From: Verrucomicrobiota bacterium
Lineage (GTDB): Bacteria > Verrucomicrobiota > Verrucomicrobiia > Opitutales > Puniceicoccaceae
Direction of reading: 5' to 3'
DNA length: 64,000 bases
Assembly (NCBI GenBank): GCA_038744685.1
Contig: JBCDMB010000005.1
Span: forward strand, 62,001-126,000
Position numbers and translations under genes: made by a program. How positions within the stretch are numbered: the first letter of the stretch is position 1; the number at the start of each line of letters is the position of its first letter. This document shows positions 1 through 64,000 of this stretch, in pieces. The notes below the pieces were generated by a model. That model ran no database searches. It was not told where the DNA came from and saw nothing but the letters and a program-made list of their open reading frames with translations.

Positions 1-2
1 GG

Positions 3-1556
3 GAAGACACCTTCGATTGGCTGGCTGGTCAGCCATTGGCGGTTTTCCCGTTTTCGGCCGGGATCGAGGGAAAAGGAACGGATGCGATCGTGATCGCTCC
101 GGATAACGCAGGGTTCTTTGCAATGGGGCTAGCACTGCTTCAGGGAATGCTGACGCCAGACGAGATCCCCGAAGGATTTTCGCCCAAAGCGGTCATTTAT
201 GTAGCTCCTCCATTCCGGCACACTCACTTCGATGGCAGGCAGGTGGTCGTCCACAATCGGCTCAACGGCATGCATGAGCTTTACAGCTACAACCTCTATC
301 CCGGACCCAGTGCCAAGAAGGGAATCTACGGCGTGCTCCTCAATCTTGGTGAATCTGAGCATTGGCTGACCATGCATTGCTCAACGGTAAAGGTGGTAAC
401 TCCCTACGAAACGAGCATTGTGATTTCCCATGAGGGCGCCAGTGGTGGCGGAAAAAGTGAGTTGCTGGAGCAAGCGCATCGCGAAGCGGATGGATCTCTC
501 CTCATGGGAAAGAATACCGAGACCGGCGAATCCCGTTTTCTCAGCCTACCGCAAAACTGCGAACTGGGCGCGGTTACGGATGACATGGCTCTTTGCCATC
601 CATCGCTGTCGAAGGGCAAAGGCAAACTGACCCTGATGGACGCCGAAGACGCGTGGTTTCTGCGGGTGAATCACATCGAGAAATATGGTGTCGATCCCCA
701 CCTTGAGCGGATGACGATCAACCCGTCGGAAGGACTTCTCTTTCTCAACATTGATGCGAAACCGGATAGCACCGCGCTCATCTGGGAGCATATTGAGGAC
801 GAGCCCGGTTCTCCTTGTCCGAATCCGCGAGTCGTCGTGCCTCGCCGGGTCATTCCCGGAGTGGTTGATGGTGCGGTCGATGTTGACGTGAGGAGCTTCG
901 GGGTGCGCTGCCCACCCTGCACGAAGAAGAAACCCACCTATGGTATTATCGGTATGTTCCACGTCCTGCCTCCGGCTCTTGCATGGCTCTGGCGGCTGGT
1001 CGCACCTCGAGGGCATGCCAACCCGAGCATTGTCGATACGGAGGGTATGTCCTCCGAGGGAGTGGGTTCCTATTGGCCCTTTGCCACGGGGCGTCGGGTG
1101 GATCAGGCCAACCTATTGCTTGAGCAAATCGTCGATACTCCCTTGGTGCGTTATGTGCTAATTCCCAATCAACACGTCGGCTGCTGGAAAGTCAGCTTTA
1201 TGCCGCAGTGGATTACCCGAGAGTATCTGGCTCGCCGGGGTGGGGCAGCCTTCAACGATGAACAGGTGAAACCGTCGCGTTGCCCCCTTCTCGGGTGGAA
1301 TCCCGGATCGATCCTCGTCGAAGGACGGACGATTGGCTCCTGGTTCTTCAATGTCGATAAGCAGCCTGAAGTCGGGGAAGAAGCCTACGACGTGGGCGCG
1401 GGTATCCTGCGCGACTTCTTCCTGAGCGAGTTGAAGAACTTCGACTCCCCAGATCTCCACCCATTAGGGAAGAAGATCATCGAGTGCTGTCGCGAAGGTG
1501 GCTCGGTGACCGATTACCAGGACCTACTCGGGGAGCCTGTCCTTTCGAAAGCTTGA
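3..1556 (+). CDS. DUF4914-like P-loop protein, 5' end cut by window
   Basis: The reading frame is open to the first base of the window, reading EDTFDWLAGQP before the TTG at 36, so the gene begins outside and the visible 518 residues lack the N-terminus. A Walker A-type loop GASGGGKSE lies about 145 residues in, inside the context SHEG-GASGGGKSE, reminiscent of PEP carboxykinase/HprK-type P-loops. The two Cys in VRCPPCTKKK are another landmark. The overall look and an estimated full length near 630 residues fit the uncharacterised DUF4914 family; this is from memory, not a search. It has no signal peptide or membrane segment in the visible part, so it is likely cytoplasmic. The substrate is unknown. 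It converges with the minus-strand gene at 1792. Confidence 0.6.
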   Translation, partial: EDTFDWLAGQPLAVFPFSAGIEGKGTDAIVIAPDNAGFFAMGLALLQGMLTPDEIPEGFSPKAVIYVAPPFRHTHFDGRQVVVHNRLNGMHELYSYNLYPGPSAKKGIYGVLLNLGESEHWLTMHCSTVKVVTPYETSIVISHEGASGGGKSELLEQAHREADGSLLMGKNTETGESRFLSLPQNCELGAVTDDMALCHPSLSKGKGKLTLMDAEDAWFLRVNHIEKYGVDPHLERMTINPSEGLLFLNIDAKPDSTALIWEHIEDEPGSPCPNPRVVVPRRVIPGVVDGAVDVDVRSFGVRCPPCTKKKPTYGIIGMFHVLPPALAWLWRLVAPRGHANPSIVDTEGMSSEGVGSYWPFATGRRVDQANLLLEQIVDTPLVRYVLIPNQHVGCWKVSFMPQWITREYLARRGGAAFNDEQVKPSRCPLLGWNPGSILVEGRTIGSWFFNVDKQPEVGEEAYDVGAGILRDFFLSELKNFDSPDLHPLGKKIIECCREGGSVTDYQDLLGEPVLSKA

Positions 1557-1791
1557 GTAGCCGCACCCATCGATCCCCGGCCGCCAATGGGTGGACGGGG
1601 AAGCGGTGGATGAAAAGGGTTTTCTAAGGAACTTTCCCCGGTTCGTGGAACCGAGGCCATGAACTTTGGAAGCCCAGGAGCTCAGTTCCAGGGTGGTGAG
1701 CGTGGATCGAACTTTGGCGCTATTCGAAGGGAACTTCGGCCGCCCGGGGATGACACCAACTTTTCTGGGCCATGATGTCAAAAGACTTTAG

Positions 1792-4512
1792 CTACTCTCT
1801 ATTTCTCCAGAGGGCAGGGTCGATTGCCTTTTGCATCGAGGCAGCGTCGATGATTTTGCTTCCGAGGAATGTTTGCACCCGAGTACAGGCTTCCATCGGA
1901 TTCTCGATGAAGGAGTGATAGTTGATTTCCAATAACTCCGTGCGAGTGTCTTTTTGGAGAGTGAGTTTGCGGATCGTTTCAAGACATCGGTCTCTATGCT
2001 CTCCCAGTTCCGAAGCACTGATCTCCTTTGTTGGGGTATCAGGATCCGGGCTCTGGGACGCCAACATCTTGTTTTGAGAGACCAGCACCTCATTGAGCGG
2101 CCGATCCATCCAAATGATTCTGTAGTTCAGGTTAAGTGGAAGATGAGTGATCTCTGTAGACACTACTTTCACCGCCGCTCCAGCTGCTCCTCGAATAACG
2201 TCAGGTTCTTGATGGAGTCTTCTCACTTCCGACCATTCATAGTAGCCCTTAGGATTGTGTTCGTCTGCCGGTCGAAGGGGGTCGGTCTTTAAAGGTATGC
2301 CTCCGGCTCCCAAAATTTGCATGAGCATGGAGGTTCCAGACCTGGGGAGGCCGGAGACAATGATAATGGGATCGGCCCCGCTCAGGCGAAAATCCTTATC
2401 AAACTTCTCGATCATTTTGGAGGATGCGCGACTCTCGTCTCGATCTGTAATCCATTTTTGACGGCGCATTTTCGATTCCTCGCGTATACGGTTGATTTTT
2501 TCCGACCGATCTTTGCGAAGGCGATCCTGGGGGGATTCGGGATTGGAAAAATCGAGGTTGGGTTCGGTGAAGGGAATAAAATGGCCCTCCGAGGCGAGTC
2601 GCTCTCGTTCTACACTACTCCAGTTGATCTTGGCGTTGAGGAAATGAGGATTAATCTCGAGGGCCGTCTTGAATGCTTTGCTGGCTTCCTCGGAATTCTC
2701 GGTCTCGTTCAATACTTGTCCGAAAGTAAACCATCCATTCGCATCTCCTGGATGCTGTTCTACGAAGTCACGAATTAGGGGTGTGGCTTCCTCGAACTTC
2801 CCTTGGCGCAGAAGACTCCGGCAGAGGCCGAGCCTGAAACTTGCGTCAACATTCCCTTCAACGAGTTGGCGAAAGAGTTTCTCTGCCTCTTCGAACCGTT
2901 TCGCTTTCAGTAAAGTCAGCCCCTCAAGAGCTCGGACCCTCTTTGGGTCTCCTCCAAGTCTTTCTGCATTTCGAAGGTGTGAAAAAGCGCTCCTGTAGTC
3001 GCCGAGATTACCGTAAATTTCGCCGAGGAGTAGGCTTATGCCGGGGTCGTCGCAATCAGAGTCCTCGATGCACTCAATGGATTGCCGAGCTTCCTCTTTT
3101 AATCCGAGGGCGATTTGGCACTGGGCTAAGGGCGACGCGATGTGAATCTCCTCTGGACTGAGAAAAAACGCTTCTTCAAGAGTAGGGAGTGCTTCTTCGT
3201 ATCGATGATCGTCAAGGAGGGCTAACCCGAGACTCCACGCGTTCTCGCGGCGAGTAAGTTCCGTAGGCGAAGCAAATGGATTGTCGCGAAGCTCAAGGTA
3301 ACCGAGAGCCGCAAATTGATCCAGAAGTGCTGAAGAATCCTCAGCTTGGGGATGGTGCGTTTGGAATGACTCGAGGGTTGGACCACGGTTTTCCCAGCTT
3401 TCGACAGTGGTAGGTTCGATTGATGTTACTTGGAAGGCGTCCAGTAAAACTCGACCCTCCATGTCGCTGCCTACGGGTAGGTCAAACAAGTGGAGAATCG
3501 TAGGGGTTATATCATACAGCCGAGCACCGTGCACTCTTGCCCCAGCTCGAAAGCCCGGACCTGCCATGGCAACCAGGCCTTCCGGGCGGTGCCATGCGGC
3601 TAATCCCGCGGTGATCTTTGGCGTGTGTGTCGGCCGCTCTGAACCAGAGAGGAAACCATGGTCGCTCAGCACCAAACAGTTCACGTCTGGCGTGGCATAA
3701 CTTATCAAATCCGCTAGGAGGAGATCCTGCAAACGGTAAGCCTGTTCGACGACTTTGGAATATAGGTTGAAGTCACGAGCTGAAACATCTGGACGTCGCG
3801 GTCCTCCATAAATCATGAACTCGTGAGAGACTAGATCGAGGAAATGGTAATATACGGCAAGAAAGTCCGTATCGGGATCATCCTGTAGAGTCGCAACCGC
3901 CGCGTTGTGGATGGAGTATAATTCGCTGAGAAGCTCGAGTAGTTTGTCGGGGCGTTTATCTCTTCTAAGGTCGATCTCTTTGATCCGAGGGATGAAAAAT
4001 CCCAGAAGCTGAAGATCGACCTTTTCAGGAGTCACCCTAAGTTTGGCAAGGCGAGGGATTGCGTCGGCCGGAGCAACGCTTCCCGTAGGCACCTGCTGCG
4101 GATCATCGCCTACCCTGAGTTTTGCGAAAGTTTCTGCAACGCAGGTTCCGCTGATCGCTTCTGCCGGGTGACTCGCAAACCACCCAAGAATGCTGGTTTT
4201 GAATCCGCTTTGGGACAGGATGTTCCACAGTGCTTTGACTTTGCGACTGTGGCTTCCGGTTGCCTGAACCTTGCGGGTTTTCGGGTTGTATTCGGTAAAG
4301 CCTGCGATTCCGTGTTCTGCTGGACTTTTCCCAGTGGCGATAGATGTCCAGAGCACGGGAGAAATGAAAGGAGGAATGCTTCGAATGGCGCCGCTCGTTC
4401 CGTTTTTTACGATCTGAGCAAGCTGAGGAAGCTTTCCCTCATCAATCAGTGGATCTGCTATTGACCAGTCAGCAGCATCCCATCCGACCATGAGAAGCTT
4501 GGGGTTTGGCAT
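1792..4512 (-). CDS. Phosphodiesterase-TPR-sulfotransferase fusion protein
   Basis: This 906-residue protein has three parts. Residues about 1-370 are a type I phosphodiesterase/nucleotide pyrophosphatase (alkaline phosphatase superfamily) domain: the metal-binding GWDAADW, the nucleophile region VLWTSIATGKSPAEHG, and the later metal ligands in LDLVSHE and LSDHGF. About 425-665 are TPR-like helical repeats (for example DDHRYEEALPTLEEAFFLSP). About 715-906 are a sulfotransferase: PAPS-binding loop SGLPRSGTSM and a 3'-phosphate motif near WMDRPLNEVLVSQ. There is no signal peptide, so it is probably cytoplasmic. Each domain is common alone; the three-part chain is unusual. The acceptor cannot be deduced, and no PAPS synthesis gene lies nearby. 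The start ATG lies 22 bp from a terminator hairpin of the preceding gene. Confidence 0.8.
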   Translation of the reverse strand: MPNPKLLMVGWDAADWSIADPLIDEGKLPQLAQIVKNGTSGAIRSIPPFISPVLWTSIATGKSPAEHGIAGFTEYNPKTRKVQATGSHSRKVKALWNILSQSGFKTSILGWFASHPAEAISGTCVAETFAKLRVGDDPQQVPTGSVAPADAIPRLAKLRVTPEKVDLQLLGFFIPRIKEIDLRRDKRPDKLLELLSELYSIHNAAVATLQDDPDTDFLAVYYHFLDLVSHEFMIYGGPRRPDVSARDFNLYSKVVEQAYRLQDLLLADLISYATPDVNCLVLSDHGFLSGSERPTHTPKITAGLAAWHRPEGLVAMAGPGFRAGARVHGARLYDITPTILHLFDLPVGSDMEGRVLLDAFQVTSIEPTTVESWENRGPTLESFQTHHPQAEDSSALLDQFAALGYLELRDNPFASPTELTRRENAWSLGLALLDDHRYEEALPTLEEAFFLSPEEIHIASPLAQCQIALGLKEEARQSIECIEDSDCDDPGISLLLGEIYGNLGDYRSAFSHLRNAERLGGDPKRVRALEGLTLLKAKRFEEAEKLFRQLVEGNVDASFRLGLCRSLLRQGKFEEATPLIRDFVEQHPGDANGWFTFGQVLNETENSEEASKAFKTALEINPHFLNAKINWSSVERERLASEGHFIPFTEPNLDFSNPESPQDRLRKDRSEKINRIREESKMRRQKWITDRDESRASSKMIEKFDKDFRLSGADPIIIVSGLPRSGTSMLMQILGAGGIPLKTDPLRPADEHNPKGYYEWSEVRRLHQEPDVIRGAAGAAVKVVSTEITHLPLNLNYRIIWMDRPLNEVLVSQNKMLASQSPDPDTPTKEISASELGEHRDRCLETIRKLTLQKDTRTELLEINYHSFIENPMEACTRVQTFLGSKIIDAASMQKAIDPALWRNRE

Positions 4513-4534
4513 AGGCTTACGGAAACTAGTCTAT

Positions 4535-4570
4535 ACGAAAAGACCGCTCGATTTAGAGCGGTCTTTTCGT
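4535..4570 (-). terminator. Intrinsic terminator of the PEP-CTERM gene
   Basis: A perfect 15-bp stem (acgaaaagaccgctc / gagcggtcttttcgt) surrounds a 6-base loop. It sits between the stop of the minus-strand gene at 4601 and the start of the next minus-strand gene at 4512. The A- and T-rich stem end supplies a U-rich tail on either strand. It most likely ends the transcript of the upstream PEP-CTERM gene. Confidence 0.75.
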
Positions 4571-4600
4571 TTGATAAAAGCTTTTTACTGAACGCCTCAT

Positions 4601-5257
4601 TCAGTTCCTTCGGCGTCGGCTGAAGAAAGCGGCCCCTCCCGCGAGAAGTGCGGCTACTGACCCAGCGCGTGCCGGCTCGGGAATCAGCCCAGCTCGAGCG
4701 GTTTCTCCCTCATCTCCGTAAGCAAAAGATCGCACCGTGATGCTGCCTCCTGGGTTGCCTGCTTGATAATCCAGCTCAAGCCAACCGAATTCTTGTTGAG
4801 AGGTTGTAGGAGATCTGTGTGTGAACCCAACGTAAGCGATTCCCGTAAAACCACCCCAGTTCCCAACACCTGATGGATTTTCGGTTTCACTGCCTGCCGA
4901 TTCCTCTCCAGAGATCACTTCTCCGTGTCCGAACCGTTTGACCGAGGTTCCCGCTGCATCGGGTCCTACAATGATTTGGGTATCGTTAGTTGCGACTCCG
5001 AGGTCAGCTTTTGCATGGAAGTCGGAAATAACAGCATTTCCATCCCTGAAAAGGATATCTAAATCAAACTGGGTGTTATCGTTTGGATCTGACGTGAAAA
5101 AGGCTCCAGTGAGAACGTCGAGCCAGACGCCATCATCCGTCGTATCCAGAACTACATTGATATCACCCATACTTACGACCGCTTGGGAGCTAGCGGCTCC
5201 AAGCATGGTCGCACCGACGGTGGATACGATTTGTTTTGGTTTTGATGATCTGGCCAT
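4601..5257 (-). CDS. PEP-CTERM sorting-domain protein, function unknown
   Basis: The 218-residue protein starts with a short basic segment and a hydrophobic export signal (ARSSKPKQIVSTVGATML). It ends in a PEP-CTERM anchor: IPEPARAG, then a hydrophobic stretch, then SRRRRN. PEP-CTERM tails are recognised by an exosortase, which cleaves and anchors proteins to the envelope, usually in exopolysaccharide-producing bacteria. The mature part has beta-rich, Gly/Asp/Thr-rich sequence with no recognised enzyme motif. The frame is open further upstream to 5365, but that would overlap the neighbouring gene by about 90 bp, so I chose the ATG at 5257. A strong terminator follows. No exosortase is in the window. 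Confidence 0.8.
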   Translation of the reverse strand: MARSSKPKQIVSTVGATMLGAASSQAVVSMGDINVVLDTTDDGVWLDVLTGAFFTSDPNDNTQFDLDILFRDGNAVISDFHAKADLGVATNDTQIIVGPDAAGTSVKRFGHGEVISGEESAGSETENPSGVGNWGGFTGIAYVGFTHRSPTTSQQEFGWLELDYQAGNPGGSITVRSFAYGDEGETARAGLIPEPARAGSVAALLAGGAAFFSRRRRN

Positions 5258-5276
5258 TGCTTTTTGGTTTCTAGAT

Positions 5277-6158
5277 CTAAAGTGTCGCATGAAACAGGTT
5301 TCTTGCCGAAAGACAACGCCCTTTGCAGCGAATCGCAAGATTCCTGGTTTCAGTATCCCTAGCACGATTAACTGTTAAAGTTGTGGTTTGATAGCCTTCC
5401 GCAAGAGTTCGCGACATGGAGTCATAGAGCGTTGCGAAGTTGAAGACACCGGAGAATCGCTTTTCTGCAGGATCGGTCGCGCGGATCTTTACGTGGCAAT
5501 TGGTGCCTGTGCTCGCCTGAACGAGAAGCGCACTGAGAATTCTTTCGTTTTCAACGACCACCGAGGATAGCTGAGAGTTAAAGTAGGTGCCCGGTTTGTC
5601 AGTGGCTTTGTCGAACCTGACACCATCCTCCGTGAGGAATTCATACGCGCCGCAGAGCTGGCTCAGCTGAGGTAGTTCAGCTTCTGTGGGAGCTCTTACC
5701 GACCACCGTTCCTGCAGTTTGATTCTCGGTGCAAGACGATCCAATCGGGATTTGACGTTTTCGAGTGTCAGGACCCACAGCTCCTCGGTCTTCACATGCT
5801 GAAAGCCCGCTCGCTGGAAAACGGAAAGGTTAGAATCTCTTTCAAGTGGTGATGAGGAAACAGACTTGCATCCGATAGAACGCGCCTTGGCGAGGACCGC
5901 GTCGATGAGATTGTTCTTTTCCGGAAATTTTAAAATCCGCGGACTCATCTTTATGGTCACTTCGGCCGTTTTCTTCTGAGATATTCTGGTTCCGGAGATG
6001 ATTGCAGCGCCCAGAATTCTCTTCTCGTCATTGGTGAGTTGAAGGATCGGGTATGATTCCAAGTGCTGTGGAATGGGTGAACCCAAAAAGCGTTGAAAGC
6101 GTGGCACCTCATCTGGCCACGGCGATCGGATAACTGTTTTATTTTCAATCTCTTTCAA
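5277..6158 (-). CDS. GNAT-like acetyltransferase, probably tandem domains
   Basis: This 293-residue protein has two GNAT-like halves. The first half shows the typical order of an early beta strand (PILQLTNDEKRILGAAII), a helix with an A/G-rich CoA region (LIDAVLAKARSIGCKSV), and the hallmark FQRAGFQHVKTEELWVL. The second half (from about residue 150, RAPTEAELPQLSQL) repeats the pattern with ENERILSALLVQ and a helix TLYDSMSRTLAEGYQTTTLTVNR. The canonical R/Q-x-x-G-x-G/A acetyl-CoA loop is not clear, so one or both halves may be degenerate. No substrate can be inferred. It ends 19 bp before the PEP-CTERM gene on the same strand, so the two may be co-transcribed. Confidence 0.55.
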   Translation of the reverse strand: MKEIENKTVIRSPWPDEVPRFQRFLGSPIPQHLESYPILQLTNDEKRILGAAIISGTRISQKKTAEVTIKMSPRILKFPEKNNLIDAVLAKARSIGCKSVSSSPLERDSNLSVFQRAGFQHVKTEELWVLTLENVKSRLDRLAPRIKLQERWSVRAPTEAELPQLSQLCGAYEFLTEDGVRFDKATDKPGTYFNSQLSSVVVENERILSALLVQASTGTNCHVKIRATDPAEKRFSGVFNFATLYDSMSRTLAEGYQTTTLTVNRARDTETRNLAIRCKGRCLSARNLFHATL

Positions 6159-6439
6159 GGTAATGTACTAGGTGATCGAAAGTTGAGGCATAGTGGGCGT
6201 AACAGACATTACCCTGAGAAAAACTCTTTTTGGAGAACTGGGAAAGCGTACTTAGATCTTTGAGACGGGTTTTACGTATTGTTCACTCTTGAATGTGTTT
6301 TAGAAATGTTTCCGAGTCTGGAAGACCTATCAAGATCGCTGATATAGATCATCGGAGGTCTCATTGACAGAAATGGCCGTTGCTCGGGTCCAAACTCTCG
6401 CATTACTTGGTTGGATTGTACGGCCTGCTCCAGCAGAGG

Positions 6440-6676
6440 TCACGGTTCCCTGAAATAAAGCCGAATCTTCTCGAGAAGTTGTTGTGCTTCCTTGATCGAA
6501 AGAGACCCGATGCGCATAGCGTTTCGAATGAGACCAAGTTCAACGATAGGGTTGACAAAAAGAGTAACTCCTGCGGCAGATGCTCTCTTCACTCATTGAG
6601 AGACTGGCTGGTGATGAACGTGCTCAAGGATGGGGTTTGAGACGAGAACGGTTACGTCCACCAAGTAGTTAGACAT
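6440..6676 (-). pseudogene. VapC-type PIN-domain toxin remnant with premature TGA
   Basis: From an ATG at 6676 the minus strand reads MSNYLVDVTVLVSNPILEHV then HHQPVSQ and a TGA (6593-6595). The same frame continues as VKRASAAGVTLFVNPIVELG then LIRNAMRIGSLSIKEAQQ to a TGA at 6440. This is the usual PIN-domain order: a leading metal-binding Asp (LVDV), the HVHH region, and the P-I-x-E-x-G motif (NPIVELG). The TGA stands where VapC proteins often have Trp, so TGG to TGA is the likely lesion. The toxin ATG sits inside the end of another frame reading VIDALEEDV-stop, the overlap typical of an antitoxin/toxin junction, but the antitoxin is also interrupted. The remaining ~580-bp gap holds no intact gene. 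Confidence 0.65.
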
Positions 6677-6743
6677 CCTCTTCGAGGGCATCGATTACTT
6701 ACTCGTCTCTCCGTCGGTCAACGATATCCAAGTGGTTATCGGG

Positions 6744-7571
6744 TTAAGCTCCAGGCTCGAAGAGAACCGCAGTCGTATTGTCTCGCCCGCTGATTCTTAC
6801 CGCTTGTTTCACTAGGTCCTCTGCAACCCTCGTATTGCCGAAGTCAGTGTTTCGCAAGTAGTTGGCCAAAGCGCTGTCCCAGTGGCCGGCGGTGAGTCCG
6901 TCTGTGCAGAGGAGGAAACGGTCGCCGGGTTCGTAATTGATGGCTCCGATCTGAGGTTCGATGGTTTGGAGTCCACCTCCCAATACCTGATGCAATTGGT
7001 GTCCGTTGGGATGGCTGCGCTCCTCCCGCTCATTGATCTTCCCCTTCCGCCGTAGCCATCCGGCGTGGGTGTGGTCGTGCGTGATCTGCTGAAAGGACCC
7101 CGACTGAGGAAGATAATAGATTCGGGAATCACCAACGTGGCCAAAGTAGACCCATTCAGGAGTCACCCAGCATAGGCTTAGAGTGGCTCCCATACCACGG
7201 CAGTCTTCGTAAAGGACACCGAGCCAGGTGATTTCTTCGTGGATCTGGATCAACAGTTCCGGAAGAATGTCTTCGTAGTTCCGTTTGAATCCTTGCGCAG
7301 AACCGAGGAACGAGCGGGGAAGGAGTTTGGTGATCCGATCAACCGCGATTCGGCTGGCAAACTCACCAGCCTTTGCACCACCCATGCCGTCGCTTACTGC
7401 GAAGATAAAATCGTTCTTGTCCAGCGATGCGGAGCCGGTTTTCCCAAGGTAGCGGACTTCCTGCGCCGAGACTCTGAGCGCGAGGAATGTGTCTTCATTG
7501 TTTTTCCGAGAACGTCCGATATCGGTACAGCCACCCCAGCGAATCCGAGTGGCAGGACCATGGTGACTCAT
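6744..7571 (-). CDS. PP2C-family protein serine/threonine phosphatase
   Basis: A 275-residue metal-dependent phosphatase with all core PPM/PP2C motifs: RSRKNNEDTF (metal-binding Glu-Asp), FAVSDGMGGAKAGEFAS, GATLSLCWV, GHVGDSRIYYL, ITHDHT, LLCTDGLT and the terminal RDNTTAVLF. No membrane segment is seen, so it is a stand-alone cytoplasmic Stp/PrpC-type enzyme. Its ATG overlaps the stop of the upstream kinase-like gene by four bases (ATGA), implying translational coupling. The two probably act on shared phosphoprotein substrates. In bacteria such pairs are often tied to FHA proteins or type VI secretion, but none is present nearby. Confidence 0.92.
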   Translation of the reverse strand: MSHHGPATRIRWGGCTDIGRSRKNNEDTFLALRVSAQEVRYLGKTGSASLDKNDFIFAVSDGMGGAKAGEFASRIAVDRITKLLPRSFLGSAQGFKRNYEDILPELLIQIHEEITWLGVLYEDCRGMGATLSLCWVTPEWVYFGHVGDSRIYYLPQSGSFQQITHDHTHAGWLRRKGKINEREERSHPNGHQLHQVLGGGLQTIEPQIGAINYEPGDRFLLCTDGLTAGHWDSALANYLRNTDFGNTRVAEDLVKQAVRISGRDNTTAVLFEPGA

Positions 7572-8056
7572 GGATTTTGTCCCGGTGGGATTGAGTCTTC
7601 GTGTTCCAAATGGATTCTTCGCTCGGTTTTTGCAGCGCCTCGGAGGGCGTTGAGGTCAACCGGAGGGGGATGATTGCCATCCGGATCCAAAATAGTGGCA
7701 AACTCGAAGTCGATTACGCAAAAGCGGCCGTCGGTCCGCCGGTAGGTGAGATTGCGGGCAGCGACGTCATCATGACGAACTCCATAACTTTCCAGCTCGG
7801 CAAAAGTCTGTTTCTTCTTCTCAGGGCTGATACGGTCTACAATAGTTCCGCAGTTGGTGGTTACGAGAAGGAGTTTTGTTTCGTCGGCCTCGAGAACGCG
7901 AGGCACGAAGTCACACCCTTGCTCTTCGAGAAATTGCAAAACGCGGGTCTCGTTTTGAAACCGCTCTTCTTTGTCGTCTCCAAGAAAGGTCTTATACACC
8001 TTGCCGTCGTAGGCGAGGTGGACAATGGAGCGCTGGGTATTTTTGGCCTCTTCCAT
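7568..8056 (-). CDS. Minimal protein-kinase-fold protein (LPS kinase/RIO-like)
   Basis: Only 162 residues, but kinase-fold landmarks are in order: a strand with Lys (GKVYKTF), a helix-C-like Glu (FQNETRVLQFLEEQ), a catalytic-loop-like HDDVAARNLTY, and a DFE metal motif (CVIDFEFATI) in place of DFG. The glycine-rich loop is not obvious. The C-lobe stops shortly after DFE, so the substrate-binding half is missing or very reduced. This resembles the short RIO/lipopolysaccharide-kinase (Kdo/WaaP) group more than Hanks kinases. The stop overlaps the PP2C start (ATGA), giving a kinase/phosphatase operon. It may be an active small kinase or a regulatory pseudokinase; the catalytic residues argue for activity. 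Confidence 0.65.
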   Translation of the reverse strand: MEEAKNTQRSIVHLAYDGKVYKTFLGDDKEERFQNETRVLQFLEEQGCDFVPRVLEADETKLLLVTTNCGTIVDRISPEKKKQTFAELESYGVRHDDVAARNLTYRRTDGRFCVIDFEFATILDPDGNHPPPVDLNALRGAAKTERRIHLEHEDSIPPGQNP

Positions 8057-8117
8057 GGATCAAGCTGTTGTTGGACCGAACTCATCCATTGAATTCGGTA
8101 ACCGATCCTGATCGTTT

Positions 8118-8210
8118 GGTAGGGCGCAGGCTCCGGCAAGCCACGTCCTCGTTGAGTAAGACGGGGTTCTATTTTTAACCAGCCCGGCTTGGCGGAGCCT
8201 GCGCCCTACC
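8118..8210. repeat. Long intergenic palindrome, family A
   Basis: Two 25-bp arms (8118-8142 and 8186-8210) are inverted and match at 24 of 25 positions, separated by 43 bp. The arm begins GGTAGGGCGCAGGCTCC. A diverged copy is at 34831-34924 and a right half is at 63953-63979. It lies between the kinase gene and the binding-protein gene. It fits a REP/BIME-type or MITE-like mobile palindrome. Confidence 0.8.
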
Positions 8211-8271
8211 GTGAGTTTCCTGAACGATCTTTTTCCGGGAGTCGAAATTCTGGTGTCAAAGGCGTTCATGA

Positions 8272-8434
8272 GGGTGTAATTGAATCCACGGGGTAAGTTC
8301 ATCGACTCTCCGGGAGGGACCACCTCCGTGTGGTCCGTGCATGAGAGTGGTCGTGCGGCCAAAACAATCGGACGGGACAGAGCCCGTCCCTCCCGCCACA
8401 AAGGTTTTTCAACCCCGCGTTCAAAACTGCACCC
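8272..8434. repeat. MITE-like element, family B, copy 1
   Basis: The element starts GGGTGTAATTGAATCC and ends AACTGCACCC, giving short imperfect terminal inverted repeats. Inside are a hairpin GGGACCACCTCCGTGTGGTCC and a second arm GGACGGGACAGAGCCCGTCC. A second copy at 31760-31911 keeps the same order of parts with the same ends, showing that this is a unit and not a chance palindrome. It has no coding capacity; open frames across it (8060-8440 minus) are artefacts of the repeat. Confidence 0.75.
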
Positions 8435-8456
8435 GTTCACGACTCGAAGCTTGATG

Positions 8457-9251
8457 TCAATTGACCCAGCGATTCAGGATCGCATTGGTAGTGCCATCCT
8501 GTGCCCATTTTCGGAGGGCGGTGTTCACTGCGCTGAGGAGAGCGGGCGATTGGCGGGAGACTCCCCAGACCATGAGGTCTTCGGTCAGGACCGGAAGAGC
8601 AACGGTCAGACCCTCATTCTGGTAGGTGCCGGCCATCCAGAGAACGGTTGGAGCGTCGTGGATGAATAGCTCAATCCGCTCGTTGATTACGGCCTTTGCA
8701 CCCTCCTCAGCGGACGAATAGGTGCGCAGAGTTGCGTTAGGGAAGCGAGACTCGACGAGAAATTCACCAGTGGTCCCACGTTCGGCACCCATGCGGACGT
8801 TAGCATTGGCGATCTGCCCCGGAAAGGTATACTTCGACGCGTTTTTTCGAAGGACCATCGCCCTTTGGCCACTTCGCACATAAGGATTGGAAAGAAATAT
8901 GACGGCAGCTCGTTCTGGGGTGTAATTCATCCCCGCCATAATGATGTCGATCTCTCCACGTTGGAGGGCGGGAATCAATCTTTCCCAATTCATGCGTACG
9001 AAACGAGGCTCGAGCGCAAGCTCCTGACCAAGAGCCCTGGCAAAGTCGATCTCCATCCCTAGGAGCTCTCCGTTTTGCTCGAAGACGAAGGGCGGCATGT
9101 TGGCGGTAATGCCGATGCGGAGGGTGTTCTCGTCTTTGGGAATGGATTCGGATTTGCCTGCATTGGAAGCACTCTGGCACCCAACCACTAGCGACAGAAC
9201 GACGGTAGCCAAAGACAGTGCGAGAGTGCGAATTTTGAAATACGCGGGCAT
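8457..9251 (-). CDS. Amino-acid-type solute-binding lipoprotein (SBP family 3)
   Basis: A 264-residue protein with a lipoprotein signal: hydrophobic segment ending LVVGC, the Cys being the lipidation site. The rest follows the bacterial extracellular solute-binding family 3 pattern: LRIGITANMPPFVF, GMEIDFARALGQELAL, WERLIPALQRGEIDIIMAGM, TPERAAVIFLSNPY and the hinge region ERGTTGEFLVE. Such proteins deliver polar amino acids to ABC importers or act as sensors. There is no permease or ATPase gene adjacent, so it is either an orphan binding protein or works with a transporter elsewhere. It is divergent from the VWA gene across a 350-bp gap. Confidence 0.88.
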   Translation of the reverse strand: MPAYFKIRTLALSLATVVLSLVVGCQSASNAGKSESIPKDENTLRIGITANMPPFVFEQNGELLGMEIDFARALGQELALEPRFVRMNWERLIPALQRGEIDIIMAGMNYTPERAAVIFLSNPYVRSGQRAMVLRKNASKYTFPGQIANANVRMGAERGTTGEFLVESRFPNATLRTYSSAEEGAKAVINERIELFIHDAPTVLWMAGTYQNEGLTVALPVLTEDLMVWGVSRQSPALLSAVNTALRKWAQDGTTNAILNRWVN

Positions 9252-9495
9252 GATAGCAGTCCATTTCCTGACTGGCTTTGTGACAAGACAATACGGCTAC
9301 GCGCCAAACTGTGCGTGTTGCGGGGTGCGCGGTTGATCAAGTTGAAGTTCTTCTCTTTCGAGACGGAATGAGACCTCATTTCCTCTTTCCCATGGGTGTG
9401 TCGCTCAAAAGACAATGTCCGCAATGGACCACCTTTTTCGTGGCATTCGTCGGCAGCTAAAGCAGCCGCTCCACGACTATGAATATGGAAGGCTT

Positions 9496-9540
9496 CTGAC
9501 AATTTCCTGACAAAAGTCTGACCTCTCCCTGACGACTTGC
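9496..9540 (+). promoter_or_regulatory. Four CTGAC units at exact 11-bp spacing (Pho-box-like)
   Basis: CTGAC occurs at 9496, 9507, 9518 and 9529, each exactly 11 bp after the last. The first two units are CTGACAATTTC and CTGACAAAAGT. PhoB-type OmpR-family regulators bind tandem 11-bp direct repeats, one protomer per helical turn. The array ends 61 bp before the VWA gene ATG, and a PhoB/OmpR-type regulator is encoded in the same gene run at 13176. The rest of the 350-bp gap (9252-9601) shows nothing else I recognise. Confidence 0.6.
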
Positions 9541-9601
9541 AAAGCCCACGGTGGCAAGATGGTGACGCGAATGATCGCGAAACCATAAACCAAGGAATTC
9601 A

Positions 9602-10981
9602 ATGAAAAGTGTAACTAGAGGAACTCTGTTTAAAAGTGTGTTAGCGGGTCTACTGATCGGTGGGACCGTTCTCGGTTCAGCATCCGGAAATGTCGCCAAG
9701 GATCCGGTTCGGATTGATGTAAGGTTGGACCGGCCTGTTCTTCACGCGAATCAAGCCGGAAGAGTCGTTGTTCAAATCGAGGTCAAGCCTGATGAGATTG
9801 ACTCAGAAGGTCAGAGGACGCCGGTAAACCTGGGTCTTGTTCTGGATCGCTCGAGTTCAATGAGCGGGGAGAAGATTGTGCAGGCGATAGAAGCGGCCAG
9901 TTTGGCTGTCGGACAACTCGGTCCCAATGACATTGTGTCTGTCATTGTTTACGATGATACGGTCGACACGATAGCGCCGGCCACGAAGGCCACCCGCGAA
10001 CAGCGTCTTTCCATACAACGAATGCTTGAGAGGATTCGCGCGAAGGGAAGCACGGCTTTGTATTATGGTCTCACCCAGGCTGCCGGTGAGTTGAGAAAGT
10101 TCTCCAAAGACGGATACGTCAATCGACTGGTTCTTCTCTCAGACGGGTTGGCCAACGTAGGACCGAGCGCGCCTTCGGATTTCCAAAGGCTGGCAACTTC
10201 GCTCGCTGCCGAGGATTTGATCGTGAGCACGGTTGGGCTCGGTAAGAATTTCAACGAGGACGTGATGACGACTCTTGCAGCAGCTGGTCAGGGGAACACC
10301 TATTTCGTTGAATCAGCGAGGGATCTTCCACGCATTTTTGAGCAGGAGTTGGGAGATGTTCTCAGCGTCGCGGCGACAGATGTTGAAATTACGATTCGAT
10401 CAAGGGACGGAGTTCGCGTTTTGAGGGGAATCGGGCGTGAGGCTTCGATTGAGGACAGTCGTGTAGCCACGGTGAAAATGCCGCAGGTCTACGGGGGACT
10501 GAACAAGCTGGCATTGATCGAAGTTGAAGTTCCGGCAGGGGAGGAAGGAAAACGCCTCGAGCTGGTCGATGTAGAGGTCGCTTACCGGCTGGCCGGGAAT
10601 GAAAATGTGATTCGGCAGGAGGTCGTTGTTCCGGTATCTTTCTCAGCCGAAGAGGAAAGAGTCACGAGTGCAGTCCAAACTCAGGTAGTGACAAATGTCG
10701 TCGAAAACCGATTGGCCGAATCCAAGATGGAGGCTATTAAATTGGCGGATAAAGGAGAGCTTGGATTGGCCGCATCTTCTCTCCGGGTTGCGGTGGATGA
10801 ACTCACCATTGAGTACGAACCGTATGCTGCCGAGGACCCCGTTTTTGAAGTAGGGGAGAGCGTCGCTTTGGAAGCGGACAGGATCGAGGAGGACGGATTC
10901 TCCAATAAAATGCGGAAGCAGTATCGATCCGAGAGTTTCCAGAAGGTGAATCAGCAGTCGGTTCAACAGGCGGAAAAGTAA
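9602..10981 (+). CDS. Secreted von Willebrand factor type A domain protein
   Basis: 459 residues with an N-terminal signal (SVLAGLLIGGTVLGSASG). A VWA domain covers about residues 75-260 and has an intact MIDAS: DRSSSMS (Asp82 onward), the Thr in GSTALYYG, and the Asp in LLSDGLANVG. This binds a divalent metal and usually a protein ligand. The C-terminal half (VEITIRSRDGVRVLRGIG onward) looks beta-rich and then helical, as in many secreted VWA proteins of the YfbK/inter-alpha-trypsin-inhibitor type. The gene lies directly upstream of a two-component system and behind the four-unit CTGAC array, so it may be a target or partner of that system. The ligand is unknown. Confidence 0.85.
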   Translation: MKSVTRGTLFKSVLAGLLIGGTVLGSASGNVAKDPVRIDVRLDRPVLHANQAGRVVVQIEVKPDEIDSEGQRTPVNLGLVLDRSSSMSGEKIVQAIEAASLAVGQLGPNDIVSVIVYDDTVDTIAPATKATREQRLSIQRMLERIRAKGSTALYYGLTQAAGELRKFSKDGYVNRLVLLSDGLANVGPSAPSDFQRLATSLAAEDLIVSTVGLGKNFNEDVMTTLAAAGQGNTYFVESARDLPRIFEQELGDVLSVAATDVEITIRSRDGVRVLRGIGREASIEDSRVATVKMPQVYGGLNKLALIEVEVPAGEEGKRLELVDVEVAYRLAGNENVIRQEVVVPVSFSAEEERVTSAVQTQVVTNVVENRLAESKMEAIKLADKGELGLAASSLRVAVDELTIEYEPYAAEDPVFEVGESVALEADRIEEDGFSNKMRKQYRSESFQKVNQQSVQQAEK

Positions 10982-10996
10982 TCGGATTGGTCATTT

Positions 10997-11035
10997 GGCA
11001 GGGCGTGGGTTCACTTGGTGAACCTGCGCTCTGCC
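10997..11035. repeat. Short hairpin related to family A
   Basis: GGCAGGGCGTGGGTTCAC and GTGAACCTGCGCTCTGCC face each other across a three-base spacer, giving a strong hairpin after the VWA gene. The outer part resembles the family A arm (GGTAGGGCG). It may also serve as a transcription end for the VWA gene, though it lacks a T-run. A fragment of the family B arm (GGGAGGGACGGGCTCCGACC) follows at about 11075. Confidence 0.6.
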
Positions 11036-11196
11036 CTCGCCTTCTGTGAATATTGAAGATCGGAAACAGTCTTAGGGAGGGACGGGCTCCGACCCGTCCG
11101 GATCTGTCTTTGACGACGAAAGATCTGATCGGAGTTAAGCGATGGATAACGGCTCGTCTGCGTAGGCTTGATCGGTAATACTCGGCCTTTAATCGA

Positions 11197-13179
11197 ATGA
11201 AGATTCGGCCCATCCATCTCGCTTGGCTCCTATTGTTCTGTTCAACGATAGCAATTGGCGTAGTGGCTTTTTGGTTGTTGAACCGCGAGGCCGAACGAAT
11301 CGAGGATCTGGCTCGGGATACCCTGGTGAGCCGTGCTGCGGCGGCCTCGGATAACCTCGCGGTGCTGGTCAGTGAGATTCAAAACGGGGTTACAGAATCA
11401 TTGATTGCTCTTGAGAATGCAGGGGATCAGCAAGCTGCTTTGGCCAGACTAGTTGCCTCCAATCCATTTGCGGTGGCTGGTTTTGCCCAACGGGAAAGCG
11501 ATGGGGTTACGTTCTGGTATGGGGATCGGGGGGATTTACCGGATCCGTCGCAGGTGCTGGATTTGGCATTGTTGTCTGAGGAAGAGAAGCAGGTTCTTGC
11601 GGCGATTTCTCCGCGAAACCGGGATTCTCCATCGTCCGACCTTGAGAGATCGGGGGCGGCGAGGGAGGAGTTGGCTCCGACCGACGGTTTCGTTTCGTCC
11701 TTTTCCCCACAGTTGAAGAGCAGGGTAAAGGTCGGCTCGAGTGTTGCCGAAGAGGTTGAGACCGAAGATGAAGGCTTTTCCGGGGACGGAACATCCGAGA
11801 CTAATCGTATAGCCCTTCAGGAGCAGTTGGCTGTCGTCCGTGGACTCAATATGGCCAACCGCAAGCAGATTCTGGAGCCTGAAGCAGACGCCCTGATTCC
11901 GATTGAGGAGGAACCGTCGGTATCCTTAGCGTCACAAAGCCAACTCGAAGAGTCGAAACTCTCGAGTGATGAGGCCGCTCTCAACGAGGTGGAACTATCC
12001 TTGCAAATTGATTCTTTTACCTACGGAGACTACTCCGTTCCGGAGCCACCGTTGGCTGGCTGGATCGTGATTCCAGAGAACAATCCGCTCGAACAATTAG
12101 GGTGGGTTCGTTTTGCTACCAATGATTTCTTGTTAGGGGTCTGGTTGGATCCCGTGGCGTTGGAGTCTGAGCTAAAGAAGACTCTTTTTCTTAATGAGAC
12201 GGACGGATTGCGACTTCGTTTACAAAGCCCGTCCGGCGGCGAGATTGTGGGTTCGGTCGAGAAAACCGTCTCGTCTCTGGGCGAGCGTAATTACGAGGAG
12301 GTCACTCTTAGTGTTGGGAGTTCTCTTGCAGGCTGGTCTTTGGAAGCACTCCAAGTGGGGACGAATCCTTTCGGTTCGGGGTTTAGGGTGCTGGGTGCGG
12401 TCATCGTTGTCGGCTTGGGGCTCGCGATTTTGCTCTCCGGAAGTCTTCTTCTTCGGCAATCGAGAATAGATGCTTTGGAGGCACAGCGGAAGACGACCTT
12501 TGTGGCGAATGTTTCTCATGAGCTCAAAACACCGCTTACGGGAATCCGGATGTTTGCCGAAATGCTTTCCGAAGAGAAGGTTGAGGATCCGGCAAAAAAG
12601 GCTCGCTACCTCGAAAGAATATCTTCGGAAACTCAGCGATTGAGCCGACTGGTGAACAACGTGCTCGATTTTAGCCGATTGGATCGAAACGACCGCAAGT
12701 TTCGTGTTGAGCCAACGAATCTAGAAACAGCGATTACTGAAATCGTAGAGTCGCATCGCTCGAGGTTGCTGCAAGAAGGATTAAAGGTAGAGCTCTCTTT
12801 CGAAGATCGAATTCCGAAGGTGAATGCGGATGGAGATGCGCTCGAACAGGTTCTTGTCAACCTCTTGGATAACGCGGCAAAGTACGCGGCTTCCGGGGAA
12901 AAGGTGCGAATTGAGGTTCGGCAGGTTCGGGATCGGGTTCAGCTCGAGGTAGTTGATTTTGGACCGGGAATTCCGTCCAAGGAAAAGGCGAGGGTATTCA
13001 ATGCCTTTCACCGAGTGGATGACCGTTTGACGGCGGAGCAGTCGGGGTGTGGTCTGGGGTTAAGCATCGCAGCGAGGCTCGCAAGGGGGATGAGCGCTCA
13101 ACTTGAGCTTATGGAGAATCAGCCGAGCGGCTGTCGCTTTCGCTTAAGCTTCCCAACAATGGCAGAGGAGAAACGATGA
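11197..13179 (+). CDS. PhoR-like sensor histidine kinase
   Basis: 660 residues. A transmembrane helix at about 7-27 and a second at about 398-418 (VLGAVIVVGLGLAILLSG) enclose a ~370-residue extracytoplasmic region that is acidic and Ser-rich with no recognised fold. No clear HAMP domain is seen. HisKA carries the phospho-acceptor His at about 441 (VANVSHELKTPLTGIR). HATPase_c has N box LVNLLDNAAKYA, G1 VVDFGPGIP and G2 SGCGLGLSIAARLARG. It autophosphorylates and passes phosphate to the regulator that overlaps it by 4 bp. The signal sensed cannot be read from the sequence. Confidence 0.92.
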   Translation: MKIRPIHLAWLLLFCSTIAIGVVAFWLLNREAERIEDLARDTLVSRAAAASDNLAVLVSEIQNGVTESLIALENAGDQQAALARLVASNPFAVAGFAQRESDGVTFWYGDRGDLPDPSQVLDLALLSEEEKQVLAAISPRNRDSPSSDLERSGAAREELAPTDGFVSSFSPQLKSRVKVGSSVAEEVETEDEGFSGDGTSETNRIALQEQLAVVRGLNMANRKQILEPEADALIPIEEEPSVSLASQSQLEESKLSSDEAALNEVELSLQIDSFTYGDYSVPEPPLAGWIVIPENNPLEQLGWVRFATNDFLLGVWLDPVALESELKKTLFLNETDGLRLRLQSPSGGEIVGSVEKTVSSLGERNYEEVTLSVGSSLAGWSLEALQVGTNPFGSGFRVLGAVIVVGLGLAILLSGSLLLRQSRIDALEAQRKTTFVANVSHELKTPLTGIRMFAEMLSEEKVEDPAKKARYLERISSETQRLSRLVNNVLDFSRLDRNDRKFRVEPTNLETAITEIVESHRSRLLQEGLKVELSFEDRIPKVNADGDALEQVLVNLLDNAAKYAASGEKVRIEVRQVRDRVQLEVVDFGPGIPSKEKARVFNAFHRVDDRLTAEQSGCGLGLSIAARLARGMSAQLELMENQPSGCRFRLSFPTMAEEKR

Positions 13180-13892
13180 GTAGCGAAAGATACCGCATCC
13201 TAGTCGCGGAAGATGATCAGAGTATCCGAATGGGTTTGATCGACGCGCTTGAGGCAGAGGGCTACGGTGTGGTTGCAGTGTCTAATGGAGACGATGCACT
13301 TCGCCAATTTCGTCAGGAAGAACCGGATCTCCTCCTTTTGGATGTCATGATGCCTCGGAAGAGTGGTTACGATGTATGTCGCGAAGTGCGTTCCTCCAAC
13401 GAAGCGGTTCCCATTCTGATGCTGACCGCGAAAGGGGAAGAAATCGATAAGGTGCTCGGTTTGGAATTGGGTGCCGATGATTACATTACGAAACCATTTG
13501 GGGTTCGGGAGCTTCTCGCGCGAGTCGCAGCGGCCCTTAGACGTGTTCGGATCAATAGTGCGAGTATGGAATCAAGTGCACCTGAAGAGGCTTTCCGCTT
13601 TGGAGGGGTTGAGGTGGAGCCTTCGCTCCGAGAGATAAGGAATGGGAATAAGACCATCCCACTAACGGAGATGGAGTATCGTCTACTACTGGTTTTTCAC
13701 CGGTGTCCGAATCGGGCTCTTACTCGTGACCAGTTGCTCAATGAGGCCTGGGGAATCGATTATTTGGGGACTACCCGCACCCTCGACCAGCACGTGTCGC
13801 AGCTGAGGAAGAAAATCGAGCCGACCCCCGGAAAACCGGTGTTTCTGATCACGGTTCATGGAAGAGGCTATCGGTATAGGACCTCTGACTGA
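13176..13892 (+). CDS. OmpR/PhoB-family response regulator
   Basis: 238 residues. The receiver domain has an acidic pair (AEDDQ), the phospho-accepting Asp at about 56 (LLLLDVMMPRKSG), the Thr in MLTAKGEE and the Lys in YITKPFG. A winged-helix trans_reg_C domain follows (LTEMEYRLLLVF, LLNEAWGIDYLGTTRTLDQH, ITVHGRGYRYR). Its start overlaps the kinase stop (ATGA). Regulators of this type bind tandem direct repeats spaced 10-11 bp, so the CTGAC array at 9496 is a natural candidate target. Confidence 0.94.
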   Translation: MSSERYRILVAEDDQSIRMGLIDALEAEGYGVVAVSNGDDALRQFRQEEPDLLLLDVMMPRKSGYDVCREVRSSNEAVPILMLTAKGEEIDKVLGLELGADDYITKPFGVRELLARVAAALRRVRINSASMESSAPEEAFRFGGVEVEPSLREIRNGNKTIPLTEMEYRLLLVFHRCPNRALTRDQLLNEAWGIDYLGTTRTLDQHVSQLRKKIEPTPGKPVFLITVHGRGYRYRTSD

Positions 13893-13932
13893 GGGCTTTT
13901 CAACCAGATGATTCCTCGATACGTTTCTGGGA

Positions 13933-14373
13933 ATGAAAAAACTCCTTTTTCCTCTCTTCTTGATTCTCGCCCAAGCAGCCTCAGCCATCGAACCGATCAA
14001 TGAGACTTTTTTCGGCGGAGTAGCGATCAAAGGATACGATCCGGTCGCTTACTTCGTGGACGACAAACCACTCAAGGGTAGCAAAGAGTTTCAAACCGAG
14101 TGGAACGGTGCGAAGTGGCGGTTTGCGAATGAGGAGAATTTGAAGGCTTTTGAAGAAGATCCTGAGAAGTACGCGCCTCAGTTCGGTGGCTATTGTGCCT
14201 GGGCGGTTTCGCAGGGGTATACGGCTGATATTGATCCGGAGGCATGGACCATTGTGGATGGGAAGCTTTACTTGAACTACAACAAGGAGATCCAGGAAAG
14301 ATGGGAAGCGGACAAAGAGAATTTCATCAAAAAGGGCGCCGAAGAGTGGGAGAAACTGAAACCCAAAGATTGA
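13933..14373 (+). CDS. Secreted YHS-domain protein
   Basis: 146 residues with a clear signal peptide (KKLLFPLFLILAQAASA). The YHS domain follows: GVAIKGYDPVAYF, KGSKEFQTEWNGAKWRFANE, FEEDPEKYAPQFGGYCAWAV. YHS domains are small, often metal-associated modules seen in copper ATPases and in stand-alone periplasmic proteins. In the latter, the conserved Cys in GGYCAWAV is a frequent metal or redox position. A C-terminal helix-rich stretch completes the protein. It follows the regulator by 40 bp and could be co-transcribed. Its role is unproven. Confidence 0.85.
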   Translation: MKKLLFPLFLILAQAASAIEPINETFFGGVAIKGYDPVAYFVDDKPLKGSKEFQTEWNGAKWRFANEENLKAFEEDPEKYAPQFGGYCAWAVSQGYTADIDPEAWTIVDGKLYLNYNKEIQERWEADKENFIKKGAEEWEKLKPKD

Positions 14374-14390
14374 ATTGATGCTAGCCGGAT

Positions 14391-14409
14391 GGACACCGTA
14401 TCGGTGTCC
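14391..14409 (+). terminator. Hairpin after the YHS gene
   Basis: Perfect 8-bp stem GGACACCG / CGGTGTCC with the loop TAT, 17 bp after the YHS stop codon. There is no T-run, so it may be a weak or factor-assisted transcription end or an mRNA-stabilising hairpin. Confidence 0.45.
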
Positions 14410-14467
14410 GCGTTCAATCTAGCCAGTTCAGAGAATTAAAATACGAAAGGCCGAATACTCGAGGATT

Positions 14468-15481
14468 ATGAAGCAAGGAATTTTCGCGAAAAGCCTTACT
14501 TTTTTCCTTCTAGTGTTTCTGCTCTCGAGAGGAGCACTATTCTCCGATGAAGCGAAACAGAGAGCCTTGATTGAATTCATATCCGAGAACTGCAGCTACA
14601 TTCGAGTGTTCGACCTTTTCCCTTCGGATGAAGCGTGGAATTACGGCCCTTCGCCGCAGGAAATCGAACTCCGGATTTTTGAAATTCCAGATTCTCAAGA
14701 GAAAAGAGAAAAGATCATTGAATCATTTCACGAGAAAACCCGCCGACAGAGTAACACCGAGACCAAAGCATCCATTGGCGACCCTTTCTCTGCAGATTTT
14801 CGTTCGATTTCCCAACTTGAATATCAAGAAGAACGCGTAGTGCGCGCATACCAGATGATGCTTGACTCACTTACATCTTCGGAGCTCGGCTATTACGATA
14901 CATTCATTCTTGATCTCTTGCCACTAGGGAATCAGAGGTTTCCCCTAGAGTTTCTAAATGATGAAATGAAACCGATTGCGAGGGCCTACATAATATCCTC
15001 CACTGGGCTAGTTCTTTTCTCGAAAGCGGGTGCAACCAAAAAGAATCGAGATTTCGAGAACTTTGTAGTTTTTCGAAAGACCCTGACGGATTCGTTTTTG
15101 GACATTACCGCAGTCGCGAATCAGCTTCTATTACCTTTGTGGGATGTTGATGGCGTTGTGGGGAAGAATTCGATTATCTTGGAAAACAATCTTATACAGG
15201 TCTACGGTTTCGTTGAGGTTTTGGGAAACGGGCGAAAAGCTCTTTTCGGTAGAAATTCGTTTTTGCCGCTCTTGGATTCTTCCGTAGATATCCCGCTTGG
15301 AGGGGTTCACCTCGTAGGGAGACTTAGATTTGCCTTCCAGCCGAAAATAACTGACGAAGACAACGAACACATCTTAGAGCGATTCCTCTGGTTTCAGCCG
15401 TTGCGGATTATTCGCAGTGGGAGGACCCTACCTTCAAAACCTCATAAGTCCGGGACTAAAACAGAAATCAACGATACCTGA
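14468..15481 (+). CDS. Secreted protein of unknown function
   Basis: 337 residues with an N-terminal export signal (SLTFFLLVFLLSRGALFS). I do not recognise the family. The first third is helical and charged (a run around EIPDSQEKREKIIESFHEKT). The middle and C-terminal parts are beta-rich, ending with VHLVGRLRFAFQPKITDED and ERFLWFQPLRIIRSG. Its general plan faintly recalls CsiV-type periplasmic proteins, but too weakly to use. No metal or catalytic motif is visible. It follows the YHS gene after a hairpin, so it is probably a separate transcription unit. The last residues (KPHKSGTKTEINDT) look disordered. Confidence 0.7.
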   Translation: MKQGIFAKSLTFFLLVFLLSRGALFSDEAKQRALIEFISENCSYIRVFDLFPSDEAWNYGPSPQEIELRIFEIPDSQEKREKIIESFHEKTRRQSNTETKASIGDPFSADFRSISQLEYQEERVVRAYQMMLDSLTSSELGYYDTFILDLLPLGNQRFPLEFLNDEMKPIARAYIISSTGLVLFSKAGATKKNRDFENFVVFRKTLTDSFLDITAVANQLLLPLWDVDGVVGKNSIILENNLIQVYGFVEVLGNGRKALFGRNSFLPLLDSSVDIPLGGVHLVGRLRFAFQPKITDEDNEHILERFLWFQPLRIIRSGRTLPSKPHKSGTKTEINDT

Positions 15482-15614
15482 ACCAAACGACGCAAACAAT
15501 CCGGTCAACGCGCCCGAAAATCCTAAACATCAACTGGATGGCTGGTTGTCTGGTCTACACGTTCGCAGACCGCTAGGATGTCACTAGTCCTAGATTCTTT
15601 CTTGGCAAAATCAT

Positions 15615-15703
15615 GTAGCGTCGGTCGCGGAGACCGACGACCCGTGATGGCTGCAGGTCATTCATCGCAGCAAACCATCCTCCATGGCGGCGGATGCTAC
15701 GTG
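15615..15703. repeat. Intergenic palindrome, family C
   Basis: An outer pair GTAGCGTC / GATGCTAC encloses an inner hairpin CGTCGGTC-gcgga-GACCGACG (15619-15639). It sits in the 314-bp gap between two convergent genes (15482-15795), where I see nothing else. Dispersed palindromes of this kind are common in this window. Confidence 0.5.
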
Positions 15704-15795
15704 ATTGTCTTACAAGTCGCTTATCATGATGTCATTCCCGGACACCGAGGCCGCTGTCCCTCCAGGAGATTTTTTCCTGTTCTACGTTATTAAGA

Positions 15796-16524
15796 TCAGG
15801 CCTTCTCCATCGGGAGACTGAACAGGAGAATTTCAGCCTTCTCGGAGCCTCTGTGGGTTACTTCGACGGATGATTCCCCGCTGATTGCGAGACTGTCGCC
15901 GCTATCCAAGTTGGTAGAGCTGACGGAGACGCTTCCACGAATGACAAATAGCCACTGTTTTTGATAGGATTGCGATCCCTCGTGCGTAAGGGTGGCAGCG
16001 TCTTCGAGGACAGCGGAGCGGAGCTCGATATCGTTGCGGATTGCGATCGAATCTGCCCTGCCATCTTTGGAGAGGACGAGACTCCATTGGTTTGGCGCCG
16101 ATGGGAGGAGTTTGCGGTCTTCATAGTGAGGCGGCAGTCCCTTCTCCTCTGGTTCGATCCAGATCTGGAGGAAGTGGACCGGCTTCGTCTGAGAAGGATT
16201 GAACTCGCCGTGGACCAAACCACTTCCAGCCGACATATACTGGATGTCGCCCGTCTCAATGACCCGTCCGTTTCCAAGGCTGTCCTTGTGCTCGAGTTGA
16301 CCGTCGAGCACAATGCTGACGATTTCCATATCCCGGTGTGGATGTGGAGAGAATCCACCCCCGGGGGCTACCCTATCTTCGTTGAGAACCCGGAGAGGAC
16401 CGAAACTACTTCTCTGAGGATCATAGAAGCCGCCAAAGGAGAAGCTATGTTTGCTGTCCAGCCAGTCGATTTGGGTCTTCCCGCGCTCTTCGCTACGGGT
16501 AACAAGGGTGTTTTTCGTGATCAT
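15796..16524 (-). CDS. Pirin-family (YhhW-like) bicupin protein
   Basis: 242 residues from ATG 16524. A TTG six codons earlier would run into the palindromic operator, so the ATG is preferred. The N-terminal cupin keeps the metal ligands: GGFSPHPHRDMEIVSIVLDG (His-x-His), and the Glu/His at SAGSGLVHGEFN. The C-terminal cupin is less conserved, as usual. Pirins of this type include quercetin 2,3-dioxygenase activity and redox-linked roles; the true substrate here is unknown. The gene lies downstream of a MhqR-like MarR regulator, with the palindromic site immediately before it, so it is probably induced by quinone-like or electrophile stress. Confidence 0.9.
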   Translation of the reverse strand: MITKNTLVTRSEERGKTQIDWLDSKHSFSFGGFYDPQRSSFGPLRVLNEDRVAPGGGFSPHPHRDMEIVSIVLDGQLEHKDSLGNGRVIETGDIQYMSAGSGLVHGEFNPSQTKPVHFLQIWIEPEEKGLPPHYEDRKLLPSAPNQWSLVLSKDGRADSIAIRNDIELRSAVLEDAATLTHEGSQSYQKQWLFVIRGSVSVSSTNLDSGDSLAISGESSVEVTHRGSEKAEILLFSLPMEKA

Positions 16525-16543
16525 AGAAAGGACCAAAACCAAT

Positions 16544-16565
16544 TTTATCTTGATGTCAAGATAAA
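16544..16565. promoter_or_regulatory. MarR operator, pirin-proximal
   Basis: Perfect palindrome with arms TTTATCTTGA and TCAAGATAAA around a two-base spacer TG. It is 20 bp upstream of the pirin ATG and just past the end of the MarR gene. The arms are identical to those at 17048-17069, and resemble the B. subtilis MhqR site (TATCTcGA-TCgAGATA). Confidence 0.8.
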
Positions 16566-16581
16566 AATCAAAAAGGGTATC

Positions 16582-17028
16582 CTATCGTCGTTTTTCAGCT
16601 TCAATGCCTACTTTCCGCACTAAGGAGGCGAAAACTTCCTTTTCTTCTCCAGTAAGCACGGAAAATAGCTCGTCCAGGTGGGAGGAATGCTTTTCGAAGC
16701 TCTCTTCGATGAGCTCCCGCCCGTTCGCAGTCAAATCGACTTTAACGACTCGTTTGTCGAAATCTGCCCGGATTCGTGTGACAAGCCCCTTTTTTTCAAG
16801 CCTTTGCACTGCAGTGGTGATCGATCCACTGGTGAGGAGGACTTTCTCCCCGATTTCATTGACCGGCAGGGAGCCCTTGTGAAGGAGGACCTCAAGCACC
16901 GCAAAGTCTGTAAGCGAGTCACATCCCGCGCGCTGGATACTTCTGCGATCAAATTCCAGGATTGAGTGAGATGCCTTCCAAAAGAGCAGAAACAAGTGAG
17001 GGCCAGAGTTGCGATAAATTTTAGCCAT
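16582..17028 (-). CDS. MarR-family regulator, MhqR-like
   Basis: 148 residues with a winged helix-turn-helix: LTDFAVLEVLLHKG, then PVNEIGEKVLLTSGSITTAVQRLEKKGLVTR, and a wing with ADFDKRVVKVDLT. This closely follows the MhqR/quinone-responsive branch (the TSGSIT recognition helix). It should bind as a dimer to the two matching palindromes, one 20 bp upstream of its own ATG and one before the pirin gene, giving autorepression and control of pirin. A Cys at about position 35 (RAGCDSLTD) is where several redox-sensing MarR proteins have a reactive thiol, but no sensing role is shown. Confidence 0.9.
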   Translation of the reverse strand: MAKIYRNSGPHLFLLFWKASHSILEFDRRSIQRAGCDSLTDFAVLEVLLHKGSLPVNEIGEKVLLTSGSITTAVQRLEKKGLVTRIRADFDKRVVKVDLTANGRELIEESFEKHSSHLDELFSVLTGEEKEVFASLVRKVGIEAEKRR

Positions 17029-17047
17029 GCATGAGACGTTGCCCTTA

Positions 17048-17069
17048 TTTATCTTGAAATCAAGATAAA
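17048..17069. promoter_or_regulatory. MarR operator, autoregulatory
   Basis: Perfect palindrome with arms TTTATCTTGA and TCAAGATAAA around AA, 20 bp upstream of the MarR ATG. The arms are base-for-base identical to the site before the pirin gene, and only the two central bases differ. Confidence 0.8.
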
Positions 17070-17212
17070 ACTACCACGGTTGGAGCCTTTTAGAGGGTCC
17101 GGCTCCCGACCTACGCCAAGGCTACAGTGGACAAGCGAACCGGACCGATAGGAGTTGTGCTCATGCCGCCGTTTTGATCTACAAGGGGTGGACGTGTGCC
17201 GAAAGCCGCTGA

Positions 17213-17238
17213 CTGGACAGAGCCCGTCACTCCCCGGT
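17213..17238. repeat. Fragment of family B repeat
   Basis: GGACAGAGCCCGTCACTCCC matches the right inner arm of the MITE-like element at 8272 (GGACAGAGCCCGTCCCTCCC) with one change. The rest of the 285-bp gap between the MarR operator and the DAHP synthase gene shows only vague remnants of the element. Confidence 0.5.
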
Positions 17239-17313
17239 TTCGGCTGTGGAACAACCGGAGTGGCTATCTCCGCATGGCCGTTGAGATCGATAATACCCTT
17301 TTTGGGCGCGACT

Positions 17314-18351
17314 CTACTTCTTTTCGTGTCGAAGGGCCCAAAAATCTCTCACTAGTCGAAGAATGCTCTCGAGCTCTCGTTGATCGAGGGCCTGCTTCGG
17401 ATCGTCACCGATACCTTTTTTCGGATTGATGTGGGCCTCGAGGGCCAGACCGTCGGCACCATAGGCAATTGCGGCGAGGGCGGCAGAGGGAACATAGGAC
17501 GCGCGACCTGTGGAGTGGGAGGGATCGCAGACGACTGGTGCCCACGTCTTTTCCTTTAAAAGGGGAGTGATGGATTCATCCGGGTGATTTCGGTAGCCCG
17601 TAAGCTCTGGCGTGGTGCCCCTCGGACAGAGGAGTATGCGGGGGTTGCCCTCGGCAGCGAGGTATTCCGCTGCGGCAAGAAATTCATCGGGTCCACTCAT
17701 GTGGCGACCCCTTTTGAGAAGTATCCAGGAATCGGTGTTTGCCGAGAAATGTCCAATTGCTTTCAAGAGGGAGTAGTTCAGTGCGTTGCGGGTCCCAATT
17801 TGAAGAACCTCTACTTTTGCTTCAAGGGCTAGTTGGAGTTGTTTTTCGTCCATAACCTCAACCACCAGGGGCAATCCGGTCTGGGCTCTTGCCTCGATGA
17901 GAACCGACAGGGCTTTGTCATCTCCTTGGTAGGCGTAAGGCATGGTTCTCGGTTTCCAGACACCGCCGCGGAGAAGATGTGCTCCAGCCTCTTTGACCAT
18001 ATTGGCCGTTTCGAGAGTGAAGGATGGTTCTTTCGGGTCCACGGTGCAGGGTCCTGCAATAAGAAGAGGCTCCTCCCCGAGGGAGATTCCTGCCAAGCTA
18101 AGATCTTGGCGCGCCAGTTCGGAGTCGCGATCGAGAAGACGGTAGGCGGACTCGATATGATCGACCCGGTCGACATAATCCAAGCCAATGAGGCGATTGA
18201 ACATCAGCTCGTGGCTTTCATCGCCAAGGATCGCGTAAATGTTGCGGTGCGCTCCGACAATTTCCTGAATGTGACAGCCGAAGTCGCTTACGATAGCGGT
18301 AACCTCTTCAATTTGTTCCGGGGTGAGGCGGTTTTCCCTGGGTATGATCAT
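17314..18351 (-). CDS. aroF: 3-deoxy-7-phosphoheptulonate (DAHP) synthase, type I-beta
   Basis: 345 residues. It condenses PEP and erythrose 4-phosphate in the first step of the shikimate pathway. Residues about 1-75 form a ferredoxin-like/ACT-like regulatory domain (RLTPEQIEEVTAIVSDFG), as in the Thermotoga/Bacillus type. The barrel has LLIAGPCTVDPKE, LLRGGVWKPRTMPYAYQG, VEVMDEKQLQLAL, LQIGTRNALNYSLLKAIG, LLKRGRHMS, ILLCPRGTTPELTGYRN and VVCDPSHSTGR, carrying the metal-binding Cys and His. The N-terminal domain implies feedback control, probably by aromatic amino acids. It is flanked by unrelated genes and stands alone. The KPRTMPYAYQG and GTRNALNY variants differ slightly from the usual KPRTSPYSFQG and GARNMQN. 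Confidence 0.93.
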   Translation of the reverse strand: MIIPRENRLTPEQIEEVTAIVSDFGCHIQEIVGAHRNIYAILGDESHELMFNRLIGLDYVDRVDHIESAYRLLDRDSELARQDLSLAGISLGEEPLLIAGPCTVDPKEPSFTLETANMVKEAGAHLLRGGVWKPRTMPYAYQGDDKALSVLIEARAQTGLPLVVEVMDEKQLQLALEAKVEVLQIGTRNALNYSLLKAIGHFSANTDSWILLKRGRHMSGPDEFLAAAEYLAAEGNPRILLCPRGTTPELTGYRNHPDESITPLLKEKTWAPVVCDPSHSTGRASYVPSAALAAIAYGADGLALEAHINPKKGIGDDPKQALDQRELESILRLVRDFWALRHEKK

Positions 18352-18432
18352 GAAAGGTATTTAGGGGTTAAAACTGTCGTAGTCACGCCTTCACTTGACC
18401 TGCGATTCGGTTTCGGTGTTCGATCTGTAGAG

Positions 18433-18915
18433 ATGGCAACTTTCCGGCCTTTCGAAGATCATAGAACGGTGAATGCGCTGCTTCCGCGGATTTCACTTTT
18501 CGGCGGAATGACAGAGGAGCAACGAGAACGGTTTCTCCATAAGTTCCAGGTCGCAGATTTCTCAACAGGGGAGGTCATTATTGATCAGGGTAAGCAATCC
18601 AGCCATGTCTTTGTGATTCTATCCGGAAGAGTGGATCTGATGCTCTCCAACGAAAAGGCCTCGATGAAAAAGCGTGAGTTCGGTCCGGGTGATTGTTTCG
18701 GCGAAGCAGCACTTCTCTCGTTGACCAATCAAGAGGCTTCTTTTGTAGCCAGTGAACCCTGCGAGATTTTGGGCCTACCCCGAACATGGCTCCTCACTCT
18801 CCACAGGGATGAACCGGATGTCTTTTTGCACCTTGTGCTCAATCTAGCCCGGGAATTGGCTCGGAAACTTCAATTTACAGACCGACTTCTCCTCTCCGAA
18901 TATCCCGCCGAATAG
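18433..18915 (+). CDS. Cyclic-nucleotide-binding-domain protein
   Basis: 160 residues from ATG 18433. The frame is open further upstream, but that part is antisense to aroF. A single cNMP-binding domain: LFGGMTEEQRERFLHKF, GEVIIDQGKQSSHVFVILSGRVDL, FGPGDCFGEAALLSLTNQEAS. The phosphate-binding cassette keeps FGEAALL, but the Arg that normally contacts the cyclic phosphate (R-x-A-S/T) is replaced (NQEAS), so classical cAMP binding is doubtful. There is no DNA-binding domain. It lies 11 bp upstream of an NCS2 permease gene and may regulate it. Confidence 0.82.
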   Translation: MATFRPFEDHRTVNALLPRISLFGGMTEEQRERFLHKFQVADFSTGEVIIDQGKQSSHVFVILSGRVDLMLSNEKASMKKREFGPGDCFGEAALLSLTNQEASFVASEPCEILGLPRTWLLTLHRDEPDVFLHLVLNLARELARKLQFTDRLLLSEYPAE

Positions 18916-18926
18916 AGGCGGGTTCT

Positions 18927-20693
18927 TTGGCCTTTTCTCGGAAGGTGTTTATCCCCAGACTGTTGGGTGTGGGATCTGAATTGAAGCGGCCGCCAGAGCT
19001 CCTGTTTTGGCTCGATGAAAGGCCGTCTTTTGGGAAGCTGATTTTTCTCGGTCTCCAGTATGTGGTCGTTATCTGCCCCTATCTCGTGCTGGTTGCGATT
19101 GTAGCAAACGCAGCGGGTCTCGATTCCAGCCATTCGGTTCAGTTAGTCGGAATGAGCATGGTGGCTATCGTCCTCCATTCGTTCATTCAAACCTTCAGGT
19201 TCGGACCTATCGGATCCGGCTTTCTGGCACCTCCCGTTGTCTCCGCTATCTATCTACCTGCAGCGCTGGGAGCAGCTGCGAAAGGTGGGATTCCACTGGT
19301 GATCGGGATGATCATTTTCGCGGGTATTTGTGAAGTGTCGTTTTCCCGGATTGTGGCGCGGTTGAGAAAAGTTTTCCCAGCGGTTGTATCGGGGATTATT
19401 CTCATGTCGGTCGGCATCGAACTGGGAAAAATCTCATTGGGGATTGCCTTCGATGAACGGTTGTTCCAGAAGCCAAACTTTGGACAGATCGAGATCGTAT
19501 TTTTTGGAACGGTCACGTTGATGGTCGCCCTAAGCGTTTGGGGGAAGGGTTATTTTCGCTTGTTTTGCGCGTTGATTGGGATTTTTGCCGGTTATTGTCT
19601 CGCAGGGGTGTTGGGTCTAATCCCCGCCTCGCTCACAACGACTTTCTCGGACTCGCCGATATTCCAGATTCCCTTCGTTGTTCCCAAGGAGATCCACTTC
19701 GACTGGACGTACCTTTTCCCTTTCGCACTTGCTGGTGTCGCGTCGGGGTTGCGGACGACCGGAGTGCTGGCGACCTGCCAGCAGATCAATGATGCTTCGG
19801 GGTCGAAGTTGGATACCAAACGTCTCGAGGGAGGGGTTCTAGCCGACGGTATCGGATGCGCTATTGGAGGGGTCTTTGCCTCACCCGGTCTGAGTGTGAG
19901 CCCCAGTTTGATCGGTGTAGAGAAGGCGTCTGGCGTGACTAGCCGCAGCGTGATTTTTGGCATTACTTTCTGGCTTCTCGTCCTCGCCTGCCTGCCCAAG
20001 TTAGCCGCTTTAATCGTTCACATGCCTCAGCCGGTCATGGGCGCCGTTCTATTTTTTAACGGCTCGTTTATGTTTGTTGGAGGAATGCAAGTGGCCTTTC
20101 GGAGGCCGGTCACTATCCGTGAGACCTTTACGATTGGATTCTCCACCTTGTTGGTGATTGGGGTAACCCTCTATGGAGACTTCTTCAGCGGTTTTCCGGA
20201 ATGGGTGAAGCCCATTGCAAGCTCGCCGATTGCCGTGGGAACGCTTTCGGCGGTTTTCCTCAATTTGTTTTTCCTAATTGCTCGGAGAAGAAAGGGTGTG
20301 ATCGAGCTCACGGACAAAGAGCCCTCAGAAACCAAGATCCATTTTAGGGAGTTTTTTGAGAAGGAGGCAGAGGAGTGGAAAATACCTAAGGTCGAATTCG
20401 AGCAGATACGGGATTCAGTGATTGATCTGGTCGACCAGATCGTATCCGCGAATGCAAACGAGTCTCCTGTTCGGCTGGCTTTTGAGTATGACGACTTTGA
20501 CCTAAAAATTAAGGTTTCTTACAAGGGAGAATTGATTCGGACCCGTACTCCTCGGAGTGCTCTTGATCCGATCGAGGAGCAAGCATTTATCAGCGGGTTG
20601 TCCGGCTGGCTTTCCGACGTGAGAGCGGACAAGGTGGAGCCTTTCGTGGATGGGGATCGCTGTAGGATTCGGCTGACCTATTTCCTCGGATGA
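18927..20693 (+). CDS. NCS2-family (xanthine/uracil) permease with C-terminal cytosolic domain
   Basis: 588 residues. The TTG start is supported by a GAGGCGGG ribosome site just upstream and the 11-bp gap from the preceding gene. About 12-14 hydrophobic segments with the NCS2 pattern: GLQYVVVICPYLVLVAIV, a repeat-like PPVVSAIYLPAALGAAAKGG, and GGVFASPGLSVSPSLIGVEKASGVTSR. Such carriers import nucleobases or urate with protons. The canonical T-Y-x-E-N-x-G is altered, so the substrate is open. About 110 extra residues after the last membrane segment (IRDSVIDLVDQIVSANA onward) have the alternating pattern of a degenerate anti-sigma/GHKL ATPase-like domain. Its stop overlaps the next start by four bases. 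Confidence 0.85.
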   Translation: MAFSRKVFIPRLLGVGSELKRPPELLFWLDERPSFGKLIFLGLQYVVVICPYLVLVAIVANAAGLDSSHSVQLVGMSMVAIVLHSFIQTFRFGPIGSGFLAPPVVSAIYLPAALGAAAKGGIPLVIGMIIFAGICEVSFSRIVARLRKVFPAVVSGIILMSVGIELGKISLGIAFDERLFQKPNFGQIEIVFFGTVTLMVALSVWGKGYFRLFCALIGIFAGYCLAGVLGLIPASLTTTFSDSPIFQIPFVVPKEIHFDWTYLFPFALAGVASGLRTTGVLATCQQINDASGSKLDTKRLEGGVLADGIGCAIGGVFASPGLSVSPSLIGVEKASGVTSRSVIFGITFWLLVLACLPKLAALIVHMPQPVMGAVLFFNGSFMFVGGMQVAFRRPVTIRETFTIGFSTLLVIGVTLYGDFFSGFPEWVKPIASSPIAVGTLSAVFLNLFFLIARRRKGVIELTDKEPSETKIHFREFFEKEAEEWKIPKVEFEQIRDSVIDLVDQIVSANANESPVRLAFEYDDFDLKIKVSYKGELIRTRTPRSALDPIEEQAFISGLSGWLSDVRADKVEPFVDGDRCRIRLTYFLG

Positions 20694-21316
20694 CGATACC
20701 TTACTTTTCAACAGTCCTCTTTTTGGGTGCTGTAGCCGTCCTTTGGGGGAAGGAGCGGCAGGGTCATGGGCTCGACTTCGAGCAGGAGGTTTGGAACCAT
20801 CTTTTCGACCGAGGTTACACGGATGAGTGGGACATTCCGGGAGGTGCAAATTTGCGGAATCCCGGTGTTCCGATTTCGGTCAAATTGATCCAGTGGGGGT
20901 CCAGTGTTTATCTAGGAGATGCGGTGCGTCAGCGATCCATTCGTGAACCCTTTGAGTTGGTGGTTGGGTTCTACGAAAAGGACGGCGAGGAACGGAAACT
21001 GGTCGCGCTTCATCAATTAGAGTTTTCGCCGGAGGAGTGGGATCGATACTGGGGAGATATTTCTTTGGAAGAGTTAGAGGAGCTCTCCAGTCGGATTAAG
21101 GGCGGGTCGATTGAGCAAGCCCAGGAATATGCTCGGGTGCGGGCGAGCGAGTTGAGGGAACAATCAGTTGTGTTCAGCGTGAATCCGAAAATCAATAAGG
21201 ATCAGCGGAGGGTTCAGTGCTCGGTGCCCTTCCGCATTTTCTATGAGACGTGGATCGGAGAAGAACCTGTAAAGTCGGAGGACCTGGAGTTGTGGGGTAG
21301 GCCGTGGGATCAGTGA
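20690..21316 (+). CDS. Putative exported protein with restriction-endonuclease-like look
   Basis: 208 residues, ATG overlapping the permease stop. The N-terminus (TIPYFSTVLFLGAVAVLWG) looks like an export signal or anchor. The body has an E in LDFEQEVW, EWDIPG, then PISVKLIQWG, and later VNPKINKDQRRVQCSVPF. Spacing of acidic residues before a beta strand with S-V-K and a downstream Q-R-R-x-Q-C-S segment recall PD-(D/E)xK nuclease folds, but this is pattern reading only and export would be odd for a nuclease. The coupling to the permease suggests a joint function. I do not recognise a named family. Confidence 0.7.
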   Translation: MTIPYFSTVLFLGAVAVLWGKERQGHGLDFEQEVWNHLFDRGYTDEWDIPGGANLRNPGVPISVKLIQWGSSVYLGDAVRQRSIREPFELVVGFYEKDGEERKLVALHQLEFSPEEWDRYWGDISLEELEELSSRIKGGSIEQAQEYARVRASELREQSVVFSVNPKINKDQRRVQCSVPFRIFYETWIGEEPVKSEDLELWGRPWDQ

Positions 21317-21368
21317 ATCACGCATTGGTTGACTGTGTCTGGATTGATGGCAGTATTCTGGAGCTGTG

Positions 21369-22046
21369 ATGAAACGAGCGATCCCGTTTTTTGCCCTTTG
21401 CCTTTCAGCTTGCTGCACCCAAGTTTCGGCGACTCTGGTAGCCTATTGGAATATGGATGGTTCGACCGTGCCTTCCAAACTATCTGTGACCAGTGGATCG
21501 CAAGCAGGTAGTATCACTGCGGGGATTTTGGACATTAACGGAACCGTTGATCCGTTGATTGCAGGAACTTCTATCAATGTGGAGGGGCCGGTTGGCTCGC
21601 CCAATTACGCACTCGGGTTTTATCGAACGACAACGATTTTCAATGACGGTCGTTTTTTAATGGAGGGGTTCAATTTTTCGGAGCTGACCGACGTGTCGGT
21701 GTCTTTTGCCTACCGAAGCTTGGGTGCTTTTACTTGGGATAGTAACCTGGAAGTCGATTACCGGATCGGTAATAGCTCATGGGTCGATGTGGCCGAGCTG
21801 GAAACATGGCAATCGGGCTACGGCCTTGCGAGTATAGATCTTGGCTCCGCGGTCTCTGGCCAGGAGGATGTGGATATCCGTATCCGCACGGTTAACTGGC
21901 TTAGCATCTATGGATACCTCGATGTGGACAACATCCAGGTTAACGCAGTGCCTGAGCCAAGCGGAGCGGCTTTCTGGATCAGTGCATTTGCTGTCGGAAT
22001 GATCGGGTTTCTTCGCCGGAACGGAGATCGGAGAACCTACTCTTGA
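21369..22046 (+). CDS. PEP-CTERM sorting-domain protein
   Basis: 225 residues from ATG 21369 (a GTG directly before is in frame but less likely). Signal peptide KRAIPFFALCLSACCTQVSA, then a beta-sandwich-like secreted region that begins LVAYWNMDGS, a start seen in many Verrucomicrobial PEP-CTERM/concanavalin-like proteins. The C-terminus has the sorting signal VPEPSGAAFW, a hydrophobic helix and a basic tail (RRNGDRR). It is probably anchored or released at the cell surface by an exosortase encoded elsewhere. No catalytic motif is visible. Confidence 0.85.
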   Translation: MKRAIPFFALCLSACCTQVSATLVAYWNMDGSTVPSKLSVTSGSQAGSITAGILDINGTVDPLIAGTSINVEGPVGSPNYALGFYRTTTIFNDGRFLMEGFNFSELTDVSVSFAYRSLGAFTWDSNLEVDYRIGNSSWVDVAELETWQSGYGLASIDLGSAVSGQEDVDIRIRTVNWLSIYGYLDVDNIQVNAVPEPSGAAFWISAFAVGMIGFLRRNGDRRTYS

Positions 22047-22062
22047 GAACATTCTTTAGATT

Positions 22063-22079
22063 TGGGAGTTGGACTCCCA
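22063..22079 (+). terminator. Hairpin after the PEP-CTERM gene
   Basis: 7-bp perfect stem TGGGAGT / ACTCCCA with loop TGG, 17 bp after the stop, followed by GATTTACG. It is a plausible but T-poor terminator. Confidence 0.45.
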
Positions 22080-22124
22080 GATTTACGTTGAAGTGATCCT
22101 AAGGGATTCAGATATATGGGCCTT

Positions 22125-22403
22125 CTATTTGATGGGCGGATTCACAGGGTTGCCAGCGCCAAGTGATCCGATCCGATCTCCTTTTTCGGCGGCCTCAATA
22201 GATGCGATCAAACGGTTTGCATTGGCTGGGGTTCGAAGAAAATAGGCCGTTTCCTGAAGGGCTCCGTGATCCTTAAGCGAGATCACGACGACCGCTTGTT
22301 CTTTTTTTCGCGTAATCACGACACAGGGTCATGATCCAAGCAAACTTGATCCATCGAGGAACTAAGGTTCTCTGTTTCTGACTGTGTAGGTGACCGTTTT
22401 CAC
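22125..22403 (-). pseudogene. Phd/YefM antitoxin remnant with two frameshifts
   Basis: Read on the minus strand with two frame changes, the stretch gives a full Phd/YefM protein. It has VKTVTYT from a GTG at 22403, then SETENLSSSMDQVCLDHDP in a second frame, then VVITRKKEQAVVVISLKDHG and ALQETAYFLRTPANANRL in a third. These match the family pattern of an N-terminal strand, the HDPVVITR turn, and the ALQETAYLLRSPANA helix. The lesions are one extra base near 22385 and two extra bases (a doubled GT) near 22325. No YoeB/Txe toxin follows. The 495-bp gap 22047-22541 holds nothing else I recognise. Confidence 0.75.
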
Positions 22404-22541
22404 ATGGAAAGCGGGATGTCCATATTGAGGAAGGTGGTCAAATTTTCTCGTGATCAAAAGGGGATCCAGCGCAACCTGTAGGTGGGCTTCCTAGCGTTAT
22501 TCATTTATATTATGTTCGGCTGCTTTTACTGGATTGTCTGC

Positions 22542-23378
22542 TTAGTCTGGTTGGATAAGCCGATCCGGCGTGAACGGGTCGAATAGAACGAAACGTACGA
22601 GAATCGTTTCTTTGTCCTCAGGAAAGAAACTGATGACCGATTCGTCTCTGGAAATTAGAGTGCTTTCTGAGATGAGTTCGAAGCCGGATGATTCCTGGCC
22701 TAAAGAGAAAATGACTTTGAAATCCTCTGGGTGCCTGTGAGCGTGATCATTACTTGATTCGAAATTGATCAGCTCTGGAGTATAGGCTGCTACGGAAGCC
22801 ATAACTCCGTCGAAAACGTTAAACTGCCTAAAATTTACAACTACTGGGGTTTCAGCTTTCGCGGCTTCTTCAGGAATATCGAATTCGAAATAAACAGTGA
22901 CACATTTTCGAATGATTTCATCGATTGCTCCCTCACTGATCGGATCGGTGATCCAAACTGAATCAATTTCAAGAGGTGTTTTTCTCCCATCGTAGAGATA
23001 TACCGAAAACTCGCTGAGTTCTTCAAAATCGGCGACGTCTTCTTGCTCGAGGTAAGCTGGAAATCTGGAAATTTTCATCCAAAAATCCTTAACTTTATTT
23101 GAGCCATGACCGATCCTAGGGAGATAATAAGGGAAACTCACCCTGATTGGCGGTCTCTGAACGGATTTCTTTCCAGATCCTTCTTTTACTAATTCAGGAT
23201 TCTTGTGCTTCGCGGCCGATCTCAACCAGTACTTTCCAGATACTTGAGTATATTCATGGGATACAACAAGGTGGACCTCCTCCCCAACAATGAAGGCTTC
23301 ATGTGACGGAATCACAATGTTTGGGTATGCAATTACTGGAAAAAGACCAACGAGTAGTAAAGAGAGTCTCATGTTCAT
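22542..23378 (-). CDS. Secreted protein of unknown function
   Basis: About 278 residues; a TTG at 23399 is possible, but ATG 23378 (or 23372, better spaced from a TTGGA site) leads straight into a signal peptide (RLSLLLVGLFPVIAYPNIV). The mature part looks like a beta-sandwich: PSHEAFIVGEEVHLVVSHEY, EDVADFEELSEFSVYLYDGR and ETPVVVNFRQFNVFDGVM. No Cys pairs or catalytic motif are visible. It is on the minus strand, about 100 bp downstream of the next lipoprotein gene, and both may be envelope proteins of one unit. I do not recognise the family. Confidence 0.65.
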   Translation of the reverse strand: MNMRLSLLLVGLFPVIAYPNIVIPSHEAFIVGEEVHLVVSHEYTQVSGKYWLRSAAKHKNPELVKEGSGKKSVQRPPIRVSFPYYLPRIGHGSNKVKDFWMKISRFPAYLEQEDVADFEELSEFSVYLYDGRKTPLEIDSVWITDPISEGAIDEIIRKCVTVYFEFDIPEEAAKAETPVVVNFRQFNVFDGVMASVAAYTPELINFESSNDHAHRHPEDFKVIFSLGQESSGFELISESTLISRDESVISFFPEDKETILVRFVLFDPFTPDRLIQPD

Positions 23379-23480
23379 TCCAAGTTTGAGAACAGGCAAC
23401 CCGTATGTGGGTTCCCAGAGCGATCAATTTTTGAAAACACTTAGGCGGATTTCACTAGAAATCGTCTGTGGCGTCTCGGA

Positions 23481-24110
23481 CTATTCGATCAAAGGCTTCC
23501 AAATGCTCTCTTGAACCGGTTTTCCTGAGGCAAACTGCACAAGTGTAAAAATGTAGTCCAACTCATCCTGTCGACTCTGTTTAATCTGCGTAATCAGCGC
23601 CGCTTCTCCCCACTTGTTCAGTTCCGTCAAATCAATACGCCAAACGCCATCTTCCTTGTAGAAATGAAATCGTATTGGAGAATCCTCCCCATTTGTTCTC
23701 ACGACACCCGTTGCGAAATCTCTCTGAACATCGATTTTTCCAATCCCGAGTCCGGACACCGAATTCTTTCCGACCCAGCCACGGCTAGCAGCATATTTGA
23801 ATAGGGATTCAGGAGTCATCTGAAGGATCTCTTCCCGCGGGACTCTGTGGCGAATGAGGATCACTTGTATTTTATCCAAGACACCGAGCTCCATGATCTG
23901 ATCCCGATTCGAGGTAAGCACCCGATCAAGCGTTTCGCCGTACCATGCTTTCGTGTTCTCGTTAACGAGGCCATATGCAGTTTCGGCATCGTCATTCAGG
24001 ATCGCGGATTTATAATCTTCGAACGCTTGCTTAACCGAGGCGTTTTCTGGATCGGACGAGCATCCAGTTACAAAAAGGGCAAAAAGTAAGACCAGCCAGA
24101 GACTCTTCAT
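23481..24110 (-). CDS. Lipoprotein, probably NTF2-like
   Basis: 209 residues from ATG 24110 (the TTG before it is ignored). The lipobox FVTGC after a short hydrophobic signal (LWLVLLFALF) marks a lipoprotein. The pattern VKQAFEDYKSAILNDDAETAYGLVNENT followed by beta strands with VRTNGEDSPIRFHFYKEDGVWRIDL is typical of NTF2-like/DUF4878-type periplasmic domains. The fold call is inference; no ligand can be named. It sits 23 bp downstream of the SRPBCC-protein gene on the same strand, so the two are likely co-transcribed. Confidence 0.7.
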   Translation of the reverse strand: MKSLWLVLLFALFVTGCSSDPENASVKQAFEDYKSAILNDDAETAYGLVNENTKAWYGETLDRVLTSNRDQIMELGVLDKIQVILIRHRVPREEILQMTPESLFKYAASRGWVGKNSVSGLGIGKIDVQRDFATGVVRTNGEDSPIRFHFYKEDGVWRIDLTELNKWGEAALITQIKQSRQDELDYIFTLVQFASGKPVQESIWKPLIE

Positions 24111-24132
24111 CAAGTATCCGTTTTTTTGCAGC

Positions 24133-25059
24133 TTACTTCGCAGGAATCAGGATAACTGTTCGAATATCCTCCTCCTCCGTTTTGCTTGGGTCGCTTTCGT
24201 AGATTTCGAAAGGAGGCGACTTTTTATCCCATGGGAATACTTTGGATCGGGCGTGGGTCATCGCTGCTGACCAGGCTGTCCCCAGGTGACGGTAAGGTCC
24301 GGTGACAATCGTTTTGTAGACATTCCCTTCCTGGATCTGGCCTTTGCGGATTCCGGGATCCAGCGTGCTTGGAAGAGATCCGCTGAAGGGCACCCCCACG
24401 GTGAAGGTGCAGATGTCTTTCCCTGGGTTGAATTCGTGATAGATGCTAAAGGGGGGTCCTTCGGGAGAGATTCCCGCTTCATCACAGCTGAGACCCAACA
24501 GCTCCATTTCCCGCTGGAGAACCGGCCCTACCGCTGTAAGGGAAGCTTCTCCGGATCGACCGAGAAAAGGGGCCGCTGGGTAGTTCTCGACGCCGACAAA
24601 CTCCAACTTCAAAGGAACGGAACCGGCTTCTGCGAGGTCTTTCAACAACTGCAACCCATTGTCGTAATCCATTCCGATAAAACCAACCATCATTGGCTTC
24701 ATCCAGAAGAGGAAAAAGGGCAGGCTGCCTGCCATCTCCCACGTCACCCGGGTTCCCTCCGAAGTCTCCTCGAAGGAAAAGGTCACCTCGGCGGTAGATT
24801 TAAAAGGGCGAATAAATTCAAGGCGTAGATCGATTTGCTGGCCATCTATCGAAGCGACACGGATTGCTTTACCGGCTCCAATGATCTTACCGTTCCATTC
24901 GTAGCTCTCACCATCAGGAGCGAAGACCAATGGACAGTCTGCCTCGGCTCGGAGCCAAGGAGACCATTCGGGCCACCGGCGGAAGTCCCGGACTAGCTCA
25001 AAGATAGTCTCTTTTGATGCAGCTATCTCGATGGATTTGCTGACTCCAAATGCTGGCAT
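24133..25059 (-). CDS. SRPBCC + GyrI-like effector-binding protein
   Basis: 308 residues. Residues about 1-145 are an SRPBCC/polyketide-cyclase-like START fold: SKSIEIAASKETIFELVRDFRRWPEWSPWL, followed by WEMAGSLPFF and a C-terminal helix GLQLLKDLAEAG. Residues about 155-308 look like a GyrI-like/AraC effector-binding domain: FVGVENYPAAPF, FSIYHEFNPGKDICTFTVGVPF, YKTIVTGPYRHLGTAWSAAMTHA and FEIYESDPSKTEEEDIRTVILIPAK. Both folds bind hydrophobic small molecules; there is no DNA-binding domain. The pairing occurs in unrelated bacteria as a cytosolic ligand-binding protein of unknown role. It follows hisB by about 38 bp. Confidence 0.8.
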   Translation of the reverse strand: MPAFGVSKSIEIAASKETIFELVRDFRRWPEWSPWLRAEADCPLVFAPDGESYEWNGKIIGAGKAIRVASIDGQQIDLRLEFIRPFKSTAEVTFSFEETSEGTRVTWEMAGSLPFFLFWMKPMMVGFIGMDYDNGLQLLKDLAEAGSVPLKLEFVGVENYPAAPFLGRSGEASLTAVGPVLQREMELLGLSCDEAGISPEGPPFSIYHEFNPGKDICTFTVGVPFSGSLPSTLDPGIRKGQIQEGNVYKTIVTGPYRHLGTAWSAAMTHARSKVFPWDKKSPPFEIYESDPSKTEEEDIRTVILIPAK

Positions 25060-25097
25060 GGGAATGGATTTTTGCGCAGGCGATGAGGCCGAGGCTC

Positions 25098-25700
25098 TTA
25101 GTCGTTGAGCGTTTCTTTGCTGGAGGGGATGGCTCCACCTCTTCGAGGATCGATCTGTGTTGCCTCATCTAGCGAGCGGGCGGTCCCTTTGAAGGCAGCC
25201 TCGGCAAGGTGGTGCGGCTCGACGCCACATTCGCGACGAATGTGAAGGTTGATTCGAGCTTGATTTACAAACCCCTGAAAAAACTCACGAAACAGACCTA
25301 CGTTAAAGTCTTTCACAAATCCCGGAGAGGCTGGCAAATCGTATTCCAACCAAGGACGATTACTCACGTCTACCGCCACGCGGACGAGCGTTTCGTCCAT
25401 CGGAAGAAAGAAGGATCCGTAGCGCTTAATCCCTGCCTTGTCGCCTACGGCTTCTCTGAAGCAATCCCCCATTACGATACCGAGGTCTTCGACCAGGTGG
25501 TGGTAGTCGACTTCGACGTCTCCGTCCGCTTTTACCTCCAGATCAAACAGGCCATGCACGGCAAACAATGTGAGCATGTGGTCGAAAAAGGGCACTCCTG
25601 TCTCAATCTTTGACTGGGCGGTTCCGTCCAGATTCCACTCTACGGAAATCCGGGTTTCCGCGGTCTCGCGTGTCTTCGCGCCTATTCTTTTTTCAGCCAT
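25098..25700 (-). CDS. hisB: Imidazoleglycerol-phosphate dehydratase
   Basis: 200 residues from ATG 25700 (MAEKRIG...), which overlaps the hisC 3' end by 19 bp. It dehydrates imidazole-glycerol phosphate to imidazole-acetol phosphate in histidine synthesis. The manganese-binding His motifs are present: [24 protein letters not shown] and, near the end, [36 protein letters not shown] is also conserved. It is a single-function enzyme with no phosphatase domain. It is the last gene of the hisD-hisC-hisB run. Confidence 0.95.
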
Positions 25701-26776
25701 TCCGATATCGTCTCCCAAAGGGTCAGCATCTGATCCTCGTCGCCGATACTGATTCGGAGAAAATCACGAGTCAAGGCGTGGCTATCAAAGTAGCGGACAA
25801 GGATCTTCCTCGATTTAAGAAACTCAAAAAGTGAGACGGCCACCTCCGGTCCGTAGTCACCATGAGCGGTTTGTGGCCTCGCGAAGAGAAAGTTGGCTTG
25901 GGACGGATAGACCTCCCAGCCAATGCCTTCCATCTCATTCCGGTAGAAGTCGCGAATGTAGGTGATCTTGCCGATAGTGGCATCAAAATAACCCCAGTCT
26001 TTCAAGGCTGCGCAGCCGGCGGCTTGAGCCACGCGGTCCAAATTGTAGGAATCCCGAACGCGGTCGAGAAGGCTGACGATCTCGGAAGAGGCGACGGCAT
26101 AACCGACCCGCAGCCCAGCAAGACCGAACGATTTGGAGAAAGATCGGGTGATGACCAGGTTCGGGTGGCGATCGAGGATTTCAACGGTCGTGTCGCTCGC
26201 GAAATCTCCGTATGCCTCGTCAACTACGAGAATCCCATCTATAGTTTCAGCCAGCTGCTCGATTACTGAGAGGGGAAAAGCGACTCCTGACGGTGCGTGT
26301 GGACAGGTCAGAAAGAACAGATTGGGATTTGCGGCAACGATCTCTTTTACGGGGAGCCTAAAAGGATCAGTGAACGGAACCGAGATCCACCTCGATCCAT
26401 TGATTGCTGCAAGAATCGGATAAAGGGAATAACTCGGCTCCATCGCGCCCGCGGATTTGGAATCGTCGCTGAAAACACGAATCAAGAGATTAAGAATGTC
26501 GTCGGATCCGTTTCCACAGATCACTTGAGCGGGTTCAATTTTCCAAAAAGACGCAACGGCATCTCTCAGCGGCTGAGAGGTAGGATTTGGGTAGAGGGTC
26601 ACCTTCTCCATTTCAGCTCGTGCGGCTTCCAGAACAAGCGGACTTGGAGGGAAGGGGCTTTCGTTGGTATTGAGCTTGATCCACCCGTCTTCGTTGATTT
26701 GCGCTCCCGGAACATAGGGGTCCACAGCCAACACCTTTGGTGTGACGTAGGATGAAACATTGGTGCGAATTTCCAT
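25682..26776 (-). CDS. hisC: Histidinol-phosphate aminotransferase
   Basis: 364-residue class I/II PLP enzyme. It has an N-terminal [12 protein letters not shown], the cofactor region [11 protein letters not shown], the aspartate in [10 protein letters not shown], and the Schiff-base Lys in [20 protein letters not shown]. It converts imidazole-acetol phosphate plus glutamate to histidinol phosphate. Upstream hisD ends 58 bp away, and downstream hisB overlaps its end. Confidence 0.95.
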
Positions 26777-26833
26777 GTTAGCGGGGAGATTCGAAACCCT
26801 CTCTTACGATCGATCCGGTGGAAATCATGAATT

Positions 26834-28132
26834 TCACTTTTCGAGCCGCTTTTTCAGCGAATCTCCGTGAATGGGCAAGGACTCCATTTCCGCAAATGCC
26901 TCGACGGTTTCGATGGCGATGCGGTTCGCCTGCTGATTCGACCTCACCAGACTGGACCGTCTCATGAAATCGATCGCCTGTAAGCCTCCTGAAAACCGTC
27001 CCGTTCCGTCGGTAGGAAGGGTATGGCTCGGACCCGCGACGAAATCCCCGAGTACTGTTGGAGTCTCATATCCCTGAAGGATCGCACCGGCAGTAGTGAT
27101 TCTCCGTGTCAATTCTGCGATCCGGTTCGGGGCGACTTGTAGCTCAAGGTGCTCGGGCGCGATCGCATTTGCGAATGCTACGGTGGCTTCGACGGTGGGG
27201 CAGATGCCGATCAAAAACCGGTTTTTCAAAATGGATGGAATTTCGGAGTCGGCGGAAAGGCGGCTGACCTGTTTTTTCAGTGCGACTTCAATCCGTTTCC
27301 ATACCTTTTGGCTGGGGACTGCCAGATAGAGTTTCTCTTTGCCTGTGCCGTGTTCTGCCTGCGATAGGAGGTCGCTCGCGACCCAGTCGGTGGTAGCACC
27401 CTCGTCAGCAACCACCATGACCTCGCTGGGCCCTGGAAGTAAGTCTACCCCGACCGATCCGAAAACCTGTCGTTTCGCTTCCATGACAAATGCGTTCCCG
27501 GGTCCGGCGATCAAGTCGACTGCCGGAACGGTTTGAGTGCCGTAAGCCATAGCACCAATGGCCTGGGCTCCACCTATGCGGTAGACCTCTTTGAGGCCCA
27601 GAGCGTGAAAGGCGGCTAGAAGTCCGTCGGAAACGGTGCCTTCTCCGTCGGGAGGGGTACAAAGAGCAATCTCTGCGACTCCAGCTACCTGTGCCGGAAC
27701 GACTGTCATGAGAACGGTGGAGACAAGAGGCACTTGGCCTCCCGGCACGTAAAGACCTACGCGTCCAAGCGGATAAAAACGCTCTCCTACAGTCATTCCC
27801 ATTTCGTTCTTTCCCGTCCATCCCACGGGCAGGCATTTCTTGTGGTAATGACGAATCGATCGGATCGAGCTCTTTATTGCTCTCCGATCTTTGGGAGAGA
27901 CTCTGCTCCAACCCAGCTCCATCTCAGAAGCGGTGATTCGCAATCGACGCCGCGGTAGGTCGATGCCATCAAACTTCTGAGTCAGTTCCCTGAGTGCGCG
28001 GTCTCCATTGTTGCGCACGGCTTCGAGAATTGGACGCACAGCATTGCTTGTCTCCGTGGAAAACGAGACCGATTTCTGAAACCTTTGGACCGTTGAGACG
28101 ACGTTCGCTTCGGTTATGGAGAGAACCTTCAT
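26834..28132 (-). CDS. hisD: Histidinol dehydrogenase
   Basis: 432 residues with the family signature: YVPGGQVPLVSTVLMTVVPAQVAGV, IGGAQAIGAMAYGTQTVPAVDLIAGPGNAFV, DLLPGPSEVMVVAD and LSQAEHG, in which Gln and His bind zinc. Near the end are PSHTLPTDGTGRFSGGLQAIDFMR. It oxidises histidinol to histidine in two NAD-dependent steps. It is first in the minus-strand his run. The hairpin at 28154 separates it from the LolA-like gene upstream. Confidence 0.96.
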   Translation of the reverse strand: MKVLSITEANVVSTVQRFQKSVSFSTETSNAVRPILEAVRNNGDRALRELTQKFDGIDLPRRRLRITASEMELGWSRVSPKDRRAIKSSIRSIRHYHKKCLPVGWTGKNEMGMTVGERFYPLGRVGLYVPGGQVPLVSTVLMTVVPAQVAGVAEIALCTPPDGEGTVSDGLLAAFHALGLKEVYRIGGAQAIGAMAYGTQTVPAVDLIAGPGNAFVMEAKRQVFGSVGVDLLPGPSEVMVVADEGATTDWVASDLLSQAEHGTGKEKLYLAVPSQKVWKRIEVALKKQVSRLSADSEIPSILKNRFLIGICPTVEATVAFANAIAPEHLELQVAPNRIAELTRRITTAGAILQGYETPTVLGDFVAGPSHTLPTDGTGRFSGGLQAIDFMRRSSLVRSNQQANRIAIETVEAFAEMESLPIHGDSLKKRLEK

Positions 28133-28153
28133 TCTAGTTGGGAGAAGCGTCTG

Positions 28154-28175
28154 CCCGGGTTTGTGTCAAACCGGG
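28154..28175 (-). terminator. Hairpin between LolA-like gene and hisD
   Basis: CCCGGGTTTG and CAAACCGGG flank TGT with one bulged base, in the 67-bp gap between two minus-strand genes. It could end the LolA-like transcript or sit in the hisD leader. There is no T-run, so the role is uncertain. No His-rich leader peptide was found. Confidence 0.4.
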
Positions 28176-28199
28176 TTTGTCATTGGTAGGAACGCCCAA

Positions 28200-28904
28200 T
28201 CACTCAGGTGATGCAAAAGTGTCTTCGGGTAGATCCGGATTCACTTCAATCTCCGAGAAAGTAATCGTGTGAACCAAATCGTCGCCCTCGTAGGAAAGGA
28301 CTTTCTCAGCAAATCGGATTCCATCCACCACGGTTTCGCCTTCTTCTGTATTCACAGATCCGTTATCGGTTAAAGTCCCAATCAATTCGCCCGTTTCGGG
28401 ATCAAAGTAACGAAAAAACTGGATACCTCCGGGATGAACATACCGCACTTCGTCGGCAGTTTGCCCGCGAAAGCTGCTTTCGCCCAAGTATTTCGCCCGC
28501 ACTTGAGCTGAAGTTGGAAACTCAAAAAAGTATAGATTCTCGGCAGCATTTGCTTTGAAGCGTCTGACTTGATCGAGAGGGAGCGGAAGAACCGCTTTGC
28601 GCCCTGTTCCGAGATCCTCCTGAACCATAAAACCCTCTAGGGCATTCACGACCATGGTAATCCTCCCCTGGTCCTGAGTGATCTCGAGGAGCTGGCTCGC
28701 CGGCTTTTCCAAGACAAGCCGAACCTGCCTTTCAGTCGAACCACCTTCGGGAGTCAAAGTGCCCTGATAAAGAAGTGAATCTACCGACTCCAGCGTCTCG
28801 TTCGGACCGACGTAGGACCTTGCCTTTTCAATGACTTCTTCGAGCGATTTGGCAGACAGTGAGAAAAAGGATAGAAGCGTGAAGAGGAAAATGGTGCGGG
28901 TCAT
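28200..28904 (-). CDS. LolA/LolB-like outer-membrane lipoprotein-sorting-type protein
   Basis: 234 residues with a signal peptide (RTIFLFTLLSFFSLSAKS). The body shows the LolA-superfamily half-barrel pattern: SVDSLLYQGTLTPEGGSTERQVRLVLEKP, ITMVVNALEGFMVQEDLGTGR, and later SFRGQTADEVRYVHPGG and RYFDPETGELIGT. LolA-like proteins carry lipids or lipoproteins across the periplasm. Many diverged homologues, like this one, have unknown cargo, and the classical LolA neighbours are absent. It ends 67 bp before hisD. Confidence 0.7.
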   Translation of the reverse strand: MTRTIFLFTLLSFFSLSAKSLEEVIEKARSYVGPNETLESVDSLLYQGTLTPEGGSTERQVRLVLEKPASQLLEITQDQGRITMVVNALEGFMVQEDLGTGRKAVLPLPLDQVRRFKANAAENLYFFEFPTSAQVRAKYLGESSFRGQTADEVRYVHPGGIQFFRYFDPETGELIGTLTDNGSVNTEEGETVVDGIRFAEKVLSYEGDDLVHTITFSEIEVNPDLPEDTFASPE

Positions 28905-28979
28905 AGGGAGCGATCATCGGCTGAAAGAAGGAAAACTCAACCTGCAAATCGGATTTCACGGGCCTTGGGGAGGTCTCCT

Positions 28980-30092
28980 TCAGTCCGCGAGAAGAGCTTC
29001 CCGATTGAGCTTTTGCAAAGACTTTGGCAAAAAGATGCCGTCTTTCCTCACCAACTTGTCATCAAACCAGATCTCACCGCCTCCGAAATCCTTTCTCTGG
29101 ATGGAAACCATATCCCAGTGAACTTGAGAACGATTTCCATTGTCGGCCTCCTCGTAGGCTTGACCCGGAGTAAAGTGGAAAGAGCCGTCGATCTTTTCGT
29201 CAAAAAGAATGTCACCCATCGGCTGCCGGATGTGAGGATTAAAACCAATCGCGAACTCGCCAATGAAGCGCCCTCCTGGATCAGAATCCAGGATCTGATT
29301 GAGTCTCTTTGAGTCACTGGAGGTAGCTTCAACGATTTTACCCTTCTCGAAGGTGAGCCGGATTTTGTCGAATGACACGCCTTGATAGACGGTAGGGGCA
29401 TTGTGGGTGATGGTTCCTTCGACAGAGTCTAGCACGGGCGCCGTAAACACCTCGCCATCCGGGATATTGTACTGTCCGCCGCAGGGAATCGCGGTCATGT
29501 CCTTAATGGAAAAACGGAGGTCTGTTCCGGGCCCTTTAATGTGGACCTTGTCTGTCTTTTCCATGGCTTTCTTGAGAGCCGCCATACCGGGCTTCATTTT
29601 TGCGTAATTGAGAGTGCAAACGCGGAAGTAGAAATCTTCAAACGCTTCGGTGCTCATCGAGGCTTGTTGAGCCATTGCAGGATTTGGCCAGCGCAAGATG
29701 CACCACTTCGTTCTTTTGACTCTGTAGTCCAGCGTGGGTTTCATCTTCTTCGAACACATCTGGATCTTCTTTGCCGGGATGTCGCTCGTCTCGAAAATAT
29801 TGTCTGAACCACGAAGCGCTATGTAGGCGTGGATCTTTTTCATGCGGAAAAGTTCCCATGAATTTTCTGTAGCGTATTGCATCTCCGTTGCTCCCTTGAT
29901 CAGCTCACGGGACACTCTTTCGTTTCTCCACGATACGTGAGGAACGGCCTTTTTCCTCCGCGCTTCTCGAATCAGGGCAATGACCATTTCCTCGGGGATT
30001 CCGCCTGCGTCTATGAGAACGTGCTCGTCTTTTTTCAGGTCAACGGAAAACCCGACTAAACCGCGGGCCAGTAATTCGTAGCGAGGATCCAT
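28980..30092 (-). CDS. M29-family aminopeptidase
   Basis: 370 residues. The C-terminal part carries the metal-ligand pattern of thermophilic-type M29 peptidases (AmpS/AmpT): [30 protein letters not shown], and [11 protein letters not shown], with Glu, Glu, His and His-x-Asp. The N-terminal domain begins [25 protein letters not shown], typical of the family. It releases N-terminal residues in the cytoplasm; there is no signal peptide. It lies between a Nudix gene and the LolA-like gene on the minus strand. Confidence 0.92.
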
Positions 30093-30202
30093 AGGTCGAG
30101 CGTGAAGATTCGGGGAGGCCGGGCAAGTAAAAGCGGATGCGAAGCCCTTCGGCCGAACACTTTGAGGAATGCGGTCAGCTCAGACGGCCGCGCACCGCAA
30201 AC

Positions 30203-30730
30203 TCAAGATGGGTTGGTCTGCTTCCAGATTTTCCACAAATACCGAAAGGAGTCTGAAAAGTCATCCGGCTTGTCAGTGAGCCATCTCTCAATATCTGCAG
30301 GGGTTTTCCAACAGCCGTCTGAAATCTCGCCGGGGTCAGGTTCTATGGTTCCTTCGAAATCGAAGACCGCATACAAGCGGACGAACTCGTTTCCGGTTTC
30401 CGGGACCGCCTTTACCGCGCATTTTTCCTCAAGGTGAATGGTATCGGCGGGAATTCCCAGCTCTTCTCTGATCTCGCGTGAGGCTGCTTCCTCATAATCT
30501 TCTCCGGAATCGACATGGCCGGAACAGGAGCTGACCCATCGATTGGGGGCAGTGTCTTTGGAAGCGGAGCGTTTTTGGAGAAAAAGGGAACCGTCTGGCC
30601 GAAAAACGAATAGGTGGACGGCACGATGGAGTAGTCGCTTGCGATGAACTTCAGAACGAGTTTCCCGCCCGATGACCCGGTCTTCCTCGTCAACGACGTC
30701 GAACCATTCTGCGTCAGCAGATGAGGTCAT
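30203..30730 (-). CDS. Nudix hydrolase (IPP isomerase/YfcD-like)
   Basis: 175 residues from ATG 30730 (MTSSADAEWF); this overlaps the folE2 end by 17 bp, and an upstream start would overlap more. The Nudix box is complete: GHVDSGEDYEEAASREIREELGI. The preceding EWFDVVDEEDRVIGRETRSEVHRKRLLHRAVHLFVF is typical of the YfcD/isopentenyl-diphosphate isomerase-like branch. It probably hydrolyses a nucleoside diphosphate derivative. Coupling to folE2 raises the option of a role in the pterin pathway (dihydroneopterin triphosphate removal), but that is only inference from position. Confidence 0.9.
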   Translation of the reverse strand: MTSSADAEWFDVVDEEDRVIGRETRSEVHRKRLLHRAVHLFVFRPDGSLFLQKRSASKDTAPNRWVSSCSGHVDSGEDYEEAASREIREELGIPADTIHLEEKCAVKAVPETGNEFVRLYAVFDFEGTIEPDPGEISDGCWKTPADIERWLTDKPDDFSDSFRYLWKIWKQTNPS

Positions 30731-31679
30731 TGTAGTTTTCGATCGCACCAGATAGTCCGGTTGGTAGGCCCTTGGCAATCGAGGCTACAGCATCGTGAGA
30801 ATGGAGAGATTCGAGGTGCGAGCAGGAAACGGCAAACTTCTCGATTCCCGGATGAGCGTCGATCTGGCTGTAAAGAAGGCGGACAGCATCCTCTACGAAT
30901 TTCTGGTAGGCACCGTTAAGCTCAGCGAAAGCCTGCTCATCGACCCTTCGCACCATCGACTGGGTTTCGGTGGCAAGCGCGTCTCTGCAAAGTGCGACGA
31001 GGCCTTCTATGGTGACACTTTCATCAGAAATCGGAACTACCTTCACTTGCGCCCGGCTGCGCTGCGAATGAGGGATGGCATAACGTTGACGGGTCTCCTC
31101 AGCGTGATCGGCGAGATCAGAGGAGCACGGGCAGGCAGAGGAATACACGAAGCCGATCTGCATCATCCTGGTATACTCACCACCGGACGACATTCGACCC
31201 TCCAGGACGGTATCATAGTATTGGAAACCGTCCAAGCCACTTCGAAGACTCTTTTGGGCAAGCGGAAGCGAAAATCGAACCTGGAGGCGAGCCGACTCGG
31301 CGTCTAGCTTTTCTCGGTAGTTTTCGAGGACTTTCCGGATAAGACCAAAATTCAGGATCTGATTCCGGTGCTCATAAAAGATTCGTATGATCCTGGACAT
31401 GTTGATGCCTTTCCTGTTGGCATCCAGGCTTACTCCTCCAAAAACGGAAACTTCGAGCTGAATTTCTGTTCCGTCAGCGTTTTGAAACCGCATGGGGAGG
31501 CGGAAATTGGAAGATCCGACCTCCTGAATGGCTACAGGTGTACCCGGAATCTCCGCTGACTTGAGGTTCTGCGTGTCGGGAAGTTCATGGGTGTAGTCTT
31601 CCCCCGGAGCGAAGTCAGCATCAAACTCGCGGGAGAGTCTGGTGCTGTCATCGGTGGGTAAAGGTTGGTTGGAGGCCAT
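30714..31679 (-). CDS. folE2: GTP cyclohydrolase FolE2 (type IB)
   Basis: 321 residues. FolE2 opens GTP to 7,8-dihydroneopterin triphosphate, the entry to folate and queuosine-type pterins, and can work with manganese when zinc is scarce. Motifs: PVAIQEVGSSNFRLPMRF, VSVFGGVSLDANRKGINMSR, FVYSSACPCSS (the metal-binding Cys) and EKFAVSCSHLESLHSHDAVA. The first ~40 residues are family-typical. The gene precedes the Nudix gene with a 17-bp overlap. No zinc-uptake-regulator site was recognised upstream. A MITE-like repeat lies in the gap before it. Confidence 0.95.
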   Translation of the reverse strand: MASNQPLPTDDSTRLSREFDADFAPGEDYTHELPDTQNLKSAEIPGTPVAIQEVGSSNFRLPMRFQNADGTEIQLEVSVFGGVSLDANRKGINMSRIIRIFYEHRNQILNFGLIRKVLENYREKLDAESARLQVRFSLPLAQKSLRSGLDGFQYYDTVLEGRMSSGGEYTRMMQIGFVYSSACPCSSDLADHAEETRQRYAIPHSQRSRAQVKVVPISDESVTIEGLVALCRDALATETQSMVRRVDEQAFAELNGAYQKFVEDAVRLLYSQIDAHPGIEKFAVSCSHLESLHSHDAVASIAKGLPTGLSGAIENYNDLIC

Positions 31680-31759
31680 TTGGTAAATTCTGTAAAACGA
31701 TCCAGTATGACACCGTTTCGTCCCATGACAAACGGGAAAATGGGTCTGTTTAGCGTGGT

Positions 31760-31911
31760 GGGTGGGATTAAATCCACTGGTAAGCTGATTATTTTTTTGG
31801 GAGGGACCACCTCCGCGTGGTCAGCGCGTCGGAGTGGTCGTCCAGCCGAAACGATTTGGACGGGACAGAGCCCGTCCCTCCCCCGAGTACCCCGCATAAA
31901 AAATTACACCC
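31760..31911. repeat. MITE-like element, family B, copy 2
   Basis: Starts GGGTGGGATTAAATCC and ends ATTACACCC. It contains GAGGGACCACCTCCGCGTGG and, further on, GGACGGGACAGAGCCCGTCC. The order and the ends match copy 1 at 8272. It fills most of the 354-bp gap between folE2 and tolB (31680-32033). After it comes a GAACCTCGTGGTCCCTCG-type stretch with several inverted pieces. Confidence 0.75.
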
Positions 31912-32033
31912 GCGTGGTTCTTTCTGCCAGAGAACCTCGTGGTCCCTCGTAACGGGAGCCTCAACCCTCGCGGTTCCCTTTACGGTCCAGCGGCTTTGAC
32001 TCTCTTTTCCGGGAATACTATCGGCGGTGAAAT

Positions 32034-33218
32034 CTACCGCGGCATGACAAAGTTTGCCTGTGCAGCGTTTCCGAACCTCTGCGAATGGAGGGGTTCGATG
32101 TTCTTTGTTTCAGTATCGAGAATGAAAAGCCTCGTCTGACCCCGTTCCCGATTGGTGAAAATGAGATGACGGCCGTCGTTGAGCCAAGCGGGTTCGATGG
32201 CATCTCCCGCCACGGTCGTAACGAATTCGCTTCTTCCGGTGGAGGTGTCGTAGAGTGAGATTTGGAATCCGTCTGTTTCGGCGGCTGTGAATGCGATCAG
32301 TCTTGAGTTTCGTGGATTCCAGACCGGTTCGGAACAATAGCGGCTGATGTTGGTAGGCAGGCGGGAAACGGCTCCGCCGGACGCTGCGATTCCGAAGAGC
32401 TGCGGTTTGCCCAATTGGTCGGACGTAAAAACGATTTTGCTGCCGTCGGGAGACCAAGTTGGGGAGGCCTCGAGACTGCGATTGTTCGTAAGTCTTTTGG
32501 GGTATCTTCCGTCGGATCCTGACACGTAGAGTTCCGCGTTCCCACTTGAGGAAAGTATCATGGCTACCCGACTGCCGTCAGGGCTGTAGACCGCTCCCGT
32601 ATTGGTCCCCTTGAAAGTAGCGAAAGGTTTGGCTCTCCTTGAGGATAGAGTCATCTCGTAAATGTCGGGGAAGCCGGTCGGCGCGTAGGTCGTGTAAAGA
32701 AACCGAGTCCCGTCTGGCGATAATTTTGGTCCAATTGAGTCCCCCTCGCCCTGCGTAAACTGCCTCATTTTCTGAAAAAAAATGTCTCCGACAAAAATCT
32801 CCTTCTTGCCTTGTCGCTCCCCAACCAAGGCGAGTTTTCCCGCGAAAAATCCGGGAATTCCTAGGAGTCGCTCCACAACATCGTCGCATGCCATTGCAGT
32901 GGCCTCCAACTTGTCTTCGGCGGTAACGGTGCCGTTGAAAGTAGTTCTTCCGGTTGTGGCGTTGAAAAGAATCGTATCTGACCCGGAAGTGCGCAGTTGC
33001 AGTGCGACGTCTGCCTCCCCGGAAACGACTCGAAACGCGCCGTGGAGTTGGAATGCCCGCTTGGCAAGAGCTTCGACCATCGGTTCCGTGGCGGTCACGG
33101 AAATCGTCAGCTGCTGCTTTTCTCCCGTTCGCTCGATGGGGTCCAGAGTTGACGCGTTTTGGGCGAGAGAAAGAGGGGCCAGGATCAGGAGGGATATCAG
33201 TAGAAAAAACGCGCGCAT
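32034..33218 (-). CDS. tolB: TolB-like periplasmic beta-propeller protein
   Basis: 394 residues from ATG 33218 (MRAFFLLISLLILAPLSLAQ, a signal peptide). A TTG 12 codons earlier is less likely. The N-terminal domain is followed by six WD40-like/PD40 repeats with the TolB signature: IGPKLSPDGTRFLYTTYA, GAVYSPDGSRVAMILSS, NAELYVSGSDG and ASPTWSPDGSKIVFTSD. TolB links the Tol-Pal complex across the envelope; tolA, tolQ, tolR and pal are not in this window, so it is an isolated copy or a TolB-like receptor. It is divergent from glnII. Confidence 0.85.
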   Translation of the reverse strand: MRAFFLLISLLILAPLSLAQNASTLDPIERTGEKQQLTISVTATEPMVEALAKRAFQLHGAFRVVSGEADVALQLRTSGSDTILFNATTGRTTFNGTVTAEDKLEATAMACDDVVERLLGIPGFFAGKLALVGERQGKKEIFVGDIFFQKMRQFTQGEGDSIGPKLSPDGTRFLYTTYAPTGFPDIYEMTLSSRRAKPFATFKGTNTGAVYSPDGSRVAMILSSSGNAELYVSGSDGRYPKRLTNNRSLEASPTWSPDGSKIVFTSDQLGKPQLFGIAASGGAVSRLPTNISRYCSEPVWNPRNSRLIAFTAAETDGFQISLYDTSTGRSEFVTTVAGDAIEPAWLNDGRHLIFTNRERGQTRLFILDTETKNIEPLHSQRFGNAAQANFVMPR

Positions 33219-33447
33219 GAGAGTGATTTCGCTAGTGAGAGGAACGGAGGTCAACGCTTTTCAACGCCTGTTGCTCGATCGATCGATCTTGGCTCTGTAT
33301 TCTCGGCAGATGGGTCTGTGAAGCGGGCTTGTTTTCTGAACCAATTACGGGAGATTAGATTCTACTAGTGGTTTTCCATACCTTTCAGTTCGTTTGACCA
33401 CCAAAGGTTTGAGAGGAGTCCTCTGGACAACCCCGTTTCTCGAGTTT

Positions 33448-33464
33448 CTGGCATGGAGACTGCT
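33448..33464 (+). promoter_or_regulatory. Sigma-54 promoter of glnII
   Basis: CTGGCATGGAGACTGCT fits the consensus YTGGCACGrNNNTTGCW with two mismatches, and has the required GG-N10-GC spacing. It lies 82 bp before the glutamine synthetase ATG, so transcription would start near 33475. RpoN control is established for nitrogen genes in many bacteria. No NtrC-like dyad was recognised. Confidence 0.6.
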
Positions 33465-33545
33465 GTTTTGGCCAACCTCTAGCCTATCCCGCTCTGGGGT
33501 GGCCGTTTACATCACTCAGCATCTGCACAAAACCAAAGACAGAAT

Positions 33546-34568
33546 ATGGCAAAGATAAAGTTGGAATACATCTGGCTCGACGGGTACACGCCTGTGGCAA
33601 ACCTGCGCGGCAAAACACTAATCAAGGATGGGGAAATGGACTCCTTCTCGTTGGAGGATTGCCCGCAGTGGGGATTCGACGGGAGCTCAACCCAGCAAGC
33701 AGAGGGCAGTAGTTCGGACTGTGTGCTGAAGCCAGTGGCGATCTACCCGGATGCAGCACGCGAAAACGCCTTTATCGTAATGTCGGAGGTGCTCATGCCT
33801 GACGGTTCTCCGCATCCGTCAAACATGCGGGCTACAATTACCGATGAGCCAGGCCTCTGGGTCGGACTTGAGCAGGAGTATTTCCTCTTCAAAGACGGAC
33901 GTCCTCTGGGATGGCCGAAGGATGGATATCCTGACCCTCAGGGCGAATACTACACCGGAGTCGGATACAGTGCCGTAGGAGATATCGCCCGGGAAATTGT
34001 GGAACAGCACCTCGACCTTTGTATCGCAGCGGGAGTCAACCATGAGGGAATCAACGCCGAAGTGGCGAAGGGCCAATGGGAATTCCAGATTTTTGGAAAA
34101 GGCTCCTACAAAGCCTGCGACCAGGTGCATGTTGCTCGCTACTTGCTTGAGCGACTCTGCGAGGAGTATGGTGTAGACGTTGAGTACCACTGTAAACCGT
34201 TTACAGGCGACTGGAACGGCTCCGGTATGCACTGTAACTTCTCGACCGACTACATGCGGGAAACCGGGGGTAAGGAGTACTTCGAGAAACTCATGGACGC
34301 ATTCGAGAAGTACAAGGACGAGCATATCGCTGCCTATGGCCCGGACAACCACATGCGCCTCACCGGGCTTCACGAAACACAGTCGATTGACAAGTTTAGC
34401 TGGGGTGTTGCTGACCGCGGTGCGTCAATCCGTGTCCCTCATAGTTTCATGAAAAACAACTACAAGGGCTACCTGGAAGATCGCCGTCCTAATTCCCAGG
34501 GCGATCCATATGCGATTGTCGGGCGAGTCCAGCAGACAGTTGCCGAGGTCGAAGCCGATTATAAGTAA
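33546..34568 (+). CDS. glnII: Glutamine synthetase type II (eukaryote-like)
   Basis: 340 residues, the length of the compact GSII enzyme rather than the ~470 of GSI. It makes glutamine from glutamate, ammonia and ATP. Motifs: KLEYIWLDGYTPVANLRGKT, CPQWGFDGSSTQQAEG, WVGLEQEYFLF, NHEGINAEVAKGQWEFQIFG, GSGMHCNFST and GVADRGASIRVP, with the metal-binding Glu and the catalytic acid residues intact. A sigma-54 promoter lies upstream and an intrinsic terminator follows, so it is a monocistronic nitrogen-regulated unit. GSII is found in eukaryotes, rhizobia, actinomycetes and several Verrucomicrobia/Planctomycetes lineages. Confidence 0.95.
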   Translation: MAKIKLEYIWLDGYTPVANLRGKTLIKDGEMDSFSLEDCPQWGFDGSSTQQAEGSSSDCVLKPVAIYPDAARENAFIVMSEVLMPDGSPHPSNMRATITDEPGLWVGLEQEYFLFKDGRPLGWPKDGYPDPQGEYYTGVGYSAVGDIAREIVEQHLDLCIAAGVNHEGINAEVAKGQWEFQIFGKGSYKACDQVHVARYLLERLCEEYGVDVEYHCKPFTGDWNGSGMHCNFSTDYMRETGGKEYFEKLMDAFEKYKDEHIAAYGPDNHMRLTGLHETQSIDKFSWGVADRGASIRVPHSFMKNNYKGYLEDRRPNSQGDPYAIVGRVQQTVAEVEADYK

Positions 34569-34594
34569 GTCTCGTCTTTAAAACTACATTTTCA

Positions 34595-34627
34595 GCCGCT
34601 TTCGGAATCCCCGAAAGCGGCTTTTTT
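34595..34627 (+). terminator. Intrinsic terminator of glnII
   Basis: Perfect 11-bp stem GCCGCTTTCGG / CCGAAAGCGGC around a five-base loop, then six T. It lies 27 bp after the stop codon. Confidence 0.92.
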
Positions 34628-34830
34628 GTGGGATGAGATTTTTGACCTTCGGCACTTTGTGCCGAGGCCTTGGCGAATGAGGAAGCTCGAAGAGCGAAGT
34701 AGGTTTACGCCTCGATAATGTGCGAACCATGCGTTTTCGTGCGGGCAAAAACTCGGTGTGGTGCCCGGAAACAGTAAACAGAGGGATGCATCAAGCCAGC
34801 CTGATGGAGAGCAAGGATCTTTGGGACAAA

Positions 34831-34924
34831 AGGTAGGGCGTAGTCTTTGACAAGCCGCGAAGTTTGGAAAAAACACGCAGATTTAGATTCGACATGTCGG
34901 CTTGCGGAACGCTGCGCCCTACCT
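34831..34924. repeat. Family A palindrome, diverged copy
   Basis: Left arm AGGTAGGGCGTAGTC and right arm GCTGCGCCCTACCT face each other over about 94 bp. Each arm also carries a CAAGCCG / CGGCTTG pair. It matches the copy at 8118 in order and spacing, but arms have drifted. It fills the 380-bp gap between glnII and the AI-2E-type exporter together with the terminator. Confidence 0.7.
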
Positions 34925-34949
34925 TTGTAAAAGGAACGAGTTTCCCTTT

Positions 34950-36137
34950 CTACCCTCCATCCGAGCTTTCCTTAACCTCCTCAGCGTTGATCCAGCGATC
35001 CAGATACTTTTCGCGCAGCAGGCGCCAGGCAACGACGAAGAATGCGGTGAGTGGTATCGCGAGTATCATACCGAGGATACCGCCGAGAGCAGTTCCCCAG
35101 AAAAAGATCGCGATGATAATGGTCAGGGGATGGAGGCCCGTCTTGTCACCCATAATTCTAGGGGTAAGGAAATAGCCTTCGATCATCTGAACCGCTACGA
35201 AGATCGCCAACCCAATACCGGCAAGGACGGGTCCACCTTCCGGCTGAAACCAGGCGATCGGAAGCACGGTCGCCAGACCGATCATCGTTCCAAAGTAGGG
35301 AATGATGTTCAGAAGGCCGATCATCATTCCGAGCGGGAATCCGAAGTTTATCCCAGCAATGGAGAAACCAGTTCCCAGGAGCACCCCCATGATAAGTCCA
35401 ATCAGGATCTGCCCGCGGAAAAATGCCTCCATGCTGTGGGCAAAATGGGTGCCGAGGAAAATGAGGTCTTCTCGAATGTCGGACTGCACCCATGAGAGCT
35501 GCTTTTTCACCCCCTCCTTTTTGTCTCCCCGCGCATTGAGAAAGAAAAAGGCGTACACAGGAATAATTGCCAGTCCAGCACCGATCGCGATGATTGAGCC
35601 GGCATAGGCTCCAACCTTTGAAAAGGCGGGTCCGAGGAGCTGAGGGAGATTGCCAAGCTGGGCCTGCAAGTTTTCCGTCCAATCCGCGACCTTATCCTTC
35701 CCAATGGTTGAATTCAGGTACTCCATCAACTGGGGGAATCGGTCGAGTAGGGCGGTCTGCAGCCGCTCAATAATGGATGGAAGGGCGCGAACGAAATTCA
35801 GGGTTTGTTCGACGAGAAGAGGAACGGCGAATCCGAGAATGGCCACTAGGGCGAGAACCACCAGGGCATACAGAACGATGATACTGCCGAGTCGGCTCAT
35901 TTTCACCTTGTTCTCAAGGAGTCCAACAACAGGCTGGAGGAGCATTGCGAGAATTCCGGCCACGGCCAGCGGCCAAATGACGCCCGAAAACTTGCTTACA
36001 AAAAGATTGAGGAGATCAAAAAGTGCGTAAAGAAGAGCCCCGATTACGAATACAGAGAGTCCGGCCAGAGCGGTGGTTACTAACCTGCGTTGAAGCGGGC
36101 TGAGCCAAAAATTGGAGGGATGCTTTTCGTCTGGCAT
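34950..36137 (-). CDS. AI-2E family (PerM-like) membrane transporter
   Basis: 395 residues with seven to eight hydrophobic segments arranged as in the PerM/YdiK/TqsA family: two early helices (TALAGLSVFVIGALLYAL, IWPLAVAGILAMLLQPVV), a long amphipathic stretch with SIIERLQTALLDRF, and the C-terminal pairs MGVLLGTGFSIAG, GMMIGLLNIIPYFGTMIG and LTIIIAIFFWGTALGGILGMIL. Family members export autoinducer-2 or act as Na+/H+ antiporters; the substrate cannot be told. It has no adjacent quorum-sensing gene. Confidence 0.88.
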   Translation of the reverse strand: MPDEKHPSNFWLSPLQRRLVTTALAGLSVFVIGALLYALFDLLNLFVSKFSGVIWPLAVAGILAMLLQPVVGLLENKVKMSRLGSIIVLYALVVLALVAILGFAVPLLVEQTLNFVRALPSIIERLQTALLDRFPQLMEYLNSTIGKDKVADWTENLQAQLGNLPQLLGPAFSKVGAYAGSIIAIGAGLAIIPVYAFFFLNARGDKKEGVKKQLSWVQSDIREDLIFLGTHFAHSMEAFFRGQILIGLIMGVLLGTGFSIAGINFGFPLGMMIGLLNIIPYFGTMIGLATVLPIAWFQPEGGPVLAGIGLAIFVAVQMIEGYFLTPRIMGDKTGLHPLTIIIAIFFWGTALGGILGMILAIPLTAFFVVAWRLLREKYLDRWINAEEVKESSDGG

Positions 36138-36386
36138 CCAACGAAGGTTGAAGGATCAATGATGGCTAGCCAAGGCGAAAGAACGGACTCCTGCACCTCT
36201 TCCCTGCAGTGGTTCAGTGGCCGATCGGAAGTGGAGTTTTCGTGAATCGGACTTTGTTCAAAAAATCTTGAACAAACCTTCTTTTTTGACTGAAATTGGC
36301 GGTTCTGTGCAGGGATCACCCCCACGCCAGCTTCTGACGAATTACCCTAACAGTTATTGGGCATCCCAACCGAGGACTCGCCCAAG

Positions 36387-36397
36387 GGCGGTAGCGT
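36387..36397 (+). promoter_or_regulatory. ops-like 11-mer
   Basis: GGCGGTAGCGT equals the core of the enterobacterial ops element, where RfaH is loaded onto RNA polymerase in long polysaccharide operons. It is about 96 bp before the GbsR-type gene and 2.5 kb before the first glycosyltransferase. It may be chance; no RfaH/NusG paralogue is in the window. The rest of the 355-bp gap (36138-36492) includes a GTTCAA...TTGAAC dyad at 36256-36273. Confidence 0.25.
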
Positions 36398-36462
36398 ACC
36401 AGAAAGTTTTCTCGTGTGCGGAAAGGTCGCTTTAGCACCTGTTTTGGAAATCAGGAGCCCTC

Positions 36463-36474
36463 TGTGTTAACACA
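36463..36474. promoter_or_regulatory. Perfect palindrome upstream of the GbsR-type gene
   Basis: TGTGTTAACACA lies 18 bp before the ATG at 36493, in the position of an autoregulatory operator. GbsR/MarR proteins bind short inverted repeats as dimers; binding here is inference. Confidence 0.4.
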
Positions 36475-36492
36475 ATATCTCTTCTCTACTCT

Positions 36493-36963
36493 ATGAACTC
36501 ATGGGAGAAAAAAATGGTTGATCTCGGAGTTGCGGGGGCGAACGCGTTCTCGCTGCCGAAGTCTGTTGGCTCTATTTTCGGCCTTCTTTTTGCAAGTCCG
36601 TATCCGCTAGGGCTAGATGACCTGGTGCAAAAGTTAGAGATTTCGAAAGGTTCGGCCTCCATGGGTCTGAACTATCTACGGAAGATAGGTGCGATTCGAG
36701 ACGTCGATCTACCGGATAGTCGCCGCACCACCTATGAGCCGGAGCTTTCGCTCCGGCGTTTGCTGGACGGCATTTTGCAGGCGACCATTCTACCTCACTT
36801 AAAAGATTCTGGAGAGCGGTTGGATGAGTTGCAGGAGGCACTCTCTGCCATTGAGGGAGAGGACCGGCTGATCTTGGAAAAGCGCTTGAAGACTCTGAGA
36901 TCGTGGCGGAAGAAAGGCCAGACGCTGGCCCCGGTGGCCTCACAGTTTTTAGGGAGAAGGTAG
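36493..36963 (+). CDS. GbsR/MarR-family transcriptional regulator
   Basis: 156 residues with a winged helix-turn-helix of the GbsR type: SIFGLLFASPYPLGLDDLVQKLEISKGSASMGLNYLRKIGAI, followed by a wing RRTTYEPELSL and a C-terminal helical dimerisation part. GbsR-type proteins control osmoprotectant genes in Bacillus, and many homologues in other phyla have unknown targets. No transporter or betaine gene is near; its neighbours are the PEP-CTERM protease and the polysaccharide locus, so a link to envelope or extracellular matrix genes is possible but unproven. Confidence 0.85.
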   Translation: MNSWEKKMVDLGVAGANAFSLPKSVGSIFGLLFASPYPLGLDDLVQKLEISKGSASMGLNYLRKIGAIRDVDLPDSRRTTYEPELSLRRLLDGILQATILPHLKDSGERLDELQEALSAIEGEDRLILEKRLKTLRSWRKKGQTLAPVASQFLGRR

Positions 36964-37207
36964 GATTGGTCTGAATCGAGTCGAACGCTGAGCACTCTGC
37001 TCTTTATTGAAGGGCCAATCCTTCCTTCGGCGACAATTAAACTCAGTTCGGTTGACGAACCAAAACCGTTGACTTCCAAAGTAACAGTAGACTTTACAAC
37101 ATTGAAAATGAGTGGCCAAATCGTAATTGACTGATCACGTTTCACCGTTCTCGATTTCAACTAAATGATACTCCTGAGAACAAAATGTGAGAGCGCCTGG
37201 TAAAGTG

Positions 37208-38131
37208 ATGAAAAGCCTTACTACAGTGCTAGTTGTTGCCTCTTTAGTCCTTCAGACTGCTGAGGGGATGATTCACTTCAACCAGCTAAGCTCGGACCCG
37301 GTGATCATCTCTTCGCCGACAGGAGCGTACGCGGATAGTGGGTGGCAGTGGCAAGGCGATTGGGGAAATGGCAATGGCACGATCGTTTCCCCGAATCAGA
37401 TCCTTACAGCGAACCACTTCTCCGCAACCTCATTCGTTTTTAACGGCAACAGCTATGATCAGGTTTCATCGGTGACCACCGGGGATATGAAGCTCGTCAC
37501 CCTCGACACCTCCGTTCACGGAGACTTTTCTTCCTGGGCATCGTTTTATAGGGGAAGCTCTGAGGTCGGGGAAGAGTTTACTGTGTTTGGGCAGGGACGG
37601 GCCCGTGGGTCGGAAGTCAATCTCTCCGGAGATCTCAAGGGCTGGCGTTACGGCACTGACGGCACCAGACGTTGGGGAACGAACGTGGTGGATTCCGTCT
37701 TTAATGCCTCAGTTGGGCCTTTGCTGGTTGCAGACTTCGACTCTTCCGGGGGCACTACCTACGAAACGCATCTGGCAACATGGGACTCCGGGGGAGGATC
37801 CTTCATTGAAGTCGACGGGGAGTGGCTTCTGATTGGGGTGAACTTTGCAGTCGACGCGTTTTTCAACACCTCTCCGACTGACACTGGTAGATTCCAAGCC
37901 GCTCTTTTTGACATAGGAGGCTATTACCTCGGCTCAGATGCCAATGGTTGGACCTTCACCGCGGACCTTCCGCTCGTTGACGTTCCCAGCCGGTTCTACA
38001 TGCACCGAGTGTCGGAATATGAAACGTGGCTCGACAACAACATTGTAATTCCGGAGCCGAGCCAGCTGGCCTTGGTAACGGGGCTTATTGCGATGTGTTT
38101 TATTGTTCGAAGGCGCAACCGACAAACGTAA
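37208..38131 (+). CDS. PEP-CTERM trypsin-like serine protease
   Basis: 307 residues from ATG 37208 (a GTG seven codons before is less likely). Signal peptide KSLTTVLVVASLVLQTAEG. The catalytic triad of the chymotrypsin fold can be read: His in QILTANHF, Asp in DMKLVTLD, and Ser in WDSGGGSFIEVDGEW, followed by LIGVNF. The Gly before Asp-Ser is Trp instead of the usual GDSGG. The C-terminus has IPEPSQLAL, a hydrophobic helix and RRRNRQT, the exosortase-processed sorting signal. It should be a surface-anchored or released protease. It is flanked by a GbsR-type regulator and a long gap. Confidence 0.82.
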   Translation: MKSLTTVLVVASLVLQTAEGMIHFNQLSSDPVIISSPTGAYADSGWQWQGDWGNGNGTIVSPNQILTANHFSATSFVFNGNSYDQVSSVTTGDMKLVTLDTSVHGDFSSWASFYRGSSEVGEEFTVFGQGRARGSEVNLSGDLKGWRYGTDGTRRWGTNVVDSVFNASVGPLLVADFDSSGGTTYETHLATWDSGGGSFIEVDGEWLLIGVNFAVDAFFNTSPTDTGRFQAALFDIGGYYLGSDANGWTFTADLPLVDVPSRFYMHRVSEYETWLDNNIVIPEPSQLALVTGLIAMCFIVRRRNRQT

Positions 38132-38911
38132 GTCGTCCTACTGGGGTAAGTCGCACCCGGCTGCACAAATGCGTGGTCCATACAAACAGATCTTTGGGAG
38201 TTTTTACTAATCCAACATTTCAAGGCAGGCTGTTCCTTTGTGCCGTTGAAGGAGAAAGCGCGCTGAAGTAGATTTTGACTGCCCGACTATCGACTTTCTT
38301 CCGTATTTATACTTCTTAGTGATGCCCCTCCCAATATAGCCTTTGCATAGAAATTTGGACACTATCGGTCTGGCACGGCTTCGGTTCATCTAATCTCCAG
38401 GTAAGCTAATGTATGATGATCTGATGAGTTTACTAAAAATCATACGAAGATTCACTTCGACCAATAGCAGGTCGCGAGCTGAATGCAGTTCTCCTCCTGT
38501 TGAGAAATGAATCTCCAGAGGGCTAGGCTGTGGTATCCTCTTTGGCGCGTTGGATAGACAGGGAAGAGGGTGACTATAAACAAGTTCGAGAATCGCATCG
38601 AAGCCCGCCATGGAGAATGGCTGTAGACTCTTTTTTTCTGAAAAGCATCTCTTTCAAGAATTCTTTGTGGCTTAGGGAAGCTTGCGAAAGATCCCTTCAT
38701 TCGACGGAACCATGTTCTTACTGATGGCAAAGGTATAATTGGGTTCCATCTGAGGGTTGGAGACGTGATGGGTGCTTTCTGGGTGTATCGCGGTGTTGAG
38801 GAGTCACGAATTGTCAAGTTAACAAATTCTAAGTGGAAATAGCGGCAAACTAATAGGGAACTGGAAAACCCTCTCCCAAAGAACATTGCTGCGCCTGCTC
38901 CCTACCCTTCA
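38132..38911. other. 780-bp gap with a possible degenerate coding stretch
   Basis: No intact gene. On the plus strand, one frame from about 38569 to 38840 reads INKFENRIEARHGEWL, two stop codons, then KASLSRILCGLGKLAKDP and, after it, GKGIIGFHLRVGDVMGAFWV ending LTNSKWK. The long in-frame run with two stops suggests a decayed gene, but I cannot name a family. Base composition becomes AT-richer here, at the edge of the polysaccharide locus. Confidence 0.3.
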
Positions 38912-39772
38912 GTGATTAAAAAACCTACTATTTACGTCATCGTTCCTTTGTTCGACCGCTTTGAATTTGTAGAACGCCTACTAAGCCAACTAGCTGCTCA
39001 AAGTTATTCAAATCACAGGCTGGTTCTGATTGATCATGGCCGGAAAAGACTACCACTTGAAATGCGCACGAAAGAAATGATTTATCTTGAAGGCTCCATC
39101 GATGATTGGTGGAGTGGTGCGATTAACATAGGGCTGAGGCACGTATTGGAGGTGCTTAAAGTGCCAGACACAGATTTTATCCTGTTGCAAAATGACGACG
39201 TCATCTTTGGCACTGATTTGCTCTCCGGATTACTCGCTGTGCAAAAAGAAAACAATCGTTCTGTCGTGAGCGCGATTACGATTGAGAGGGGAACTGACCG
39301 AATCCTTGATGGGCACAATTTGCTCAGCTACCTGCAGGGTAAGCATATTAGCCCTCTTCGAGGAAAGTCTTTAGATGAGGTGAATGAAACAAGACTGCAT
39401 GCTGATGTTTTGAAAGGACGAGGAGTTCTTTACCCTGTTCGGGCGGCGCGTGAGATTGGATATACAGACGAAAGATTGCACTATCGTGCAGATCCAGAAT
39501 GGAGCTTCCGAGCTAGGAAAGCAGGTTACGAACTTTTGGTCGTCCCAGAAGTTACAGTAGAAACTGTCTTGGATACACAGGAGGGTGCTCGATGCGGACG
39601 AGGGTTCGAATATTTCAAAGACTTCGTATTTTCCAAACGTAGTACGCAAAATTTGTACTCTGCCAAAGTTTATTTTCAGTTATGTTTTGGCAGTATAGGC
39701 TTCGCATGGCCTTTCTTCGTGCATTCTTTGAGGACGATTCTAATTGGATTCGTGCAATCTTTGAAGGGATGA
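38912..39772 (+). CDS. GT2-family glycosyltransferase
   Basis: 286 residues from a GTG start. GT-A fold: an N-terminal IYVIVPLFDRFEFVERLLSQL, a LVLIDHGR strand, the DxD-like motif FILLQNDDVIFGTDLL, and a domain with ERLHYRADPEWSFRARKAGY that resembles rhamnosyltransferase-type GT2 enzymes (RfbF/WsaF-like). A hydrophobic C-terminal stretch (VYFQLCFGSIGFAWPFF) may bind the membrane. It should add one sugar to the repeat unit. No clear ribosome site is seen before the GTG. It is first in the polysaccharide locus. Confidence 0.82.
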   Translation: MIKKPTIYVIVPLFDRFEFVERLLSQLAAQSYSNHRLVLIDHGRKRLPLEMRTKEMIYLEGSIDDWWSGAINIGLRHVLEVLKVPDTDFILLQNDDVIFGTDLLSGLLAVQKENNRSVVSAITIERGTDRILDGHNLLSYLQGKHISPLRGKSLDEVNETRLHADVLKGRGVLYPVRAAREIGYTDERLHYRADPEWSFRARKAGYELLVVPEVTVETVLDTQEGARCGRGFEYFKDFVFSKRSTQNLYSAKVYFQLCFGSIGFAWPFFVHSLRTILIGFVQSLKG

Positions 39773-40083
39773 TTTCGATCTCCGGAAAGTGTGTCTTGCT
39801 TTGCTAAATTGGTAACAATCTGGTGGGTAGAACGTCCAACGAAGAAGACTCTCTCACGTATCTCAAAAGGCAGCTACATACAGCTTGCTGAAGGAAGGAG
39901 ATAAAAATAATCAAAAGAGTCAAATCTAGCTGCATTGTTTCTTTCTTTTCGTAAAGACGCCGGAAAACCCGGTAGGTTTAACCAAAATTCTCTGAACTAT
40001 AGCCAACCCGAATCGAATCTGTGTTATACGAAATCTAAAGCCTAATCTAAAATAGAAATGATTATATAAAATAATTCGACTAA
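39773..40083. other. AT-rich gap, nothing recognised
   Basis: 311 bp between two glycosyltransferase genes. No open frame of note, no repeat family member and no terminator-like hairpin were seen. A promoter for the GT61-type gene may lie in the AT-rich last 80 bp, but no clear -35/-10 pair was chosen. Confidence 0.5.
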
Positions 40084-40881
40084 ATGAATCCAACTGTATA
40101 CAGTTCCGAAAGAACCTATTTTTTTCGGCTTCACCGTTACGGAACAAAGGTGTACTGCCATTTTCTCAGAGACCACCTGCTCCCTTTGTTTTGCCGTTTC
40201 GTGGATGAGGGAGTGATCTCAAGGGGTAACTATGAACCCAAGAATTTTACGTTATTCACTTCTCGTCGATCTTCCTACTTTGGGATGTATGGAAGCATTA
40301 TTGATCCTAAGAGAGTAAAAGTGCGACGATTCCGAATTCCACAAAAGGCCAAAGTTTTAAATGACTCAAGAATTGTTTTTACGAAAGATCCGAAGACCTA
40401 TCAGCCTTACTTAGAGCATTTTAATGATCATATATTAAATAGGCTTAATTTGAGGGTGAGAGAGAAGAGAATTTGTGTGATCGTAGAAAGAGTGGGAGAA
40501 ACACGTCGGATTGAGAACTTCAATGAGTTTGTAGCCGCTATTCGAACCCTTTGCCTAAGTCTTGATTTGGAAGTGCGGGTAATCAGGGCAGAAGAGCTCA
40601 CTTTTTCAGATCAAGTTACCGTTTGTCGTGAAGCGTCTATGGTGATAGCGATGCACGGCTCCTTTTTAGCAAATGGAGTCTTCTTTCGAGAAGACGCTAC
40701 AGTTGTTGAAATTCTTCCAGCAGGTTTTTCGTATACAGCTTTTCGAGACATCTCCCGTGCAAAGAATTTTTTTCAGTATAATTGCAGCGAACTGGAATGT
40801 CCGATTGCAGGTCGCGACTCGAATTTCAAGATAGACACGGACTTTTTTGTAGAGTGGTTAGGGGACAACCACATATTTTGA
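40084..40881 (+). CDS. GT61-family-like glycosyltransferase
   Basis: 265 residues. The C-terminal half fits the GT61/DUF563 pattern: VIVERVGETRRIENFNEFV, REASMVIAMHGSFLANGVFFREDATVVEILP and YTAFRDISRAKNFFQYNCSE. The N-terminal half is less conserved (YGTKVYCHFLRDHLLPLF). GT61 enzymes include plant xylosyl- and arabinosyltransferases and bacterial capsule enzymes; the sugar is unknown. It is a little shorter than typical GT61 proteins, and the region upstream is AT-rich, so the start may lie elsewhere. It sits in the low-GC part of the locus. Confidence 0.75.
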   Translation: MNPTVYSSERTYFFRLHRYGTKVYCHFLRDHLLPLFCRFVDEGVISRGNYEPKNFTLFTSRRSSYFGMYGSIIDPKRVKVRRFRIPQKAKVLNDSRIVFTKDPKTYQPYLEHFNDHILNRLNLRVREKRICVIVERVGETRRIENFNEFVAAIRTLCLSLDLEVRVIRAEELTFSDQVTVCREASMVIAMHGSFLANGVFFREDATVVEILPAGFSYTAFRDISRAKNFFQYNCSELECPIAGRDSNFKIDTDFFVEWLGDNHIF

Positions 40882-40982
40882 TTAGATAGAGATTAATAAA
40901 GTAATGACCCTTAGTAGAACTGACATTACGATAAAACGATTTACATAGGTCGCTAAAAATCCCACTCAATATATAAAATAGT

Positions 40983-41840
40983 GTGAAAATAAGAAAACGA
41001 CTTTTCTTCTTACACATTCCGAAAGCGGCTGGCACTACCTTCAAGGAAGTGCTCTACAAGCAGTATCCATTGAATCAGATTGCATGGATTGACGGTAGTC
41101 ACCATGAAGAATCGGTCCGTAGGCTAAAGCGTCTTGGTCCAGATCAGCGAAACAGCTATCGGTGTATAATGGGACACCTTCAATATGGCTTGCATACTGA
41201 CTTCGAGGGTGAGTTTGGTTATGTGACGTTTCTCCGTGAGCCTGTAGCCAGAACAGTTTCGACATATTTTCATATACTTGAGAACTCTCCGCATCACGTC
41301 CACCATAGAGCCTTAAAAAGTGGTGAGGTATCATTGGAGAAATTTGTTTCGGATCGGTTTTCTGATGAAACCAGAAATCTGCAAGTTCGTTGGATCAGTG
41401 GAGAGCCTAAGGCTGACCACTCGAGTCTCGCTCAAGCGAAGGAAAATATTGAACGAGATTTTGTGTTCGCGGGAATCAGTGAAGAGTTTGACAAATCCGT
41501 GGTAGCGTTTGCCGATGTTGTTGGATTCGAGAAGCCACTCTTCTATTCTCGTAAGAACGAAGGCGTCTACAATCAGAGAACTTTGGATTCGAGAGTGAGG
41601 AAACTCATTGAAGAAGAAAACGCTCTGGACATGGAGCTCTACGAATGGGTTAAAGCAAAGGTGGATCAGTGTGATATAGGGTCTAGGTCTGATATTCGAG
41701 AAAAGGTAGCCGCACAACGGGCTGCCAACCAAAGATACAATCAGCGGCGGGCCCGTTTAAAAAACATCTATTACATTTACGAGGCAATTATTTGGAAGCG
41801 CCTCCAACGAAATAATCCTTTAATCGTAAGAGACATCTAG
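40983..41840 (+). CDS. Carbohydrate sulfotransferase (Sulfotransfer_2 family)
   Basis: 285 residues from GTG. The 5'-phosphosulfate loop is LFFLHIPKAAGTTFKEVL and the 3'-phosphate region is VTFLREPVARTVSTYFHI, both characteristic of the Golgi-type HexNAc/heparan sulfotransferase family. A C-terminal basic helix follows (RAANQRYNQRRARLKN). It transfers sulfate from PAPS to a sugar, so the polysaccharide or a precursor may be sulfated. PAPS synthesis genes are not here. It is 100 bp downstream of the GT61-type gene. Confidence 0.88.
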   Translation: MKIRKRLFFLHIPKAAGTTFKEVLYKQYPLNQIAWIDGSHHEESVRRLKRLGPDQRNSYRCIMGHLQYGLHTDFEGEFGYVTFLREPVARTVSTYFHILENSPHHVHHRALKSGEVSLEKFVSDRFSDETRNLQVRWISGEPKADHSSLAQAKENIERDFVFAGISEEFDKSVVAFADVVGFEKPLFYSRKNEGVYNQRTLDSRVRKLIEEENALDMELYEWVKAKVDQCDIGSRSDIREKVAAQRAANQRYNQRRARLKNIYYIYEAIIWKRLQRNNPLIVRDI

Positions 41841-41965
41841 TCGTGCCGTTTTATGAAAAGTTCTTGTTCGCACAACAACTTGAAAGCCGTAAGACAATGC
41901 TAATAAGACGCCCCTGAAATTGTCGTAAGTATTTGAATGTCTGATACTTTTATCTGGTATTGTGG

Positions 41966-43376
41966 ATTAGTTCCGACGAGAATAACGCTGAAAAGCGCAA
42001 AGAACTGGCCGGAACTCAAATGAAGTCAAAGAAGCAAAACGAACCGACAAACGATCGATTCCTTCAACGCCTGGATCTGATGTGTGATCCCTGTTAGTAT
42101 CTTGTAAGGCTCTCGGAAGTGATCCCATGGGAGAGTTTTGAGAAAGAGTTCGAAGGGCTGTATTCAAAGGAAGGTCGACCTGCGAAACCGATTCGATTGA
42201 TGGTTGGGTTACTGCTTTTAAAGCAACTAGAGAACCTGTCCGATGAGCGGGTTTGTGAGATCTGGCGGAGGGACTGTTACATGCAGTACTTTTGTGGAGA
42301 GGATTTCTTCCGTTGGGACTGTCCGTGCGATCCGACGGAGTTGGTCTACTTCCGCAAGCGGATCGGCGAGAAGGTAGTTGAGAAGATCCTTGCGATGAGC
42401 ATAGAACTGCACCGGGAAGAGGCAGAGAAAGAAGACGAAGTAGTTGCCGATACAACGGTGCAGGAGGCCAAAATAACGTATCCGACTAATACGAAGATGC
42501 GCCGGAAGATTATCGAGAAGATGTGGTCTATGGGGGAAGAGGCCGGAATTGTTCCTATGCGCGGACGGTTCCTAAGCTACTGGCTACGTTGAGAACCCGC
42601 TCTAACCGCATGGTGAAGCCCAGACGGAAGGCAGAGGAAAAAACTGAAAACGCTGGCAGGTCGTCTGATACGGGAGTTTAGGAGGAAAGCATCTTCGGGA
42701 TGGTCGATAATTTACGAGGAGGAACTAGATTTTTGTGAGAAGGTCCTCCGGCAGGGGCGAACCTATAAAGGCAAGATCTACAGCCTTCACGATCCGGGTG
42801 TTCTTTGCATTGCCAAGGGGGAGGCGCACAAGAAATACGAGTTTGGCAGCAAAGCCTCTGTGGTGATGTTGGCCAAGAGCGGAGTGATCGTAGGAGCACA
42901 GAGTTACGATGAGAATCTTTACGATGGTGATACTCTCGATTCTGCCCTTTGGCAGGTGAAAAAGATCACCGGCAACTGGCCCCGCAAACGTCTGGTCGAC
43001 AAAGGCTACCGAGGACGGCCTAAGGTGGTCGATACGAAGATCGAGCTGCCGAAATCACTACCCAAATATCTGACTGCTTACGAGAAGACAAAAGAACGAA
43101 AACGAAGAGAGCAGAAGATCAGCAATTTAACCTGTGATCGGACACCTTAAAAACGATTATCGAATGACCCGTTGCTTCCTCAAAGGTAGTTTGGGGGCCA
43201 GTCAGAATGTAATGCTCGCTGCCGCGGCATGGAACCTACGAGAGTGTATTCTTTTTGGCGTGATTTACAGCCTTATGCAAAAGATCAAACGATTACTGAT
43301 ACGGATGCTTGGACATCATCCAACTCTCTCACCGTGCCTCAGTGTCTCTGTGTGAGGTTTTTCAGGGTCGACTAAT
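41966..43376 (+). mobile_element. Degenerate IS5-family insertion sequence
   Basis: About 1.4 kb inserted between the sulfotransferase and the glycosyltransferase genes. The body is a broken IS5-type transposase. The edges carry similar inverted sequences: ATTAGTTCCGAC then CTGAAAA on the left, and, read inward from the right, ATTAGTCGAC then CTGAAAA. An indel separates the two parts on the left arm, so the ends are approximate. A target duplication could not be defined. The element probably cannot move by itself. Confidence 0.65.
42020..43355 (+). pseudogene. IS5-family transposase, broken by stop and frameshifts
   Basis: Pieces of one IS5-type DDE transposase in order. The N-terminal part from ATG 42020 (MKSKKQNEPTND) meets a TAG in DPC-stop-YLVRLSEVIPWESFE. 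The frame then continues with RPAKPIRLMVGLLLLKQLENLSDE, DEVVADTTVQEAKITYPTNT (first catalytic Asp). A frameshift near 42570 leads to RTVPKLLATLRTRSNRM. A second returns to KKLKTLAGRLIREF, then SLHDPGVLCIAKGEAHKKYEFGSK, DGDTLDSALWQVKKITG and KGYRGRPKV. A third leads to IIGHLKNDYRMTRC and LAAAAWNLRE. One stop and about three frameshifts make it inactive. Confidence 0.8.
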
Positions 43377-43492
43377 TTATTGGCTGTCAGAGATTTGCGA
43401 GAATTTGTTCCGAGGACAAGCTTCGAAGTCGTCGACAGGCGAGCGTGTGGCTTTGTTTTCGGTTGACGTCTTTTGACCGAACTCGATCAGAA

Positions 43493-44731
43493 ATGCGAGT
43501 AGTGCATGTTAGTTTTAGGTCCGGAAAAGGCGGTGCTTCTGGTGCGGCGTTCAGGCTTCATAAAAGGCTCGCGGATGCCGGGGTTGATAGCCATTTCTAC
43601 AGTTCTAATTCGACTGGAGTGGACGACCGCGAGCATGGTCCGAGAACTGCAGTTGATCGTGCTCTTCAAGCAAGGATTGTTCCCCGTATTGAGCGATTCA
43701 TTGGGGCTCGTTTGAGACCTCATCATGACAAGCACTCGATCAATTTTTTCCCGTCAAGTGTCGTGCGAGATGTGAGAAGGTTAAGGCCAGATATCGTGAA
43801 TCTACATTGGGTTGGAGATGGGATGTTGAGACCGGAGGCTCTGAAGGGATTCGGCTGTCCACTTGTTTGGACATGTCATGATCTTTGGCCCCTTTTGGGC
43901 GCGGAGCACTATTTTAGAGATTCGGAGGCCTTTCGAATTGGCTATAGTTCGCCTGATTATGAACGCAACAGCGTCAATCTTAATCGATGGCTTTGGAAAC
44001 GTAAGCTTAAATCTTATAAAAGAGTGAATATTGAGGTGGTGTGTAATAGCGACTGGGTGAGAAAGTGCGCTCTACAGAGCGAACTCTTTCGTTCTCAACG
44101 AATTAGGACAATTCACTATGCAATCGATACGGAATTGTTTAGGCCAAGAGATCGCTCGAAGTGTAGAGAAATGTTTGATGTTGAGGCTGGCTCATATATG
44201 ATTTTGTTCGGAGCGGATACATTGAAAAACAAACGAAAGGGATTCGATCTCCTGCTTGAGGCGCTAAAGAAGATACCTGAGTCAATCGGTGGAAGAAATG
44301 TTGTTCCCGTTGTGTTCGGCCCCTCATGCGGTAATGACGTTAGAGAGAGTGCAGCCTTAAGGCATGTTGGGTATATTACGGACCAACAACTTTTGTCACA
44401 TCTGTATAGTGCCGCGGATGTGATGGTTACACCTTCTCGTAAGGAGGCTTTTGGACTGACCTGTCTTGAAGCGTTGTCGTGCGGCACACCAGTTGTAGCC
44501 TTTAAGACTGGCGGCTATTTGGACCAGATCAAACATATGGACAATGGCTGGTTGGCAGAAGAAGAATCGGTGGACTCGCTTCGGGAAGGGATATCGAGCG
44601 TTCTTTTGGATGAGGGTTTACGAATTAGAATGGGAGAGCAGGCACTCAGAACTGTCCGTTCAAGGTTCACAATTGAACGTGAGGTAAACGGATATGAATC
44701 GCTTTATTCGGAGTTAGTAGAAGGTCTATGA
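43493..44731 (+). CDS. GT4-family glycosyltransferase
   Basis: 412 residues from ATG 43493, where the GT-B fold begins (RVVHVSFRSGKGGASGAAFRL). The N-terminal glycine-rich loop is followed by the acceptor domain (DIVNLHWVGDGMLRP, VWTCHDLWPLLGAEHYF), and the donor domain has the usual KNKRKGFDLLLEAL, VVPVVFGPS, and the E-x7-E site in SRKEAFGLTCLEALSCGTPVVAF. It is a retaining nucleotide-sugar transferase of the kind found in O-antigen and EPS loci. Its stop overlaps the next gene (ATGA), so the two form one unit. Confidence 0.9.
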   Translation: MRVVHVSFRSGKGGASGAAFRLHKRLADAGVDSHFYSSNSTGVDDREHGPRTAVDRALQARIVPRIERFIGARLRPHHDKHSINFFPSSVVRDVRRLRPDIVNLHWVGDGMLRPEALKGFGCPLVWTCHDLWPLLGAEHYFRDSEAFRIGYSSPDYERNSVNLNRWLWKRKLKSYKRVNIEVVCNSDWVRKCALQSELFRSQRIRTIHYAIDTELFRPRDRSKCREMFDVEAGSYMILFGADTLKNKRKGFDLLLEALKKIPESIGGRNVVPVVFGPSCGNDVRESAALRHVGYITDQQLLSHLYSAADVMVTPSRKEAFGLTCLEALSCGTPVVAFKTGGYLDQIKHMDNGWLAEEESVDSLREGISSVLLDEGLRIRMGEQALRTVRSRFTIEREVNGYESLYSELVEGL

Positions 44732-45570
44732 TGTATGATTACTTGAATATTGGCTGCGGTTCGCACGCGCATCCGGAGTGGCACAACATCGATATGGTGG
44801 CTAATGCGAAGGGGGTGCGTGTATATGATTTGCGTAAGGGATTGCCCTACGCCGCCGACTCAATGGATGCGACCTACAGCTCTCATGTACTAGAGCACCT
44901 GAGTCCAGAAGCAGGTCGTACGTTTATTGACGAGCAGTTTCGTGTGCTTCGAAAAGAAGGCGTTATTCGGTTAGTTGTTCCTGATCTTGAGCAGAAAGTA
45001 AGACTATATTTACACCATCTTGAGCGAGCAAAGATCGGCGAGGATTCGGGTGAGTATGACTGGATGTTGATTGAGCTTTATGACCAATTCGCAAGGCGGG
45101 TAAGTGGCGGTCAAATGCGTGCAGTTCTCAAAGATCGCTCTTTACCAATTCGAGATTTCATTCGAGATCGGATGGGAGCGCAATTTGCCCATTTTTTCGA
45201 GGATGAGATGCCGAAAGATATGCACACAATGAGGTATTCGCTACCCTATCGTAAGCGTGTTTTTCGCAAGATTAAGGTCTTGCTGGAAGGGCTCCGTAAG
45301 CAAGTAGCGTTTTGGTTGCTGGCTCTTCTTGGCGGTAAGTCTTTCGTGACAGCTTTCAGAGAAGGACTCTTCATCAATGGTGGCCAACTTCATCTATGGA
45401 TGTATGATGCTTACTCCGTCGAGCGACTTCTAAAGGATGGAGGCTTTTCGGATGTTCGGGTATGCATAGCTAGTGAGAGCCGGATACCTGAATTTGATCG
45501 TTTTGAATTGGATGTGATTCGCGGAAAGATCCGAAAAGCTGATTCACTTTTTGTGGAAGCTGTGAAGTAG
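44728..45570 (+). CDS. SAM-dependent methyltransferase-like protein
   Basis: 280 residues. A class I methyltransferase core: YLNIGCGSHAHPEWHNIDM (SAM-binding loop), GVRVYDLRKGLPYAADSMDATYSSHVLEHLSP and FRVLRKEGVIRLVVPDLE. A ~120-residue insertion (EYDWMLIELYDQFARRVSGGQMR...) follows before the C-terminal strand VERLLKDGGFSDVRV. Proteins of this build occur in polysaccharide loci and may methylate sugars or act on lipid-linked chains. It overlaps the upstream GT4-type gene by 4 bp. Confidence 0.85.
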   Translation: MMYDYLNIGCGSHAHPEWHNIDMVANAKGVRVYDLRKGLPYAADSMDATYSSHVLEHLSPEAGRTFIDEQFRVLRKEGVIRLVVPDLEQKVRLYLHHLERAKIGEDSGEYDWMLIELYDQFARRVSGGQMRAVLKDRSLPIRDFIRDRMGAQFAHFFEDEMPKDMHTMRYSLPYRKRVFRKIKVLLEGLRKQVAFWLLALLGGKSFVTAFREGLFINGGQLHLWMYDAYSVERLLKDGGFSDVRVCIASESRIPEFDRFELDVIRGKIRKADSLFVEAVK

Positions 45571-45681
45571 GAGTCTTAGTTCGACCCTACTTGTTCAGTA
45601 TGCTCTCAAAATATGACTGAAAACTCCATTCTTTGAGTGCTCGAGAATATGTCGTCTGGGAAGCTATAGGTCTTTTTCCTT

Positions 45682-47118
45682 ATGCACTTGGACAATTCAC
45701 TTTATTTGATTTTTCTTCAGAAGGAGCACGGGTTCCTCTTCGGTAGCCCATTAAGCAATAGAATGGAAAGCCTCAGGTTAGTCATTGCAAAAGCGAAAAA
45801 GCACCAAGGCTTCCGACGATATCTTGGAAACACTGGTTGGCTCTTCGGAGGTAGGATGCTCCAGTTGGTTCTCGGGCTATTCGTGTCGATTGCTGTTGCT
45901 CGTTATCTTGGTCCATCGGACTTCGGACTCTTTAATTTTGTTCTATCGATTGTAGCCTTGCTTGCGGTTCTCGGAAATCTAGGTCTTCAAGCCTTAGCCA
46001 AGCGGCAGTTTGTCGAGGAACCGGATTGTCGCGATGACATTCTCGGCACTTGCTTGGTGCTAAGCGTTTCTGCTGGTCTTCTCGTTTATGCCTGTCTTCT
46101 AGCTGTCGCGAGTTTTGTTACTTCCTCAAATCTGGACTTTGCCCTCTTCTCTTTACTAGGTGCAAGCTCGCTGCTCTTTGGGCCCTTTAAGTTAATTGAG
46201 GTCTGGTTTCAATCGCAGGTGAGGTCAGATCTCGCTGTTACGGCAACAGGTATCAGCCTGATAGTCTTTTCGTTAGTCAAGTTAGGTGCCATTTATTTCG
46301 GGGCCAGTGTACTTGAGTTTGCTTACATCTCGTTGGTGTCAGCTATCTCCTTTTCTTGTCTACTTATCTATTTCTACAAGAAGCATTTCGGTTCGGTCCT
46401 TCGATGGCGATTCAAGCATACGATTGCATCAGATTTTCTTAAGCAGTGCTGGCCATTGATTCTCTCCGGTCTCGCGATTGCGGTTTACATGAAAATCGAC
46501 CAAATCATGTTGGGAACTTTGCTTGGACAGGAAGCGGTGGGCTATTACTCGGTTGCAGTAAAGATTAGCTCAGTTTGGTACTTTATTCCCGCTATTCTGG
46601 CTACCTCGCTCTTCCCGGCGATTATGAACGCACGTAAGAGAAGCCGGAAGCTCTACGTTGGTCGCTTGCAGCAGTACTTTGACCTTAACGCTGGCCTCTC
46701 TTACTTGATCTGCGTACCCCTTTCTTTCGCCGCTCCGTTGATCGTCGATCTTCTTTTTGGGGATGAATTTAGCGATTCGGGACCCATACTTGCCGTTCAA
46801 GCCTGGAGTAGCCTGTTCGTTTTCCTTGGCGTCGCTCGTGGGGAGTATCTCGTCGCAGAGAAGTTGTTTAAGTTTTCATTTTGCTGCACCGTTCTTGGAG
46901 CGATCATCAACATTGCATTAAATTATGCGCTGATTCCGGTCCACGGCGGACTCGGTGCGGCAATTGCTACACTTGTCTCCTATGCGGTTTCAGCGTTTCT
47001 GAGCTCCGCTTTTCTTAGAAATAATGACAACATCTTTCGTCGGCAGGTCACCTCTTTGTTCGCGCCTTGCTTGCTGTTTAAAATGCAAAAGTTGAAAATC
47101 AATGAGACCGATAAGTAG
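45682..47118 (+). CDS. Polysaccharide flippase (Wzx-like, MATE superfamily)
   Basis: 478 residues from ATG 45682; ATG 45763 (MESLRLVIAKAKKHQGFRR) is an alternative that fits the family N-terminus better, since flippases normally start just before GWLFGGRMLQLVLGLF. Twelve to fourteen hydrophobic segments, with ARYLGPSDFGLFNFVLSIV, KIDQIMLGTLLGQEAVGYYSVAVKIS, and ALNYALIPVHGGLGAAIATLVSY. It flips the lipid-linked repeat unit across the inner membrane. The next gene starts inside its end (17 bp overlap). Confidence 0.9.
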   Translation: MHLDNSLYLIFLQKEHGFLFGSPLSNRMESLRLVIAKAKKHQGFRRYLGNTGWLFGGRMLQLVLGLFVSIAVARYLGPSDFGLFNFVLSIVALLAVLGNLGLQALAKRQFVEEPDCRDDILGTCLVLSVSAGLLVYACLLAVASFVTSSNLDFALFSLLGASSLLFGPFKLIEVWFQSQVRSDLAVTATGISLIVFSLVKLGAIYFGASVLEFAYISLVSAISFSCLLIYFYKKHFGSVLRWRFKHTIASDFLKQCWPLILSGLAIAVYMKIDQIMLGTLLGQEAVGYYSVAVKISSVWYFIPAILATSLFPAIMNARKRSRKLYVGRLQQYFDLNAGLSYLICVPLSFAAPLIVDLLFGDEFSDSGPILAVQAWSSLFVFLGVARGEYLVAEKLFKFSFCCTVLGAIINIALNYALIPVHGGLGAAIATLVSYAVSAFLSSAFLRNNDNIFRRQVTSLFAPCLLFKMQKLKINETDK

Positions 47119-47812
47119 GAAACAACTACTCAGAGAAAAACTCCAACCCATTTTCCGGACTCTCAAGTGGAAACGCTTTTGTCGGAGAGGTTTCAACGGT
47201 CTCGATGAGAAGCTCGAGCGACATTTGAATTTCGATAACGGTGTCTTTCTGGAGGCAGGGGCAAATAATGGAGTCAAGCAGAGCAACACTTACTATCTAG
47301 AGGCAATCAGAAATTGGAAAGGGATTTTGGTGGAACCCGTCCCCGATCTATATAAGCAGTGTCTAAGGAGGCGAAAGTCATCGAAGGTCTATCACGCTGC
47401 TTTGGTGAGTAATGGTTATGCGGATGATACGATTCGCCTCTCATTTGCCGACTTGATGACCGTAGTTAAAGATGGGTCTGCTAGTGAAAAACACACTCGG
47501 GAGGGGAGGGCGTTACAGCGCTTGGATAATGGATACGATTTCGATGCTCCAGCAATGACATTGGATAGTGTGATTGAGAGTTCTGGTTTTAGGCAGATCG
47601 ACTTCTTGAGCTTGGATCTAGAAGGCTATGAAGCGGAGGCATTGAGTGGACTAAACCTCATGAGAAATGGACCAAGGTATCTCCTCGTGGAAGTCCGCGA
47701 GATGAGTAAGATTCTCGATGTCGTTGGTAACTATTATCGGGAGCTTGAAGTTCTTACAGATGGTGGAAATTACAAAGATGTTCTATTTGTGAAAGTGACT
47801 CCAAGTGAGTGA
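47102..47812 (+). CDS. FkbM-family methyltransferase
   Basis: 236 residues. FkbM pattern: NGVFLEAGANNGVKQSNTYYLE (SAM loop), WKGILVEPVPDLYKQCLRRR, VYHAALVSN and the downstream PAMTLDSVIESSGFRQIDFLSLDLEGYEAEALSG. This is a SAM-dependent O-methyltransferase type often found in capsule and LPS loci, where it methylates sugar hydroxyls. It overlaps the flippase end by 17 bp and the next glycosyltransferase start by 8 bp, so it is tightly co-translated. Confidence 0.88.
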   Translation: MRPISRKQLLREKLQPIFRTLKWKRFCRRGFNGLDEKLERHLNFDNGVFLEAGANNGVKQSNTYYLEAIRNWKGILVEPVPDLYKQCLRRRKSSKVYHAALVSNGYADDTIRLSFADLMTVVKDGSASEKHTREGRALQRLDNGYDFDAPAMTLDSVIESSGFRQIDFLSLDLEGYEAEALSGLNLMRNGPRYLLVEVREMSKILDVVGNYYRELEVLTDGGNYKDVLFVKVTPSE

Positions 47813-48737
47813 ATCCTATCAGTGTAAATCTCCTGTGCTCTTCTTGGTTTTTAATCGTCCCGAGCAAACGGCCGAAGTCTTTCAGAGTATCCGTAATGCA
47901 AAGCCATCGCGACTCTATGTGGCGGCAGACGGTCCCCGCGATGGTCGAGTCGGTGAAGCCGAAAGATGCTGTAGAGTGCGAGAGATAGCCCTATCAGTAG
48001 ACTGGAACTGTGAGGTTAAGACGCTTTTTCGCGGTAAGAACCTGGGGTGCGGTAAAGCTGTAAGCGAAGGTATTTCTTGGTTTTTTGAGAATGAGGAGAT
48101 GGGTATTGTGCTCGAAGATGATGTTCTTGTCCTTCCTCGGTGGCTTGCGTTTGCTGATGAACTATTAGTCAGGTATAAGGATGACTATAGGATAGGTTCG
48201 ATTTCAGCTCAGTCCCCAAATCTGGAAAGTAGGGTTGATCAATCTTACTGGTTTTCCTCGGCGTTTCTTTGTTGGGGATGGGCGTCTTGGAGGCGAGTTT
48301 GGAGAGATTTCGATTTTGAGATTGCCGACGAGGGTAAGGGTATAAGAGACTTCACTTCCCTACACCGTTTTTACTACCCATTTGAAGTTCGGTGGAATCG
48401 TGTAGTTGAGCGCCTTAGAAACAATCAGGTGGATACCTGGGATTACAGGGTGCAGCTTTGCTTTTTCAAAAACAAGTATCTCTCGATTGTCCCGTCTGCA
48501 AATGCAGTGACAAACATAGGTTTTGGCGAAGATGCGACGCATACGACTGGCTCGCCAGAAAGTCTCAATGCGGCGACGTTCCAGTTTACTACACTTGAAC
48601 ACCCGAGCACTGTCCTGTTACGAAAAGGACTGGATCGGAGACTCTATAAAGAAATCCAGAAGCTATCATGGTCTCATGCCCTCAGATCGTTGACAGCGAA
48701 GTGGATTCGATCATTTGGGGTAAAGTTAACCAGATAA
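47805..48737 (+). CDS. GT2-like glycosyltransferase (GNT-I/HlpA type)
   Basis: 310 residues from GTG, overlapping the preceding gene by 8 bp. GT-A-like motifs: PVLFLVFNRPEQTAEVFQSI, LYVAADGPRD, the LFRGKNLGCGKAVSEGISWFF helix, and the DxD-like IVLEDDVLVLPRW. The following YWFSSAFLCWGWASWRRVWRDFD is characteristic of a nucleotide-diphospho-sugar transferase group once annotated as hemolytic protein HlpA-like. It should add a sugar to the growing unit. Confidence 0.82.
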   Translation: MSESYQCKSPVLFLVFNRPEQTAEVFQSIRNAKPSRLYVAADGPRDGRVGEAERCCRVREIALSVDWNCEVKTLFRGKNLGCGKAVSEGISWFFENEEMGIVLEDDVLVLPRWLAFADELLVRYKDDYRIGSISAQSPNLESRVDQSYWFSSAFLCWGWASWRRVWRDFDFEIADEGKGIRDFTSLHRFYYPFEVRWNRVVERLRNNQVDTWDYRVQLCFFKNKYLSIVPSANAVTNIGFGEDATHTTGSPESLNAATFQFTTLEHPSTVLLRKGLDRRLYKEIQKLSWSHALRSLTAKWIRSFGVKLTR

Positions 48738-49335
48738 CTGGTTTGGTTAGATGTATATTGTTTCCACAACCAGAGTCGGCTTGAAGACCACTACAAGCAA
48801 GCGACTGTCCAGAGAGACTCCACTGCATCTGCTTCGTCGATACCACAACGCGTAAGAGTCTGGTATTCATCGTCAATCATTTTGCGCTTCCTGCCACTAC
48901 CTTCGCCTCCACCTATCCCGCGTCGGAGGGGTCAGGGTGTTCAGAAATGTTCTGTAAATGTACCATACAATACCTCAGGGTCAAGGGCTTCTACGGCACC
49001 TTCGAGAACAGGGTGAAGACCCAGATTTGGATCGCTATCTAGCGTATCATTGATGGTAGTTTATTTCGATTAGGGAGCGGCGATACGGTAAGTTCCAGTT
49101 CCGAAAAATGCGGAGGTGCTCTCTATTTTCACTGAAACCTTGAATTTCTCTCGGACGCTTAAATGATCTCTTGATCATCGGATCTCGCTAAACTCCGTTT
49201 AGGTGATAACAATTTCATATTGTAAGCAAAAATGTTAAGTCATTATCGAGTGTGGGTCAAAGTTGTGAAAGTATGTCAGCCGACAATGTTGCTGTGTGCT
49301 TCCATCTATGGGATCGCCTTGGATGAACATAAGAA
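48738..49335. other. 598-bp gap, no gene recognised
   Basis: No supported coding frame. The short minus-strand frame 48682-48876 has no family resemblance. The region contains many stops in all frames, no member of the palindrome families and no strong hairpin. It may hold a promoter for the AglQ-like gene and decayed DNA from an earlier gene. Confidence 0.5.
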
Positions 49336-50409
49336 ATGAGAACATTCCGCTCCATATATCTGGATATTTGTAGTGCAGCGGTGGCGCGTCAGGCTTCTGA
49401 TGGGAGAATGCCTGCTGGTCATAACGGCCACTATCACGACCCTGAAACACCCGTAAGAAACACTTCGCATTATATCATAGCGTTTTTGCGTGCCTGGGAG
49501 TTGAGTGATGACAGTAGTTTTCTTGAAGCTGCAAAGAGGTCCGTCGATTGGCTGATCAAGAGCAACCCATACCGAGGAAAATACAATTTCCAACACCGTT
49601 CGAAACCGGGGAAAGATCTTTGCAATGGCTTGATTGGCCCTGCCTGGGTGATAGAGGCACTGCTCTTTTCGGAGAAGTATCTTGAGATCCGTGAAGCGCG
49701 CGAATTGGCCAGGGACCTATTCAATTTGCACCCGTTTAATTCGAAAACAAAGGTCTGGGATCGAGTCGAACCTGATGGATCTAGATTATCCTTTGATATG
49801 ACTTTCAATCACCAACTTTGGTTTGCAGCTTGTGCTTCGCCTTTAATCACCGATACGCCAGAAGCAGAAGAACGGATAGGTGCATTTGCCGATAACCTTC
49901 CAGATTTATTTGATATGGCTGCCAGTGGTCGTATTGTCCACCCGTTGTGGGTTCGTCAGAGACGTCTTCGTGAACGGGTAAAACGAGCTATTAAGCCTGC
50001 TCATCACCAAGCACTCCTTTCTAAAGAAATAGGGTATCACGCGTTCAACCTTTTAGGATTTTCGATCATGAAATTAGGCGGAGTTTCGTTGAATCCGAAG
50101 GTCCTCAGCCGAATCGAGAAAGCAATCGAATACCTTAATACAAATGAATACTTAAATGGCATCGAATCGTCAGAGTGCGGTTTTCCATACAACCCGCCTG
50201 GATGGGAAGTCCCAATGGCTAAATCCGTTTTAGCAGGGGGCTTTCCAGCTGAGTGTACCGTTTGGATCCAGCGTCAGCTGGCTTATAGTTTCGATTCATC
50301 AAATAGAATGATGTCTCACCGAACTGACGATCCCGAAACCCAGACAGCGCGGATTTATGAGGCGAGCCGCCTACGGAACGAATTCTTCGATTTAGAGCTG
50401 CAAGCATAA
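49336..50409 (+). CDS. Six-hairpin (alpha/alpha) barrel protein, AglQ-like
   Basis: 357 residues. Helical repeats with conserved Trp, His and Asp: DGRMPAGHNGHYHDPETPVRNTSHYII, DWLIKSNPYRGKYNFQHR, LIGPAWVIEALLFSE, SFDMTFNHQLWFAA and HAFNLLGFSIMKLG. The pattern resembles the (alpha/alpha)6 glycosidase/epimerase-type fold and the poorly known agl-cluster protein AglQ, which sits in glycosylation loci. It has no signal peptide, so it acts in the cytoplasm or at the inner face of the membrane. It may trim or modify a lipid-linked sugar; the reaction is unknown. Confidence 0.55.
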   Translation: MRTFRSIYLDICSAAVARQASDGRMPAGHNGHYHDPETPVRNTSHYIIAFLRAWELSDDSSFLEAAKRSVDWLIKSNPYRGKYNFQHRSKPGKDLCNGLIGPAWVIEALLFSEKYLEIREARELARDLFNLHPFNSKTKVWDRVEPDGSRLSFDMTFNHQLWFAACASPLITDTPEAEERIGAFADNLPDLFDMAASGRIVHPLWVRQRRLRERVKRAIKPAHHQALLSKEIGYHAFNLLGFSIMKLGGVSLNPKVLSRIEKAIEYLNTNEYLNGIESSECGFPYNPPGWEVPMAKSVLAGGFPAECTVWIQRQLAYSFDSSNRMMSHRTDDPETQTARIYEASRLRNEFFDLELQA

Positions 50410-50537
50410 TCAGAATAAAGTTTAACAGGTGCAGATTTTAGTAAAAGCGCGCTTCTAAGGTGTTTTAGAGGCTAAGAATCTTCTCCACGGTTCTTCAAAA
50501 ATTCTAAAAACCTCCTTAACCGACCATCGGTTATTTT

Positions 50538-51926
50538 ATGAAATCTAACAGACCCACCGTCTTAAATCCCAATTCACCTAAGCCAAGTTCGTTAGGTATC
50601 CGAGACTTCGTGGCCTTGCGGTGGATTGAGAAAGTATTCGTTTGTAATCTTATTCTACTGATTTTTCATTTCTATTCCTTCCCGATTCTCGGGTTCGGAC
50701 TGGATCTTGGAAGAGCCCTATTTATTGGGGCTACACCGGTATATTTTTATTACATCGTCAGATTTAAGACGTATACCATTGTGCATTATAATGTTGTAAT
50801 ATGTCTTCTATTGATAATGTCAGTCTTTCTTTCTATCACGTTTGGAGATAGGGTTTTTCTAGGTCTCGCGAGAGAACAGATGGTGATTTACACTTTTGGG
50901 GTTTTGCTTTGTATATTTTCATATACTTTGATGGTAAATAACCCCTCATTGTTACGTGGAATGGGGTTCGTGATTGGTGGATGGTTGTTTCTTTGTATGA
51001 TGTTTTCGTTATTGAGTGGATATTATTACTACATTCTGGGAGATATTCCATTTGGAAGTATATTGTCCGAAGATCAGGTGAGATCGGCTGGCGCGAAAAG
51101 AATGATGCTCCCTGCGGCTAAACCTCCTCACCTAAGTGTAATTACTTCGGTTCTTGCTCTCTGGTGCTTTTACACTTTTCTTGGAAAGCGAAGGCTTCTC
51201 TCCTTATGCCTATTTGTTATTTCGGTCTCGATTTGCTTCCTAACGTTTTCAAGAAGTGGAATCGTTGCCTTAGGATTTTCCTTATTTTTCTCTCTATTTA
51301 TCGGAATATTTTTACGGATCGTGAAGGTAGATATAAAGTTCTTTATTGGCTCAATATTGATATCGCTACCAATTTTATTGTATCCAGTCATAAGTGAGTA
51401 CTTTCGGTATGAGCTTAACCTACGGGCGGTTGAGAGACTCGCTAGTATTGACTTCGAAACGATTAGATTTGGGAGGCATTTTGATCTCAGAATGCAGGCG
51501 GTATCGATTTTTGGAAATGCTTCATTTATAGAGAAGATCTTTGGTGTTGGAGTTGGCCAATTTGTCACTCATGCGAGTGGTCCATACGCGTTTTCTCTCT
51601 ACCTAACGGCTCTTGCTGAACAGGGTGTAATGGGTCTTGTTTTAACCGTATCATTGTTTACCGGACCAGTTTTTGTCAGCTTTTGGAAGATGATCAATAA
51701 ACGAACTAGAAGCACTACTTATTTGCTTGTATTCAGTATTGCTGTGGTTCTCTCGCTTTCAAATCTGTTCTATGAATTAAAGAACGCATTTCCGTTGTGG
51801 ATTACTTTAGGATGGCTGTATGCGATGGTAAATAGTAGGCCTTGGATGGTCTTGGAGTCCGATATGGATATTCAAGGTATGGTCAATTTCCGAAAGAGAA
51901 TGCGAACGAGCAGACGGCGGTCGTGA
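50538..51926 (+). CDS. O-antigen polymerase/ligase-like membrane protein (Wzy/WaaL family)
   Basis: 462 residues with about 11-12 hydrophobic segments and a long periplasmic loop before the last helices (LRAVERLASIDFETIRFGRHFDLRMQAVSIFG). The conserved end of the family is seen in IFGVGVGQFVTHASGPYAFSLYLTALAEQGVMGLVL. Wzy polymerises flipped units; WaaL attaches them to a lipid A core. Sequence alone cannot separate the two; a Wzy role is favoured because the locus has a flippase and no other polymerase. The sequence is very AT-rich. Confidence 0.8.
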   Translation: MKSNRPTVLNPNSPKPSSLGIRDFVALRWIEKVFVCNLILLIFHFYSFPILGFGLDLGRALFIGATPVYFYYIVRFKTYTIVHYNVVICLLLIMSVFLSITFGDRVFLGLAREQMVIYTFGVLLCIFSYTLMVNNPSLLRGMGFVIGGWLFLCMMFSLLSGYYYYILGDIPFGSILSEDQVRSAGAKRMMLPAAKPPHLSVITSVLALWCFYTFLGKRRLLSLCLFVISVSICFLTFSRSGIVALGFSLFFSLFIGIFLRIVKVDIKFFIGSILISLPILLYPVISEYFRYELNLRAVERLASIDFETIRFGRHFDLRMQAVSIFGNASFIEKIFGVGVGQFVTHASGPYAFSLYLTALAEQGVMGLVLTVSLFTGPVFVSFWKMINKRTRSTTYLLVFSIAVVLSLSNLFYELKNAFPLWITLGWLYAMVNSRPWMVLESDMDIQGMVNFRKRMRTSRRRS

Positions 51927-52145
51927 ATTAGGAGATAGAGTTGTTTACAATAAAACTCGTTTTTTCTAGGTCATGAGTCCGCTCCCTATGGTCCTATTTA
52001 AAACCTGGAATTTGGCCGCTAGGATTGACCTCAAAGGACCTTCTTTGGCCATGGCACAGAAGTAGCGAACGTTTTCCTTTTTAGTTTTTTTCAACCTTGT
52101 GACGATTTCTTTGGATTTCTAGCTGAAGTAATAACGGGTAGTGTA

Positions 52146-53030
52146 ATGACATCCTTAAGTGTAATCGTGCCTGTCTATGACGGAATGAGCTTCATCCCGA
52201 CGTTTTTCCGCGCTTGGCGTGAGCAGATTGAGGGAAAAGCCAGTACCGAGCTTATATTGGTAGACAATGGTTCTAGCGACGGGTCGTACGATTACCTCCT
52301 CAATCTGCAATTGGAATATCCGAGGTTCGAGGTTTTCTCGTACACCGATAAACAGAGTTCCTATGCTGCGAGAAATGCCGCTGTAAGACGAAGCAAGGCC
52401 CCGTTTTTACTATTTACTGACATTGACTGTATACCAAATCCTCAATGGGTTTTATCTGCCGAAAAGACAGCCGAGCTAGCGAGCGCTAAGGCGCTTGTGG
52501 CGGGCAAGGTTTCTCTTTTTCCTAGAGACGGATCATTTAACGCGTTCGAGTGGTTTGACTGTCAGAGTTTTTTGAAAACAGATCAACTTGCTCTCCAAAA
52601 GGTCGGAGTGACGGCGAACTTGTTTGTTTCTCGTCTTCTGTTTGAGGAAGTTGGAGGCTTTAGCGAAATGACCTCCGGTAGCGATGTTGATTTCTCTAAC
52701 CGCGCGGTTTCGGCAGGTGCAGAATTTGCCTATGCTCGTGATATGTGCGTGGGTCATCCAGCTCGGTCCACACAGCGAGAAGTCATAAAAAAGATTGACC
52801 GCGTAGCTCTCGGGAAGGCTGAGCATTGCCGCGAAGGATATGGCGTGCGCGAGAAGTTGCTTTTTGTTTCCAAGCAACTCTTTGGGCTTGTCATTCAACC
52901 TGCTTGGTGGAGGGGGTTACGGAGCATGGTTTGGGAGCCTAGGTTTTCATTGGGGTGGAAGTTTCGTTATGCGATTATCTCGCTGCGTTTATGGAGTCGT
53001 TATCGCCTAAAAATCCTTCGCAATCTTTGA
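52146..53030 (+). CDS. GT2-family glycosyltransferase
   Basis: 294 residues. Classic GT2 start: SLSVIVPVYDGMSFIPTFFRAW, then TELILVDNGSSDGSYDYL, SYAARNAAVRRSKAPFLLFTDIDCIPNPQWV (the DxD metal site), and a typical acceptor part GVTANLFVSRLLFEEVGGFSEMTSGSDVDFSNRAVSAG. It is a membrane-associated enzyme, with the tail helix VSKQLFGLVIQPAWWRGLRSM. It should add a sugar to the lipid-linked oligosaccharide. Confidence 0.9.
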   Translation: MTSLSVIVPVYDGMSFIPTFFRAWREQIEGKASTELILVDNGSSDGSYDYLLNLQLEYPRFEVFSYTDKQSSYAARNAAVRRSKAPFLLFTDIDCIPNPQWVLSAEKTAELASAKALVAGKVSLFPRDGSFNAFEWFDCQSFLKTDQLALQKVGVTANLFVSRLLFEEVGGFSEMTSGSDVDFSNRAVSAGAEFAYARDMCVGHPARSTQREVIKKIDRVALGKAEHCREGYGVREKLLFVSKQLFGLVIQPAWWRGLRSMVWEPRFSLGWKFRYAIISLRLWSRYRLKILRNL

Positions 53031-53103
53031 GCTCGTTATGAAGTTTTCGGTTCTTGCAATGTTAAGCAAGTAGTCTGGTCCCCCTGTTCTAATCTCGGAA
53101 TAA

Positions 53104-54264
53104 ATGCTTCGAACTGAAAAAAAAAGGCATCCTCTATTGGTTGGAACTGAGGTGGTCCCAAACTCAGGAGGGATGTCCAAGACTATGCGGGCATTCTGTG
53201 GTGTCTTGGATGGACAGATCGTTTCGTTTACCTCTAAGAATGCGTCAACTTCTGAGAAGTCTGCATTCCCGGAGGTTTTTCACGTTGATACTTCCTCTAA
53301 CAAGTTACTCGGTTGGTTTGGGTGGGCTTCCTCTTGGCAAAGATCAGGTGCTGAAGCTTTAACTAAGGATGTTAACTTGATTACGTGCCATATGATGCTG
53401 AGATACCATTCTCATTGGGCGCGGTCTGTTGCCAAAAAGGAAGATATTCCTTACTGGGTTATCCCGCATGGGCAGTTAGACCCTTGGGTTTATACCTACA
53501 GAGCTGGAGTCAAGCAGCTTTGGTTGCGACTCTTCGGACGTCGTATTTTACAAACGGCACAGTATGTGATTTTTGCGACCGAATCAGAGAGGAAAAAAGC
53601 TTCATGGTTTTACGAAGGCGCGAATACTCGCGTGGTTCATTGGCCAGTAGAATTGATTGATGTTTCAAAGAAGGATGATTGTAGGCTAGGGTTACGGCGT
53701 GATTTGGGTGTTTCGGAGGACAGTCGGATTCTGCTATTCTTTGGACGTTTGCACTCGATGAAAAGGCCTTTGGAAACCATAGAGTTGCTTTCGAAGACCA
53801 ACGATTCAAAGTTGCATTTGGTGGTAGTGGGCCCGGATGGAGATATCTCCGCGGAACGATGTCGAAAAGAAGCGCAGGCATTAGGAGTTGGGTCCCGGGT
53901 GCATGTCCTCGGTCCGGTCTTTGGAGAGAAAAAGAATCAGTATTTGCTCGGAGCAGATGCGTTCATCTCACTATCTCATCGTGAGAATTTCGGGCACACC
54001 GCGGCAGAGGCATTGGCGGCTGCTACGCCTGTAATACTGTCTCCCGGAAACGACTTGGGGCCGGAATTAGCCTCCCGGAGTTGCGGCTGGTTATTGGAGT
54101 CGAACGACTTGGAGGATGCGCTCTCTGCGATTGAGGATTTGACAAGATCGGACCAAAACGATCTGCGAGGAAAAGGTAACCGAGGAAGAGACTTTATTGC
54201 GGAAGAGTGTAGTCCAGATCGTTTTAGACGTGCGCTTTTGGAAATGAAGAATTCACAAGCGTAA
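53104..54264 (+). CDS. GT4-family glycosyltransferase
   Basis: 386 residues with the GT-B fold. N-terminal TEVVPNSGGMSKTMRAFCGVL holds the glycine loop, WVIPHGQLDPWVYTYRAGVKQLWLRLFGRRILQTA is typical of WbaZ-like EPS glycosyltransferases, and the donor domain has ILLFFGRLHSMKRPLETIEL and the E-x7-E region ISLSHRENFGHTAAEALAAATPVIL. Retaining sugar transfer from a nucleotide sugar is expected. The downstream gene is a remnant, so this may end the active part of the gene block. Confidence 0.9.
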   Translation: MLRTEKKRHPLLVGTEVVPNSGGMSKTMRAFCGVLDGQIVSFTSKNASTSEKSAFPEVFHVDTSSNKLLGWFGWASSWQRSGAEALTKDVNLITCHMMLRYHSHWARSVAKKEDIPYWVIPHGQLDPWVYTYRAGVKQLWLRLFGRRILQTAQYVIFATESERKKASWFYEGANTRVVHWPVELIDVSKKDDCRLGLRRDLGVSEDSRILLFFGRLHSMKRPLETIELLSKTNDSKLHLVVVGPDGDISAERCRKEAQALGVGSRVHVLGPVFGEKKNQYLLGADAFISLSHRENFGHTAAEALAAATPVILSPGNDLGPELASRSCGWLLESNDLEDALSAIEDLTRSDQNDLRGKGNRGRDFIAEECSPDRFRRALLEMKNSQA

Positions 54265-54373
54265 GGTACTATTAGGTGGTCCGTTTACTGCGAGCCCCCG
54301 CTATTGCTGGTGAAAAGCCAATCTTTATATTTTGTATCAATATTCCATTCTCAGTGATTTGGCTGTGCGAGGT

Positions 54374-54775
54374 ATGTCTCCAAAAATTGTTTTGTGGTCT
54401 TCTGGAGAGTACGGAGCTTTCGTGAGGGGAATGCTCCATGATTTGCAGAGGCAGGGTATCTCCGTTAACCAGGGATTCCTAACTTCGCAGGACTCTTAAC
54501 GTGCCATGCGGGGATTGCTTGAAATGTTCTGTTTGTGGGCACAAATGTATGTCATCTATCCGGTTAAATTGGTCTTGCGGCAGCTCTTTAGTCGTAAGTC
54601 GGGTGTCCACGTCGTCTGTCCAAGTGTATTCTATGCACCTTTGATCTGTTCAATTTTACACCCCAAAACGGTGTCCTTTACTCCATTTGGTTTGCGGTCT
54701 CTTTCCAGTTGTTCCGCGCCACTTTGTAAGGGTTTTCAGATTCGATTCTATTTTGTATGGCAGAACTATTTGTAA
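54374..54775 (+). pseudogene. N-terminal remnant of a GT4-like glycosyltransferase
   Basis: From ATG 54374 (GAGGT just upstream) the frame reads MSPKIVLWSSGEYGAFVRGM and LTSQDS, then TAA at about 54497, and continues in the same frame as RAMRGLLEMFCLWAQMYVIY then PVKLVLRQLFSRKSGVHV and VCPSVFYAPLICSILHPKTV. This parallels the intact glycosyltransferase at 56401, which has LYVFYPILLVRKVLFAKRES then IFIVTTNTFYAPLLTAVFG at the same place. The remaining three quarters of the gene are gone; the sequence runs into the epimerase pseudogene. A duplication/deletion in the locus is likely. Confidence 0.65.
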
Positions 54776-55806
54776 CAGGGTCCTCGGGTCTCATCGGGTC
54801 CGAGGTTTGCGTGTTTTTTGCGGCTCAAGGCATTAGGGTTCGCGGTGTGGACAACAACCGGCGGTCCGTTTTCTTTGGTCCACAAGGTGACACTCGCTGG
54901 AATCAGAAGCGGTTACAAGCCGATTTAAAGGGTTTTGTTCATCATGAGATGGACATCCGTGACCGTGTCGGTGTTTCTGAGTTGTTGAGAGAAGTCCGCC
55001 CTGACGTGATCGTCCATACTGCGGCTCAGCCTTCCCATGATCGGGCGGCGGCGATCCCGTTTGACGATTTTGATACGAATGCGGTGGGAACGTTAAATTT
55101 GTTGTAAGCGGTCCGCCAAAATTGTCCGGAGACTCCGTTCATTCACATGTCCACAAATAAGGTCTACGGTGACGCTCCGAATCGAATCCTACTTCAGGAA
55201 TTGGAGACCCGGTAGGATTACGACGACCCGAATTTTGCTGAGGGGATCTCCGAGACATTCTCGATCGATCAGTCGAAGCACTCTCTCTTTGGGGCGTCCA
55301 AGGTTGCAGCGGACATCATGGTGCAGGAATACGGTCAGTATTTCGGAATTCCCACCTGTTGTCTGCGAGGCGGTTGCCTGACCGGTCCGAACCATAGTGG
55401 AGTCGAGTTGCGCGGGTTCCTCAGTTACTTGGTAAAGTGTAATCTGGAGGAGAAACCTTACACGATATTTGGCTATAAAGGGAAGCAGGTGAGGGACAGT
55501 ATTCATTCTTTGGACGTCGCCCGTTTCATGTGGGAGTTTTCCCAAGCACCTCGGAGCGGAGAGGTCTACAACCTCGGTGGTGGACAAGAAAATAGCTGCT
55601 CCATGCTGGAAGCGTTTGAAAAGGTGGAGGGGTTGTCCGGAAAGAAGATGGACTACACCTACTCGGACCAAAACCGGGAAGGTGATCATATTTGCTACTA
55701 CTGCGACCTTCGGAAAATGAAGGAGCACTATCCAAACTGGGACATTACGAAAAGCCTAGATGATATCTTTTCGGAAATCGTCGAAGCGTGGAAATCGAGG
55801 AAGTAA
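54757..55806 (+). pseudogene. NAD-dependent nucleotide-sugar epimerase with two in-frame stops
   Basis: One frame covers a complete 350-codon epimerase of the CDP-paratose/tyvelose-epimerase-like SDR group. It begins [20 protein letters not shown], then has [20 protein letters not shown] and NAVGTLNLL, a TAA at 55105-55107, [20 protein letters not shown] (with the catalytic-region Ser/Thr and Asn), ELETR, a TAG at 55213-55215, [19 protein letters not shown] and [17 protein letters not shown]. Later come [19 protein letters not shown] and [20 protein letters not shown]. The first stop replaces an expected Glu (GAA) and the second an expected Trp (TGG). Everything else is intact and well conserved, so the lesions look recent. 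Confidence 0.8.
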
Positions 55807-55899
55807 AGAGCCGCCTTTGGCTGGCACCGCTCATTGACGCTGATTATCGCTCATTGGGGAAGAGAGGGTTTGAATTTTGCACGGTGAGAGGAAAACAAC

Positions 55900-56340
55900 A
55901 TGGGGGGATTAGCGGTCCTCAGCTTTGCTGGGCTTCTCTTCTTTATGAGCGAAAGCTATCTGAGTGATGAGGGATACTCTTTGATTGGTGCTGCGTTCGA
56001 GGTCCACGGCGAACTCGGCCGAGGATTGAGCGAGGAGATTTATCAGGAAAGTTTAGAATGGGAGCTTGGATTGCGGAAGATTGTGTATCAGTCGAAAGCT
56101 GAACTGAAGGTTTTCTACAAAGGACATCTTTTAAACAAGCGATATATCCCTGATCTCCAAGTTTGCGGAGAAATTCTGGTGGAGTTGAAAGCAGTCAAAG
56201 AACTGAACTCCGAGCACGAGCAGCAACTCCTTAACTATATGTATATCACGAGAAAGGCGGTTGGGTATTTAATCAATTTCGCTCCTCCATCGCTGAAATG
56301 GAAACGCTTCATTCTCGAACAGTATGTCCCAAAAGAATGA
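55900..56340 (+). CDS. GxxExxY-family protein (PD-(D/E)xK-like)
   Basis: 146 residues from ATG 55900, which has a GAGGAA ribosome site. ATG 55945 (MSESYLSDEG) matches the usual family start, and the first 15 residues are hydrophobic. The name motif is clear: VHGELGRGLSEEIYQESLEWEL. The nuclease-like core follows: IVYQSKAELKVFYKGHLLNKRYIPDLQVCGEILVELKAVKELNSEHEQQLLNYM, with the Asp, Glu-x-Lys pattern of PD-(D/E)xK folds. The function of the family is unknown; members are scattered in genomes, often inside polysaccharide loci, and are frequently mobile. Confidence 0.88.
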   Translation: MGGLAVLSFAGLLFFMSESYLSDEGYSLIGAAFEVHGELGRGLSEEIYQESLEWELGLRKIVYQSKAELKVFYKGHLLNKRYIPDLQVCGEILVELKAVKELNSEHEQQLLNYMYITRKAVGYLINFAPPSLKWKRFILEQYVPKE

Positions 56341-56400
56341 GCGGAAATAAGTGAAAATAAGCGGCTTCCAGCTCCGCTAGTCTCCGATTCAAAGCTTCCC

Positions 56401-57618
56401 ATGCCTCCTAAAATCTACCTCTGTAGCAGTGTGCGCATCGACTATCTCTCCCATGCGAAGTCTTGTGCCGAGATGTTGGAGTGTGAAATCGAGGAGATTT
56501 ACTACTTGAGCGAGGCCGACTATCGGAAAGCCGCCGGGCTTTCGGGAATCAAACGAATTTGGTTACGACTGCAGCTTTATGTCTTTTACCCCATCCTGCT
56601 CGTGCGGAAGGTGCTCTTCGCGAAGAGAGAGTCTATCTTTATTGTGACCACAAATACTTTTTATGCTCCCCTCCTCACTGCGGTTTTTGGAAGGTTACGT
56701 CGGGCTCAGGTGGTACACCTGTTGTACGACTTGTTCCCGGACGCGATGATCGTGGCAGGGAAGGTTCGACGACAGTCTTTCATTGCTCGATTGGCTGGGT
56801 TCATTCAGCGGCAGACTCAAAAACGCTGTCGGGGAACAGTGTATCTCGGAGAGGTGCTCCAGAAACATTGTGAACACTTTTATGGCGAACCACGGGTAGC
56901 TGAAGTAATCGACGTGTCGGCCGATGCCAGCCTTTTCTCTCCTAACATAAAGCCTTCGCGACAGCCGTTGGTGTTCCACTACGGTGGGCAGATTGGTCAT
57001 ATGCACGATGCCGACACCGTAATTAGGGCTATTCGCGACTGTTGTTCTGATGGGGATTTGGTCCAACGGGCACGGTTTAGCTTTTTCGTGAGCGGTGCAC
57101 AGAGCAGGATGATCCGGGAGAGTTTCGCCGAATCGGGAGTCGAGGTCATCCCGGCGGTCCCGTCGACCGAATGGCGAGAACGAATTCTAGATTTTCATGT
57201 TGGAATCGTCACCTTGAAGCCTGGTGGAGCGATCGTTTGTCTGCCTAGCAAGGCCTACAGTATGATGGCGGGAGGACTCGCCATTCTTGCGATTTGTCCG
57301 CGATGGAGCGATCTGGCCCAAATGATTGAAGAAAACGATATTGGCTGGGTAATCTCCAACTCCCCATACGATGAAATGCCCGCATTCGAAGATGCGGAGT
57401 ATTTTTCTAAGATAGAGGAGAAGCGGAGGCCGGAAGAGGTGGCAAAGGAATTTCACGGAAAGGTGGCGGATATTATTGCAGGTCTGGAAGATCTCGACCG
57501 AAAACGCATGAATGCCTTTCGAGTGATGCGCGAGCAATTTGGGAAAGAAGAGTTGGGAGAAAGGTGGAAGTTCTTTTTGGAGCAAGTCGCTGAGCCTAAA
57601 GTAGAGAGCCAAGGGTGA
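56401..57618 (+). CDS. GT4-family glycosyltransferase (WbuB-like)
   Basis: 405 residues. GT-B fold: PPKIYLCSSVRIDYLSHAKSCAEML, RAQVVHLLYDLFPDAMIVAG (typical of the WbuB/WcaI branch), GTVYLGEVLQKHCEHFYG, and a donor part with FHYGGQIGHMHDADTVIRAIRD. The active-site region is LDFHVGIVTLKPGGAIVCLPSKAYSMMAGGLAILAI. It is probably the enzyme that adds the second sugar after the priming transferase. It converges with the epimerase gene on the other strand, whose stop is only 21 bp away. Confidence 0.88.
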   Translation: MPPKIYLCSSVRIDYLSHAKSCAEMLECEIEEIYYLSEADYRKAAGLSGIKRIWLRLQLYVFYPILLVRKVLFAKRESIFIVTTNTFYAPLLTAVFGRLRRAQVVHLLYDLFPDAMIVAGKVRRQSFIARLAGFIQRQTQKRCRGTVYLGEVLQKHCEHFYGEPRVAEVIDVSADASLFSPNIKPSRQPLVFHYGGQIGHMHDADTVIRAIRDCCSDGDLVQRARFSFFVSGAQSRMIRESFAESGVEVIPAVPSTEWRERILDFHVGIVTLKPGGAIVCLPSKAYSMMAGGLAILAICPRWSDLAQMIEENDIGWVISNSPYDEMPAFEDAEYFSKIEEKRRPEEVAKEFHGKVADIIAGLEDLDRKRMNAFRVMREQFGKEELGERWKFFLEQVAEPKVESQG

Positions 57619-57639
57619 GGAGCCTGAGAGCGCGTCAGT

Positions 57640-59070
57640 TTAACCGCCACTGTTTGGTTGTTTTGCTGCAAAGCCGCCACTTGGTTTAAACCCTAGCTGC
57701 TGCTGGATTTTTTCTGATGAAAAGGCGGCATTTCCAGCCAATTTCTGGAGAGCGTCCGAGTCGAAGATGAAACGTCGGCTACGGAGGCGACCGATTGTAT
57801 CCCCAATTCTTGCCATGCTCTTGAGCATCCATATGGGGACAGTCCATCGAGGCGGCTGACGTTCTATCTTATTCAAAATTTCTACGTACAGCTCCCGGGT
57901 TGAGATCGGGTTACCATCCGTAACTATAAAAATCTCACCGGGGGCTTTTTTGTGGCTGGATGCCAGCACTAAGGCTTGGGTGGCATCGTCGATGTGAACC
58001 ATCGACCGCTTGTTGCCGAATTCAGGGATCGGTGGAAACCGGTTTCGGCGGATGGCCTCTTCCATTTTTTCCATGTTTCCAGTCTCGCGGCCGCCGTGGA
58101 TCATCGAGAAGCGTAGAACGACCGGCTCGGGGATGAAGCTGCCTTTGAGCACCAGCTCTTCCGCCTCCAGCTTGGTTTTTCCATAGGGAGTTTCAGGGCC
58201 GGTTGGAGAGTTTTCGTCGAGAATACCCTCCGGATTCTCTGGATACACCTTAACGGTGCTTGCGAAAACAAAACGGCAGACCGCAGCGGTTTTCGCTGCC
58301 TCAAGAAGCTTTCGCGTGCCATCTACTGTAATCGCCCGGTAGCTCTCCTCTTCCGAGCCAGGCCTTTCCTCAAGGGCGTGGGCTTTGCCTGCCAAGTGGA
58401 CGATAATATCGACACCTTCAATAGCTTCGGGAGGGATAGGGTCAATCGTGAGATCACACTTAAAGAAGTATGGGGAAGATTGTGGATCTTCGTGGGGGTT
58501 TTGCTTCAGTGAGCCCTTTTCAACTAGAGCTGATGGGGCATCTGAAGCAGCTTCCCGAAGGTCATCGGCGTTACCGCCAATGCTACATTTTGATCTCTTG
58601 CCATGCCGAGACGATGGCTGACTCCTCGCCTCTATATTCTGGCCTGCCCGGCTCCTGACTAAACACCGCACTTCATAGTGCTCTAGGGCTTTTCCCAGAA
58701 ACGCGGATCCCAGATAGCCCGTGGAACCGGTGAGCAAAAGAGTTGGTTTGGAGTCTGATCTTTGTTCATCATTTGCAGGTGACGAGTCTTGTTCTTCAGA
58801 GGGTGGTTGAGTGCTCACGGGAGGATTGAGGCAGAAGCGGTGATAGAGGTCGAATGTATTGAGAGCGAGTTCAAGTTTAGATCGGGAGGAACTTTGAACG
58901 TGGGGACTGGCAGGATTCGTGCCCTCTCCTAAAACCCTCCCAGGTGACTTTTTGTTATCGGTGGGAACGGCTCCGTCCGAAGCGCACGTGTAGTCCAATA
59001 GACCAACTGTTAACTCGCGATGAATCGGCGAAGAATAACGCCAAACCCCGAACGGATCATAGCTAGTCAC
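57640..59070 (-). CDS. NAD-dependent epimerase/dehydratase (WbpV/Gne-like) with extra segments
   Basis: 476 residues as an open frame; the family is usually about 320. The SDR core starts at about residue 105 (PTLLLTGSTGYLGSAFLGKALEHYEVRCLVR). A ~45-residue Ser/Arg/Lys-rich insertion follows, then FKCDLTIDPIPPEAIEGVDIIVHLAGKAHALEE, FVFASTVKVYPENPEG and TPYGKTKLEAEEL (Tyr-x3-Lys catalytic pair). Near the end are RSMVHIDDATQALVLA and TVPIWMLKSMARIG. It resembles the 4-epimerase/4-reductase (WbpV-type) encoded next to WbpL and WbpM in Pseudomonas. The first ~105 residues are not homologous in feel and may be an extension or a wrong start; the real start may lie downstream. Confidence 0.8.
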   Translation of the reverse strand: MTSYDPFGVWRYSSPIHRELTVGLLDYTCASDGAVPTDNKKSPGRVLGEGTNPASPHVQSSSRSKLELALNTFDLYHRFCLNPPVSTQPPSEEQDSSPANDEQRSDSKPTLLLTGSTGYLGSAFLGKALEHYEVRCLVRSRAGQNIEARSQPSSRHGKRSKCSIGGNADDLREAASDAPSALVEKGSLKQNPHEDPQSSPYFFKCDLTIDPIPPEAIEGVDIIVHLAGKAHALEERPGSEEESYRAITVDGTRKLLEAAKTAAVCRFVFASTVKVYPENPEGILDENSPTGPETPYGKTKLEAEELVLKGSFIPEPVVLRFSMIHGGRETGNMEKMEEAIRRNRFPPIPEFGNKRSMVHIDDATQALVLASSHKKAPGEIFIVTDGNPISTRELYVEILNKIERQPPRWTVPIWMLKSMARIGDTIGRLRSRRFIFDSDALQKLAGNAAFSSEKIQQQLGFKPSGGFAAKQPNSGG

Positions 59071-59246
59071 TTCCGATCACTGAAAGAGCGAAATTGTCTA
59101 ACAAGGGCAAAAGCACGCGAGCTCTCGCTAGGTTTCTATTACCCGTTGCGTCAAAACACTGAAGTGTCGAAACTGTCGGCGAAGAAGCTTCGTTCGCATC
59201 TCTCCTTGATCATCCTTTCTCGGATCTTCACGATCCATAATTTCAC

Positions 59247-61448
59247 ATGCTTCTGATCTTTCTGTTTGCTGCGTTCTTTGGCTCGCTCCTCCTGACGATG
59301 GTCTACTACAGGAAGGCGCCGGAATGGGGCTTGGTCGACGTTCCCAATCAGCGGTCGTCTCACATTCGGGTGACTCCGCGCGGGGGTGGGGTGGTGTTTA
59401 TTTTGTTCTGGTTAGTCTTTGGGGTGGCTTGGATGTCGTTCGCAGGCAACGGCGAGGAGGTTTGGAATCTCGATCTCGTTGTCTTTGTAGGACTCTCTAT
59501 CGGAGTCGGAATCCTGGGGCTCGTCGATGATCGACTCACCCTTTCCTCGGGGTTGCGACTGCTCGTTCAACTACTGGTCGCGGTTACTGTGGTTAGTTTG
59601 GTTAGGCCGTTCGATGCACTGACCCTCCCAGGCCTCCCGTCTAACGCGATTCCGGTACTCGGTTATGGAATTACGGTTCTCTGGATCCTCGGACTGACGA
59701 ACGTCTACAACTTTATGGACGGTATCGACGGCATCGCTGCAGGCCAAGGGATTGTGGCCGCGCTTGGATGGGCGGTCGCCGCTCATGTTTTTTTCGCTTC
59801 TGAAGTCTTTGTCGTTCTCAACCTACTCTTGGCGGCTGTTCTTTCTGGATTCCTGGTGTGGAATTGGCATCCGGCGAAGGTGTTCATGGGTGATGTTGGC
59901 AGTGCCTTCCTCGGATTCTATTTTGCCACTCAGCCGCTTGTCCTCCTCAATCTTCCGGATGTTCCGGATCGAGCCGGTCTTTTGGTCTTTTTGTCAGCCT
60001 TCATGGTTTGGCCATTTATCTTTGATGGCTTCTTCACTTTCTGCCGTCGCGCTTTGAGGCGCGAAAACGTGCTTCAGGCTCATCGGACCCACCTTTACCA
60101 GCGTTTGACCAAGCTTGGTTGGACCCATAGAAGAGTCGCGATCATCTACGTAGGTTGGGCGCTGGTTTGCGGGTTTCTTGCGGGAGTCTACCTTTATGGT
60201 GGGATCAAGGGGTGGACGGTTCTCCAGTGGGTAGCGATTGCCTTTCAGGTAGTCTCCGGCATTTCGATGGTAGCTTTGGTCACCGTTCTGGAAAAAAGAA
60301 TGCTTAGGTTCAGGAAGGTGTATCTGTCTGCTCCAGCCCATTCTAGCATCGAGTTGGACTATGTGACAGAGGTGCTGCGAAGCGATTGGATTGCGCCCAT
60401 TGGACCGAACCTTGACCTTTTTGAAGAGGAGATGGCCGAGTACGTCGGCGTGAAGAATGCCTGTGCGGTAGCCTCTGGAACTGCAGGACTACACTTGCTA
60501 CTTCGCGCTTTGGGAATCGGCCATGGTGACAAAGTGCTTGTCTCGGATTTCACTTTCGTCGCTACAGTCAATCCCATTATCTACGTGGGTGCCGAGCCGA
60601 TTCTTCTGGACGCGGACCGGGCCACATGGAATGCGCCATTGGACCGAGTAAAGGAAGCAGTGGAAGCTGTCCGTATGGAAACCGGGAAAACTCCCAAGGC
60701 TCTGATTCTTGCCCATGTTTATGGGATCTGCTCAGATGTCGAGAGCATCGGAAACTATTGTAGAGAAAAGGGTGTCCTGTTGATTGAAGATGCAGCTGAG
60801 GCGGTGGGCTCTTTTTTTCGAGGACGGCATCTGGGATCGTTTGGCGACGCAGCCATCTTTTCATTCAATGGTAATAAGATTCTCACGACGGGAGGGGGTG
60901 GAATGGTGGTTTCGGAGGATCGGAACGTCACGGATAAAGTCCGCTTTCTGGCGTCTCAAGCGAAAGAGAAAGTCCTCTATTACGAACATCGAGATTTAGG
61001 TTACAATGAGCGGATGAGCAACGTGCTGGCCGCGATCGGTCGAGCACAGTTGCGTCGTCTTCCAACCTTTTTGGATGCGCGTGAGCGGCACAACCGCTTC
61101 TACCGGGCTATGGTTTCGGATCATCCGGGAGTGACCTTCATGCCCGTTCCGGAAGATTGTAATCCGAACTATTGGCTCACGAATATATTGATTGATTCTG
61201 CAAAAGCGGGATTTTCTGCGAGGCAACTGATTGAGGCTATGGATCGTGCGAGAATTGAAGTTCGGCCCCTTTGGAAACCCATGCATGCACAACCTTATTA
61301 CCAGAAGCGTGGGACAAGTGTTTTTGGCGGTGAAATAGGAGATGACCTTTTCGATAAAGGTGTTTCTTTGCCAAGTGGATCGGCTATGACTGACCACGAC
61401 AGGGAGAGGGTTGCAGAGGTGTGGAAACGTGTCGCTGGGGGTGGATAG
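59247..61448 (+). CDS. Phosphoglycosyltransferase-aminotransferase fusion (WbpL/WecA + DegT/PglE)
   Basis: 733 residues in one chain. Residues about 1-345 are a WecA/WbpL-type polyprenyl-phosphate sugar-1-phosphate transferase with about ten membrane helices: WGLVDVPNQRSSHIRVTPRGG, ILGLVDDRLTLS (Asp pair), LTNVYNFMDGIDGIAAGQG, KVFMGDVGSAFLGFYFA and QAHRTHLYQRLTKLGW. Residues about 355-733 are a DegT/DnrJ/EryC1/StrS PLP aminotransferase: YVTEVLRSDWIAPIGPNLDLFEEEMAEYVG, CAVASGTAGLHLLLRALG, LIEDAAEAVGSFFRGRHLGSFG, and FSFNGNKILTTGGGGMVV, whose Lys544 should hold PLP. The second part resembles PglE, which aminates UDP-4-keto-6-deoxy-GlcNAc. Product and transfer step are thus joined in one membrane protein. 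Confidence 0.9.
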   Translation: MLLIFLFAAFFGSLLLTMVYYRKAPEWGLVDVPNQRSSHIRVTPRGGGVVFILFWLVFGVAWMSFAGNGEEVWNLDLVVFVGLSIGVGILGLVDDRLTLSSGLRLLVQLLVAVTVVSLVRPFDALTLPGLPSNAIPVLGYGITVLWILGLTNVYNFMDGIDGIAAGQGIVAALGWAVAAHVFFASEVFVVLNLLLAAVLSGFLVWNWHPAKVFMGDVGSAFLGFYFATQPLVLLNLPDVPDRAGLLVFLSAFMVWPFIFDGFFTFCRRALRRENVLQAHRTHLYQRLTKLGWTHRRVAIIYVGWALVCGFLAGVYLYGGIKGWTVLQWVAIAFQVVSGISMVALVTVLEKRMLRFRKVYLSAPAHSSIELDYVTEVLRSDWIAPIGPNLDLFEEEMAEYVGVKNACAVASGTAGLHLLLRALGIGHGDKVLVSDFTFVATVNPIIYVGAEPILLDADRATWNAPLDRVKEAVEAVRMETGKTPKALILAHVYGICSDVESIGNYCREKGVLLIEDAAEAVGSFFRGRHLGSFGDAAIFSFNGNKILTTGGGGMVVSEDRNVTDKVRFLASQAKEKVLYYEHRDLGYNERMSNVLAAIGRAQLRRLPTFLDARERHNRFYRAMVSDHPGVTFMPVPEDCNPNYWLTNILIDSAKAGFSARQLIEAMDRARIEVRPLWKPMHAQPYYQKRGTSVFGGEIGDDLFDKGVSLPSGSAMTDHDRERVAEVWKRVAGGG

Positions 61449-61495
61449 TTGAGAGCCGAGAGTGGAAGCTGAAAACTGAAAGCGGTAGTGCTGTA

Positions 61496-61568
61496 AGGAG
61501 AGGGTTCATCCCTCGATGATGCAGCTCCGGGGACAACACACGCGGATCGAGGGGTGAACCCTCTTCCT
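61496..61568. repeat. Intergenic long palindrome, family D
   Basis: AGGAGAGGGTTCATCCCTCG and CGAGGGGTGAACCCTCTTCC are inverted across about 29 bp. It is in the 311-bp gap between the fusion gene and the WbpM-type gene. At 61609-61631 the sequence TTCGAATCTCCGTCCCGCGC looks like the 3' T-loop half of a tRNA, but no acceptor partner or anticodon arm precedes it. Confidence 0.7.
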
Positions 61569-61759
61569 AGTGTGATAGCCGGATAAACAAAATCGGAAGT
61601 AAGTTGTGTTCGAATCTCCGTCCCGCGCCGACTCTCCTGAGCATGGTATGCGTCCCAATCCAATCCGAATGAAAATTCAGAGTTATTCCTGCCTTCGGCC
61701 GCAATTCGGTGATTGGCTTATTTGCATGCATTCCTAATTTTTAAAGGCTTTTCTCGTCG

Positions 61760-63661
61760 ATGCCGCCACAAAAGAACATTAGTGAGCTTTTCCGTAACTT
61801 ACGGGTAGTTCTCCTTGCGATTGCTTACGCGTTTTTTTTCGCGATGAGCCTGTGGCTCGCCTACGATCTCCGTTTTGATTTTCTCGTTCCGGAACAGGCA
61901 CAGGTCGAGCGCCTAGTCGCGCTTTCCTTCGTCATCCCACTGAAGCTGGTTTGTCTCTGGCTGTTTGGGCAGTTTCGAGGGCTACTTTCATTCTTCCGGA
62001 TTCCTGACCTCAGCCGCCTTTTCTTTGGACTGTTACTTGCCAGCACGGTTCTGTTGATTGTGCGTGTTCTTGAGCCGACTGGTCTTCAAGTGATTCCACG
62101 TGGAGTGCTTCTTGCCGATTTTCTTCTTTCTCTGATTCTTCTGGTTGGCTTCCGCATGGGGTTGCGAGTCGCTCGGGAAAAGTTCAATCAGAAATCGGGA
62201 GGAAGAAGGAAGAAAACAGAGAGGATCGGGGTGATTGGAGCAGGATCAACCGGGGCTACCCTTGCGGCGGAGTTTTTGGCCAAACCGCATCTTGGTGTGA
62301 ATCCAGTAGTCTTTTTTGACGATGATCCGGGTAAAGTCGGAAGAGACATTCATGGTATACCGATCGTCCCTATTCCCGAGAGTTTCGAAGGAGCAACTGA
62401 TCGGTTTGTCATCACTACAGTTGCAATAGCGATTCCCTCACTCAACGGACGGCGCGTTCGCGAGATTCTGGAATCCGCACGGGCTGCTCGCCTCGAAACT
62501 ACGATTATTCCCAGCTTGCACGAGCTTTCCACGGGGAGAGTTAAGATTGAGGAGATGCGAAACATTGAGGTCGAAGACCTTTTAGGGCGTGAATCGGTTC
62601 TTGTGGCCAACGATTCGATCCGGGACTTCGTTAAAGAGAGAGTAGTTCTCGTCACTGGTGCAGGCGGGAGCATTGGGAGCGAGATCGTTCGGCAAGTAGC
62701 CTCGTTTAATCCTGCTCGGATCTTGCTCCTTGATCACTCAGAATTAGCGGTTTTTTCCATTGAACAGGAAATGAGAGAAAATGAGTCGGGTGCCTCTGTG
62801 ACCGCTTTGGTGGCTGATATTTGCGAACCGCTTACGATGAGGAAAATCCTGAAGCGCTACCGACCTGCGATCATTTTTCATGCGGCAGCCTACAAACATG
62901 TTCCGTTGATGGAAACCCAACCATGGGAGGCCGTGGCTAACAATGCAGTTGGAACTTTGAGAATAGGAAGTTTGGCCCGTGAGTTTGGTGTGGAGAGGTT
63001 TGTTTTGGTTTCAACCGATAAGGCGATTAACCCTACTAGCGTCATGGGGGCCTCTAAGCGATTAGCGGAAATGGCGGTGCAGAGTTTACAGGAGTCATCG
63101 GCTTGTGCAGCCGATGCTACTGGAAGAAGTGGGACCAAGTTCTGCTCGGTTCGGTTTGGGAATGTTCTGGGATCTTCCGGGAGCGTGATCCCTACCTTTC
63201 GACGGCAAATCGAACGGGGTGGGCCGGTTACGGTGACTCATCCGGACGTGACCCGCTATTTTATGACGATTCCTGAAGCGGTGGGGCTGGTTCTTCAGGC
63301 GGCGGCAATTGGCGAAGGAGGCGAGATTTTCCTTCTCGATATGGGCAAGCCGGTAAAGATCATCGATCTGGCCCGGCAGATGATTCAACTGAGTGGATTC
63401 GAGCCTGACACCGAGATCGAAATTGAAATCACTGGGCTACGGCCTGGAGAGAAACTCTTCGAGGAGTTAAATTACGAGACCGAGAATTCAGAAGAGACCG
63501 TGCATCCAAGGATCCGTGCCCTACGAACAAATCTCGGGGCTGGGGCCGAATTTGAGGAATGGATGGTAACCTTGGAGCAGGATCTCCTCTCCCTCTCCGA
63601 GTCCGAAGTGAAGGACAGGATTCGTGAGAGGGTAACTGAGTATACACCGTTTGTGGAGTAG
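61760..63661 (+). CDS. UDP-sugar 4,6-dehydratase, WbpM/PglF/CapD family
   Basis: 633 residues. Four hydrophobic segments in the first ~130 residues (VLLAIAYAFFFAMSLWLAYDL, VPLKLVCLWLFGQFRG region, LLLASTVLLIVRVL, LLADFLLSLILLVGF), then a CoA-binding-like Rossmann domain (IGVIGAGSTGATLAAEFL), and the SDR catalytic domain: VLVTGAGGSIGSEIVRQVA, IFHAAAYKHVPLMETQPWEAV, VLVSTDKAINPTSVMGASKR (Met-x3-Lys in place of Tyr-x3-Lys, as in WbpM), and CSVRFGNVLGSSGSVIPTFRRQI. It converts UDP-GlcNAc to UDP-4-keto-6-deoxy-GlcNAc, the substrate expected by the aminotransferase half of the fusion upstream. Confidence 0.93.
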   Translation: MPPQKNISELFRNLRVVLLAIAYAFFFAMSLWLAYDLRFDFLVPEQAQVERLVALSFVIPLKLVCLWLFGQFRGLLSFFRIPDLSRLFFGLLLASTVLLIVRVLEPTGLQVIPRGVLLADFLLSLILLVGFRMGLRVAREKFNQKSGGRRKKTERIGVIGAGSTGATLAAEFLAKPHLGVNPVVFFDDDPGKVGRDIHGIPIVPIPESFEGATDRFVITTVAIAIPSLNGRRVREILESARAARLETTIIPSLHELSTGRVKIEEMRNIEVEDLLGRESVLVANDSIRDFVKERVVLVTGAGGSIGSEIVRQVASFNPARILLLDHSELAVFSIEQEMRENESGASVTALVADICEPLTMRKILKRYRPAIIFHAAAYKHVPLMETQPWEAVANNAVGTLRIGSLAREFGVERFVLVSTDKAINPTSVMGASKRLAEMAVQSLQESSACAADATGRSGTKFCSVRFGNVLGSSGSVIPTFRRQIERGGPVTVTHPDVTRYFMTIPEAVGLVLQAAAIGEGGEIFLLDMGKPVKIIDLARQMIQLSGFEPDTEIEIEITGLRPGEKLFEELNYETENSEETVHPRIRALRTNLGAGAEFEEWMVTLEQDLLSLSESEVKDRIRERVTEYTPFVE

Positions 63662-64000
63662 TCGTCTGAAGGCAGTAGTCGGAGGCCAGATGTCAGAAGA
63701 CAGAAGATCAGTTGGGACTGTGCCGCTTTACTGTTACCGACGGACTGCTTTAGTGTAGCGGAAACGCGACAGCGATTTCGGAGAGATAATGGGATTATCG
63801 AAACGACTTTCTTCGTTCCGCGGCGGATATGGTAGCGTGGTGACGAAAATCAGAGTAGAGGGGGGTTTTTAGGTAGTCCGACTTCCTCAGCGACTCTCGT
63901 CGTCGAGCTACGGATGGGTTAATCATAGAATGGGGGTTTGTTTCGCTGTGCCCGGCTTGCGGGACGCTACGCCCTACCATTTTTGAGGTTCTTTCGTAAA
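63662..64000. other. Distal gap with half of a family A palindrome
   Basis: 339 bp to the window edge without a gene. At 63953-63979 GCTTGCGGGACGCTACGCCC and a following TACCA match the right arm of the family A palindrome; its partner arm is degraded (AGGTAGTCCG at about 63870). The stretch 63665-63710 has short imperfect CAGAAG-type repeats. Confidence 0.6.

Follow-up and report, generated by a model that had tools for sequence, protein, structure and literature searches.

A polytopic phosphoglycosyltransferase fused to a PglE/LegC-type aminotransferase in a Verrucomicrobiota polysaccharide locus

For most bacterial surface polysaccharides, the first sugar and the first enzyme are hard to assign from sequence. 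Polytopic phosphoglycosyltransferases (PGTs) of the WbpL/WecA type usually take UDP-GlcNAc or UDP-QuiNAc/FucNAc as donors. In the Campylobacter PglF–PglE–PglD–PglC and Bacillus EpsC–EpsN–EpsM–EpsL systems for di-N-acetylbacillosamine, a 4,6-dehydratase and a PglE-type aminotransferase are followed by a PglD-type acetyltransferase and then by a separate, monotopic PGT that primes undecaprenyl phosphate (PMC10653937). Polytopic and monotopic PGTs have unrelated folds, and an eLife 2024 study describes bifunctional PGTs (Bi-PGTs) among the monotopic enzymes only; its Table 1 gives polytopic PGTs as 'PGT only' (PMC10942596). Here, we describe a locus in which a polytopic PGT and a PglE/LegC-type aminotransferase form one chain.

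One open frame with two enzyme domains

The window, a 64,000-nucleotide stretch of a Verrucomicrobiota contig, contains a forward-strand frame at 59247–61448 that starts with ATG and continues uninterrupted for 733 codons. A Pfam search of the encoded protein finds Glycos_transf_4 (PF00953) at residues 78–230, with 119 bits against a cut-off of 27, and DegT_DnrJ_EryC1 (PF01041) at residues 369–724, with 326 bits. The monotopic PGT domain PF02397 was not found in this protein, which therefore falls outside the Bi-PGTs. Within 200 nt of the junction, several stops are present in each of the other two forward frames, so no frame change is concealed behind the open one. The original prediction had named a frameshift or stop at about 60290–60330 as the event that would undo the fusion; in the assembled sequence, the frame is open there.

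The N-terminal half (59247–60281, forward strand; residues 1–345) is a WecA/WbpL-type PGT with 11 predicted membrane helices. The catalytic motifs of polytopic PGTs (DD, NxxNFxDGxDG, GDxGS, and the HxxH-type loop) appear as DDR 94–96, NVYNFMDGIDG 152–162, MGDVGS 214–219, and HRTHLYQ 279–285. The solved MraY and GPT structures are remote relatives of this half, and the fusion scores 71.6 bits with the WecA equivalog model TIGR02380, which requires 326. In an AlphaFold2 model of the fusion (75 sequences, mean pLDDT 93.3, pTM 0.78), the membrane helices span residues 2–23, 48–65, 75–97, 101–118, 136–156, 161–182, 186–206, 215–234, 243–270, 294–317, and 320–355. From the helix count and a positive-inside reading, the PGT catalytic loops would all be cytosolic. 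Counted via these loops, the 11 helices place the catalytic loops and the C-terminus on the same side of the membrane, and the aminotransferase half is thus predicted to reside in the cytosol, where UDP-sugars are.

The C-terminal half (60312–61448, forward strand) is a PglE/LegC-type aminotransferase of the DegT family, with 1o61 and 4ztc as its best solved relatives. The top Foldseek match is 4ztc, the K184A variant of C. jejuni PglE (TMt 0.90), in agreement with the PglE-type assignment made at the outset. This half has the DegT/DnrJ/EryC1 fold with its PLP lysine (K544) and aspartate (D515), and its motifs are SGT 410–412, IEDAAEA 513–519, and NGNK 541–544. Lys544 (codon 60876–60878, forward strand), named in the original prediction, aligns with the PLP lysine of PglE, which is alanine in the 4ztc mutant. 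Both halves are complete, with all PGT and aminotransferase motifs intact. The best NCBIfam model for the C-terminal half is LegC (TIGR04181), at 352 bits and below the cut-off of 420. The same model gives 332–376 bits for the other fusions and unfused relatives examined, which indicates a LegC/PglE-like clade and no certified LegC.

The junction (60204–60311, forward strand; residues 320–355) contains an in-frame ATG at 60300, with GGAAAAAAGA ahead of it. In the model, the last membrane helix passes unbroken and without a linker into the aminotransferase; the four other polytopic fusions described below have linkers of ~30 residues. An ATG is found at the natural aminotransferase start in four of the five polytopic fusions and is likely left over from the merging of two separate genes.

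Distribution of the fusion and partners of the aminotransferase

A profile built from three fusions was searched against 373 genomes of the same order (Opitutales). The polytopic PGT–aminotransferase fusion is present in five, namely the window genome and four genomes of one genus from another family. The original prediction had thus been right about the fusion, which is seen as one open frame, two Pfam domains, and the same architecture in four other genomes; absence from relatives had been set beforehand as a refuting test. The window fusion is confirmed as genuine, a single chain comprising a WecA/WbpL-type PGT and a PglE/LegC-type aminotransferase. The four other proteins are 38–39% identical to the window protein across the full length, and D94, D95, the NFMDGIDG run, GD215–216, H279, H282, D515, and K544 are invariant in all five. 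Such invariance of the core catalytic residues of both halves at this level of identity is expected if both activities are kept.

The two sampled congeners of the window genome lack the fusion and have a separate aminotransferase. In one of them (G002), the unfused gene lies upstream of the MBL and pyruvate-kinase genes that also follow the window locus, the proteins being 75% and 74% identical, respectively, between the two genomes. This shared flank indicates that the fusion occupies a common site at which relatives have a separate aminotransferase gene. At a congener locus, L008 (G001:C47:24658–25851), the unfused aminotransferase match crosses an in-frame TAG near its start; this codon may merely be upstream of the true start.

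A single clade of fusions is not rejected with the aminotransferase data (AU p 0.82), where the constrained tree outscored the free quick tree. In the PGT tree, the five fusions are grouped in 0% of bootstrap trees, and the AU test does not reject one group (p 0.19 and p 0.23). The distribution and the differing linkers favor two origins, or a transfer, of the polytopic fusion. Searches of plasmids and of viral contigs returned aminotransferase relatives and no fusion. A long frame of 694 codons in G023, considered as a further fusion, was found by reading to carry merely an unrelated upstream extension.

The same type of aminotransferase is also joined to other partners. In two genomes it is fused in frame to a monotopic PGT with a PF02397 domain (G737, L192 2940–4622; G751, L193 256–1983), and these two proteins qualify as Bi-PGTs. 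In genus g60 (G065, L209 6597–8381, and other genomes), it is fused to a NeuD/PglD-family acetyltransferase, and the fusion gene is flanked by genes for a monotopic PGT and PglF. In three genomes (L173, L172, and L023), the gene directly after an unfused aminotransferase gene encodes a polytopic PGT, and one cluster in G030 comprises PglD, the aminotransferase, a polytopic PGT, and PglF. In many relatives, the unfused gene shares a cassette with genes for PglD, PglF, and/or a monotopic PGT, and in some the monotopic PGT, PglD, the aminotransferase, and PglF form one Pgl-like cassette. The association of one aminotransferase with PGTs of two unrelated folds suggests that its product is functionally tied to sugar loading. 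Together, the fusion to a monotopic PGT, the aminotransferase–PGT gene pairs, and the Pgl-type cassettes lend indirect support to the earlier proposal that an aminated sugar is the PGT substrate.

Genetic context, proposed role, and alternatives

The next gene 3′ of the fusion (61760–63661, forward strand) encodes a PglF/WbpM-type UDP-GlcNAc 4,6-dehydratase with an N-terminal membrane segment (PF02719, 385 bits, and CoA_binding_3), for which the PseB and FnlA models score far under their cut-offs. Housekeeping genes follow. A 24-nt inverted repeat, 88% complementary with arms 28 nt apart (61494–61569), lies in the interval that separates the PglF gene from the fusion; it is REP-like or terminator-like. 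PglF is not adjacent to the fusion in the four other fusion genomes, and in one of these, G669 (~84% complete), no PglF was found at E<=1e-40.

On the other side, a divergent gene (57640–59070, reverse strand) encodes an extended SDR of the Epimerase family (Pfam/NCBIfam), a candidate C4-ketoreductase. Compared with its relatives, this SDR has ~100 extra N-terminal residues and an apparent insertion after the first strand–helix unit; its true start probably lies further downstream than the GTG.

The polysaccharide cluster upstream of the fusion includes a Wzx-type flippase (45682–47118; PF13440/PF01943), a polytopic 462-residue protein (50538–51926), and GT2 and GT4 glycosyltransferase genes (52146–53030 and 53104–54264), all on the forward strand. 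The 462-residue protein has no Pfam match and is a candidate Wzy polymerase or ligase, as judged from its hydrophobic character and context. The same cluster contains a nucleotide-sugar epimerase-like SDR gene (54757–55806) that is probably a recent pseudogene, since its otherwise open frame is interrupted by TAA at 55105 and TAG at 55213, and a gene for a PDDEXK_3 family protein (55900–56340).

Elsewhere in the window genome, PF00953 occurs in just one further gene, a frame of 370 codons that is probably MraY given its neighbors, which were named MurD- and FtsW-like by reading. Three monotopic PGT genes are all located on other contigs. The fusion locus contains no PglD acetyltransferase and in this respect differs from a Pgl-type bacillosamine cassette. 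The statement in the original prediction that no acetyltransferase gene is present holds for the locus and fails for the genome, where two NeuD/PglD-family genes occur in other contexts (contigs C21 and C16). The C21 gene, the better NeuD/PglD match, has FdtA-like and DegT genes as neighbors; it is unlikely to be the PglD of the fusion pathway and probably serves another sugar.

We propose that the fusion is a bifunctional initiating enzyme for a Wzx/Wzy-type surface polysaccharide. The neighboring PglF-type dehydratase would convert UDP-GlcNAc to UDP-4-keto-6-deoxy-GlcNAc. The cytosolic C-terminal half would then transfer the amino group of glutamate to C4, with PLP on Lys544, to give UDP-4-amino-4,6-dideoxy-GlcNAc or its C4 epimer. 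Finally, the membrane-embedded N-terminal half would start the repeat unit by transferring to undecaprenyl phosphate the sugar-1-phosphate of this 4-amino sugar, or of its N-acetyl form. To this sequence of dehydration, amination, and loading we assign a probability of about 0.6. The substrates and the order of steps are inferred from the domains and the locus, as is the notion that tethering of the two halves favors hand-off of the sugar. Both a direct hand-off and loading with the 4-amino group free are plausible, and AATGal-primed polymers provide a precedent for the latter. The arrangement suggests that a single machine both makes the starting sugar of the surface chain and loads it. A more specific version is offered tentatively: the aminotransferase built into a polytopic PGT would supply a 4-amino-4,6-dideoxy sugar that is loaded at the membrane in non-acetylated form, bypassing PglD, and such coupling would have arisen separately for polytopic and monotopic PGTs.

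The LegC score under its cut-off and the lack of an adjacent PglF in the four other fusion genomes weigh against this reading. A further argument against it comes from an unfused relative (L042), in which an SDR, a PGT, and a dehydratase form a trio whose like is also present at the window locus, so that the PGT could load the product of the SDR. The PGT half would then load a 4-hydroxy sugar (UDP-QuiNAc/UDP-FucNAc), like WbpL in clusters of the WbpV–WbpL–WbpM type, while the aminotransferase would make a later sugar, tethered near the shared 4-keto pool. The SDR adjoins the window fusion, and a homologue immediately precedes the fusion in three of the four others. However, no SDR adjoins the fusion in the remaining genome (G672), and the aminotransferase–PGT pairs and the monotopic PGT–aminotransferase fusion occur without such an SDR alongside. 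We regard this alternative as the main rival, although a rather unlikely one, and the divergent SDR as a possible supplier of a different first sugar, a source that the original prediction left out.

It is much less probable that the aminotransferase half serves the synthesis of a nonulosonic (legionaminic-type) acid and is joined to the PGT only incidentally. LegC is the best NCBIfam model, and another contig of the window genome has a NeuB-family match, but there is no NeuB near the fusion, the remaining four fusion genomes have only weak matches (38–47 bits), and the adjoining dehydratase is of the PglF/WbpM type. The repeated fusion of the aminotransferase to PGTs of two unrelated folds also argues against an incidental association. 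Least probable of all, and scarcely credible, is an assembly error in which a stop codon was lost between two neighboring genes. Such an error would be in keeping with the linker-free junction, its in-frame ATG and the GGA-rich stretch just upstream, with the separate aminotransferase of close congeners, and with the reliance on a single draft assembly. Against it stand the unbroken model helix across the junction and four other genomes whose fusions share the architecture and have true linkers.

Comparison with known systems

The presence of one sugar-making step and one PGT in a single chain, together with a parallel fusion to a PGT of unrelated fold, provides a natural way to match donor and PGT. 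The fusion is also a ready system for testing a possible coupling between nucleotide-sugar synthesis and lipid loading, and gives polytopic PGTs a second domain. No polytopic PGT–aminotransferase fusion was found in the literature searched, a set that did not include the survey of monotopic PGTs published in PNAS in 2021. Relative to this literature, in which polytopic PGTs are single-domain enzymes, the second domain is new.

The window locus resembles the Campylobacter and Bacillus systems in its 4,6-dehydratase, its PglE-type aminotransferase, and a PGT of the kind that primes undecaprenyl phosphate, and differs in that the PGT is polytopic and fused, and in that no PglD stands between amination and loading (PMC10653937). 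With the Bi-PGTs it shares the joining of a PGT catalytic domain to another functional domain, whereas the superfamily and fold of the PGT are different (PMC10942596). The acetyltransferase–aminotransferase fusions of genus g60 likewise join the same aminotransferase family to a pathway neighbor, but there the partner is the next soluble enzyme, and here it is the membrane PGT. Finally, the WbpL/WecA-type PGTs found beside a WbpV-type SDR and WbpM match the window locus in the family of the N-terminal half and in the adjoining SDR and dehydratase; in contrast to the window protein, they carry no fused aminotransferase.
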